Positions 1 through 37,066 of a stretch of DNA of 37,066 nucleotides are shown here, piece after piece. This DNA is from a virus. The position numbers and the translations under genes are program-made. The notes beneath the pieces were generated by a model. That model did not search any database. It was not told the DNA's origin and worked only from the letters and a program-made list of their open reading frames with translations. Numbering within the stretch: the first letter of the stretch is position 1; the number at the start of each line of letters is the position of its first letter. The stretch spans positions 1 through 37,066 of IMG/VR virus record IMGVR_UViG_3300018476_000010; one strand, given 5' to 3'.

Positions 1-123
1 CTGAACGCCGACCGCGCCGTGCTGTGGGCCAAGAACGGCGGGCCCGAACTCCTTTTCCCTGGAAACGACGAGTTCTCGAAGGTCCAGTCCGTGGCCGTCG
101 ATTTCCCCGGCGCGACGCCCGTC
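1..123. repeat. Terminal direct repeat, copy 1 (circular overlap)
   Basis: These 123 bases are identical to the last 123 bases of the window. The repeat lies inside one open reading frame that continues across the join. This is what a circular or circularly permuted genome gives when an assembler leaves an overlap at the contig ends, so it is most likely not a biological repeat. Confidence 0.95.
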
Positions 124-2106
124 GCGGCGCTCGCGAGCGACACTATCCCCCACGCGAGGATTGCAACGGCCGGGTTCAGCGTGGACGGCCGGGCCTACGT
201 GGGCGTGTCCGTGGTGACGGACAACGGCGCCCCGTCCGCGACGCCCACCCCGTCCTCGGTGCTCATTCTGCGGCACCACAGCCAGGGCAACGGGGCCTTC
301 CTGCGCCATGACATCTCAGCGCGAATCTGCCACGACGTCTACTACTCTGAGGCACGGGGGGGCTTGTTCGGCGGCTACGCGGGCGTCGGTGTGGACGGGG
401 ACGCGCTCGTTGTCCTCACGGGCGACCCTGGCGGGGCCAGGGAATCAACGGCGGTCGATAGCCTCCCGCAGACGCTCTACCTGAACCGGCTTGGTTTCAC
501 GCTGGACGCGGCAAAGCCACTCCCGCACGTCGGCTACGGCGGCACGCTCACCGTCGCGGCGGGCGTCCCGTTCGACTTCGACGGGGACACCACGTGCGAG
601 CACACGCCGATCGGCTTTCCGGTGGTACGGGTCGATGCCGCGTCGTCGGGCACGACCACCACGACCGAGGTGTTGTCCGTGATGGCGATCTGGCGCTTCG
701 TTGACAACCAGGCGCGCCTCCACCGCTCCCCGCCGTCCCTTGCGGCGACGATTCCGATCGTCACGAGTAAGCGCGTCGACGTGTACGTGAGCAGGCCGCA
801 GGCGACCGCGCTCGATGGCGAGGTCCCCATGCACGTACTCGAGCCCGAACTGTACATTACGAAGCCCGGAGGCGGCCTCACGTTCTATCTCGCATTGATT
901 CCCGGCACCCTGGGAGTGAAGCACACATACGACTCGATCTCGGCGAACGGGTGCTGGTTTGTGTTCACGAACGCGCAGCCGAGCGCGGGCACTTCGCCCC
1001 CGATCTACTCCACCGGCGCGGGCGGCGACGAGCTGCCCGCCGAGCCCCCGCCCGCGCTGCGCGACATCGCCGTGGTTGGCGATCGCCTCTGGGCCATCGA
1101 TGCAGAGGTGCCGTCGCGCGTATGGTTCACGAAGCCGTTCTCTGCGGGCTTTGCCCCCGAGTGGAGCACGTTCAACACGCTCACCGTGGGTGATGCCTGC
1201 TTCGCGGTTCGCGATCTAAACGGCGTGCCTACGATCTTCGGGGCAGCGGGCATCCACCAGGTTTACGGCGATGGCCCGGACGTGTTTGGCAATGGGTTCT
1301 TCTCTCCGGCGAAGCGCTTGCCGTACGAGATCCGGTGCATCGACCCGTTGGTCTGTAAGACCAACGGCGGCATCATGTTTCGCGCGCAAACGGGGTTCTT
1401 CCTGCTCAGCAATGGCGGCGAGCTGCAGAGCGTGGGCATACCCATCGAGACGGTCACGCGGCTCTCGAGCGCGGCTGGGCATAAGCCTACGCGGATCATT
1501 GAGGCCGACCTGTCGAACGAGATCATGTCCGTGGGCCAGGAGTGCCACGTGCTGAACACGCTCGAGCAGAAGTGGTCCACGTGGACGCAGGACGCGCTCG
1601 TGCACAACATCGCAGACGCGTGCGTCGCAGATGGTAATGTTTGGTATCTGAACGCAGGCGCAGCAGGCTCGACGATCCGGCGCCTACACAACGTCTTCGG
1701 ATCCGACGGCACCATGTCGACCGACGGCTGGTCGCTCGCCACGCACTGGATCAAGCCGGACGGCCTGGCGGGTCACGGGAGGCTCTGGCGTGCGTGGGCG
1801 GTGCTCGCGCTCCCGAGTGACCCCGCAGGCGTTGCCGCGCTGACGCTCCAGTACGCCGTCGACTACGCCGCCGCTGCCGTGCAGACGTGGGTCTGGACTG
1901 GTGCCGAGCTCGCCGCGCTGTACGCGTCCGGCCAGCGCATCGTGAAGCTCGCCGTCAAGCCCGCGCAGCAGGTCGTGACGGTGTGTAAGTTCCGGCTGTC
2001 GTGCACGTTCACGACGCCCGCGCCGGGCCCCCGGCCCCTGAACCTGCGCCTGTCCTACGGCGTACGTCCCTCGAAGAGTAAGCGCTCACTACCTGGGGTG
2101 AAGTAA
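1..2106 (+). CDS. Large tail protein, C-terminal part (gene starts at 35888)
   Basis: This is the 3' portion of a gene that begins at ATG 35888 and crosses the circular join. Joined, it gives 1,053 residues. The first in-frame ATG here is at 19, but that is internal. The protein is rich in beta-forming residues, Gly and Thr, with no signal peptide or membrane segment, and it follows the head-tail connector genes directly. Its position and size suit the tail-tube or stopper-like protein of a short-tailed phage (comparable in place to T7 gp12 or the P22 gp10 region). I recognise no catalytic motif. The stop codon TAA overlaps the next start by one base (TAATG). The structural role is inferred from context and the exact function is unknown. 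Confidence 0.75.
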   Translation: MNADRAVLWAKNGGPELLFPGNDEFSKVQSVAVDFPGATPVAALASDTIPHARIATAGFSVDGRAYVGVSVVTDNGAPSATPTPSSVLILRHHSQGNGAFLRHDISARICHDVYYSEARGGLFGGYAGVGVDGDALVVLTGDPGGARESTAVDSLPQTLYLNRLGFTLDAAKPLPHVGYGGTLTVAAGVPFDFDGDTTCEHTPIGFPVVRVDAASSGTTTTTEVLSVMAIWRFVDNQARLHRSPPSLAATIPIVTSKRVDVYVSRPQATALDGEVPMHVLEPELYITKPGGGLTFYLALIPGTLGVKHTYDSISANGCWFVFTNAQPSAGTSPPIYSTGAGGDELPAEPPPALRDIAVVGDRLWAIDAEVPSRVWFTKPFSAGFAPEWSTFNTLTVGDACFAVRDLNGVPTIFGAAGIHQVYGDGPDVFGNGFFSPAKRLPYEIRCIDPLVCKTNGGIMFRAQTGFFLLSNGGELQSVGIPIETVTRLSSAAGHKPTRIIEADLSNEIMSVGQECHVLNTLEQKWSTWTQDALVHNIADACVADGNVWYLNAGAAGSTIRRLHNVFGSDGTMSTDGWSLATHWIKPDGLAGHGRLWRAWAVLALPSDPAGVAALTLQYAVDYAAAAVQTWVWTGAELAALYASGQRIVKLAVKPAQQVVTVCKFRLSCTFTTPAPGPRPLNLRLSYGVRPSKSKRSLPGVK

Positions 2107-3227
2107 TGGCAGGTCGACCCAAGACAGAACTCGAGGAGGCCGCGGCGAAGCGCGAAGCAGACAGTCGCGCGTATCAGACCCCGCCTCCGCCTCCGCCAAC
2201 GCCCCCGCCGCCCGAAGAGCCCCAGTGGTACGATAACCCGAGCGACAACTTTTTGGGCGAGGCGAAGCAATCCGCCGGCAAGGAGTACACCGACTGGAAT
2301 CGCATGGCGGGCGTCAAGCCCGAGAACGAGATCTTTGGCGAGTTCTCCCGCGGAAACTACGGGAGCGGCGTCGTCAATGCGCTGTACGGCGCGCCCGGCT
2401 GGGCTGCTCTGAAAAACTTCCTTAAGGGCCCAGAGGGGACCACCCTGGGCGGCTCGCCGGAAGCGCTCGCCGCCAGCCGCCAGAAATACGGCCTGGGCAT
2501 CATGGCCGGCATGGACCAGACGGCCCGCGGCGAAGGCGTCGGGATGTACGGCGCGGATCTCGCTGGGCAGGGAGCGGGCCTTGCCGGGACTGCGGGAGGC
2601 GCGGGCCTCGATATGTACGGCACAGGCATGGGCATCGGCGCGCAAGGGATGGGCGCCCAGGATGCCCTGCTCGGCGGCAGTCTGCAGACGGCGGGTCGGG
2701 ACGTCGGCTCGCTCGCTCGGATGCAGCAGCAGCAGGCGACCGACGCGCAGGCGAAGCAAATGCAAGCCATGTCGGCGAACGCGCGCGGCGGCAATGCGGC
2801 AGCGGCGCTGCGCAGCGCGCAGGCGCAGGGCTCCGCCAACCAGCAGCTGACCGCGCAGAACCTCGCGCAAATGCGCATGCAGGAGGAGGTAAGCAAGCGC
2901 GACGCGATGATCCAGGCGCAGCAGTTCGCGGGGCAGCAGTACGGCCAGCGCGCGGGGATGGGCTTCGAGACAGCCACGGCGGGGCTCGGCGCGGCCAACA
3001 CTGGTGCCGGACAAATCACCAATGCCGGCAGCACCATCGGCGACATCGGCGGCGACATGATGGGCGCAGGCGGCAAGACCACCTCCGACTTCCTCGGCGC
3101 CGAGACCGACACTAACAAGGCGCAGCTCGAGGCGGACCAGAAGCTGCAGCAACAAAAGATGGAGAACAAGAAAGGCTGGATGGAAAACATCAGCAAGGGC
3201 GTCGCTTCTATGTTTGGCGGCGGCTGA
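2106..3227 (+). CDS. Putative internal virion (ejection) protein, Gly/Ala/Gln-rich
   Basis: The 373-residue protein starts at the ATG overlapping the previous stop by one base. Residues about 25-40 form a proline-rich run. The middle (about 130-240) is dominated by Gly, Ala, Met and Gln, with a stretch of the type SANARGGNAAAALRSAQAQ, followed by a Gln-rich, probably helical region. The C-terminus is Lys- and Gly-rich. Low-complexity Ala/Gln/Gly proteins of this kind occur between the tail genes and the longest gene of podoviruses, where they are packed in the capsid and ejected with DNA. No enzyme motif is visible. The ejection role is an inference from composition and gene order. Confidence 0.6.
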   Translation: MAGRPKTELEEAAAKREADSRAYQTPPPPPPTPPPPEEPQWYDNPSDNFLGEAKQSAGKEYTDWNRMAGVKPENEIFGEFSRGNYGSGVVNALYGAPGWAALKNFLKGPEGTTLGGSPEALAASRQKYGLGIMAGMDQTARGEGVGMYGADLAGQGAGLAGTAGGAGLDMYGTGMGIGAQGMGAQDALLGGSLQTAGRDVGSLARMQQQQATDAQAKQMQAMSANARGGNAAAALRSAQAQGSANQQLTAQNLAQMRMQEEVSKRDAMIQAQQFAGQQYGQRAGMGFETATAGLGAANTGAGQITNAGSTIGDIGGDMMGAGGKTTSDFLGAETDTNKAQLEADQKLQQQKMENKKGWMENISKGVASMFGGG

Positions 3228-3237
3228 GGAGAACCCC

Positions 3238-4764
3238 ATGGACCGTGAGCTCATCGCACGCGCGATCGCGAAGCAGCGCGGGCAGCCGTACGGCGTAGAC
3301 CTCGGCGCGCCCGAGCTGACCGCGCCTGTCGCAGAGCCCATCGCGCCGCCCGCTGTCGATCTCGGCCAGCCCGACATGCCCCCAGCCGAGACCGCGCCCG
3401 AGCAGCAGCCCGCGGCGCCTCCTGCGCCGCCGGACGCGTTCGCGCCTGCGCAGGGCGCGGGGATGGACGACGCCCTGCGCTCGCTCGACGAGCTCACGAC
3501 CATGCAGGCGAACGCCGCGATTCGCGAGGGCGACGCCGCGGCAGAAGCGGGCAAGCGCAAGGGCGAGGCCGCGAACGAGTACGCAGGCGAAGCGCGCGCC
3601 ATGGCGGAGCAGTTCGAGAGCAAGGACAAAGCAGCTGATGCGATGTTTCAACGCACAATGGGCGAGATCCGCGCGCTCAATGCCGCCGCCGCCGCGCTGC
3701 CGCCCCCGCACGACCGACGCACGCACAAGCAGCGTGTATGGGGCGCCATCGCCACTGTGCTCGGGGGCGGCGCCGCCCAAGATGTCATCAACAAAGGCAT
3801 CGATCGAGACATCGCGGCGCAGCAGGCCGCGCTCGACCAGAAGCGGGTCGCCGCGGCCGACAAGCTGACCGAACTGGGTATCGCTCGCCAGTACCTCGGC
3901 GACGTGCGGGGAAGCGCCGAGTTTGCGCGCGGCCTGCGCAAGGAGCGCTTCGCGGCCGAGGTCGAGGCCGCGGCCGGAACGCTCGAGAGCAAGACCGCGC
4001 GCGACAAGGCGCTGCAGGCTGCGGCGCAGTACAAGGTCGACGGAAAGAAGGAGCAGCTCGACGCGCTCAAGAAGCTCATGGGCGGCAAGATGGGCGCGAT
4101 GGAGGCCGCGATGCTGGTCAAGCTCGGCGTCCTGTCGCCCGCCGAAGCCCGCGCGCAGATGGGCACGAGCCAGGCCCCAGCGCAGCCTACGCCCGGCTCG
4201 AAGCTCGACAAGGCGGAGCAGGAGGGCGGAAAGATCGACCGTGCGCGCACGGATGCCATCTACGACAAGGTCATCAAGATCGCGCCTGCGCTCGAGGCAA
4301 ACGATCGCATCGCTAAGTACGCCTCGGTGGACTACGTGCTGCCGACCGACGCGACCGACGTCAAGACGCGCCTGTGGAACAAGGCGGCCGGCGTGGTCGG
4401 CGTCGATACGGAGTCGCTCGCGTTCAAGGAGTTCATGGGCGACATCGAGGCGAGCCGCAGCGCGTTCATGCGCCTCGTCTCGGGCGCGGGCGTCTCCGAG
4501 CAGGAAGGCGCGCGACAGTGGTCCGAGTTCGGCCTCGACCCTGGGCGCCTGCAGAGCCCGGCGCAGCTCAAGCAAGGTATTGGGCGCCTGCGCGACCGCA
4601 CGGCGTACTACCGCTCGGTTATTCGCGCGAGCGACCCGGAGGCCTTCGACGAGATGGAACACCGGATCGGCGGCGGCGAGACGCGCGCAGTCGGCCGCAC
4701 GAAGGTCGCGCCGCCCACACCGCTGCCTGACCTTAGCGACCGCTTCCGGAAGCCGAAGAAGTAG
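3238..4764 (+). CDS. Putative internal virion protein, helical
   Basis: I chose ATG 3238 because an AGGAG Shine-Dalgarno lies 8 bases upstream. An in-frame TTG at 3214 would overlap the previous gene. The protein has 508 residues. Residues about 20-75 are rich in Pro and Ala. A long highly charged Ala/Glu/Lys/Arg region follows, likely coiled coil (about 80-290), then a more globular C-terminal half. No signal peptide, lysozyme or transglycosylase motif is visible. It sits second of three large genes after the tail protein, the usual position of podovirus ejection proteins such as those of P22 (gp7, gp20, gp16) or T7 (gp14-16). The role is inferred from position. Confidence 0.55.
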   Translation: MDRELIARAIAKQRGQPYGVDLGAPELTAPVAEPIAPPAVDLGQPDMPPAETAPEQQPAAPPAPPDAFAPAQGAGMDDALRSLDELTTMQANAAIREGDAAAEAGKRKGEAANEYAGEARAMAEQFESKDKAADAMFQRTMGEIRALNAAAAALPPPHDRRTHKQRVWGAIATVLGGGAAQDVINKGIDRDIAAQQAALDQKRVAAADKLTELGIARQYLGDVRGSAEFARGLRKERFAAEVEAAAGTLESKTARDKALQAAAQYKVDGKKEQLDALKKLMGGKMGAMEAAMLVKLGVLSPAEARAQMGTSQAPAQPTPGSKLDKAEQEGGKIDRARTDAIYDKVIKIAPALEANDRIAKYASVDYVLPTDATDVKTRLWNKAAGVVGVDTESLAFKEFMGDIEASRSAFMRLVSGAGVSEQEGARQWSEFGLDPGRLQSPAQLKQGIGRLRDRTAYYRSVIRASDPEAFDEMEHRIGGGETRAVGRTKVAPPTPLPDLSDRFRKPKK

Positions 4765-7686
4765 ATGCCGCCCCCGAAGATCACCATCAAGCTCTCGGAC
4801 GGCACGAGCGGCGTCATCGACGCCGACCCGGAGCTCATCCGGAACGCGCTCGCCGAGGACAAGGGCGCCACGTTCGGCAACGTCCCCATTCGCAGGGGTG
4901 ACGAGGTCGGCACGGTGTCCGGCGACCTGCTCGAGAACGCGGTCTCGGACGGCTGGAAGGTCGACGCGGGCCTGACCGAAGGGCTGCCCGACATCCCGCT
5001 TGCGGGCGAGCAAGGCCCCGTCACGCTCGAGAGCGTCGACCAGGCTGCCTACCAGCGCAGCGAGCAAGGACTGCGCGACGCGAAGTTCCGCCGCGGGCTT
5101 GACGCGCAGCTCGAGGCCGAGCGCCAGCGCGAGCAGCTCCAGCTCAATGAGGGCGCGGGGCTCACCACGGCACGCGGCTTGAGTAACCTTGCCCAGACGG
5201 CGGGCGAGCAGCTCAGCCGCGGCGTCTCGGTCGGCTTTGACGCCCCCATGGCCGCGGTACAGGCCACGACCGAGGCGATGGCGGGGCCGCCCATCGACCA
5301 GGAGGGCGTCGAGATGACGCCCCACCGAGGCGTCACGCCGGGCGGCGAGCAGCCCGCGGTCAGCTGGGCGGACCGCTTTGACTCAGCCATGCAGGGCATC
5401 GAGGGACGGCGGGAGGCGAACCCCGTCACAGGCGCCGTCTCCGAAGTCGCAGGCGCCGTCGTGCCGGCGCTCGCCACGGGCGGGCAAGGCGTCCTGGCCA
5501 GGCTCGCGGCGCAGGCGCCTACGGGGCGCCTGGCAGCCCTCGCCACGAAGTGGGGCGTGGGCGCGGGCAGCGGCATTCTGCGCGCTGCCAAGGTCGCCCA
5601 GCAAGGACCCGGCATGGCCACGGGGCTCGCCCGGCTGGCCGCGCCCGCGATCGCGCTCGGCATCGAGGGCGGCGTACAGGGAGGCGTGTCGAGCGCGACG
5701 CAGGCGGCCAACACGCTCTGGCAGTCCGAAGACGATAACAGCGTCGCGGACTACCTGCTGGCGATGGGCGAGAGCGGGCTCAAGGGCGGCGCGCTCGGCT
5801 TCGGCCTGGGCGGCCTGATTGGCCTGGGCAAGGGCATCGCGGGCGCGCGCAAGGGCATCGAGGGCAGTAACAAGACGCTGCGCGGCATGCGCCTGATGAG
5901 CGAGGAGGCGCCCACCTTGCCGCCGACCATGGCCCCGGCCGACCTCGCGGAACACTACCCGGTGCCCGAAGGGCCGGGAGCGGGCACAGCCCTTGCGCGT
6001 AAGGCCGTGAAGCTGACCCCTGACGCCGCGAAGGGGCTGCGCGACAAGCTCTACAACGAGGTGCAGGCGGACGCGGACGAGTTCTTCCAGCTCCGGGGCC
6101 AGCTTGATAACGACCTCGATCTAAAGGCCAAAAAAGCCTACGTGGCGAAACACGGCACGACGCAGCTCAGCAGCCAATACAACCCCGCAACTGTTCGCGA
6201 GACGGCGGGCCTACTCTCCCCGCAGGAGCTTGACACGCTCATCGCAGACCCGGCCATCGCCCAAGATGGTAAGGGCACAGCCGCCTTGCTTCGGCGTCTG
6301 CAAATTCAGCTCAAGGCCTCGGTCGATGACCTCTTCAAGATCAGCGAGGAGCGCCCCCTCACCGAGGGCGACCTCTTCTGGACGCTCGACCAGATGAAAC
6401 GCGACACGGATAAGGTCGTGTCTCGCACGAACAATGGAAACCAGCACGTTTTCGAGATCCTGAAACCACGCGCCGACGCGCTGCGCGAGGCGCTCATGGA
6501 CGAGGAGGCATGGACTGTCGCGCTCCCAAAAATGCAGCGCGCGACCAACGAATCGTGGGCGAGGTCCATCGCCGCGACGAATGACACGCTCGTCAAGCCC
6601 ATCCTGCACTTCGAGGGCGAGCAAGCGGCGTGGAACGCCTTCGACCAGCCGCCGAAGGTCAACGGGGAATGGCTCTATAGCCACATGGGCGCCGCGGGCG
6701 TTCACCCGCCCGAAGCGCAGATGGAAAAGGCGTTCAATCGCCTGCTGAACGCGCACGCGGACGACGCCATCACCCGAGCCCAGATCTACGGATCGGACGA
6801 AATGCTCAAGGTCGCGAAGCGTGCGGTAGAACTGCGGGGAAGACTGCAGACGAAGCTCGGCCAGGCTGTCGACATCAACAAGAACGTTGGCGCGGGGACA
6901 GACGTTGCGCGGCACCTCGGCGCAGCCGCGCTCGTGCCCGGCGCGACCTATGCCGCCGAGGTCGCTGGCGACAGGATGCGGAGTGCGCTGTACGGCGGGA
7001 CAGTCAAGGGCGTCGAGCAGGTACAGCGCGCCGCTGAGCTCAGCCGTCTCGTACTCGGCGCTCGCCCGAGCGCAGCGCTCGCCATCGGCTCACGTGCCGC
7101 CGAGCCCGCGGTCAAGGCCGCCGCGAACCCCGAAGAGATCTACCAGTACGTGCAGCGCCTGGTCTCGGGCGACCCCGCGAACGAGGACGCGTTTCAGATG
7201 CTCGACCAGGCCGTGGGCCCGGCCCTCGGCGCTGCGGCGCGTGCGCACCTCGAGCGGCAGCGCGACTTTATCATGGAGAAGGTGGGCGACCCGAAGGACC
7301 CGCAGGCGCGCCAGCGCATGCTCGACTACGGCTCGGCCGCGTTGCGGCCCATGGACGCGCTCAACCGCATCGGCGCAGGCGTAGGAACCCCCGCCGACCG
7401 CGAGACCGTGCAGAAGCTGTACCCCGCGCTCTGGAAGCGCTTCGTCGAAAGCGCCCTGCAGAACATGGAGAAGAAGGGCGCCACCTATGACGACAAGATT
7501 CGCGCGTCGCAGGCGCTCGGCATGACGCTCGACCCGTCCCTTGAGCCCGCGCGCGTCGAGCAGCTGCAGGGTCTCGTCAACAGCAAGGCAGGCGCCAACC
7601 CGTCCGGCGAAGCGGGCGAGCCCACTCTATCCCCGTCGGCACGGCGGGCACCGAATACCGCCAGACTCCACGGAGGCAAGCCATGA
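4765..7686 (+). CDS. Largest virion protein, putative ejection protein with hydrophobic Gly/Ala segments
   Basis: The ATG follows the previous stop directly (TAGATG). The 973-residue product opens with a compact domain (about 1-70), followed by a charged helical part. Several Gly/Ala-rich hydrophobic stretches (roughly residues 220-370) could insert in a membrane, among them runs of the type GGALGFGLGGLIGLGKG. The rest is long helical sequence. I see no peptidoglycan hydrolase motif. Size, place after two other internal-type proteins, and alternating hydrophobic and helical regions fit a podovirus ejection protein that forms a channel across the envelope. A tape measure is less likely because no tail tube, assembly chaperone or baseplate genes are present. 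Confidence 0.55.
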   Translation: MPPPKITIKLSDGTSGVIDADPELIRNALAEDKGATFGNVPIRRGDEVGTVSGDLLENAVSDGWKVDAGLTEGLPDIPLAGEQGPVTLESVDQAAYQRSEQGLRDAKFRRGLDAQLEAERQREQLQLNEGAGLTTARGLSNLAQTAGEQLSRGVSVGFDAPMAAVQATTEAMAGPPIDQEGVEMTPHRGVTPGGEQPAVSWADRFDSAMQGIEGRREANPVTGAVSEVAGAVVPALATGGQGVLARLAAQAPTGRLAALATKWGVGAGSGILRAAKVAQQGPGMATGLARLAAPAIALGIEGGVQGGVSSATQAANTLWQSEDDNSVADYLLAMGESGLKGGALGFGLGGLIGLGKGIAGARKGIEGSNKTLRGMRLMSEEAPTLPPTMAPADLAEHYPVPEGPGAGTALARKAVKLTPDAAKGLRDKLYNEVQADADEFFQLRGQLDNDLDLKAKKAYVAKHGTTQLSSQYNPATVRETAGLLSPQELDTLIADPAIAQDGKGTAALLRRLQIQLKASVDDLFKISEERPLTEGDLFWTLDQMKRDTDKVVSRTNNGNQHVFEILKPRADALREALMDEEAWTVALPKMQRATNESWARSIAATNDTLVKPILHFEGEQAAWNAFDQPPKVNGEWLYSHMGAAGVHPPEAQMEKAFNRLLNAHADDAITRAQIYGSDEMLKVAKRAVELRGRLQTKLGQAVDINKNVGAGTDVARHLGAAALVPGATYAAEVAGDRMRSALYGGTVKGVEQVQRAAELSRLVLGARPSAALAIGSRAAEPAVKAAANPEEIYQYVQRLVSGDPANEDAFQMLDQAVGPALGAAARAHLERQRDFIMEKVGDPKDPQARQRMLDYGSAALRPMDALNRIGAGVGTPADRETVQKLYPALWKRFVESALQNMEKKGATYDDKIRASQALGMTLDPSLEPARVEQLQGLVNSKAGANPSGEAGEPTLSPSARRAPNTARLHGGKP

Positions 7687-8090
7687 AAGACACAGAGACC
7701 GCCGCACGGATCACAGGCTGCATTGCTGCAGCCGACGCCACGATGCGCACGGGCGGCTGGCGCATCGCGCTCACCGGCGCAGCGCAGAGCGTCGCGCTCC
7801 CGACGGCCGGGGCCGAGAAGGGTAAGAGGTCCACGCTCGGCGGGCGCTTCGTGCGCGCCATGGCCGTAGGCGCAAACGTGCAGCTCGCACAAGGCGTCGG
7901 CGCAGCGCCCACGGTCGTGCTGAACCAAGTGAGCGTGATGGGCACGGGCAACGCCGGCTTCGGCATGACGCTGGCCAACGGCCAGGCCGAGTCGTTCCGT
8001 CTCGATTCAGCGGCAACGCACCTCGGGTGGGTCTCGGACGCCGCGGCCGGGTTTCTCGAGCTGTACGTCAGCGACCAGCCTGCCGTTTAG
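7683..8090 (+). CDS. Small virion-associated protein, unknown
   Basis: This 135-residue protein starts at an ATG overlapping the previous stop (ATGA). It has no membrane segment or signal peptide and looks like a small beta-rich domain with Gly, Ala, Thr and Val. Its place between the largest ejection-type gene and the LamG-like gene suggests a tail-appendage or decoration role. I do not recognise a family. Confidence 0.55.
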   Translation: MKDTETAARITGCIAAADATMRTGGWRIALTGAAQSVALPTAGAEKGKRSTLGGRFVRAMAVGANVQLAQGVGAAPTVVLNQVSVMGTGNAGFGMTLANGQAESFRLDSAATHLGWVSDAAAGFLELYVSDQPAV

Positions 8091-8117
8091 CCGCGGCGCG
8101 GAAAGGTTGAGGCAAGC

Positions 8118-8207
8118 ATGTTCGCCAAAGTATTCCAGTGCAGCAGCGTCGTACGCCAGTGCAGCCGAACAGTCTACGCCAAAGCACTCACCATGGCGGT
8201 GGTCTGA
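8118..8207 (+). CDS. Possible 29-residue ORF upstream of the LamG-like gene
   Basis: A GAGG motif 5 bases before ATG 8118 and a stop that shares its A with the next start (TGATG, 8205-8209) suggest translation coupled to the following gene. The peptide has four basic residues, two Cys and no family resemblance. It may be a short leader ORF that couples expression rather than a functional protein. The evidence is limited to the ribosome site and the junction. Confidence 0.35.
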   Translation: MFAKVFQCSSVVRQCSRTVYAKALTMAVV

Positions 8208-9031
8208 TGAGCCGGCGACCACGGGGCGCAGGCAACACGCGCGGCATGCGCGGCGGCGGGCGTGGTGGCGGCGGCATTGTCGTTGGGCCGCCAGCGCTTG
8301 AGGCGCCCGAACTCGTGCCGGGGCTGATGGCCTGGTACGACTCGCGCACGCCCGCGTGGATCACAGGGACCACGACTGTCAGCGGGTGGGTCTCGCGCGC
8401 TGGTTTGCTGGGCGCGATTCCCTGGTCGCAGGGGTCAGCGACGAACCAGCCCACCTACGCGCTGGCGGTCCCGGAGCTTGGCGGAAAGAACGCGCTGCTG
8501 CTCGACGGGGTGAACGACTGGCTGGTCACCAGCAACCAGAACGCGTGGACGTTTCTGCACAACGGGACAGGCGCGTCGGTTTTCCGCGTCTACCGCATGG
8601 ATTCCACCGGCGGGTCCGTTCAGGCGGTGCTCGCCGGGCAAAACAACCCGGTTCACATCGGCATCACCAACACTTTCTCGACCACAAACGCGATCCTCCA
8701 GGTCGCCAACGGGGTGTCGCCGCTCGCGAACAGCTGGAGCTTTGCTGCGGCGGCCCACGTGGCCCGGGATGTCTCTCGTTGGCAGATGTGGGGCTACGGC
8801 GCAGGGCTGCAGCACTCCAGGGTTAGCGGTAGCAGCCTGTCAAACCCTGACGCGGTGGCGCCGAGCGCGGCCCCCCCGTCGCATGTTTTGCGGCTGGGGT
8901 CGTCGCCTACAGGAACGTCGCCTTTCAAAGGCCACATCGCGCAGGAAATCTATTACGACCACGTGCTCGCCGCCGGCGAGACGTCGCAACTCGCCGCCTG
9001 GGCCGCAGCAGAATACGGAGTCGCAGCATGA
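8207..9031 (+). CDS. Tail appendage protein with LamG/concanavalin-like domain
   Basis: ATG 8207 is chosen because it forms a TGATG junction with the short upstream ORF. An upstream in-frame extension is low-complexity shadow sequence. The 274-residue product begins with an Arg/Gly-rich leader (about 1-25), then shows the pattern of laminin-G-like jelly-roll domains: a PGLMAWYDSR-type opening, a tryptophan-containing second strand, a LLLDGVNDWL segment, and an ending that reads EIYYDHVLAAGETSQL near residues 250-265. Such domains are common in phage adhesins and bind sugars or proteins, so a receptor-binding or tail-spike accessory role is likely. It is among the last genes of the virion block. 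Confidence 0.75.
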   Translation: MSRRPRGAGNTRGMRGGGRGGGGIVVGPPALEAPELVPGLMAWYDSRTPAWITGTTTVSGWVSRAGLLGAIPWSQGSATNQPTYALAVPELGGKNALLLDGVNDWLVTSNQNAWTFLHNGTGASVFRVYRMDSTGGSVQAVLAGQNNPVHIGITNTFSTTNAILQVANGVSPLANSWSFAAAAHVARDVSRWQMWGYGAGLQHSRVSGSSLSNPDAVAPSAAPPSHVLRLGSSPTGTSPFKGHIAQEIYYDHVLAAGETSQLAAWAAAEYGVAA

Positions 9032-9333
9032 CAAAACGCCTTACAGGTCCACTGCAGGACGTCACAGACCAGCGCGACGCGCTCGACTCACTCGAAGGCC
9101 TTCCGCGACCTCCAGAGCACATCGGCGACGAGATCGCGCACCTCGTGCCTCCCGAGTACTACCCGGGCGCGTTCGGCTGGACGGCGCATGTCTCCGAGGT
9201 GGCTGACCTTGAGGACGGCACGGGCTTTATTGACCTCGAGCAGGAGCTGATCGACGCGCACGACGGGGCGGTGGTAGACCTCGGCGACGGCCGTGTGGTC
9301 ACGGTCGACTTGAGCGCGGCCGTGGAGATTTAG
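9028..9333 (+). CDS. Small acidic protein after the LamG-like gene, unknown
   Basis: The 101-residue, acidic, soluble protein starts at an ATG overlapping the previous stop (ATGA). It has no membrane segment and no recognisable motif. It is the last intact rightward gene, so it may be a chaperone or a further part of the tail appendage. This is inference from position only. Confidence 0.55.
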   Translation: MTKRLTGPLQDVTDQRDALDSLEGLPRPPEHIGDEIAHLVPPEYYPGAFGWTAHVSEVADLEDGTGFIDLEQELIDAHDGAVVDLGDGRVVTVDLSAAVEI

Positions 9334-9342
9334 GAGACCACC

Positions 9343-9529
9343 ATGCAAATGATCCCCTCACCCTAGGCGACGCGTCCGCCGTCCACGTCAACCCCACCTA
9401 GGTCTCACACCTCACCGCGCTAGCCAACGACGCGGGCAGCGAGCTCACGATGGCGAGCGGCTCGAAACGCCTGCCGAGATCAAGGCGCTGATCGATGCGC
9501 AGCCGGCGCTGTCGATTGATTTGGGGTGA
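9343..9529 (+). pseudogene. Decayed small gene resembling FlbD-like phage proteins
   Basis: An AGGAG site precedes ATG 9343, but that frame stops after seven codons. A second frame starting at about 9345 reads NDPLTLGDASAVHVNPT, then an internal TAG at 9399, then VSHLTALANDAGSELTMASG. A third frame near 9465-9529 reads ETPAEIKALIDAQPALSIDLG and ends in TGA. Put together, the fragments look like one 60-residue protein of the kind with an xVNPxxV...ETPAEI pattern, as in FlbD-like small proteins and common small phage ORFs. At least two frame changes and one stop separate them. It is either a real pseudogene or a stretch of sequence errors. No other gene fits 9334-9538. Confidence 0.6.
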
Positions 9530-9538
9530 GCTTCGACG

Positions 9539-10180
9539 TTACGGGTCCTCGTCCGGGTTGTCGGCGCACTGGTTGTTCTGCGCCTCCAAGAACACCTCCG
9601 TGAAGACGCCCTCGGTGAACGGGCGGCACTCGAGGTCAGCGACAGCTGTCACCTCGAACTTCGTGTCACATGCGACCTGAAAGCTCGTCCCGCACGCGTC
9701 CGTGGCCAAGCGCTCGAACAGCTCCGTCAGCTCAAGGCCGCCCAGCGCGATCGACAGCTCGCAGTACAGGAAGGCGGAGATCTCGCCGATGAACTCGCCA
9801 TCAGCGATGCACAGGTCGCCGCACTCGTCCTGCAGCTCCGTGATCTCGGCGAGCAGGCCAGCGATCTGCCCGAGCACGTGGCACTGGGTCGGCTCGCTCG
9901 CGCCTACCGGCACGTCAATGTCGTCCACGATGGCGGCGATGAGTTCGCGCAGGTCATCGATCGCATCCAGGTCGACGCAGATGTCCACGGGGTCCGTGGC
10001 GCGCAGGATGGCCGACTCGGCCAGGTTGCGGCCCTTGCGCACGCCGAGCACGAAGAACCGCACCTCGCGGGCGGTGTCGCAGAGGGCGGGGGTGGCAGGG
10101 GTGTCCGCGGCGGCGGGGCTTGGCGCGAGCGCGAAGCACGCGCACAGGGTGAGAGCGGTGAGCCAGGTCAGATGTCGCAT
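9539..10180 (-). CDS. Secreted Cys-rich protein, possible lysogenic-conversion gene
   Basis: The 213-residue protein starts at ATG 10180 behind a strong AGGAG. It has a classical Sec signal peptide: positively charged start, hydrophobic core to residue 19, and an AAA|D-like cleavage site near residue 25. The mature part is strongly acidic and has about 12 cysteines, suggesting disulfide bonds outside the cytoplasm. I recognise no enzyme motif. The general look recalls secreted hypothetical proteins of myxobacteria, but this is from memory. It lies last in the leftward direction and converges with the virion operon, leaving only 9 bases between it and the decayed gene. Such end-of-arm secreted genes are often accessory genes expressed in the lysogen. 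Confidence 0.65.
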   Translation of the reverse strand: MRHLTWLTALTLCACFALAPSPAAADTPATPALCDTAREVRFFVLGVRKGRNLAESAILRATDPVDICVDLDAIDDLRELIAAIVDDIDVPVGASEPTQCHVLGQIAGLLAEITELQDECGDLCIADGEFIGEISAFLYCELSIALGGLELTELFERLATDACGTSFQVACDTKFEVTAVADLECRPFTEGVFTEVFLEAQNNQCADNPDEDP

Positions 10181-10226
10181 GGGGGGTCTCCTTCGTCGTT
10201 GGGTATGTCTTGCAACGGTGGGTCAC

Positions 10227-10778
10227 TCAGCGGGGTGACGCAAGGGCGGCTTCGATCTCCTCGGCGCAGTCGGCCAGCGCCTCGCCGTAGCCTTCCCGGT
10301 GCTCGGTGCTCTCGCGTGTCCACGCCTTCTCAGCGATGCCCGACGCGAAGTCCCTCCAGGCGCCGGCCGTGAGCCGCACGCGCTCGAGCGTCGCCAGGGC
10401 GGCGTCGCGTTCGGCGAGACGTTGGCCCGCGCGCGCAGCCGCCTCGTCGCGCTGAGCCTTGAAGCGCTCGCACTCGGCGGTGAGATGCCGCGCGTCGCCC
10501 TGGAGGTCGGTCACCCACGCTGACAGCTCGGCGTTGGTCGTGACGAGCCCGGCCACGCGTTCCTTGGCGGCCGCCTCGAACGCCTCCAGCTCGGCCACGC
10601 GGGCGCGCAGGGCGTCGCGCTCGGCCTTCAGCTCGGCCACCCGCTCACGCAGCAGCGGGACCATGGCAACCGCCTCGACGGCTTCGCGTGCCGCTCGGGT
10701 GGCGTCGTTCTCGTGCACGCATCGCTCACCAAGGGCGAGGTAATCGCGGCAGTCCGGACAATCGCGCTCGTCAGTCAT
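10227..10778 (-). CDS. Coiled-coil protein with N-terminal Cys pair
   Basis: ATG 10778 is preceded by a very good AGGAGGTGA. The 183-residue protein begins with a CPDC motif and another Cys and His within 22 residues, which could bind zinc. From about residue 35 to 150 it is a long, highly charged Ala/Glu/Arg/Leu heptad-like region, clearly a coiled coil. No function is assigned. It follows the zinc-ribbon gene across a 70-base gap and precedes the secreted protein gene, both on the same strand. Confidence 0.55.
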   Translation of the reverse strand: MTDERDCPDCRDYLALGERCVHENDATRAAREAVEAVAMVPLLRERVAELKAERDALRARVAELEAFEAAAKERVAGLVTTNAELSAWVTDLQGDARHLTAECERFKAQRDEAAARAGQRLAERDAALATLERVRLTAGAWRDFASGIAEKAWTRESTEHREGYGEALADCAEEIEAALASPR

Positions 10779-10848
10779 CGCTCACCTCCTGCTGTCGCCA
10801 CGTGCGCACACGCGATGTAGACAGCGTCAACATTCGGGACCGCGCGAG

Positions 10849-11067
10849 TCATTTGCGGTGCGCCATCCAGCGCGTGCGAGCCGTCGTGCACCGCCTGGCC
10901 TTGCCGGTGCTCATCCAGCCGAGCTTGCGGGCCTTCGACCAGTTGGTGAAGTACACGCGACAGCTGCAGCGCGTGCACCGGTAGCAGGGGTCGCCGTCAT
11001 CGTGGTGGCCGAACGCGTGGCCGCACGTGCACACGATGGGCCGCGGGTAGTCGTGCCGCTCAGTCAT
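10849..11067 (-). CDS. Small zinc-ribbon protein
   Basis: The 72-residue protein starts at ATG 11067, which overlaps the stop of the upstream gene (ATGA). A longer in-frame extension upstream is compositional noise. Cysteines are arranged as CTCGHAFGHH...CYRCTRCSC, a probable zinc site with His as a further ligand, and the C-terminal half is strongly basic. It may bind nucleic acid. No specific family is recognised. Confidence 0.6.
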   Translation of the reverse strand: MTERHDYPRPIVCTCGHAFGHHDDGDPCYRCTRCSCRVYFTNWSKARKLGWMSTGKARRCTTARTRWMAHRK

Positions 11068-11639
11068 TCGGCAGCCTCCGCGCGCTCGGCCGCGGCCAGC
11101 TTCCTGCGCACCGCCGCGACCAGCGCGTGGGAAATGCCGAGCTGGCGCGACACATGGCGATTGGACCCGCCGATGACCGCGACGGCAGCCATCAGCTCGG
11201 GCGTCTGCTTGGGGCACGGGGCGTCCCGGTGGAACAGCTTGCCCGGCGGCTTCGAACGGATGGGGCCGCCCGCGTTCGGGTGCGAGCGGCCGTCCAGGAC
11301 TCCCCTGATGTTGCCTTCCCACATGTCGTAGGCGGCGGCGATCGCCTTCACGCTCGCACCCGCCGCGTACATGAGACGCATCTCCTTCGCGTCTCGGTCA
11401 CGCAGCCGAGCGCGGTAGCCCTCGCGCGCTGTGTAGAGAGCCTTCCTGCGTGCCACGTTCTTCGCGACGTACTCGCGATGTCCGCGCGGGTCGAACATCT
11501 TCAGGTCGCGGTAGGCCTCGCGCTGCCGCGCGCGCTCCTGCATCAGCAGCGCGAAGCACACGTCGTCGAAGTCGAGCTGCTCGTACGGCCGCACCTCGCC
11601 CCATACCTCGATGCGACGCTCCTGCTCGCGGGTCAGCAT
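11064..11639 (-). CDS. Putative DNA-binding protein with two helix-turn-helix-like segments
   Basis: The 191-residue protein starts at ATG 11639 and overlaps its upstream neighbour by 7 bases. The first half is helical and basic. Residues about 94-113 (GASVKAIAAAYDMWEGNIRG) look like a helix-turn-helix. A second such segment, SNRHVSRQLGISHALVAAV, lies at about 158-176 near the C-terminus. Both resemble the short recognition modules found beside HNH nucleases and in phage regulators. Sequence-specific DNA binding is inferred. No nuclease motif is seen. Confidence 0.55.
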   Translation of the reverse strand: MLTREQERRIEVWGEVRPYEQLDFDDVCFALLMQERARQREAYRDLKMFDPRGHREYVAKNVARRKALYTAREGYRARLRDRDAKEMRLMYAAGASVKAIAAAYDMWEGNIRGVLDGRSHPNAGGPIRSKPPGKLFHRDAPCPKQTPELMAAVAVIGGSNRHVSRQLGISHALVAAVRRKLAAAERAEAAE

Positions 11640-12067
11640 GGCGGCCTCAGCCAGTACTCGCCCGCGTCGTCCACGCGCAGCCCGAGCTCGGCCAGCGCCG
11701 CCTCGGCGTCCTCACGGCGCACCGGGCCAGCGGGCGAGCGCTGGGCATGCTCGAGCGCGGCCTTGGCGATGTGCCGGCCCTCGTGCACGGCCAGGTGGTG
11801 GCCGAGCGCGCACAGGTCGCACGCGCAGGGCGCGACCGTGAACCGCACGCACGGTGCCCAGTTGGCGAAGCCCAGTCGGTTGACGCCGTACATCGATCGC
11901 AGGGTCTCGGCCGTGAAGCGCACCAGGTCGCCCGGGGCGAAGGGACGGGACTCGCGTGGGGGCTCGGCGGCTTCGAGTGCCTCCCAGGCGGCCAGGGCCT
12001 CCTGCTTGCGCAGGGTGGCGGCGGCGCCGATCACGGTGGCCCACCGGGTGACGTAGGCGGCGATCAC
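11633..12067 (-). CDS. Hypothetical protein
   Basis: It starts with GTG at 12067, forming a GTGA junction with the stop of the upstream frame at 12064, and has 144 residues. A central block contains CACDLCALGHHLAVHEGRH, giving three Cys and three or four His that could bind a metal. The C-terminal part is helical. I do not recognise a family. Confidence 0.55.
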   Translation of the reverse strand: MIAAYVTRWATVIGAAATLRKQEALAAWEALEAAEPPRESRPFAPGDLVRFTAETLRSMYGVNRLGFANWAPCVRFTVAPCACDLCALGHHLAVHEGRHIAKAALEHAQRSPAGPVRREDAEAALAELGLRVDDAGEYWLRPPC

Positions 12068-12321
12068 CGGCGCCTCCCGTCGTTGTCGGGCCGGGTGTAG
12101 GCGAGGCCTCGCGGCACCAGGCGCAGGCGGCGCTCGGTGCGTGCGACGTCGAGGGCGGGCGGGGGGTCGGGGGGCGGCTCAGGGGCGTCAAAAGAAATCC
12201 AGGTAGCCGGTTGGGTAGCCGGTCGCGTGTCTCGAGAGTCGTTAGCCTCCTGTAAGTATTCGGAATCTTTAGCGTCCCCGGGTGGACTCGAACCACCAAC
12301 CTGCGGCTTAGAAGGCCTCAT
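12064..12321 (-). CDS. Doubtful 85-residue ORF overlapping attP
   Basis: The frame ends in a GTGA junction with the next gene, which argues that it is translated. Its only ATG (12321) lies just beyond the tRNA-derived attP core, so the first codons are the tRNA anticodon arm read on this strand. The protein is Pro-rich with repeated QPAT units encoded by the arm-type repeats, and shows no family. If real, prophage integration would exchange its 5' end. It may be only an open frame through attP. Confidence 0.3.
   Translation of the reverse strand: MRPSKPQVGGSSPPGDAKDSEYLQEANDSRDTRPATQPATWISFDAPEPPPDPPPALDVARTERRLRLVPRGLAYTRPDNDGRRR
12202..12223. repeat. Left pair of integrase arm-type repeats
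   Basis: Two direct copies of GGTAGCCGGT start at 12202 and 12214, spaced 12 bases apart. The same unit occurs as a similarly spaced pair at 12434-12455 on the other side of the tRNA-like core and in the same orientation. Paired repeats flanking a core are typical binding sites for the N-terminal domain of tyrosine integrases. This assignment is inferred from the layout. Confidence 0.65.
12272..12316 (-). other. attP: attP core: 3' half of a tRNA-Arg(UCU)
   Basis: Read on the minus strand, this is the 3' half of a tRNA. The anticodon loop CTTCTAA lies at 12308-12314 with anticodon TCT. Its 3' stem strand GCCGC is at 12303-12307, then a 5-base variable loop. The T arm GGTGG-TTCGAGT-CCACC is at 12281-12297, the acceptor 3' strand CGGGGAC at 12274-12280 and a discriminator G at 12273. 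The 5' half of a tRNA is missing: on the far side of the anticodon loop only 4 of 5 stem bases pair and no D arm follows. A partial tRNA next to a tyrosine integrase is the signature of an attP that recombines in the host tRNA and restores it. Strand exchange probably takes place in the anticodon loop. Confidence 0.88.
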
Positions 12322-12433
12322 TTTACATTCCTCCGGGGGTCGCGGTGGTGGACTCTGCCCCCAAAAAACCCGTGATTTCTGCGAATGTCGCCATGTTTGT
12401 CTACCCTCGCAAACCAACGCGCGGACAGATTTG

Positions 12434-12455
12434 AGTAGCCGGTTAGGTAGCCGGA
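12434..12455. repeat. Right pair of integrase arm-type repeats, at the int start
   Basis: AGTAGCCGGT (12434) and GGTAGCCGGA (12446) repeat the left-arm unit with the same 12-base spacing. The second copy ends 4 bases before the integrase ATG and overlaps its GGAG ribosome site, so integrase bound here could also repress its own gene. The autoregulation is inference. Confidence 0.65.
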
Positions 12456-12459
12456 GAAC

Positions 12460-13878
12460 ATGCTGCGGCGAATGGCAGCCAAAAAGAAGCGTCGCATCCG
12501 TTCCCCGCACCCTGGCGTCGTGCTCATCCCGCCGAAGGGGGAGCACGCCACATGGCGGGCGCGCTGCGACGACCCCGACACGGGCGGCATGGAGTGGGTC
12601 CGGCTCGACCCCGTCGACTTGCCCTCGCCGGAGACCCGCCGCGACTGGGCGATCACGAAGGCGGAGTCCATCGCGAGACGCAGGATGGAGCTCGCCTCGG
12701 GAGCCCCGCGGGCCACGGGGACGTCCATCGAGGGGGTCGTGAAGCGCTACTACGACGACCACCCGCGCCTGGGCGAGCGCACGTGCAAGACCTACCGCCT
12801 GGCGACCGACAAGCTCGAGCAGTGGTGCAAGGCCACAAAGCTGCACTCTGCCGATGACCTCACGATCGAGCGGCTGAGCACATTCGCGGCCTCGCTGGCC
12901 AAGGAGACCCGGCGCGTGCCGGCGAGGGGGAAGGGGAACCGGGGCAAGCGCAAGCCCTCGGGCGTGCTGCGGTCGGTCAACACGGTCAACCGGGAACTCC
13001 GCTCCCTGCGGACCGTGCTCGGCTACGTGCGGTCGCGGAAGCTGCTCCCGAGGCTGCCGAGCGACGACCTGAAGGACGCGCTCAAGAAGCACCAGCCGCC
13101 GCGCAAGCGCATCGTGTTCCTGAAGCCTGCCGACTGCCAACGCCTCATGGAGGCCGCGCTGGCCCACGACGAGGCCGTCTTCGCGGCGACGCGGAAGGAG
13201 CACGCGGGGCTGGCGGAGAAGGGCACCACGGCGCGCTACGCGCCCATCGCCGTGTTCGTGGCGTTCGTCCTTCTGACCGGGATGCGCGTCGGCGAGGCGC
13301 TCTCGCTCGAGTGGAAGGAGGTGGACCTCGACGCGACCGACCTGCAGGGCCGGCCCGTGGGCGAGATCTACCTCGACCCGAACAAGGTCAAGACCAAGCA
13401 CGAGCGGACGGTGACGCTCGAAGTCTCGCCGTTTCTGCGGCGCCTGCTCGTTGAGCTGCGCAAGCGCAGGAGCAAGGGGAAGCCCGTGTACTCGGAGTGG
13501 ACGCAGCCCGTGTTCGACCTCAGCTACGACGTCGTTGACACCGAACAGAGGCGTCTGCGGGACGACTACGGTGCGCCGAAGCACTTCTCCTACAAGGTGC
13601 TGCGCTCGACGTGCAGCTCGTTCTTGACCAACGCGCCGGGCATCTTCGGGGCCGCGAGCGCGTACCGCTCGGCCAAGCAGCTCGGGCACAGCATCACTGT
13701 CGCCGAGAAGCATTACCTGGGCCTCATGCCCGGCATCCCGCTCGACGCGAAGACGCTCGAGTCGGCGATGGGCATCGAGGCGCTGGTCGAGACGGTCATG
13801 GAGCGACTCCTCGGAGGGGGCAAGTCAGACGGCGATCGGGCGCTCCAGCAGCCTGTCGATCGAGGCTCGCTCAACTAG
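12460..13878 (+). CDS. int: Tyrosine-recombinase integrase
   Basis: The 472-residue product is a phage-type tyrosine recombinase for site-specific integration at attP. The N-terminus is basic (MAAKKKRR), as in arm-binding domains. A core-binding SAM-like helical domain spans about 88-205 and the catalytic domain about 220-430. Visible active-site parts are Arg276 in TGMRVGEAL, a Lys in the NKVKTKHERT strand turn (about 309-313), Arg382 in YKVLRSTCSS, His410 in LGHS and the nucleophile Tyr419 in EKHYLG. The usual His of the HxxR box is Lys379, a tolerated variation. ATG 12460 has GGAG close upstream; ATG 12472 is an alternative. It is transcribed against the surrounding genes, beginning beside attP, and its 3' end overlaps the excisionase-like gene by 54 bases. 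Confidence 0.95.
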   Translation: MLRRMAAKKKRRIRSPHPGVVLIPPKGEHATWRARCDDPDTGGMEWVRLDPVDLPSPETRRDWAITKAESIARRRMELASGAPRATGTSIEGVVKRYYDDHPRLGERTCKTYRLATDKLEQWCKATKLHSADDLTIERLSTFAASLAKETRRVPARGKGNRGKRKPSGVLRSVNTVNRELRSLRTVLGYVRSRKLLPRLPSDDLKDALKKHQPPRKRIVFLKPADCQRLMEAALAHDEAVFAATRKEHAGLAEKGTTARYAPIAVFVAFVLLTGMRVGEALSLEWKEVDLDATDLQGRPVGEIYLDPNKVKTKHERTVTLEVSPFLRRLLVELRKRRSKGKPVYSEWTQPVFDLSYDVVDTEQRRLRDDYGAPKHFSYKVLRSTCSSFLTNAPGIFGAASAYRSAKQLGHSITVAEKHYLGLMPGIPLDAKTLESAMGIEALVETVMERLLGGGKSDGDRALQQPVDRGSLN

Positions 13879-14088
13879 GATCTGCCCGCCCGCGATGCGC
13901 ACGCCGCGCAGCCGCCCCACGGCGAGGTAGCGCCGGATGGTCTTGGTGCTGCGTTTCATGTAGTTGGCAGCCTCATCGACGGTCAGCTGCTCGGCCTGGC
14001 TCGCGTGAGCGGCGCGCTCCATCTCGTCGCGCACAACGGCGCGCAGGTCGTCCTCGGTCATGTGCACCAGCAGTCTTGCCTCACCCAT
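13825..14088 (-). CDS. Excisionase-like helix-turn-helix protein
   Basis: The 87-residue protein has the Xis/MerR-type winged-helix pattern: LTVDEAANYMKRSTKTIRRY (about residues 36-55) followed by a wing, GRLRGVRIAGGQILVERASI. This is the HTH_17 type found in excisionases and small phage regulators. It overlaps the 3' end of int on the opposite strand, and as the ninth gene behind the leftward promoter it would be made early or after induction while int is not. That is a sensible arrangement for excision. The start is ATG 14088 (8-base overlap with the gene before), with ATG 14061 as an alternative. Excisionase function is inferred from fold and place. Confidence 0.75.
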   Translation of the reverse strand: MGEARLLVHMTEDDLRAVVRDEMERAAHASQAEQLTVDEAANYMKRSTKTIRRYLAVGRLRGVRIAGGQILVERASIDRLLERPIAV

Positions 14089-14398
14089 GCGCGTCTCCCT
14101 TCGTCAGCTTCTCGTAGGCCTCGGCGAGCGTGTTGGCGGCGGCGTCGCTGCTCCCGACGCGCCCCACGAGGCAGACGCCGTGACGCATGCCTGGCCATTC
14201 GTCGCCGTACGACAGAGTCACTTCGGACGCGCCGCGCTCCCGCAAGAGCCGCTCTGCCTCGGCCAGCACGCCCGCAGGCGCGAGCCGCGCAGCCAACTCA
14301 TCCCGCACCTCACGCGGGCCCGCGAGGCCGCACGACACGCAATACAGGCGGTCATCGTGATCAGGCGCCGCCGCCTCGCCGCAGTTCGGGCACTTCAT
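14081..14398 (-). CDS. Small zinc-ribbon protein
   Basis: It starts at ATG 14398 (ATGA junction) and has 105 residues. MKCPNCG at the N-terminus and CVSCG at about residues 21-25 make a two-CxxC zinc ribbon. The remainder is a helical alpha/beta domain without known motif. It belongs to the leftward early operon. Function unknown. Confidence 0.6.
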   Translation of the reverse strand: MKCPNCGEAAAPDHDDRLYCVSCGLAGPREVRDELAARLAPAGVLAEAERLLRERGASEVTLSYGDEWPGMRHGVCLVGRVGSSDAAANTLAEAYEKLTKGDAHG

Positions 14399-14784
14399 GG
14401 CGCGTCCTCCACCAGGCCCCAGTCCGCCTCGTCCCACGGCGACACGCCGCGGCGGATAGCGTCCCACTCGGCGTCGTTCGGCGGCCGGAACGTGCCGACA
14501 AGTTCACTGTCGTCCGCGCCGCTCTCACGGTCGCGCCAGCAACGCACCGTCCCCTCCCAGACGCTCACGCCGGGCGGCGCGTCGTCAAGGCCGAGGTCGA
14601 CCAGGTGGCCCCCCAGTTGGTCCATGTCGCAAGGGACGGCTGGGCCGCCCGTGAAGATCACGCAGCCGCCGCCGCACTCGCGGTTTGCGACCACGGCGAA
14701 GCTAGGCTTGTCCCACGCGCTGAGCGGATAGCCGCCCCAGCCGATCGTGGTCTTGTCCTTGCCGAGGTAGCGCTCGTCCATCAC
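14395..14784 (-). CDS. Hypothetical early protein
   Basis: The 129-residue acidic, Trp- and Gly-rich soluble protein begins at GTG 14784 (GTGA junction) or the ATG immediately after it. No family, membrane segment or catalytic motif is recognised. Its place in the unbroken chain of overlapping leftward genes supports that it is real. Confidence 0.6.
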   Translation of the reverse strand: MMDERYLGKDKTTIGWGGYPLSAWDKPSFAVVANRECGGGCVIFTGGPAVPCDMDQLGGHLVDLGLDDAPPGVSVWEGTVRCWRDRESGADDSELVGTFRPPNDAEWDAIRRGVSPWDEADWGLVEDAP

Positions 14785-15239
14785 TCGCCTCCCGTCTCGC
14801 CGCCCTCAGCCTTCGCCGCAGCCGCCCGCGCGACCACGAACCACGCCACCAGGTCGAGCACGTCGCTGGCCGTGGCGCCCTCCGCGTACCGCGCCTCGCA
14901 CCGCGCCAGCAGCTGCTGCACGCCCGCAAGCGGCACGCAGCGCGCGTGCTCGGTCCGCAGCTCCGCGAGCTGGGCGCGCACGAAGTCCCGCTCGCCTTCC
15001 GCCTCGGTGCGCCGGTCGCGCTCGGCTTCGAACTGCGTCTCCAGGTCGACGATGCAGTCGTCCTGCCACGAGGCGTCGGGCGTGCCCAGTGCCACCGCAC
15101 GCAGTGACGCGATCTCGTCGCGCAGGTGCTCGAGCGCTCGCTCGGCGTTCAGGGCGCGCACCTCAGCTTCGAGCGCGGCAGCCTGGGCGCGGCGCAGCTC
15201 GTCATCGGCGTGAGCGTCGAAGTCGTGGCCGTTGGTCAT
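14781..15239 (-). CDS. Coiled-coil early protein
   Basis: ATG 15239 forms an ATGA junction with the RecE-like gene, so the long in-frame upstream extension is spurious. The 152 residues are strongly helical and charged (about 15-100 coiled coil), with a short hydrophobic helix near 125-145 (LVAWFVVARAAAA). It has no recognisable family. It might be an accessory of the recombination genes upstream, but this rests on adjacency only. Confidence 0.55.
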   Translation of the reverse strand: MTNGHDFDAHADDELRRAQAAALEAEVRALNAERALEHLRDEIASLRAVALGTPDASWQDDCIVDLETQFEAERDRRTEAEGERDFVRAQLAELRTEHARCVPLAGVQQLLARCEARYAEGATASDVLDLVAWFVVARAAAAKAEGGETGGE

Positions 15240-16087
15240 GCTGCCTCCGAGTCGTCCAGCCACGCGGGGACGTCCGCCACCGTTATTTCCGAAGGGACGA
15301 GCGGCCACTCGCCCGTCTCGTAGTGCACCGCCAGCGCGTCCAGCTGCGCGACGCACCAGCGCTCGCCCGCGTCGATCAGCGTCTGCGGAATCTCCACCAC
15401 GCGCCAGCGGTGGGGGAACGCCTTCTCGGCGCCCAGCAAGAGATACCTGAACGCAGACACGTCTACGCCCTCGTACTCGAGCGCCAAGCGCACCATGGCG
15501 GCCTGGCGGTGGTAGCCGTACTTGATGATGCTCCGCCCGCTGCACAGTTGGCCGAGCGTGGCCGTTGTTTTCAAATCCAACGCGTAGGGCCTCCACTCGC
15601 TCGCCGCGCTGCCCTCGAGAGACAGCCAGTCCGGGCGCGACTGGATGCCCGGGATCGACCAGCGCCCGCGCACGGCGTCCTCGTGGTACACGGTCGCCTG
15701 CGGGGTGGCATCGGCCATCAGCGCCTGCGCGATGGGGCAGCATTCGAGCGTGCCGATCAGCGACTCGATGGCGCGCGCGTCCTCGCCATCGACGATGGAG
15801 CGGCCCATCGCCTCCTGGTCGCTCCTCCAGGCTTTGCCCTCCTTGGTCACGAAGGACATGCCCGCGGGCTTCGCGATGTACTTGCTCGCGTACTCCTGGG
15901 GCCGCTGCAAGGCGTCCTCCATGGCACGGCCGGTCTGGTAGGCGCGCGTGTCGTCCGCGGACCACAGGCGCTGCTCGTGGGCGATGTAGTAAGCCCTCGC
16001 GCCGCGTTCGGCGAGCGTGCGCAGCTTGTGGTGGCTGGCGCGCTTGCTGGCGAGATAGGACTCGATGTCGAGGTCAGTAGAAATCAT
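15236..16087 (-). CDS. RecE-type PD-(D/E)XK exonuclease
   Basis: The 283-residue protein has the core of the RecE C-terminal / exodeoxyribonuclease-8-like family. A GIQSRPDWL motif holds Asp153, the ALDLKTT strand holds Asp171 and Lys173, and YHRQAAMV holds Gln195. These form a PD-(D/E)XK metal-dependent nuclease active site. Such enzymes degrade the 5' strand of double-stranded DNA ends to expose 3' tails for annealing. The upstream gene, overlapping by 4 bases, is an ERF annealing protein, so the pair forms a phage recombination system analogous to RecET or lambda Red. The length matches stand-alone phage versions. Confidence 0.85.
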   Translation of the reverse strand: MISTDLDIESYLASKRASHHKLRTLAERGARAYYIAHEQRLWSADDTRAYQTGRAMEDALQRPQEYASKYIAKPAGMSFVTKEGKAWRSDQEAMGRSIVDGEDARAIESLIGTLECCPIAQALMADATPQATVYHEDAVRGRWSIPGIQSRPDWLSLEGSAASEWRPYALDLKTTATLGQLCSGRSIIKYGYHRQAAMVRLALEYEGVDVSAFRYLLLGAEKAFPHRWRVVEIPQTLIDAGERWCVAQLDALAVHYETGEWPLVPSEITVADVPAWLDDSEAA

Positions 16088-16788
16088 GCGGCCCTCCCAG
16101 AGATCACTTCGCGCGGCTTGAGGCCGGCGACGGCGCAGCGCTTGCCGAAGGCCTCCTGCACTACGACCTTCTGCTGCTCGTTCGCTCCCGCCTGCGTCAG
16201 CTCGGCGCGCGCGTACTCGTAGAAGCGCGCCAGCGTCTCGCGGTCGGCGGGCGCGGCGTTCAGGTCGGTCACGAGCTGCTGCACGAGCTTGCTCGCGTCC
16301 ATGGTGACGTCGGCAGCCTGCGCGCGTACCCCGCCGCCGCCGTTCGCGCGCGGCTGCGCCTGCTTCACGCCGCCCGGCCCGCGGCCCTCCGCGCGCTCGC
16401 CGTCGTCGTCCTCGGCCGCGATGCCCAACGCCGCCATGGCGCAGTAGCGGCGGGCGTAGGAGATGGCGCTGCCCACCTCCTGGGGCGTCTGCTTAGGCAG
16501 GGGCATGTCGAGCACGCCCTTGAGCCACTGGCCGGACTTGTGCGCCACGATCGTTACCAGGCGCACGTGGCTTCCGCAGGCGCCCACCGGCATCTGCGTG
16601 AGCGAGAGGCCGTGCCGTGCGAGCGGCGCGCGCACCGCCTCGAGCACGTCCGCCAGGTCAGCGAACCGACTCTTGAAGTGCGGGTTATACGACGCTTTCT
16701 TCGCCGACGTCACCTCGCCCTGGAAGACGGCCAGGGCGGCGAAGAGTTCCGCACACTGCTCGCTCATGCTGACGTCGATGTCAGTCAT
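16084..16788 (-). CDS. erf: ERF-family single-strand annealing protein
   Basis: The 234-residue protein carries the ERF family pattern. The segment YNPHFKSRFADLADVLEAVR (about 34-53) is followed by GLSLTQ. The signature QEVGSAISYARRYCAMAALG with an acidic AAEDDDGE tail lies at about 102-130. A Gly/Pro/Gln-rich linker (about 130-155) separates a small helical C-terminal domain. ERF proteins (P22 Erf type) anneal complementary single strands and help circularise and recombine phage DNA. It is coupled to the RecE-type nuclease downstream by an ATGA overlap. Confidence 0.92.
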   Translation of the reverse strand: MTDIDVSMSEQCAELFAALAVFQGEVTSAKKASYNPHFKSRFADLADVLEAVRAPLARHGLSLTQMPVGACGSHVRLVTIVAHKSGQWLKGVLDMPLPKQTPQEVGSAISYARRYCAMAALGIAAEDDDGERAEGRGPGGVKQAQPRANGGGGVRAQAADVTMDASKLVQQLVTDLNAAPADRETLARFYEYARAELTQAGANEQQKVVVQEAFGKRCAVAGLKPREVISGRAA

Positions 16789-17069
16789 TCTGCCGCCTCC
16801 GCCACCTGCGCCCGGACATCCGCGCGCGTCGGCAGCGTAGGCGCCACCTCGGCCAGCAGCGTCAGGTAAGGCGCGAGCTGCTCGAGCAGCGTGGTCACGC
16901 GCTCGCGGTGCAGGTAGACGATGCCCCCGAAGTGGCGGTCGTTGAGCAGCGTGTCGACCGCCTCGTTCAGCTCGCGCAGCACCGCGTACGCCGTGCGCTC
17001 GGCCACAAGTGCGTTGTGCTCCTCCACCTGCTCGCGCATCTCGTTCTTGATTTGCTCCGCTGATTTCAT
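16785..17069 (-). CDS. Small helical early protein upstream of erf
   Basis: ATG 17069 has an AGGAG 7 bases upstream and gives 94 residues. GTG 17084, which forms a GTGA overlap with the preceding stop, is an alternative giving 99. The protein is almost wholly alpha-helical and charged, with no recognised motif. Its place directly before erf suggests a recombination or host-takeover accessory, which is inference. Confidence 0.6.
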   Translation of the reverse strand: MKSAEQIKNEMREQVEEHNALVAERTAYAVLRELNEAVDTLLNDRHFGGIVYLHRERVTTLLEQLAPYLTLLAEVAPTLPTRADVRAQVAEAAE

Positions 17070-17080
17070 CTCGCTACTCC

Positions 17081-17338
17081 TCACTTCCAGCCTTCAGCTT
17101 CGTGCACCGGCCCGCGGTACTCGCGCGCTTCCTGCTCCCGGTGCGCCGCGTCCGCGCAGTCGCGGCACAGCCACACGCCGTCGTCCGCCTGCTCGCCGTC
17201 CAGCGCACCCACCCACGTGTCGCAGCCCTCGCACGCGCGCTCGTCTTCGCAGGTCGTGCAGCCGCGGCAGTGGCGGCCGCCGCACGGGTCGTCCGCGTAC
17301 ATATCCGCGTCGAGGCGCTCTGGTTGGTGAAAGGTCAC
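17081..17338 (-). CDS. Small Cys-rich zinc-finger protein
   Basis: GTG 17338 overlaps the previous stop (GTGA) and gives 85 residues. The longer in-frame extension would bury the previous gene. Cysteines occur as CGGRHCRGCTTC, CEGC and CRDC, likely two or more zinc sites. The product is acidic, which argues against simple DNA binding and fits a protein-binding adaptor. It is second in the leftward early transcript. Confidence 0.6.
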   Translation of the reverse strand: MTFHQPERLDADMYADDPCGGRHCRGCTTCEDERACEGCDTWVGALDGEQADDGVWLCRDCADAAHREQEAREYRGPVHEAEGWK

Positions 17339-17631
17339 GCTGCCCTCCGCGTCTCGAGCACGTACGCGCGCCCGTCCAGCACCGCCCATGCGAGCGCCTG
17401 CTCGTCCTCACAGCGCAGCGCGTCTGCAGCCTCGCGGCCGAGCGCATCGCCCGCCGGGCACTCGGCCAGCACCTCAAGGCGCGCGTCGCCGTGGCGGTCC
17501 TCCCAGGCCTGCACGTCCACGTAGGCGGTCTCGTCGCCGCGCTCGAGCTGCAGGCGGTAGGCGTGGTCGCCATCGTCGGGGCCGACGACCGAGACGATGC
17601 GCCAGGCGGGGCTGGGTACTACGCAGTTCAT
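17335..17631 (-). CDS. First gene of the leftward early operon, hypothetical
   Basis: The 98-residue acidic protein begins at ATG 17631. The ATG starts 6 bases after a good -10 box, so the mRNA should begin at or next to the start codon and have no ribosome-binding site. The operator at 17630-17642 includes the start codon itself. No fold is recognised. Being the first, leaderless gene of the arm, it could be an early regulator such as an antiterminator, but no Arg-rich N motif is present. Confidence 0.65.
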   Translation of the reverse strand: MNCVVPSPAWRIVSVVGPDDGDHAYRLQLERGDETAYVDVQAWEDRHGDARLEVLAECPAGDALGREAADALRCEDEQALAWAVLDGRAYVLETRRAA

Positions 17632-17642
17632 GACAGAATCAT
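17630..17642. promoter_or_regulatory. Operator OL1 (ATGAC-type dyad, imperfect)
   Basis: ATGACAGAATCAT is a 13-bp dyad, ATGA/TCAT, matching the perfect copies at 17647 and 18972 in most positions. It overlaps both the -10 box and the first codon of the gene ending at 17335. Confidence 0.7.
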
Positions 17643-17666
17643 ATTCATGACAGCGTCATGATGCAA
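17638..17666 (-). promoter_or_regulatory. Leftward early promoter (PL-like)
   Basis: On the minus strand, -35 TTGCAT (17666-17661) and -10 TATGAT (17643-17638) are 17 bases apart. Transcription should start within about a base or two of ATG 17631. One operator fills the spacer and another covers the -10 box, so a bound repressor would block RNA polymerase. Confidence 0.75.
17647..17659. promoter_or_regulatory. Operator OL2 (perfect dyad ATGAC-AGC-GTCAT)
   Basis: This is a perfect 5+3+5 dyad, extendable to 6-bp arms (CATGAC/GTCATG). It lies between the -35 and -10 boxes, 17 bases from OL1 start to start. Confidence 0.75.
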
Positions 17667-17691
17667 CTGTCACGTTTGCTACGTGTTCTAA

Positions 17692-17705
17692 ACGGCCGCG
17701 GCCGT
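17692..17705. repeat. 14-bp perfect palindrome between PL and the lipoprotein gene
   Basis: ACGGCCGCGGCCGT is its own reverse complement. It lies in the 101-base gap between the leftward start codon and the lipoprotein ATG. It could be a regulator site or simply a GC-rich coincidence. Confidence 0.4.
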
Positions 17706-17732
17706 GCGACAATCTGCGCACAGGGGGTCGAA

Positions 17733-18056
17733 ATGACGCGTGTTTATGTGGCGCTACTGACGATGCTGCTCGGCGCGTGCCACCCGAAGACAACGTCCGG
17801 CGGCATCGAAGTCTACGAATCCGTGTGGGAGCAAACGGACCGCGATCTGCGGCATCGCGCGGCCATGGAGCTCGGCTGCAGCGCGGAGATCGTGCGGCTC
17901 ACGCTCGTGCAACGGCAAGGCAAGTTCCCGGTCCTGGTGCATGCCGAGGGCTGCGGGACGCAGGCCCTGTACAGCCGCAAGCTGCGCCGCCATCACGGCA
18001 AGTACACGGACCAGAACTCAACGTGGGCGGTCGAATCGAAGGGCCCTGCTCGGTAA
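17733..18056 (+). CDS. Lipoprotein, probable lysogenic-conversion (moron) gene
   Basis: ATG 17733 has a GGGGG site upstream and gives 107 residues. The N-terminus is a lipoprotein signal: Arg3, a hydrophobic core and the lipobox LGAC with Cys16. The mature part shows a short domain with MELGCSAEIVRLTLV and AEGCGTQALY, a pair of cysteines spaced about 25-30 residues apart. This resembles, from memory, many lipoproteins of myxobacteria (a LGCP...GCG..A.Y pattern). It lies between the leftward promoter and the repressor and points the other way, a usual place for genes expressed from the prophage. Superinfection exclusion or surface change is a possible role, not shown. Confidence 0.7.
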   Translation: MTRVYVALLTMLLGACHPKTTSGGIEVYESVWEQTDRDLRHRAAMELGCSAEIVRLTLVQRQGKFPVLVHAEGCGTQALYSRKLRRHHGKYTDQNSTWAVESKGPAR

Positions 18057-18344
18057 CTCAGGCGCCGCCTGTTCTCCGCGCCCCAGCTCGCGCGCGCACT
18101 CGGCCCGTGCCTGCGCGGTATCTGGATCGCCGTACCGCCTGAGCACGACGCCACAGACGAGGGACCAGACTTCGTCCTCCCACCCGACGCGCGAGCAGTC
18201 GTGCTTGAGGATAGGCCCCGTAAGCGTGGCAGGCCCCGTGCCTGGGGCCTGGAAGAGCCGCGCAGCGCGAAGCGCCTCGACGGCTGTGAGCGGTGGTTGG
18301 TAGCCGGTTTCCCCCAGAAACCGACGTGCGGCGCTGTCCCCCAT
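18018..18344 (-). CDS. Putative small gene downstream of the repressor
   Basis: The 108-residue frame follows the repressor gene after 56 bases on the same strand, and its end overlaps the lipoprotein gene by 39 bases. Composition looks protein-like (balanced Trp, Tyr, Cys and His; G+C-rich third positions), with no known motif. There is no clear ribosome site before ATG 18344. It could be cotranscribed with the repressor and thus expressed in the lysogen. Confidence 0.4.
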   Translation of the reverse strand: MGDSAARRFLGETGYQPPLTAVEALRAARLFQAPGTGPATLTGPILKHDCSRVGWEDEVWSLVCGVVLRRYGDPDTAQARAECARELGRGEQAAPELPSRALRFDRPR

Positions 18345-18400
18345 AGTCGGGGCGAGAATACACAGAGAGACGGCTTTGCCTACAGCCTTTGTTTCGAGTT

Positions 18401-18931
18401 TCAGCCCTTGGGCTTACGTTTTTGCGCGAGCTTTCGGTCTGTTTCTGCAGACATTTCAATGCCTATCAGGGCTTCCGAGCGCGTAAGGCGTTTTTGGATC
18501 ATGTACAGCATGCCTTCATAGAATGCCGCGGTGGGCTCTGACCCATCTGGCACTACGATAGACACGAGTGCCACCCGTTCCGCTTCGGTGATAGCGCGGC
18601 CAATCGGCGATTCGCGGAACTCGTGCCACGCCTTGTAGGGCGGGTCTGTCCCAGCGATCACGTAGTCTCTGTACGAAGCTGGGTTGCGGATCCCGTAGAA
18701 AAAGTCGCGGTGCAGGCGCAGATGCGCGCACGCCTTCTCGATGCTGTCGGCCCCCACTGTGACGCGCACGCTGCGCGCCAGGATCGAGATGTAGCTGGGG
18801 TTCACACCCAGCCTGCGTGCGACACGACTCTTCCACCCGTGCTCTGGCGCTCCCTCTTCTGCGCCCAGCTCTTCAATTAATTGCAGGAATCGCCTGTTCG
18901 CCCGCTCGGTCGTAGCCGTCACGACGGCCAT
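18401..18931 (-). CDS. CI-like repressor with XRE-type helix-turn-helix
   Basis: I start at ATG 18931. The longer frame to 19183 would run through the rightward promoter and the Cro-like gene. The 176-residue product has a helix-turn-helix at about 33-53 (GWKSRVARRLGVNPSYISILAR). The fairly hydrophobic C-terminal part may mediate oligomerisation. There is no visible Ser/Lys autoprotease (S24/LexA) signature, so RecA-driven self-cleavage is unlikely as a means of induction. No Shine-Dalgarno precedes the ATG. Divergent placement from a Cro-like gene across a promoter with dyad operators is the standard immunity layout of lambdoid phages. The repressor role is inferred from this. Confidence 0.8.
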   Translation of the reverse strand: MAVVTATTERANRRFLQLIEELGAEEGAPEHGWKSRVARRLGVNPSYISILARSVRVTVGADSIEKACAHLRLHRDFFYGIRNPASYRDYVIAGTDPPYKAWHEFRESPIGRAITEAERVALVSIVVPDGSEPTAAFYEGMLYMIQKRLTRSEALIGIEMSAETDRKLAQKRKPKG

Positions 18932-18947
18932 GTTCGCGCGAATATTC

Positions 18948-18976
18948 TTGACAGTGGATACAGGCGTATTTATGAC
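18948..18976 (+). promoter_or_regulatory. Rightward early promoter (PR-like)
   Basis: A consensus -35 TTGACA (18948-18953), a 17-base spacer and -10 TATGAC (18971-18976) lead directly to the Cro-like ATG at 18983, 6 bases after the -10 box. The transcript should be leaderless or nearly so, exactly as at the leftward promoter. Confidence 0.8.
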
Positions 18977-18984
18977 TTTGTCAT
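18972..18984. promoter_or_regulatory. Operator OR (perfect dyad ATGAC-TTT-GTCAT)
   Basis: This is the same 5+3+5 dyad as at 17647. It covers nearly the entire -10 box and the first two bases of the Cro-like start codon. A possible half-site, TTGACAGTG, coincides with the -35 region about 25 bases upstream. Confidence 0.75.
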
Positions 18985-19288
18985 GAATCGGAGGGGACGG
19001 AAGGGCAGGAACGCACTCGTCAGGCTGCGGCGGTGGTTCCGCGACTCGGGCCTGAGCCAGACCCACTTCGCCGACCTCATCGGTGTGAGGCAATCCACCA
19101 TCAGCCACATTTTCGCGGGGCGCCGTGGGGTCGGCTTCCTCGTTGCGACTCGGATCGAGGCCGCGTCCAGACCCTGGCAACACGGCCCTATCCTACGCAC
19201 TGAATGGTCATGTCACTGGCATACGGGAGAGTCGGACTTCCGTCAATCCAGCCAAGTTGAGGCCCCTGCGTCCCGCGAGGCCTCGTGA
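18983..19288 (+). CDS. Cro-like XRE-family regulator, leaderless
   Basis: ATG 18983 lies just downstream of the promoter. The upstream in-frame extension to 18881 would begin before the promoter and is rejected. The product has 101 residues with a canonical helix-turn-helix at about 24-45 (LSQTHFADLIGVRQSTISHIF) followed by AGRRGVGFLVATRIEAA, the end of an HTH_3 domain. The C-terminal 35 residues are low-complexity and may be a disordered tail. As first gene of the rightward early transcript and opposite the repressor, it probably binds the same ATGAC-NNN-GTCAT operators and favours lytic growth. Confidence 0.8.
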   Translation: MNRRGRKGRNALVRLRRWFRDSGLSQTHFADLIGVRQSTISHIFAGRRGVGFLVATRIEAASRPWQHGPILRTEWSCHWHTGESDFRQSSQVEAPASREAS

Positions 19289-19452
19289 AGTCCCCCTGCG
19301 TGCGCTCACCTGGGCGGGTCTCACCCCCTGCTCCCCGTCCGGGTGGGCACACGCTCTCTACGGCCGCGCAATGCTGCGTGGCCCGCCCCAGCGCTCGCGA
19401 ACGGAACGCACGCAACACCGTTTGTGCAGCGGGCGCAGGGGCAACTTTCGCG

Positions 19453-19480
19453 GTGCGGCGGACATTGGTGTTCGCCGCAC
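19453..19480 (+). other. Hairpin 1 after the Cro-like gene
   Basis: GTGCGGCG and CGCCGCAC form a perfect 8-bp stem with a 12-base loop. No T-run follows. It is possibly part of an antitermination or pause structure with the next hairpin. Confidence 0.45.
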
Positions 19481-19486
19481 ACGAAC

Positions 19487-19521
19487 CCCCGGCCGTGCGT
19501 TTCGGAAGCGTACGGCCGGGG
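19487..19521 (+). terminator. Strong hairpin, likely early terminator (tR-like)
   Basis: CCCCGGCCGT (19487-19496) pairs with ACGGCCGGGG (19512-19521). The stem can continue through G-T and C-G pairs toward a tiny loop, so nearly all 35 bases are paired. The downstream sequence TGCTTGCTT is only modestly T-rich, as is often seen in G+C-rich genomes. Confidence 0.55.
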
Positions 19522-19637
19522 TGCTTGCTTCGCTGACTGACTGAGGTCTCAGCGCTCGAAGGCGTGGTGCGCGGAGATGTGCCGCGACGAGCTCAGCTGG
19601 GCTCCATGAATCACTTCGGGCGCTGTTTTTAGGGGGT

Positions 19638-20462
19638 TTGCGAGTGGTGGACGTCGAGCATGCGAGCGGGCCGGGCTGGGACCTGCATTGCGGGCGCTGG
19701 GAAAGCGCGCTGTCGCATGTGGGCGAGGTGGACGCGCTGATCGTCGACGCGCCTTACTCGGAGCGGACGCACGCGGGACAGCGGCACGGGCGGCGAGACG
19801 GCGCTCAGTGGGTCGAGTCAGAGCAGCGCTGGGCATCTTCGCGAGGCATCGGCTACGGCCACATGGCAGCGTCAGACGTCGTTGACTTCGTGTCCGCGTG
19901 GGCGCCGCGCACCCGCGGCTGGTTCGCGAGCCTCACTGACAGCGAGCTTTATCCGGCGTGGCGCGACTCGCTGCGCAGCGCCGGGCTGTACGTGTTCGCG
20001 CCGCTTCCCTGCGTGCAGGTCGGCATGAACGTGAGGCTTGCGGGCGACGGCCCGAGCAACTGGACGTGCTGGATCGTCGTCGCTCGGCCTGCAGCGCTAC
20101 ATAAGTGGGGCACGCTGCAGGGCGGCTACTGGGGCAACCCGTTCGACGCCGGGCAGAACACGGCGACCGCGTCACGACGCTCGGGCGTTGTCGGCAGCAA
20201 GCCTCTCTGGCTCATGCGCGCCCTGGTCCGCGACTACACCCGTCCAGGCGACCTTGTCTGCGACCCCTGCGCAGGCGGTTCGACGACTTTGCTCGCCGCC
20301 GTGATGGAAGGCCGGCGTGCCATCGGCGCGGAGATGGACCCTGCTCATTACCTCATAGGCAAGCGCCGGCTTGAGCGCGGGTTCACACCCCCTCTTTTTA
20401 CCGAACGCCGCGCCGCTCCCGTGCAGCAACGCCTTTTGGGGGATGACGATGACGCTCCCTAA
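19638..20462 (+). CDS. DNA methyltransferase (N6-adenine/N4-cytosine type)
   Basis: The open frame is 274 codons from TTG 19638. GTG 19644 or 19647 may be used instead, with AGGGGG just upstream. The catalytic motif IV reads VDAPYS (residues 36-41), a DAPY in place of DPPY. The AdoMet-binding motif comes last, as VCDPCAGGSTTL (207-218) followed by GRRAIGAEMDPAHY, in the order of the beta-class (motif IV before motif I). Such phage enzymes protect the genome against host restriction or mark regulatory sites. No partner restriction gene follows, so it is probably a solitary methylase. The next gene, an HNH nuclease, overlaps by 20 bases. Confidence 0.85.
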   Translation: MRVVDVEHASGPGWDLHCGRWESALSHVGEVDALIVDAPYSERTHAGQRHGRRDGAQWVESEQRWASSRGIGYGHMAASDVVDFVSAWAPRTRGWFASLTDSELYPAWRDSLRSAGLYVFAPLPCVQVGMNVRLAGDGPSNWTCWIVVARPAALHKWGTLQGGYWGNPFDAGQNTATASRRSGVVGSKPLWLMRALVRDYTRPGDLVCDPCAGGSTTLLAAVMEGRRAIGAEMDPAHYLIGKRRLERGFTPPLFTERRAAPVQQRLLGDDDDAP

Positions 20463-21024
20463 CCCGCGCTCGAACGCTGGCGGCGCCGAGTTCTCGCTCG
20501 AGTGGCTGCGGTCTAACACGCGCGCGACGACGCACGATTGCTGGGAGTGGCTCGGGAACCGCGACTCGAAGGGCTACGGCAAGGTCCGTATCGGGCGGCT
20601 CGTTCGCCGCGTGCACCGCCTCGCCTACGAGCTCGCGATCGGGCCCATCCCCGATCGACTCGTGCTCGACCACAAGTGCCGGAACCCGTCGTGCTGCAAC
20701 CCCGACCACCTCGAGGCGGTCACGACGCAAGAGAACACGAGGCGCGGCGAGTCGCTTGTGTACGTGGGCGGGACGTGCCCGCGGTGCGGCTCGAGCAAGC
20801 TCTACAAGGCCCGCTGGGGGCACCGCTGCGCGGGGTGCCTGCGCGCCTATGAGAGCACGCCAGAACGGGCTGAGAAGCGTCGCGCGTACGAGCAAGAGCG
20901 GGCAAAGGACCCGCAGCGTCAGGAGCAACGGCGCGAAGCTTGCGCCCGCTACAACGCCCGCAAGCGTGCCGAGAGCGCAGGCCGGCCGGCGGAACAGCTC
21001 GAGCTGGCGGGGGGCGAGAAGTGA
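20443..21024 (+). CDS. HNH endonuclease with C-terminal zinc ribbon
   Basis: ATG 20443 (or 20449, better spaced from GGGGG) lies inside the methyltransferase end. The roughly 193-residue protein has the HNH_3 core VLDHKCRNPSCCNPDHLE around residues 65-82, where Asp/His, Cys pairs and the final Asn-x-x-His make a beta-beta-alpha metal site. A preceding WEWLGNRDSKGYGKVR segment is typical of this family. CPRCG and CAGC near 110-135 add a zinc ribbon, and the C-terminus is a basic helix. Free-standing phage HNH enzymes may be homing nucleases or aid packaging or recombination. Its place beside the methylase is far from the terminase, favouring the former. Confidence 0.85.
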   Translation: MTMTLPNPRSNAGGAEFSLEWLRSNTRATTHDCWEWLGNRDSKGYGKVRIGRLVRRVHRLAYELAIGPIPDRLVLDHKCRNPSCCNPDHLEAVTTQENTRRGESLVYVGGTCPRCGSSKLYKARWGHRCAGCLRAYESTPERAEKRRAYEQERAKDPQRQEQRREACARYNARKRAESAGRPAEQLELAGGEK

Positions 21025-21212
21025 CCGCCGCCCTCGCCTACCGCCTGCGCCTGGTCGTGGACCGCGACTCGAAGCCCGCCAGCGCCCGCCACGACGGCGA
21101 CGGGGCATGGGCGGCCTACGAACGCAGGAAGGCCGTCCTGACCCGCACAGCGCGCTCGGCGGCGGAGTACGAGCGCGAGCTCGGGCGCATCGCAGACGAG
21201 GAGGGCGTGTGA
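21021..21212 (+). CDS. Small basic protein, unknown
   Basis: GTG 21021 overlaps the HNH stop (GTGA) and gives 63 residues. The product is helical and mixed-charge, with no known family. It is linked by overlap to the initiator-like gene next in the operon. Confidence 0.5.
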   Translation: MTAALAYRLRLVVDRDSKPASARHDGDGAWAAYERRKAVLTRTARSAAEYERELGRIADEEGV

Positions 21213-22012
21213 GGCCTGGCTGGATCAAGATGCCGCTCGAGCCGGCTGGCCGGTGGCTACGCCTCCCGGCGCTCACCCGGGCGCTCGGCGCCGAGCTGTT
21301 CCGCCTGTGGCAGGACCGGGTGCTTGAGGGGCTCACGCTTGGCGAGGCGGAGGGCGTCGTGGTGCGCGCCCTGGGCCCGGACAAGCGCGAGCGCAAAGCC
21401 CTCCGGGTGGCCGTCCGCGACATCGTGGAGGCGGGCCTTTTGGTCCCCGTCGAGGGGGGGATCCAGCTCCTCTATACCGCCGAGTCTTACGCTGCACATG
21501 GGCGCTATGTGGGACGTAAGGAGGACGCATCAGGTACGCAAGGGGTACGTACAGGGGACGTAAGGGGTACGTATGGTGGTCAAACAGGTGAGGCTAAGTC
21601 TGCAGAATCATTTGACCGCGATCTGCAGAGAGAAGAGAGAAGAGAGAGAGAGAACGCGCGCTCGCGCATACGCGAGGGAGAGCCCCCGCCTGAGCGTCTG
21701 ATCCCCGTGCTGCTCGAAGAGCTTGGGAGCGAGGCGTTCGAGCGCAACCTCAGGCCAGCTCCGGCAGCGCCCCCGAGCCAGATGCGGACCGCGGCGGAGC
21801 GGGTCCAGTCGCTCGTGCAGGCCGGCACGTTCCCCGGGCCCAGGGAAGCCGCCAGGGCGCTCGTGCGGGCCGCTCTAGACCTGGTGCGGGACCACAAGCG
21901 CCCCTTCGGCCTGGCGCTCCTGGACGCCACCGTGGCGCCGCCCCCGCAGCCCGTCACGGAGGCCGACCTGCGGCCCAAGCGGCCCTCGTGGTGGCAGGAG
22001 GAATCGGCATGA
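21209..22012 (+). CDS. Replication initiator-like protein (lambda O-type role) carrying the iterons
   Basis: The gene starts at GTG 21209 within the previous stop region and is followed by DnaB with an ATGA overlap. It has 267 residues. The N-terminal 90 residues look like a winged-helix domain: WIKMPLEPAGRWLRLPALTR, then helices, and LLVPVEGGIQLLYT as a wing. This is the form of many phage replisome-organiser N-termini. The middle (about 100-150), coded by the iteron array and a purine tract, is low-complexity and charged. The C-terminal part is helical. By analogy to lambda O, an initiator that binds iterons inside its own gene and loads helicase is the most economical reading. The family is not confirmed. 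Confidence 0.65.
   Translation: MRPGWIKMPLEPAGRWLRLPALTRALGAELFRLWQDRVLEGLTLGEAEGVVVRALGPDKRERKALRVAVRDIVEAGLLVPVEGGIQLLYTAESYAAHGRYVGRKEDASGTQGVRTGDVRGTYGGQTGEAKSAESFDRDLQREERRERENARSRIREGEPPPERLIPVLLEELGSEAFERNLRPAPAAPPSQMRTAAERVQSLVQAGTFPGPREAARALVRAALDLVRDHKRPFGLALLDATVAPPPQPVTEADLRPKRPSWWQEESA
21511..21576. repeat. Six tandem 11-bp iterons, putative replication origin
   Basis: Six units of consensus GGKACGYAWGG follow each other with a period of exactly 11 bases. Their ACG cores start at 21514, 21525, 21536, 21547, 21558 and 21569. The units differ at only a few positions (GGGACGTAAGG, AGGACGCATCA, GGTACGCAAGG and so on). One unit per helical turn places all sites on one face of DNA, as expected for an initiator array. 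The array lies inside the initiator-like gene directly upstream of the helicase gene. Confidence 0.75.
21627..21654 (+). other. 28-base all-purine tract beside the iterons
   Basis: An uninterrupted run of A and G (mostly AG repeats) begins 51 bases after the iteron array. The DNA between is the least G+C-rich stretch of the neighbourhood (CAAACAGG...AATCATTTGACC). Such tracts and soft regions often accompany DNA unwinding elements. That role is inferred. Confidence 0.5.
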
Positions 22013-23268
22013 CCCTGCTCTGCGACGAGATGCTCGAGCGCAAGGTGCTGGGTTCGTGCCTGCTCAAGCCCTCGCTGCTGCTCGAGCTGCCGCTCACGGA
22101 GCAGCACTTCGCGGGCAACGTGCACCGCACGATCTGGTCGCAGCTGCTCTGGCTCCATGCCGAGGGCCAGGGCGTGGACACGGTGCGGCTGTACGAGCGG
22201 TTGTCCAGCGTGGGCAAGCTCGACGCCGTGGGCGGCCACGGCTACCTGCTCGAGCTCACGGACACGGTGCCTGACTCGAGTCCCGCCACGCGCAGGCTGG
22301 ACGAGCTCAAGCGCCTTCGGCAGCTGGACGAGCAGGCGCTCAAGCTCCGCCGAGCGTGCGAGCAGGGCAAGCTCGAGCAGGCGGAACAGCTCGCGGCCGG
22401 GCTCGGCGTGTTCGCGGTGGAGGCGCCCGAGCACGAGCCGCTGGTCACCGCGTGGGGCTGCGCCGAGCTGGTCTACGACGAACTGCACGGGCACTCGAAG
22501 CGCGTCGTGGAGGTCTACCCGGGGCTGCCACTTATGGCCGAGCTCGTGGGCGACCTGCCCGTGGGCAGCGTGACCGTGCTCGGCGCTGACACGAACGTGG
22601 GCAAGAGCTCTATCGCGCTCGAGATGCTGGTGGGCGCCGCATCAGCCGACGTGCGCGGGGCGTACGTGTCGCGCGAGGACCCGCGCTTGCTCGTGGGGCG
22701 CAAGTTTCTGGCGATGCTGAGCGGTGTGAAGCCGCGCAAGATTCGGCCCGGCAAGCTGGAGGACGCGGACTGGCATCGCCTCTCGCACGCCGCGCAGGTC
22801 ATTCAAAGCTTTGGCTCGAAGCTCGTGGTGAGCCAGCGACGCGGCGGCAGCGACGTCGACACGTGCGCCGCCATGACGCGCGCCGCGCAGCAAGGCGCAA
22901 AGCTTGTCGTGGTTGATTACATCCAGGCGATCCGTAAGGCTGCAAAGGCGCAAGACCGGCGCAACGAGATCTACGAGGTCGCGCAGACCATCGCGGCGCA
23001 CGCGGACCGCATCGGCGTGGCGCTCGTGCTCCTGTCGCAGCTCACGATTCCTAGCGGCGCGAAGGCCACGGACGAGCCGCAGAAGCACTGGCTCAAGGAA
23101 TCGAGGGACCTCGCGAACATGGCGGACAACATCATCCTCGCGCACAGGAACGAGGAGAACCCCTACGCCCCGATCTACCTGCGCCACGTCAAGGGCAAGG
23201 AAGAGTTCGGCGCGCGCTGGACCATGCAGCGGAACGCGAAGACGGGCCGACTGGAGGAGCACCGATGA
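22009..23268 (+). CDS. DnaB-type replicative helicase
   Basis: ATG 22009 overlaps the initiator stop (ATGA). The product has 419 residues. The N-terminal helical domain (about 1-130) reads DEMLERKVLGSCLLKPSLLL, as in DnaB. The RecA-type ATPase domain has the Walker A GADTNVGKSS (192-201), the SRED loop (about 221-224) and the Walker B LVVVDYIQAI (299-308), followed by LLSQL and the Arg-rich C-terminal hairpin. It unwinds DNA at the phage replication fork as a hexamer. A phage-coded helicase explains the absence of a lambda P-like loader. No separate primase is seen, so host DnaG is presumably used. Confidence 0.93.
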   Translation: MTLLCDEMLERKVLGSCLLKPSLLLELPLTEQHFAGNVHRTIWSQLLWLHAEGQGVDTVRLYERLSSVGKLDAVGGHGYLLELTDTVPDSSPATRRLDELKRLRQLDEQALKLRRACEQGKLEQAEQLAAGLGVFAVEAPEHEPLVTAWGCAELVYDELHGHSKRVVEVYPGLPLMAELVGDLPVGSVTVLGADTNVGKSSIALEMLVGAASADVRGAYVSREDPRLLVGRKFLAMLSGVKPRKIRPGKLEDADWHRLSHAAQVIQSFGSKLVVSQRRGGSDVDTCAAMTRAAQQGAKLVVVDYIQAIRKAAKAQDRRNEIYEVAQTIAAHADRIGVALVLLSQLTIPSGAKATDEPQKHWLKESRDLANMADNIILAHRNEENPYAPIYLRHVKGKEEFGARWTMQRNAKTGRLEEHR

Positions 23269-23426
23269 TCAGCATCGACCAAGCGCTCACCTGGGTGAGC
23301 TGGGCGTTTGTCTGCGGCGCCATTATGGGCACGGCTGCCACCGCAGCGCTCGCGATCGCCGTGCGCTGGGGCGAGTTGCCGCGTGCGAGCAAGCGCAGGC
23401 GTGAGCAGGCGGAGGTGCAGTCGTGA
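23265..23426 (+). CDS. 53-residue single-span membrane protein
   Basis: The ATG overlaps the helicase stop (ATGATC) and the stop overlaps the next gene (GTGA). One hydrophobic helix (about residues 8-33, including AFVCGAIMGTAATAALAIAV) is followed by a basic Arg/Lys-rich tail, predicting the C-terminus in the cytoplasm. It has no recognised family. Small membrane proteins in early operons are sometimes inhibitors of host functions; a holin role is also conceivable. Confidence 0.6.
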   Translation: MISIDQALTWVSWAFVCGAIMGTAATAALAIAVRWGELPRASKRRREQAEVQS

Positions 23427-23728
23427 ACAAGTCTTTCGAGGGGCGCTTGAGCGCCGCAATCACGAACGCCGTGTATCTGTGGGGTGACAACAAGCAACTG
23501 CGCCAGCTCACGGAGGAGTGCGGCGAGCTCGTGGCCGCCGTGAACCAATACGAACGCGGGCGCATCACAGCGGACCAACTCGCATCAGAGGTCGCCGACG
23601 TGCTGATTTGTCTCGAGCAGGCGCGGTACATCCTCGGGAGCGTGAAAGTCGACGCGCAGCTGGTGGCGAAGCTTGAGCGTCTCGAGCTGCGCATGGCGCA
23701 CGCAGAGCACGCAGCGGAGGTGCCGTGA
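23423..23728 (+). CDS. MazG-like nucleotide pyrophosphohydrolase
   Basis: It starts at GTG 23423 (GTGA junction) and has 101 residues. The all-alpha NTP-pyrophosphatase pattern is visible: QLTEECGELVAAVNQYE (about 28-44), with the EExxE-type metal ligands, then LASEVADVLICLEQ (about 53-66), with ExxD. Such phage enzymes hydrolyse nucleoside triphosphates or alarmones and are thought to keep the host metabolically active. The length matches single-domain MazG-like phage proteins. Confidence 0.78.
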   Translation: MNKSFEGRLSAAITNAVYLWGDNKQLRQLTEECGELVAAVNQYERGRITADQLASEVADVLICLEQARYILGSVKVDAQLVAKLERLELRMAHAEHAAEVP

Positions 23729-23898
23729 AAAGGCTCCCGCTCGTCACCACGTTCACTTTGGACGAGGTGCTGTTCGCCCTGAAGGCGCTGGACGTCGCGC
23801 TGTGGGGCCCGCGGTGCACGGACGAGGAGCGGCTGCTGGCGGAGCGGCTCGAGCAGAAGTTTCTGAGATTGCGAGATAGGGCAAGGGGGACACAATGA
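23725..23898 (+). CDS. Small helical protein, unknown (57 residues)
   Basis: GTG 23725 overlaps the previous stop (GTGA) and its own stop overlaps the next start (ATGA). The product is amphipathic helical with no motif. The perfect chain of overlaps on both sides is the main reason to accept it. Confidence 0.5.
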   Translation: MKRLPLVTTFTLDEVLFALKALDVALWGPRCTDEERLLAERLEQKFLRLRDRARGTQ

Positions 23899-24110
23899 TC
23901 TTACTGTCTGCTGTGTGCACGAGCTTGTGGGGCTGCCTGGCGAACTGCTGGCCGCTTGTGGTGGCTGCGTTCGTGATCGGGTCGTGGTTCGGCTTGATGA
24001 TTCTCGGCCTGCTGATCGGCGCGAGCAGGCGGACCACGCCCGTGCTCGAAGACACCGCCGCATGCGCGAAGTGCCGCGCGCGCTGGGCTGCAATGAGGGA
24101 CGGCGCGTGA
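23895..24110 (+). CDS. Small membrane protein with CxxC
   Basis: It has 71 residues and starts with ATGA overlap. A long hydrophobic region (about 1-43) can form one or two membrane helices and contains several cysteines. A short cytoplasmic tail ends with CAKCRARW. The family is unknown. It is a candidate for a holin-like or host-envelope protein, but no pattern proves it. Confidence 0.55.
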   Translation: MILLSAVCTSLWGCLANCWPLVVAAFVIGSWFGLMILGLLIGASRRTTPVLEDTAACAKCRARWAAMRDGA

Positions 24111-24409
24111 TCGAGGCGCTCACATGCCCCAGCTGCCATGCTGAGAGCTATCGCGCTCTCGGTGCGGCGGCGAACGGCGTGCGAGTGGCGTGCGCGCTGT
24201 GCGGCACCGTGTACGTGCTGCCGAGCGCGCAGCGATTGCGTGAGCGTGCGGACCGCTACTGGCAGCTTGACGAGCCGAGCTACCACGCGCCCAAGGTCGC
24301 GCCCGAGCGGCCGGACTGGGCGCTGCGGTGCGACGCGCCGGGGCCGCGCTCGCTGTGGGTGCGGCTGCGCAACGCGTGGCTGGGCGCGGTGCTGGGGTGG
24401 CGGCTATGA
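24107..24409 (+). CDS. Zinc-ribbon protein
   Basis: It starts at GTG 24107 (GTGA) and has 100 residues. CPSCH and CALCG near the N-terminus, about 25 residues apart, make a two-CxxC zinc ribbon. An Arg/Trp-rich helical C-terminal part follows. It could be a transcription-factor-like protein that contacts RNA polymerase or DNA. No known family. Confidence 0.6.
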   Translation: MIEALTCPSCHAESYRALGAAANGVRVACALCGTVYVLPSAQRLRERADRYWQLDEPSYHAPKVAPERPDWALRCDAPGPRSLWVRLRNAWLGAVLGWRL

Positions 24410-24825
24410 CTGACGCCCTCGAGAGCGTGACGTTCACCATCGACGTGCTCGCAAAGCCCTGGGAGCGCGCGACACGCGACCGGCGCACCGGGCACCACGT
24501 CACCCGGCGTCAGACCCGCTCGTTCGAAGCGCTCGTGCGCGACACGGCAGCGCTTCACATCGGCAGCGCGTGGCGGCTCGACGGCGTGTACGAGATGCAC
24601 ATGGTGTTTGACCTGCCCACCTACCAGACCAGGGACTGGGACAACCTAGGCAAGGCCATCTCCGACGCGCTCAACGGCGTGGCCTACCACGACGATAACC
24701 AGGTGATGCACGCGAGCGTCACGAAGCGCATCGGCAAGATCGAGCCGCGCGTGTCCGTGCACCTGAGGCGCATCGGCGACTGGCCGGTGAAGCAGCGGAA
24801 GGCGAGGCGGGCATGCAGCAGGTGA
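24406..24825 (+). CDS. rusA: RusA-family Holliday-junction resolvase
   Basis: ATG 24406 overlaps the previous stop and gives 139 residues, close to the usual RusA length. The catalytic segment is intact: TRDWDNLGKAISDALNGVAY followed by HDDNQV. This supplies Asp79, Lys83 and Asp87 near the first metal, with Asp96/Asp97 after them. RusA resolves four-way junctions as a dimer, complementing the annealing system (ERF and RecE-type nuclease) on the leftward arm by preparing branched DNA for packaging. Confidence 0.93.
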   Translation: MTDALESVTFTIDVLAKPWERATRDRRTGHHVTRRQTRSFEALVRDTAALHIGSAWRLDGVYEMHMVFDLPTYQTRDWDNLGKAISDALNGVAYHDDNQVMHASVTKRIGKIEPRVSVHLRRIGDWPVKQRKARRACSR

Positions 24826-24929
24826 CGCTCGTGTTCGACCGCGGCGAGCTGCTGGTGTGCGTGCTCGTGTACGTGGTGGCGCAGTTCGCGATCGAGTGGG
24901 CGCTACAGAAGCGCAAGGGGGGCGAGTGA
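24822..24929 (+). CDS. Tiny membrane protein (35 residues)
   Basis: GTG 24822 overlaps the RusA stop (GTGA); ATG 24813 is an alternative giving 38 residues. One hydrophobic helix (LLVCVLVYVVAQFAIEWAL) is followed by a QKRKGGE tail. Its stop shares a base with the next start (TGATG). It is accepted mainly from overlap and a clear membrane segment. Confidence 0.5.
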   Translation: MTLVFDRGELLVCVLVYVVAQFAIEWALQKRKGGE

Positions 24930-25159
24930 TGGCGACCGAGCAACACACGACGTGGATCTGCGATCGCTGCGGCGCACGCGCACCCGAGCGGGATGGCGGG
25001 GGCTGGAACCCTCTGCCCAAGGGTTGGGTGCAGCTCAATGGCATGGACCTGTGCGGCGCATGCTGGCAGTCGTTCTGCGACTGGCAAGAGGCGCCGCGGA
25101 AGGCGAAGGCGGCTGAACTCCACCACGCGTTCCTCGTTGGCAAGTCGGGGGCAGAGTGA
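24929..25159 (+). CDS. Zinc-ribbon protein, copy A of a tandem pair
   Basis: It has 76 residues and starts at the TGATG junction. The start MATEQHTTWICDRCGAR and a second pair DLCGACWQSF form a two-CxxC site, with Trp flanking. The next gene has the same plan and start. Unknown function; possible nucleic-acid or protein binding. Confidence 0.65.
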   Translation: MATEQHTTWICDRCGARAPERDGGGWNPLPKGWVQLNGMDLCGACWQSFCDWQEAPRKAKAAELHHAFLVGKSGAE

Positions 25160-25362
25160 TGGCGATCGAGGAGGTCACCACGTGGGTGTGCGACCGCTGT
25201 GGCGCGCGCAGCCACAAGCCCGAAGGCTGGGCGCTGGCCCGTGCCCAGGAGCTGTGGGTCGCCGCCGTGGCGGTGGAGAGCTGGCACCTGTGCGCCACGT
25301 GCTGGCGGTCGTACCGCGCGTGGATGCGCACGCCCCGGGCGAAGGAGGCGGCGGGTGATTGA
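25159..25362 (+). CDS. Zinc-ribbon protein, copy B of a tandem pair
   Basis: It has 67 residues from ATG 25159 (GTG 25156 possible). MAIEEVTTWVCDRCGAR and HLCATCWRSY match copy A in position and residues, so the two arose by duplication and have since diverged between the two cysteine pairs. Function unknown. Confidence 0.65.
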   Translation: MAIEEVTTWVCDRCGARSHKPEGWALARAQELWVAAVAVESWHLCATCWRSYRAWMRTPRAKEAAGD

Positions 25363-25639
25363 CGTGAGCCAGCTACTCAAGGCCACGCTGCCGCCTGGCT
25401 GGAGACGCATCACGTGGGACCACGACCCGCTGCGCGACGAGATCCGCGTGCTCGCGGTAGTGGACGTGCCGGCGCTCATCTACGGCGCCGAAGCGGCAGG
25501 CATGGCTCACGTCATTTGCGACGCAGTGGACGAGGCGGTAGACGCCGTCACGCTCGAGCGGCGCTACCTTGCACGGGCTCGCCCTGCTCTCGGCGCAGGG
25601 ACGCGCGGCTACAGGCCGAGGTGCCGCCGTGTTGAATGA
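25355..25639 (+). CDS. Hypothetical protein, 94 residues
   Basis: GTG 25355 overlaps the previous stop by eight bases. The N-terminal 65 residues look like a compact alpha/beta domain (WRRITWDHDPLRDEIRVLAV), and the C-terminus is basic and possibly disordered. No family is recognised. Confidence 0.5.
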   Translation: MIDVSQLLKATLPPGWRRITWDHDPLRDEIRVLAVVDVPALIYGAEAAGMAHVICDAVDEAVDAVTLERRYLARARPALGAGTRGYRPRCRRVE

Positions 25640-25733
25640 CCCTGTGCTGGCGACTGTCTGGACGCTGCGCTTTCTCGTCGGCCTGGGCGGGCTGCTCGTG
25701 CTCGCGTGGCTATGGGAGCACAGGCCATGGTGA
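25629..25733 (+). CDS. Tiny membrane protein (34 residues)
   Basis: It reads from GTG 25629 (or TTG 25632) to TGA 25733, overlapping both neighbours. One hydrophobic helix (about 11-29, FLVGLGGLLVLAWLW) is followed by a short HRPW tail. It is the third or fourth single-span peptide of this block. Acceptance rests on the overlap chain and the helix. Confidence 0.45.
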   Translation: MLNDPVLATVWTLRFLVGLGGLLVLAWLWEHRPW

Positions 25734-26287
25734 GCCTCGCCAGCGTGCGCGGCGAGCATCGCGCCTCGGCTGACCTGACGTGGTTCTACAGCGTCGGCGC
25801 ATCCGCATTCGAGCGCTCGACCTGCGGGCCTATGCTCGAGCGGGCGGCGCTGTACGCCCTTGAGCCCTCGCCCGCGCGCGAGGTGACAGCGCGCCCGATG
25901 CACGAGACCCGCCCGCCCGCTGGCATCGAGCACGACGAGGCGGTGCTCGCGCGTTACGGCGACCTGAGCCGGCGCATGCTGAGACTCCGGGAGCGCGACC
26001 CGCTTGCTGTGCGTGCGCTCGAGCTCGCGTTCGGGCACACCGGGGCGTGCTGGGCGGCCTCGGCGCGGGGCAGGTGCGTGGCGCTGTTCCCGCTCGTGCC
26101 GGACGGCCAGGCGCTGCTCAGGCGTGCGCGCCGCAAGGGCTCGACCTTGCCCGACGCCGACCTGGTGCGCGTGGAGGTGGCGCTGGCCGACGTGAGCGCG
26201 GCAGACCCGCACCGCGTGGCGCGCGTGGCAGGCGCGACGCTCGAGGCGCGCGAGCTGCTCAATAGTGCAGTGAAAGCGTGGCTGTAG
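25727..26287 (+). CDS. Hypothetical protein, last gene of the early block
   Basis: ATG 25727 (within the previous gene's end) gives 186 residues. It is soluble, mainly helical, with DLSRRMLRLRERDPLAVRAL near residues 80-100 as a basic helix. The overlap chain ends here and a 51-base gap follows. A last early gene before a gap is where late regulators such as Q-like antiterminators lie, but nothing in the sequence identifies it as one. Confidence 0.55.
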   Translation: MVSLASVRGEHRASADLTWFYSVGASAFERSTCGPMLERAALYALEPSPAREVTARPMHETRPPAGIEHDEAVLARYGDLSRRMLRLRERDPLAVRALELAFGHTGACWAASARGRCVALFPLVPDGQALLRRARRKGSTLPDADLVRVEVALADVSAADPHRVARVAGATLEARELLNSAVKAWL

Positions 26288-26338
26288 TCTCGCGCGTAGG
26301 GCGCGACGCGCCATGACGCCAAGGGGGAGGGGGGAATC

Positions 26339-26653
26339 ATGAACGAGAAGCGATTCGTCAGTGAGAGTGGGGCGCAGGCGAAGGTGGACGAGGCATTCGC
26401 GGCCGGCGTGGCGCACGGGCGTGCGGTCGAGCGCATGACTGTGTGTGCGTGGCTTCGAGAGGCGGGCGGGCCGGTAGGCGGAGCCATCGCGTCGCAGGTC
26501 GAAGCAGCAGAGCACGAGACAAGCTCGGCAGAGTTGGTGCGCGGCGAACTCAACCGGATTCGAGTGCAAGCGCGCGAGGACGGCGCGAACCGCGCGTGCG
26601 CGCACATCATGTCCGAGTGTCACCGCATCTTCGATGGCTCTGCCGAGCTGTGA
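26339..26653 (+). CDS. Small protein, unknown
   Basis: It starts at ATG 26339, after a GGGGGAGGGGGG purine run that can act as ribosome site. The 104 residues are helical and mildly acidic without known motif. It is the first gene after the only small gap in this area, so it may begin a new transcript. Confidence 0.55.
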   Translation: MNEKRFVSESGAQAKVDEAFAAGVAHGRAVERMTVCAWLREAGGPVGGAIASQVEAAEHETSSAELVRGELNRIRVQAREDGANRACAHIMSECHRIFDGSAEL

Positions 26654-26659
26654 CGCCCC

Positions 26660-26947
26660 ATGCTGCTCACCATCGCCGACCTCGCGAAGCACACCGGGTG
26701 GCCCGTCTGGCGCCTGCGCCGCTTGCTCAAGGCGACGGGGGCCGCCTCGATGCGCGGAGGCCGCTACGTGACCACGCACGCCCGGCTGCTGGCTGTGCTG
26801 CCCGAGGCGTGGGAGGCGGTCGCTTCGGGGCAGGAAGAGCCCGCAGAGGCCTCCTGCGCGAGCTGCGACGAGCTGCGGCGCGCCCTGCTCGAGCGAGACA
26901 GGCAGATTGACGAGCTGACGCGGCGTCTCGGCCGGCTCGGACGCTGA
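26660..26947 (+). CDS. Putative helix-turn-helix regulator with coiled-coil tail
   Basis: The 95-residue protein starts LTIADLAKHTGWPVWRLRRL (about 3-22), a helix-turn-helix of the MerR/excisionase kind. A short wing-like GGRYVTTHARLL follows, and a C-terminal leucine- and charge-rich coiled coil (about 68-95) probably dimerises. CASC sits before the coil. Three 10-bp repeats lie just downstream (26953-26978) and could be its sites. A role as late-gene regulator is inference. Confidence 0.6.
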   Translation: MLLTIADLAKHTGWPVWRLRRLLKATGAASMRGGRYVTTHARLLAVLPEAWEAVASGQEEPAEASCASCDELRRALLERDRQIDELTRRLGRLGR

Positions 26948-26952
26948 CCGAA

Positions 26953-26978
26953 AGCGACTGAGAGCGACGCGCAGCGAC
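26953..26978. repeat. Three AGCGAC repeats, 10-bp period
   Basis: AGCGAC occurs at 26953, 26963 and 26973, exactly one helical turn apart, in the 51-base gap between the helix-turn-helix gene and the GNAT-like gene. Regular phasing suggests binding by a protein on one DNA face, for example the preceding regulator or a terminase subunit. Confidence 0.5.
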
Positions 26979-26998
26979 GCGGCTAGCCCCGGATAGGG

Positions 26999-27415
26999 GT
27001 GTGGCCCATCGAAACCGCGCGCCCGGACGATCGCGAGTTCATTCGCGACTCGTGGCGCAAGAGCTACCGCGAGTCGCCGCGCACGTGTCGCTGGCCGACC
27101 GAGGCCTACGCGGTGTGGATCAGCGCGGAGATGGACCGCCTGCTCCAGCGCTCCGAGGTGCGCGTGGCGCGCCCGGGCGACTGGCCGGAAGGCATCGTGG
27201 GGTGGGTCGCTGCCGAGCAGCAGCCCGAGGCCTTCGTGGTGCACTACGCGTTCGTGAAGCCGCTGTTCCGCCGACACGGCGTGCTGACGCGGCTGGTCGA
27301 GAGTTTTGGGCCCGAGGGCGCGCTGGTGTTCAGCGCCCTCAGACCCCCGTTCAGCAATTACCTCAAGCAGCGCGGCTTCGCGTGGGAACCACGCGCGGCG
27401 AGCTTTCCCCGGTGA
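26999..27415 (+). CDS. GNAT-like acetyltransferase
   Basis: It starts at GTG 26999 and has 138 residues. IETARPDDREFIRDSW at the N-terminus and VVHYAFVKPLFRRHGVLTRLVE near 80-101 match the strand and the (R/Q)xxGxG/A-type coenzyme A loop of GNAT enzymes, here RRHGVL. The loop is degenerate, so the activity is uncertain. GNAT-like genes often sit next to the terminase of podoviruses and have unknown roles. It is the first sizeable gene of the packaging block. Confidence 0.65.
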   Translation: MWPIETARPDDREFIRDSWRKSYRESPRTCRWPTEAYAVWISAEMDRLLQRSEVRVARPGDWPEGIVGWVAAEQQPEAFVVHYAFVKPLFRRHGVLTRLVESFGPEGALVFSALRPPFSNYLKQRGFAWEPRAASFPR

Positions 27416-27419
27416 GCCC

Positions 27420-27650
27420 ATGATCAACGTCATCGAATACACGTCGGTCGACTTCGACCGCCGCGAGCCGCCCGCATTCACAGGCGGCCAGCGCGTGCAG
27501 CGCGTCAGCGCAGGCCCGCGTACGCGCATCTACCGTGACCTCGTGGACCCGCTCGTGCTGGTCGTGGAGGTCGGCGAGAAGGTGCTGGAAGTGCCCTTCT
27601 CCCGCGTCACGACCGCGCGCCGCAAGCCCCCGCCGGTGAAGGGTAAGTGA
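27420..27650 (+). CDS. Small basic protein, unknown
   Basis: It starts at ATG 27420 and has 76 residues. The middle contains a strand-rich VLVVEVGEKVLEVPFSRV pattern and the C-terminus is strongly basic (RRKPPPVKGK). No family is recognised. Its stop overlaps the next start (GTGATGG). Confidence 0.55.
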   Translation: MINVIEYTSVDFDRREPPAFTGGQRVQRVSAGPRTRIYRDLVDPLVLVVEVGEKVLEVPFSRVTTARRKPPPVKGK

Positions 27651-28084
27651 TGGCCTGGGACATCGACAAGGCCCGCGAGCTCGGCATCGACGTCGCGCAG
27701 GTCTTCTCCAGTTGGGCAACGCACCTGTCCGCCGAGCGCAGTAAGGTCCGGGAGAACCCGAAGCTGCTCGAGGCGGACAAGCTGCCCGAGCGCTACTCGC
27801 TCGCGGTCGAGCAGCGCAACGTGGGCACAGGCGTCCAGTGGCGAAACCTCGGCGCGCTGCCCCACGGCATGTCCGACATCACCGTGGAGGCGAGCAGCTT
27901 CGACGCAGCGCGCCAGCGGATGAGCGTGCGCGCCTTGCTCGAGCAGCGGTTCTTGGTGCAGTTCGCCTATGGCCTCCTCGCGCAGGGCCTGTACCCCGAA
28001 GGGCTTGAGGGCAGGCGGGCGGCGCTTCGGGCTGCCATGGCGTCGCAGGTGTTCGTGGCAGACATCGCCCTGGGGAGCACGTGA
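27650..28084 (+). CDS. Hypothetical protein upstream of the terminase
   Basis: The 144-residue soluble protein starts at ATG 27650 (GTG 27647 possible). It is mainly helical, without known motif, and overlaps the small terminase start. The location suggests a packaging or head role. No more can be said. Confidence 0.55.
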   Translation: MAWDIDKARELGIDVAQVFSSWATHLSAERSKVRENPKLLEADKLPERYSLAVEQRNVGTGVQWRNLGALPHGMSDITVEASSFDAARQRMSVRALLEQRFLVQFAYGLLAQGLYPEGLEGRRAALRAAMASQVFVADIALGST

Positions 28085-28530
28085 TGGCCAAGCCCCGCAC
28101 ACGCGATGCGCTGGCCGTGCCGGTCAAGTGGACGCCCGAGGTGGGCCAGGAGGTCTGCCGCCTGGTCGAAGAGATCGGCTACCTCGCCATCGCGGCGGAG
28201 ATGGTCGGCGTCCACCGCCAGAGCGTCTACAACTGGCAGCGCCGGGGGCTCGAGGGCGCAGACCCCGAACTCGCCGCGTTCGTGATCCAGCTCAACAAGG
28301 CGCGGGCGAAGTGGATCCACGACAAGCTGCAGAAGGTCGATGACGCCCGCTGGCTGCTCGAGCGCGCCGAGCCCACGCTGTTCGGGCCGAAGGCCGAGCC
28401 GCCCGTGACGGTGAACGTGCAGCAGGCCGTGCTCACCAAAGCGCAGGCGCTGGCTCGCCTGACCGAGATTGCGAAGGATGACCCGAGCGTCGTCGCGGCC
28501 GTGCGAGCGGCCGAGGAGATCACGCCGTGA
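28084..28530 (+). CDS. terS: Terminase small subunit
   Basis: It starts at ATG 28084 (GTG 28081 possible) and has 148 residues. The N-terminal helix-turn-helix reads YLAIAAEMVGVHRQSVYNWQRRG (about 30-52), the DNA-recognition domain of small terminases. A helical oligomerisation part and a short C-terminal tail follow (TKAQALARLTEIAKDDPSVV). It precedes the large subunit with GTGA overlap. The protein recognises the packaging start and stimulates the motor; the recognised site is not visible here. Confidence 0.82.
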   Translation: MAKPRTRDALAVPVKWTPEVGQEVCRLVEEIGYLAIAAEMVGVHRQSVYNWQRRGLEGADPELAAFVIQLNKARAKWIHDKLQKVDDARWLLERAEPTLFGPKAEPPVTVNVQQAVLTKAQALARLTEIAKDDPSVVAAVRAAEEITP

Positions 28531-29948
28531 GCGAGTTCGCGCAGCTTGTCGCCGCGTGCGAGCCGCGGCCCTGGATTGCGCAGCTGTGCAGGGTGCAGCG
28601 CCGCGTCGCGCTGTCGTCTGCACGCTGGAAGGCCGTCACGACCTCGCGTCGCGCAGGCAAGACCGTGCAGCTCGTTGCCGAGTTGGCGGACGCGCTCGAG
28701 GATTGCCAGCGGGGCGAGGTCGTGATCTACCTGGCCAAGACACGCGCCACGGCGAAAGAGCTCGCCTGGGACAAGTTCGCGGCGCTCGGCGAGACCTACA
28801 AGCTCGGCTGGCACCTGCACGTGAGTGACCTCCGGATCGAGACGGCCCGCGGCGGGGCGCTGCTCCTTCGTGGCGCCGAGGGCTCGGACGCGGAGAAGGA
28901 GCGGCAGAAGATCCGCGGGCTCAAGGTCCGTAAGGCGGGGCTGGACGAAGCGCAGAGCTACGCCAGCACCATCAAGCGGCTCCTGCGCGAGACCATCGAG
29001 CCGGCGCTTGGCGACCTGCGGGGCTCGTGCACGGTCGCAGGCACGCCCGGTGAGGTGATGGCGGGCGGCTGGTACCGCATCAGCCGGCATCACGAAGGGT
29101 GCGAGGCGAAGTGGTCGCGCTTCCACTGGACCGTGCGCGAGAACGACTTCTTTTCCGACGCCGAAGGCTACCTCGCGGCGGCCCTGGGTGAGAACGGCTG
29201 GGCCGAAGACGCGCCCACCTACCAGCGGGAGTATGAGGGCCTGTGGTGCGCGGACGACTCGGTGCAGGTGTACCGCTACCTCGCGACCCGAAACGACGTG
29301 AGCCGCGTCGACGGCTACGCGCTCGAGTGGCCGCACGCGGTCGGGGTCGACTTCGGGGAGACCGACGCATGCGCGTGGACCGTGCTCGCAAACCGCCCGA
29401 ACACGGCCGAGGTGTACGCGGTGCGCTCGTTCAAGCGTCGCGGGCTCAAGCCTGCAGACTGCGCAGACATCACAGGCGAGCTCGTGGAGCGCTACACGCC
29501 CGACGTGCTCGTCGGCGACGGCGGCAATCTCGGCGGCAACGTCTACATCGATGCCATCAACGCGCGCCTTGGTGAGCGAACGAAGCAGCGCATGCTCAGC
29601 GCGCAGAAGATCGAGAAGCGCGCCTACATCGAACTGTGTAACGGCGACCTACGCAGCGGGCGCGTCAAGTTCCTGCAGCCCGATACAGACGAGCTGACGA
29701 GCGAGCTTGAGACTCTCCCCTGGGCGAATGAAGCCAGGCTCAAGGAGCACGCGGGGCACGACAACCATTGCTCCGACTCCTTCCTGTACGCGTGGCGGCA
29801 CTTCTCCGACTACCTCGGCGAGGCGCCGCTCAAGCGCCAGCGGACCGAGGACCTTCTGCCAGGCGAGCCCGGCTACGAGGAGTGGCTCGAGCGCATGGAG
29901 TCGAGCCGCGTTCGCGATGACGTGGAGAGACCATGGTGGGCACGATGA
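28527..29948 (+). CDS. terL: Terminase large subunit
   Basis: It starts at GTG 28527 (GTGA junction) and has 473 residues, the usual size. The ATPase half shows Walker A SRRAGKT (40-46) and Walker B GLDEAQ (138-143), with the catalytic Glu in DE. A coupling segment VAGTPGE follows near 170. The RNase-H-like nuclease half has Asp275 in VGVDFGETD, Asp331 in VGDGG and Asp417 in CSDSFLYAWR. It translocates DNA into the prohead and cuts it. All key motifs are intact. Confidence 0.95.
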   Translation: MSEFAQLVAACEPRPWIAQLCRVQRRVALSSARWKAVTTSRRAGKTVQLVAELADALEDCQRGEVVIYLAKTRATAKELAWDKFAALGETYKLGWHLHVSDLRIETARGGALLLRGAEGSDAEKERQKIRGLKVRKAGLDEAQSYASTIKRLLRETIEPALGDLRGSCTVAGTPGEVMAGGWYRISRHHEGCEAKWSRFHWTVRENDFFSDAEGYLAAALGENGWAEDAPTYQREYEGLWCADDSVQVYRYLATRNDVSRVDGYALEWPHAVGVDFGETDACAWTVLANRPNTAEVYAVRSFKRRGLKPADCADITGELVERYTPDVLVGDGGNLGGNVYIDAINARLGERTKQRMLSAQKIEKRAYIELCNGDLRSGRVKFLQPDTDELTSELETLPWANEARLKEHAGHDNHCSDSFLYAWRHFSDYLGEAPLKRQRTEDLLPGEPGYEEWLERMESSRVRDDVERPWWAR

Positions 29949-30169
29949 CGCATACGCATGAGGCGGCGCTCGAGGTCGTGCGGGCGCTCCATGCGATGGG
30001 CGCCACGCGCGTCAAGGTCGGCGACATCGAGGCGCAGTTTGACCGCGTGCTCGTGCCGCTCGACCAGGTGGCGTTCGAGGACGACCCGACCGAACTGCAG
30101 GCGCTGCGTGAGCGGCTCGAGATTGCGCAGGAGCAGCTCCGCGCAGCCACTGCCCTGGGGGTGATCTGA
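29945..30169 (+). CDS. Small protein between terminase and portal
   Basis: ATG 29945 overlaps the terminase stop (ATGA); ATG 29933 is an alternative. The 74 residues include a VKVGDIEAQFD-type segment and a C-terminal coiled coil. No family is recognised. Small genes in this slot occur in many podoviruses and are usually of unknown function. Confidence 0.6.
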   Translation: MTHTHEAALEVVRALHAMGATRVKVGDIEAQFDRVLVPLDQVAFEDDPTELQALRERLEIAQEQLRAATALGVI

Positions 30170-30170
30170 C

Positions 30171-32006
30171 ATGGCAAGCGACGCGCGCCGCATCGAGCCC
30201 TGGTGGAAGGCCGACAAGGACGACGCCGCGCGCGTGCTCGGCTCGACCATCACCCACATCCGCGGCCTCTCCCGTGCGCGCTTCGACCGCGATAAAAAGC
30301 ATATGCGCCTGTACTGCCCCGACGTGAGTGGCAACGGCCAGGACATCGTGACGGCGCTCAAGCGCGACTATCCCAAGTTCAACATGATCAAGCAGGCCGT
30401 CGACACGATGGTCAGCCAGATCGCGACGCAGCGGCCGAAGCCCCAGTACATCGTGACCGAGGGCGAGTTCGAGATGGAGCAGCGCGCGCGCACCAAGACC
30501 CGCGTGCTCGAGGGCCAGTGCTATGACCTCGGCGCCTACGACCTCATGCCCCGCGTGTGCCTCGACGCGGGCGTTCTCGGCACGGGCCATGCGGTGCCCT
30601 ATCTCGACCGCTACACGAACGAGCCCGAGCTTGAGCGGTGCATGCCCGGCGAAGTCATGATCGACCCGCGCGGCGCCATCACGGGCGACAGCCACATCAA
30701 GTACCGCTGCCGTGGGCTAAGTCGCGACTTCATCGAAGATCAGTGGGGCGTGGACTACGCGGACCTGCGCGGCGCGGCAGACATGACCGACCTCGATCGG
30801 CAGATGCTCTTTCTCCCGCACGACCAGTCACTCGATGAGGTGATGGTCATCGAGGCGTGCTACGCGCCCTCGCCCGGCAAGAAGAAAGGGCGTCATATAA
30901 TCGCCACGAGCAACCTTACCCTGGTCGATGAGGACTGGGAGTACGCGGTGCCGCTCGTGCCGCTGCGCTTCCAGAACAGGCAGGTCGGGTACTGGGGCCT
31001 GGGGCTTGCGGAGATCGGGTGCGAGTCGCAGGCGCGCCTGGACATGCTGCTCGAGCGCATCCAGCAGTGCCAGCACCTCGGCAGCACCGTCTGGGCCATG
31101 ATCGATGAGCGCGCCAAGATCCGCGCCGACAAGCTCACGAACGAGCCCTGCACGATCGTCCGCTACCAGGGCACGGGCAACCCGCCCCAGCTGCAGGTGT
31201 TCCGCGCGACGCCCGAGGACCTGACCGCCGAGGTCGAGCGCATCAGAGAACGCTTCCTGTCAGAGACGGGCATCTCGGTCATGTCGGCCGAGGCGAAGAA
31301 GCCCGCTGGCCTGAACAGCGCGCCCGCGCAGCGTGCGTTCGAAGACATCTCCAGCCAGCGCCACCAGATCCAGGGCAAGCAGTACGAAGCCGCATTCATG
31401 GAGTTGGTCAAGCGGCTCGAGGACGTGAACGACCAGGCGCAGAAGGTCAACGGCGGTTACAGCGTCGCAGCACGCACGCAGCGCGGTCTTGTGCCGCTGG
31501 TGCGCACGGTCAAGTGGAGTGAAGCCGCCATCCCCGCGGAGAAGTACCGCCTCACGTGCTTCCCCACGTCGCAGCTGCCGAACACCATCTCGGGCCGGCT
31601 CGAGGCGCTGCAGGAGTGGGTGGCGTCTGGCTTCGTGTCGCGGCCCTACGCGCAGAAGCAGGTGATCGACGCCCCCTCGGACGACTACCAGCAGCTCGAA
31701 CTCGCCGACATCGACTTCGTCATGTGGCAGGTGGAGGAGATCCTAGACGGCCGGCCCGTTGTGCCCGAGCCCTACCAGCACCTGCAGCTCGCCGCTGACA
31801 CGGTGCGGCGCGTCTACCTGCAGGTGAAGTCGCGCGGGGCGCCCGAGGAGGTGCTGATGCGCCTGCGTGCGTTCGTGGATGCCGCCATGCCGCCCGCGCC
31901 GCCGCCCCCGCAAGCGTTGCCGCAGTCGATGCAAATCGCTCCCGGCGCAGCCATCCAGCCACCGGCCCTACCCGGGCAAGCCATCCCTGAGGCGCTCCCG
32001 TCATGA
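30171..32006 (+). CDS. Portal protein
   Basis: The 611-residue protein is placed between terminase and scaffold and has the length of podovirus portals. RARFDRDKKHMRLY and VDTMVSQIATQRPKPQYIVT open the clip/wing region. The segment AQRAFEDISSQRHQIQGKQYE near 385-405 resembles the long stem helix of T7/P22-type portals. The C-terminal 60 residues are Pro/Ala-rich. It forms the twelve-fold ring at one vertex through which DNA enters and leaves. The assignment rests on position, length and these segments. Confidence 0.85.
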   Translation: MASDARRIEPWWKADKDDAARVLGSTITHIRGLSRARFDRDKKHMRLYCPDVSGNGQDIVTALKRDYPKFNMIKQAVDTMVSQIATQRPKPQYIVTEGEFEMEQRARTKTRVLEGQCYDLGAYDLMPRVCLDAGVLGTGHAVPYLDRYTNEPELERCMPGEVMIDPRGAITGDSHIKYRCRGLSRDFIEDQWGVDYADLRGAADMTDLDRQMLFLPHDQSLDEVMVIEACYAPSPGKKKGRHIIATSNLTLVDEDWEYAVPLVPLRFQNRQVGYWGLGLAEIGCESQARLDMLLERIQQCQHLGSTVWAMIDERAKIRADKLTNEPCTIVRYQGTGNPPQLQVFRATPEDLTAEVERIRERFLSETGISVMSAEAKKPAGLNSAPAQRAFEDISSQRHQIQGKQYEAAFMELVKRLEDVNDQAQKVNGGYSVAARTQRGLVPLVRTVKWSEAAIPAEKYRLTCFPTSQLPNTISGRLEALQEWVASGFVSRPYAQKQVIDAPSDDYQQLELADIDFVMWQVEEILDGRPVVPEPYQHLQLAADTVRRVYLQVKSRGAPEEVLMRLRAFVDAAMPPAPPPPQALPQSMQIAPGAAIQPPALPGQAIPEALPS

Positions 32007-32965
32007 CCGACACTGCCCCCACCGAAGCCCCGCCCTCGAGCGTCCCCGCAGAGGCGCCCCAGACGCCCGAGACGCAGCCTTCGAGCGAGACCGGGCTCGA
32101 GGCCGCCCTCAAGATTCTCGGCGAGCGCCGTGCCGCCAAGGAGCTGCCCGCTGCGCCCGCCGCCCCGAAGCCCGCCGAGCCCCCGAAGCAGGCCGATGAG
32201 GCGGTGCTGCTCGCCAAGGCGCAGCGCGATGCGCTGGCGCGGGACCGTGAGCTGCGAGAGACCAAGCGCCGGCTCGCGGACGTGCAGAACAAGGCCCAGT
32301 TCGCCGAGCTGCTCGACAAGGGCGACGCGAAGGGCATCACGAAGCTCCTCCAGCAGCGCGGCCTCACCATGGACAAGCTCGCCCAGGCCGTCATGGACGA
32401 ACCTGAGCCTGACCCCGTGCTCCAGCAGGTGAAGCAGCTCGAGGAGCGCGTGGCGACCGCCGAGCGCGAGAAGCAGGAGCTCGAGCAGGCGCGTGTGTTT
32501 CACGAAAACGTGAACTACGTCAGTAACCTGCTGAAAGAAGCGGGCGACAAGTACCCCGCCGCCGCCGCCTTCGAGCGCACGCCCCGCGTCATTGTCGAGC
32601 GGTTTCGGGCGTACGTGGAGAAGCACGGCGAAGCGCCCGACGTGCATGAGCTGCTCAAGCAGCACGACGACGCGGTCACAAAGGACATCCACGGTATTCT
32701 GGCGAACGAGGCCGCGCTACGTAGCGCGCTCGAGCGCCCCGAGATCAGAGAACGGGCTCTCAGCATTTTGGGAGTCAAGCCATCGGCCGGCCCGGCGAGC
32801 TCACAGGGCGCGAACAGTCAGGGCAAGGGTGCCCTGACTGCGATCCCCAAGACGGCAGCCGCCGAAGGCGCGCGTAAAGCGCCCCCTCGCGATCAAGACG
32901 ATCGGCTCGCGGATGCCATGGCGCTTCTCGACCAGAGACGTCGGGAGCGCTCGAGCTCGAGGTAA
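32003..32965 (+). CDS. Scaffolding protein
   Basis: It starts at ATG 32003 overlapping the portal stop and has 320 residues. The N-terminal 60 residues are rich in Pro, Thr and Glu. The middle (about 65-170) is a charged Ala/Leu/Lys/Glu/Arg coiled coil, and the C-terminus is basic (QRRRERSSSR), as in P22-type scaffolds where a basic C-terminal helix binds coat protein. Its place directly before the coat gene supports this. Confidence 0.8.
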   Translation: MTDTAPTEAPPSSVPAEAPQTPETQPSSETGLEAALKILGERRAAKELPAAPAAPKPAEPPKQADEAVLLAKAQRDALARDRELRETKRRLADVQNKAQFAELLDKGDAKGITKLLQQRGLTMDKLAQAVMDEPEPDPVLQQVKQLEERVATAEREKQELEQARVFHENVNYVSNLLKEAGDKYPAAAAFERTPRVIVERFRAYVEKHGEAPDVHELLKQHDDAVTKDIHGILANEAALRSALERPEIRERALSILGVKPSAGPASSQGANSQGKGALTAIPKTAAAEGARKAPPRDQDDRLADAMALLDQRRRERSSSR

Positions 32966-32968
32966 ATC

Positions 32969-34147
32969 ATGGCCGCAACACTTGCCTTCTCCGACGTGCA
33001 GGATGCGCTCCGCATCATGTACGACGACAGCAAGGTCGATCAGACGATCAAGACGCACAAGCTCCTTGCGATGGTCGCGAGAGAAGAGGACTTTCACGAT
33101 CAGTTCTACAGGCTGCCCGTGAAGGTTTCTAACCCCCTGGGCGTCGCGACGACGCTCGCCACCGCCCAGGCGAACGCCACAGCCGGCGTGCCCTACGCGT
33201 TCAACCTGACGAAGGTGAACATCTACCACGCCCCGAAGGTCGCGGGCGAAGTGGTCGAGGCCGCGAAGTCGAGCGGCGCCGAGCGCTTCCTGAAAGACAC
33301 GGCCAACATCATCGACGGGGCGAAGGCCGCGCTCATGAGCTCCATGGGCCTGAACATCTACCGCGCATCGTCCGGCGTGTTCTCCCAGGTGCTGACCGGC
33401 ACGGCGTCCCCCATCACGGTGAGCTACCCGCAGGACCTCTACGAGATCGAGGTCGGCCACATCATCACCGCGAGCCCCAACGCCGACATGAGCACGCCCC
33501 GCGCAGGCACGGGCGTCGTGACCGCGGTCGACAAGGACGCCGGCACGCTCACGTGCACCGGCACGATCACCCTGCTCGGCGTCGGCGACTTCCTGGCCAT
33601 CTCGGGGCTGACCGCGGTCGCCTCGGGCCTGCTCAGCTGGTCGCCTCCGACCCCGCCGACGGCGACGCCGTTCTTCGGTGTGAACCGCACGGTGAGCCCG
33701 TACCTTGCAGGTCGGCGCGTGAACGCCAGCCAGATGGCGCCTGAAGAGGTGTGGGCGCGCGTCAACGCCGAGATCCAGGGCATGGAGGTCGTGCCCGACG
33801 CGTTCTTTCTGAACCCCACGGACCATGCCCTTTTCGAGGTCGGCGTGTCTGGCCAGAAGAGCATCGTCAACAGCCGCAAGTATGACTTCGGATTCGAGTC
33901 GCTGCAGGCGTACGGGCGCGACCTCATCGCGGACCCCGACTGCCCGCGCGGCTACGCGTTCGGCGTGCCGCTCGACTGGTACAAGGCGTACACGCTGGGG
34001 CCCGCGCCGAAGGTGCTCGACTCGGACGGCAACATCCTGCTCCGCATCTCTAACGCCGACGACTACGAGGCGCGCCTCGGCTGCCGCTTCCAGTACGGCA
34101 CGAAGGCGCCCTACGGTCTCGTGACTGTAGTGCTGCCGACCACCTGA
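32969..34147 (+). CDS. Major capsid protein (HK97-like fold expected)
   Basis: The 392-residue protein follows the scaffold gene. An N-terminal helical arm is followed by HDQFYRLPVKV, a spine helix around 95-125 (AGEVVEAAKSSGAERFLKDT), then a beta-rich insertion (about 150-240: GTGVVTAVDKDAGTLTCTGT) like the I-domain of P22-type coat proteins. The C-terminal part holds an axial-domain segment, with a KAYTLGPAPKVLDS hairpin. No protease gene is present, consistent with scaffold-assisted assembly. The assignment is by order, length and pattern. Confidence 0.85.
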   Translation: MAATLAFSDVQDALRIMYDDSKVDQTIKTHKLLAMVAREEDFHDQFYRLPVKVSNPLGVATTLATAQANATAGVPYAFNLTKVNIYHAPKVAGEVVEAAKSSGAERFLKDTANIIDGAKAALMSSMGLNIYRASSGVFSQVLTGTASPITVSYPQDLYEIEVGHIITASPNADMSTPRAGTGVVTAVDKDAGTLTCTGTITLLGVGDFLAISGLTAVASGLLSWSPPTPPTATPFFGVNRTVSPYLAGRRVNASQMAPEEVWARVNAEIQGMEVVPDAFFLNPTDHALFEVGVSGQKSIVNSRKYDFGFESLQAYGRDLIADPDCPRGYAFGVPLDWYKAYTLGPAPKVLDSDGNILLRISNADDYEARLGCRFQYGTKAPYGLVTVVLPTT

Positions 34148-34153
34148 GGCCTT

Positions 34154-34564
34154 ATGACCATCAGGAAGCTGCACAGGCTCACGGGGCCGGGCGTCGGGTA
34201 CTGCGTCGTCGCGGGCTCCTTCGTTCCGGCGGGCGCAGGCGCCATCGTCACGAAGTACGGGACGGGGTTCAGCGTGGCGCGCATCGGCGTAGGCCGATAC
34301 CGCGTCACGCTCGACCAGCCGTTCGCTGACTTCGTGTCGCTCGTCGTCGGCGCGCAGTTCGCCTCGGCCAACAACGACGGCCACCAGGTCACGCCTGGCG
34401 ACATCTCGATCGTCAATCGCACCTTCGAGATCCAGCACCTCAGCTCGACCGACGTGTCCGCTACCGACATCGCGGCGTCAGACATCGCGACGTCGGGGAC
34501 GGCGAATAAGGTGCACTTCATCGCCGTCATCGCGCTCTCGGACGTGCCGGGAGCTGGCGTGTGA
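34154..34564 (+). CDS. Head decoration or fiber-like protein, beta-rich
   Basis: ATG 34154 has GAGG upstream and gives 136 residues. The pattern GVGRYRVTLDQPFADFVSLV, then VTPGDISIVNRTFEIQ and a final VHFIAVIALSD, resembles small jelly-roll proteins often coded behind the coat gene in marine and soil podoviruses. It probably decorates the capsid. Identification is by form and place. Confidence 0.6.
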   Translation: MTIRKLHRLTGPGVGYCVVAGSFVPAGAGAIVTKYGTGFSVARIGVGRYRVTLDQPFADFVSLVVGAQFASANNDGHQVTPGDISIVNRTFEIQHLSSTDVSATDIAASDIATSGTANKVHFIAVIALSDVPGAGV

Positions 34565-34794
34565 AGGGCGACAAGGAAGCGGCCGGCCTCCTCTTGATCG
34601 GGCCTGCCAAGCCCAAGAAAGAGGACGACGACGACAGCGGAGACGTCGAGGGCGGCGGCAAGCTCGCCGCCTCGAAGGCGCTCATCAAGGCGCTGGACGA
34701 TGGCGACGCGAAAGCGGTCAACGAGGCGCTCACGCTCCATTACGACCTCTGCGCGATGTCCGCCGAAGACGACGAAGACGACTACGAGGAGTGA
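34561..34794 (+). CDS. Small very acidic protein
   Basis: It starts at GTG 34561 (GTGA junction) and has 77 residues. An N-terminal stretch has KKEDDDDSGDVEGGGK, and the C-terminus ends EDDEDDYEE. The middle is one amphipathic helix. An acidic tail of this kind could mimic DNA or bind a basic virion part. Function unknown. Confidence 0.6.
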   Translation: MKGDKEAAGLLLIGPAKPKKEDDDDSGDVEGGGKLAASKALIKALDDGDAKAVNEALTLHYDLCAMSAEDDEDDYEE

Positions 34795-34803
34795 GGCGAG
34801 AAC

Positions 34804-35520
34804 ATGGGCAGACTCGTAACGCTAACAAACCTGCGCGAGGAGGTGCGGCAGCGCTACGACCTGGCCACGTTCTCGACCAACTCCTTCGAGACCAACGCCG
34901 CCATCAATGCCGCCATCAACTCGAGCCTACAGGCGTTCTACGCCATCCTGCTCGAGGCGTACGGCGACGACTACTTCGACACGTACACCGACCTGACGAC
35001 CACGGCGGGCGTAGACTTGCAGTCGCTCCCGCCGCGGTTTTACAAGCTCAAGTCGCTCGTGTGGCTCAGGGCGAAGGACGACCCCGTGCCGCTGCGCCCG
35101 GCCGACCTGCGCGACGCGCTTTTGTCCGGCCTGTCTGCGCAGTCGTGGACCGCGTACACGCCGCGCTACCGCCTGCACGGCATGAACACCCTGCGCTGGC
35201 TGCCCACGCCGAGCGCGGCCTACACGGTGCGCTGCACCTACGCTGCGCTGCCCGCCGACCTGGTGGCCGACACGGATACCTTCGACGCGGGCCCCGGGTG
35301 GGAGGAGTGGGTCGTGGCCGACGTCTGCGCGAAGCTTGCGCAGCGGGAGCAGAGCCCGGACGTGGGCGTGTTTCTCTCGGCGCGCGCGGAGTGGCGCGAC
35401 GTCATCAACGCCCAGGCGCGTGACCGCGACGAAGGCGAGCCCCAGCGCATCCGCGACGCATACGGGCGCACCGTGAGCGACTACGAGCTGCGCAATGCGC
35501 TCACCTTGCGGGGCTACTGA
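34804..35520 (+). CDS. Head-tail adaptor protein
   Basis: The 238-residue protein starts at ATG 34804. The helical opening LREEVRQRYDLATFSTNSFE and AINAAINSSLQAFYAILLE, followed by a beta-rich centre (YTDLTTTAGVDLQSLPPRFY), are typical of portal-bound adaptor proteins (P22 gp4 / T7 gp11 role). The C-terminal helices end with RIRDAYGRTVSDYELRNALT. It lies after the coat block and before the tail gene. The role is inferred from order and pattern. Confidence 0.7.
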   Translation: MGRLVTLTNLREEVRQRYDLATFSTNSFETNAAINAAINSSLQAFYAILLEAYGDDYFDTYTDLTTTAGVDLQSLPPRFYKLKSLVWLRAKDDPVPLRPADLRDALLSGLSAQSWTAYTPRYRLHGMNTLRWLPTPSAAYTVRCTYAALPADLVADTDTFDAGPGWEEWVVADVCAKLAQREQSPDVGVFLSARAEWRDVINAQARDRDEGEPQRIRDAYGRTVSDYELRNALTLRGY

Positions 35521-35888
35521 TGCGCAAGCGCCTCCCGCTGCCCGCCTACCCGCACAAGACGCCCGAGATCGAGCGGCTGAGGCCGTTCTTCGACGGCGTG
35601 TACCATTTCATTCAGCACGAGCTGCCCGAGTTGCTCACGGCGACAAAGGTGTGGATCGTGCCAGGCACGCTACCACCCGGCGCGGAGACGTACACGACGC
35701 TCGAGGTGGTAGGCGCCGCCATGGGTCAGCCCGTCATGCTGGGCTTCACGGCGCCTCTCCCCGCAGGCGCGCTGCTCATCGGCGCTGTCAGCGCCAAAGA
35801 CGTCGTCACGGCTACCCTAGCCAATCGCACAGGCGCGCCACTCACCGTTCCATCTGGGACGGTGCGCGCCTGCGTGTGGGCGTACTGA
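35520..35888 (+). CDS. Small virion connector protein
   Basis: The start shares one base with the previous stop (TGATG) and the end overlaps the tail gene start (ATGA-type). The 122 residues have a helical start with IERLRPFFDGVYHFIQHELPEL, then a beta-rich part with ALLIGAVSAKDVVTATLANR. Such a protein is likely in the connector or tail nozzle. No specific family is recognised. Confidence 0.6.
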   Translation: MRKRLPLPAYPHKTPEIERLRPFFDGVYHFIQHELPELLTATKVWIVPGTLPPGAETYTTLEVVGAAMGQPVMLGFTAPLPAGALLIGAVSAKDVVTATLANRTGAPLTVPSGTVRACVWAY

Positions 35889-37066
35889 TGCCCCTTGAGC
35901 CACAGGAGGTCGAAGTCCCGCTTACGGGCGGTCTCAACGTCAAGTCGGGCGTCGAGGTGGCGGACCCCATGTCGAGTCTGTCCGAGGTCACCGACCTGCG
36001 CTGGAATCGCGCGGCGGACCTCGAGAAGCGGCCCACGTTCGCGAGCGAAGCAACGCCGCCGGTGCCACCAAGCTCGAACGTCACGAGCGTTCGTGCGATG
36101 GCGATTTTTGCGCGGGGGACGCAGGTCTGCACGCTGACAGACCACCACGGCATCGCGTACATCGACCCGCAGGATCCTGCGAAGCTAAAATACGCCAGCC
36201 ACTCCGTGCCCGGCCCAGTGACGCTCACACCGTACGCGCCCCCGCCGCTCACGGTGCCGCCTCGGCAAGTCCTCGAGCGCGCGCAGTTCGGTAGGCACGG
36301 GGGCGGAATCTGGATGGCCGCGTCCGCCCTCTACCAGGACGTGCTCGTGTTCGCGTGGATCGAGGTTGCCAAGGCGGGCAGCCGAATCAAGTACCGCGCC
36401 GTGCACGCCACCACGGGCGAACTCATCACGCCGACGCAGAGCGTGAACCTCCCCGCCTCGCCAAGCTCGCATGCCCAGTACCTGCAGGCCTGCGCGTACT
36501 GGGAGGCCGGCAAAGAGGGCGTACTCATCACGTATTCGGCCGCGTCGCTGAGCATCAAGACGATTCGCTGGCAAGCCTCCACGAAGACCTTCGTGGGCGA
36601 CGCCACGCTCACCACGACCTCGAGAAACCCAGGCCACACGCTCACGAGCGCGGGGCTTGGGCTCCCAGAAATTTACGTCAGCTGGACAGACAACGCGACC
36701 GAGGTGATCAAGGTGCATCGCGGTACGATCGCGCAGATCAGCGGCGGCACGTCCACGGTGCACACGAGCACGAAGGTCGGCACGTACCCAGGCTGCGTCG
36801 TCCTCGGCACTACGCAGGCACTCGTAGCCTACCACGACGGCGATCGCGTGTACGCCGAGTGCTTCGGTAGCCCCGCAGGCGTGGTCACGGCGCTCACGGC
36901 GCCCGCGGGCAGCGGCTACTCCGTCGTTACGGGCGCGCAGGAACTGAACGCCGACCGCGCCGTGCTGTGGGCCAAGAACGGCGGGCCCGAACTCCTTTTC
37001 CCTGGAAACGACGAGTTCTCGAAGGTCCAGTCCGTGGCCGTCGATTTCCCCGGCGCGACGCCCGTC
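35888..37066 (+). CDS. Large tail protein, N-terminal part (continues at 1-2106)
   Basis: ATG 35888 overlaps the previous stop by one base. The frame is open to the window end, which is a codon boundary equal to position 123, and continues without break to TAA 2106. The opening reads MPLEPQEVEVPLTGGLNVKSG and MSSLSEVTDLRWNRAADLEKR, the typical beginning of nozzle-type or tail tubular proteins of short-tailed phages. The remainder is beta-rich. The joined length is 1,053 residues. No catalytic motif is recognised. Confidence 0.8.
   Translation, partial: MPLEPQEVEVPLTGGLNVKSGVEVADPMSSLSEVTDLRWNRAADLEKRPTFASEATPPVPPSSNVTSVRAMAIFARGTQVCTLTDHHGIAYIDPQDPAKLKYASHSVPGPVTLTPYAPPPLTVPPRQVLERAQFGRHGGGIWMAASALYQDVLVFAWIEVAKAGSRIKYRAVHATTGELITPTQSVNLPASPSSHAQYLQACAYWEAGKEGVLITYSAASLSIKTIRWQASTKTFVGDATLTTTSRNPGHTLTSAGLGLPEIYVSWTDNATEVIKVHRGTIAQISGGTSTVHTSTKVGTYPGCVVLGTTQALVAYHDGDRVYAECFGSPAGVVTALTAPAGSGYSVVTGAQELNADRAVLWAKNGGPELLFPGNDEFSKVQSVAVDFPGATPV
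36944..37066. repeat. Terminal direct repeat, copy 2 (circular overlap)
   Basis: Identical to positions 1-123. Removing one copy gives a 36,943-bp circle with the tail gene intact. Confidence 0.95.

Follow-up and report, generated by a model that had tools for sequence, protein, structure and literature searches.

A row of six 11-bp iterons and the unstable, purine-biased tract that follows it lie in the middle of an initiator-like gene directly ahead of dnaB, and together they are read here as a putative phage replication origin embedded in its own initiator gene, with a probability of roughly 0.83. The window, meaning the whole stretch of viral DNA analysed, is 37,066 nucleotides long. An origin candidate at this place had been put forward in an earlier note on this DNA, and on sequence grounds the reading is well supported by the anatomy of the locus and by the recurrence of its layout inside phage replication initiator genes. 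The features concerned, all on the plus strand, are as follows.

21209..22012, +, initiator-like gene of 267 aa with a GTG start, an open reading frame known by its translation and named by architecture and position only
21209..21510, +, presumed N-terminal DNA-binding domain, codons 1-100, from a low-confidence single-sequence model
21511..21521, +, iteron 1, GGGACGTAAGG, from the sequence
21522..21532, +, iteron 2, AGGACGCATCA, the one with the weakest flanks, from the sequence
21533..21543, +, iteron 3, GGTACGCAAGG, from the sequence
21544..21554, +, iteron 4, GGTACGTACAG, from the sequence
21555..21565, +, iteron 5, GGGACGTAAGG, the same as iteron 1, from the sequence
21566..21576, +, iteron 6, GGTACGTATGG, from the sequence
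21577..21654, +, presumed unwinding region, low in GC and ending in a 28-nt purine run, from GC content and nearest-neighbour stability
21655..22012, +, presumed C-terminal domain, which would recruit the helicase, deduced from how the parts are ordered in related initiators
22009..23268, +, DnaB-type replicative helicase gene, from Pfam and PHROG matches

The start of the initiator-like gene overlaps the upstream open reading frame by GTGA and is preceded by a Shine-Dalgarno-like GAGGAGG at about 21198-21204. At its other end, the stop codon overlaps the dnaB ATG (ATGA), with AGGAGGA just upstream, and the helicase is recognized by matches to PF03796 (1.1e-26), PF00772 (4.9e-15) and phrog_19 (6.9e-36), which bears out the earlier placement of the gene before DnaB. 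Further upstream of the initiator, an open reading frame resembling a DNA methyltransferase (19638-21024, plus strand), in which the match covers the C-terminal part only, has an overlap with an HNH endonuclease open reading frame.

The six ACG cores are found at 21514, 21525, 21536, 21547, 21558 and 21569, exactly 11 bp apart, and thus the strict phasing that had been noticed between 21514 and 21569 was confirmed to the base. All six units, which fill 21511-21576, share xGKACGYA, with ACGYA as the core, and the differences from unit to unit fall outside xG-ACG-A; the palindrome TACGTA is present only in units 4 and 6. When the array is compared with itself, the match is 0.64, 0.68 and 0.62 at lags of 11, 22 and 33, while the other lags tested up to 39 give 0.15-0.35. 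It is the top-scoring tandem repeat of the window (score 77) and its strongest 44-nt periodicity; Rfam and tRNA searches of the window returned nothing. Six phased ACG cores appeared in none of 3000 versions of the gene in which codons were permuted within the gene and the protein was kept fixed, nor did six phased ACGYA cores, for which the best permuted version reached five, once; when codons were resampled from the usage of the window, six phased ACG cores appeared in 3 of 3000. As 11 bp is not a whole number of codons, successive cores fall in each of the three reading frames by turns (RK, DA, TQ, RT, DV and TY), and the array is thus a repeat of DNA with no corresponding protein repeat. 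The protein segment that it encodes had been described as low-complexity, which is only partly right: codons 101-123 of the 267 read VGRKEDASGTQGVRTGDVRGTYG.

The DNA that follows the array is softer, as had been remarked. GC content is 0.50 at 21550-21649 versus about 0.75 in the flanks within the gene, by nearest-neighbour stability the 50 bp at 21605-21654 are the least stable in the gene and rank third in the window among distinct sites of low stability, and the 28-base purine tract is exact, at 21627-21654. The lowest stability in the window is reached at 18940, and another low-stability site is found at 17617. Cumulative GC skew, suggested earlier as a check for an origin peak, does have a minimum near 19 kb, a weak signal that lies about 2.5 kb off the array and follows gene direction. 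In the region of about 18900-19000, this minimum and the stability minimum at 18940 stand together beside a helix-turn-helix regulator open reading frame (18881-19288), and the region is likely a promoter or switch region.

These other soft sites bear on the best-placed of the competing explanations, itself improbable, in which the array would be an operator for its own operon or a fork block and the phage would start replication elsewhere. Sites lined up at the head of a helicase operon, within its first gene, could indeed act as a roadblock, and 18940 and 17617 offer other places of low stability. Nevertheless, the array lies between the parts presumed to encode the N- and C-terminal domains, with an unstable tract beside it and a helicase gene as neighbour, all of which matches the plan of the lambda and Sf6 origins, and no comparable array was seen elsewhere in the window.

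From the arrangement as an origin, the following mechanism may be inferred. The N-terminal domain of the initiator would bind the six 11-bp sites, one molecule per helical turn, so that six molecules would form a straight row on one face of the DNA. Strain of this complex would then open the unstable purine-biased DNA just downstream, and the C-terminal domain would bring the phage DnaB, product of the next, translationally coupled gene, to the opened DNA, where replication would start.

To assess recurrence of the array, viral contigs were scanned for runs of four ACGYA cores spaced 11 bp apart, and at least 119 contigs had one. In 85 of the 119 listed contigs (86 with the window) the array lies mid-gene in a same-strand open reading frame of at least 180 aa. 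Since peptides encoded by the arrays could by themselves join these open reading frames, the clustering was repeated with the array masked, and among the matches listed 77 of the 85 still formed one blastp-linked group (80 when unmasked). PHROG names in the 77-member group are DnaD-like helicase loader, replication initiation protein, O-like and primosomal protein, and the Pfam matches include DUF1376 (18), Lin1244_N (3) and Phage_rep_org_N (1). Grouping of the array-bearing genes by the N-terminal domain alone separates DnaD-like (56), DUF1376 (17) and Lin1244 (3) proteins, one pair, and single orphans, the window among them. Examined for 57 of the relatives, the downstream proteins include 14 with DnaB_C, 7 with Toprim, 4 IstB/DnaC, 2 DnaA ATPase and 1 lambda P, and GC is lower right after the array in 26 of 28 genes of the ACGYA set. 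The window shows the layout of these 11-bp-phased phage initiator genes, with at least four units mid-gene, cores in all frames, a low-GC tract and a helicase gene next.

The raw count of 11-bp arrays was rejected as evidence, as controls at 10 bp and 12 bp also returned more than 100 contigs each. Judging by the contigs compared, the discriminating feature is the location of the arrays in initiators and not their number: control arrays rarely lie in related open reading frames (6 of 117 at 10 bp and 8 of 120 at 12 bp, with reference initiators drawn from the 11-bp hits, a choice that favours the 11-bp result somewhat), and it is therefore 11-bp phasing, not mere repetition, that appears to mark initiator genes. 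A scan of the whole collection for three copies of the window's own motif, GKACGTA, returned nine contigs, two of which have the array in initiator-like genes (L333 and, on the opposite strand, L334); in the remaining ones it lies outside large open reading frames or within short ones. Some examples of arrays in other settings are those of the viral contigs L016 (997-1069) and L052 (3269-3330), both with a GC content of about 0.41, in which six to seven near-identical (T/C)GGACGTAA(G/C)T copies at 11 bp are outside any large same-strand open reading frame and so outside an initiator gene, and that of the minus strand of L336, where near-perfect TTGGACGTACC units follow one another at 11 bp, nine or more in all, at the extreme end of the contig.

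A second set of initiators was chosen by protein similarity alone, which removes the 11-bp selection bias for the DnaD-like group only; 80 loci were fetched and 35 non-redundant ones were analysed. Beyond the N-terminal domain, the best period other than multiples of three is 11 in 26 of these 35 genes and 22 in another 6, which makes 32, while a lag of 11 or 22 is best in just 4 of 35 N-terminal domains, 1 of 33 next genes and 1 of 33 upstream regions. The DNA immediately behind the array is poorer in GC in 31 of 32 and richer in purines in 31 of 32. Mid-gene arrays at 11 or 22 bp are found, for example, in Sf6, Staphylococcus Henu2, Lactobacillus Lc-Nu, Pseudomonas KLEP17-4, Shewanella 3/49 and Bacillus 000TH010; the best period is 12 in Listeria A118 and 23 in Vibrio 1.167. 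The cores vary by lineage (AACGCA, AACAAAC, GGACATCAGAC, CCGACCAATCT and others) and the spacing is fixed, as would follow if every initiator recognizes a site of its own.

These genes also weigh on the idea, slightly less probable still than an operator, that the array arose incidentally, through slippage and tandem duplication, in a tolerant linker-coding region, with selection on the flexible linker only and no function as DNA. In one DnaD-like relative (L061), a structural model predicts a disordered stretch at residues 107-139 and the array occupies codons 107-129, so that it would encode a disordered linker of the kind in which repeats are tolerated, and in the window iterons 1 and 5 are identical. 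An 11-bp unit, however, rotates the frame and yields unrelated peptides, and yet phase and core are kept while the cores pass through all three reading frames in 28 of 28 representative genes, which agrees with the earlier suggestion that selection acts on the DNA; moreover, 11 or 22 bp is preferred in 32 of 35 genes chosen regardless of repeats, and the differences among the window's units are confined to positions outside xG-ACG-A. The least probable explanation, in which the array lies in this gene by chance and serves host-protein binding, partition or segregation, can appeal to the use of short phased sites by other DNA-binding proteins and to the 11-bp ACGTA arrays outside large open reading frames in L016 and L052, but 11-bp arrays are strongly tied to initiator genes and their cores change between initiators, and for both reasons the cognate initiator is the likely binder.

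The window protein resembles phage initiators by anatomy, and its membership of a family is unsupported by sequence. Searches of Pfam and PHROG gave no family for it, tblastn gave no matching phage genome, and homology to the DnaD-like group, L022 or L333 was not detected. Against the DnaD-like profile (PHROG 186/2514), its N-terminal domain scores -2.2, at the level of shuffled sequences, with an hhalign probability of 1%. No close relative turned up in viral contigs for the initiator, DnaB or terminase, nor in genome contigs for DnaB, and the terminase has distant Pelagibacter-phage matches only. The structural model is poor (mean pLDDT 47) and places helices at 19-40, 44-55 and 59-75 and strands at 78-81 and 84-87, an order of elements that is compatible, at low confidence, with a winged helix; a Foldseek search with it gave nothing useful. 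In the L061 model, by comparison, the N-terminal domain is compact and predicted with confidence (most blocks have a pLDDT of 79-95), and its top PDB hits are winged-helix regulators, with probabilities of up to 1.0 and E values of 0.02-0.1. What seems unusual in the window is thus an initiator with no detectable relative.

The tracts next to the arrays are diverse among relatives. Eighteen of 28 are periodic beyond shuffles, with periods that vary from 2 to 9, and a DnaA-trio-like three-nucleotide stepping motif is unsupported as a general feature. Perfect or near-perfect 6-bp repeats (ACCAAT, ACCAAG, CTAGAC, CAACGT and AGATAT-like) stand directly 3' of the iterons in L045, L038, L055, L023 and L119. 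A second array, of 7-bp AACCAAG or AACCAAT units, lies mid-gene in DUF1376 proteins of L338 (Thalassomonas BA3), L339 (Acinetobacter AbP2), L341, L343 and L344, where it is the strongest or near-strongest period of the gene and in several cases follows weaker 11-bp repeats; since seven is not a multiple of three, it also looks selected as DNA and is perhaps an unwinding element.

Few phage origins have been mapped so far, and the phase rule (11 or 22 bp, mid-gene, then an unstable tract, with the period found in 32 of 35 initiators) could allow origins and initiators to be called in uncultured phages, even for initiators that, like that of the window, have no known relative. That dissimilar N-terminal families, orphans included, share as a general design the 11-bp phasing of short iterons between the initiator domains, with a short-period unwinding tract after them, is a proposition for which the chances seem evenly balanced. 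If true, phage origins would be predictable from raw sequence by phase alone, for any motif or protein family. It would also raise the structural question of how different N-terminal domains fit a straight one-turn row versus the longer lambda iterons. The intragenic iteron origin is already known as a kind; in the open-access literature, outside which most older and subscription journals lie, no description was found of 11-bp phage iterons, a one-turn rule across families or DUF1376 origins, and single 11-bp cases have likely been described before.

Among known systems, DUF1376 (PF07120) phage proteins account for 17 of the ACGYA array genes, with core CGAACGCAATG and the array mid-gene as in the window; their N-terminal sequence is unrelated to that of the window protein, and in several named members the 11-bp array is followed by one of 7-bp AACCAAx units. 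DnaD-like or replisome-organizer initiators (phrog_186 and phrog_2514; Henu2, A118 and Lc-Nu) likewise carry a mid-gene 11- or 22-bp array, 12 bp being best in A118, and a purine-richer, low-GC tract after it, but their cores differ and the N-terminal domain of the window does not score on their profile. The Sf6 gene 43/HK022 gene 54 module combines an O-like initiator with its own DnaB helicase. As in the window, the Sf6 gene 43 iterons (TGTCCAACGGT) are spaced at 11 bp within the gene, after about 120 codons, with dnaB next, and these units fall inside an annotated rep_origin (putative origin) described as 'reminiscent of the phage lambda origin'; unlike in the window, the core is different, the iterons form two blocks, and the two proteins share no detectable similarity.

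In lambda, the iterons lie in the middle of the initiator gene O and are followed by an AT-rich tract that is dispensable for O binding and crucial for unwinding (PMC7466680), which fits the division of labour proposed for the window. The window is alike in having iterons inside the initiator gene, between two presumed domains, and an unstable strand-biased tract adjoining them. Lambda has four iterons that contain a 19-bp imperfect inverted repeat (PMC7466680) and a separate loader, P, whereas the window has six 11-bp sites and a phage DnaB. The earlier suggestion of an initiator type different from that of lambda therefore holds for the unit, 11 bp and not a 19-bp inverted repeat, and less so for the layout, which is widespread and includes the lambda-reminiscent Sf6 gene 43. 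By analogy, the locus would be an intragenic iteron origin like that of lambda, of a type phased by one helical turn that is common rather than unique.
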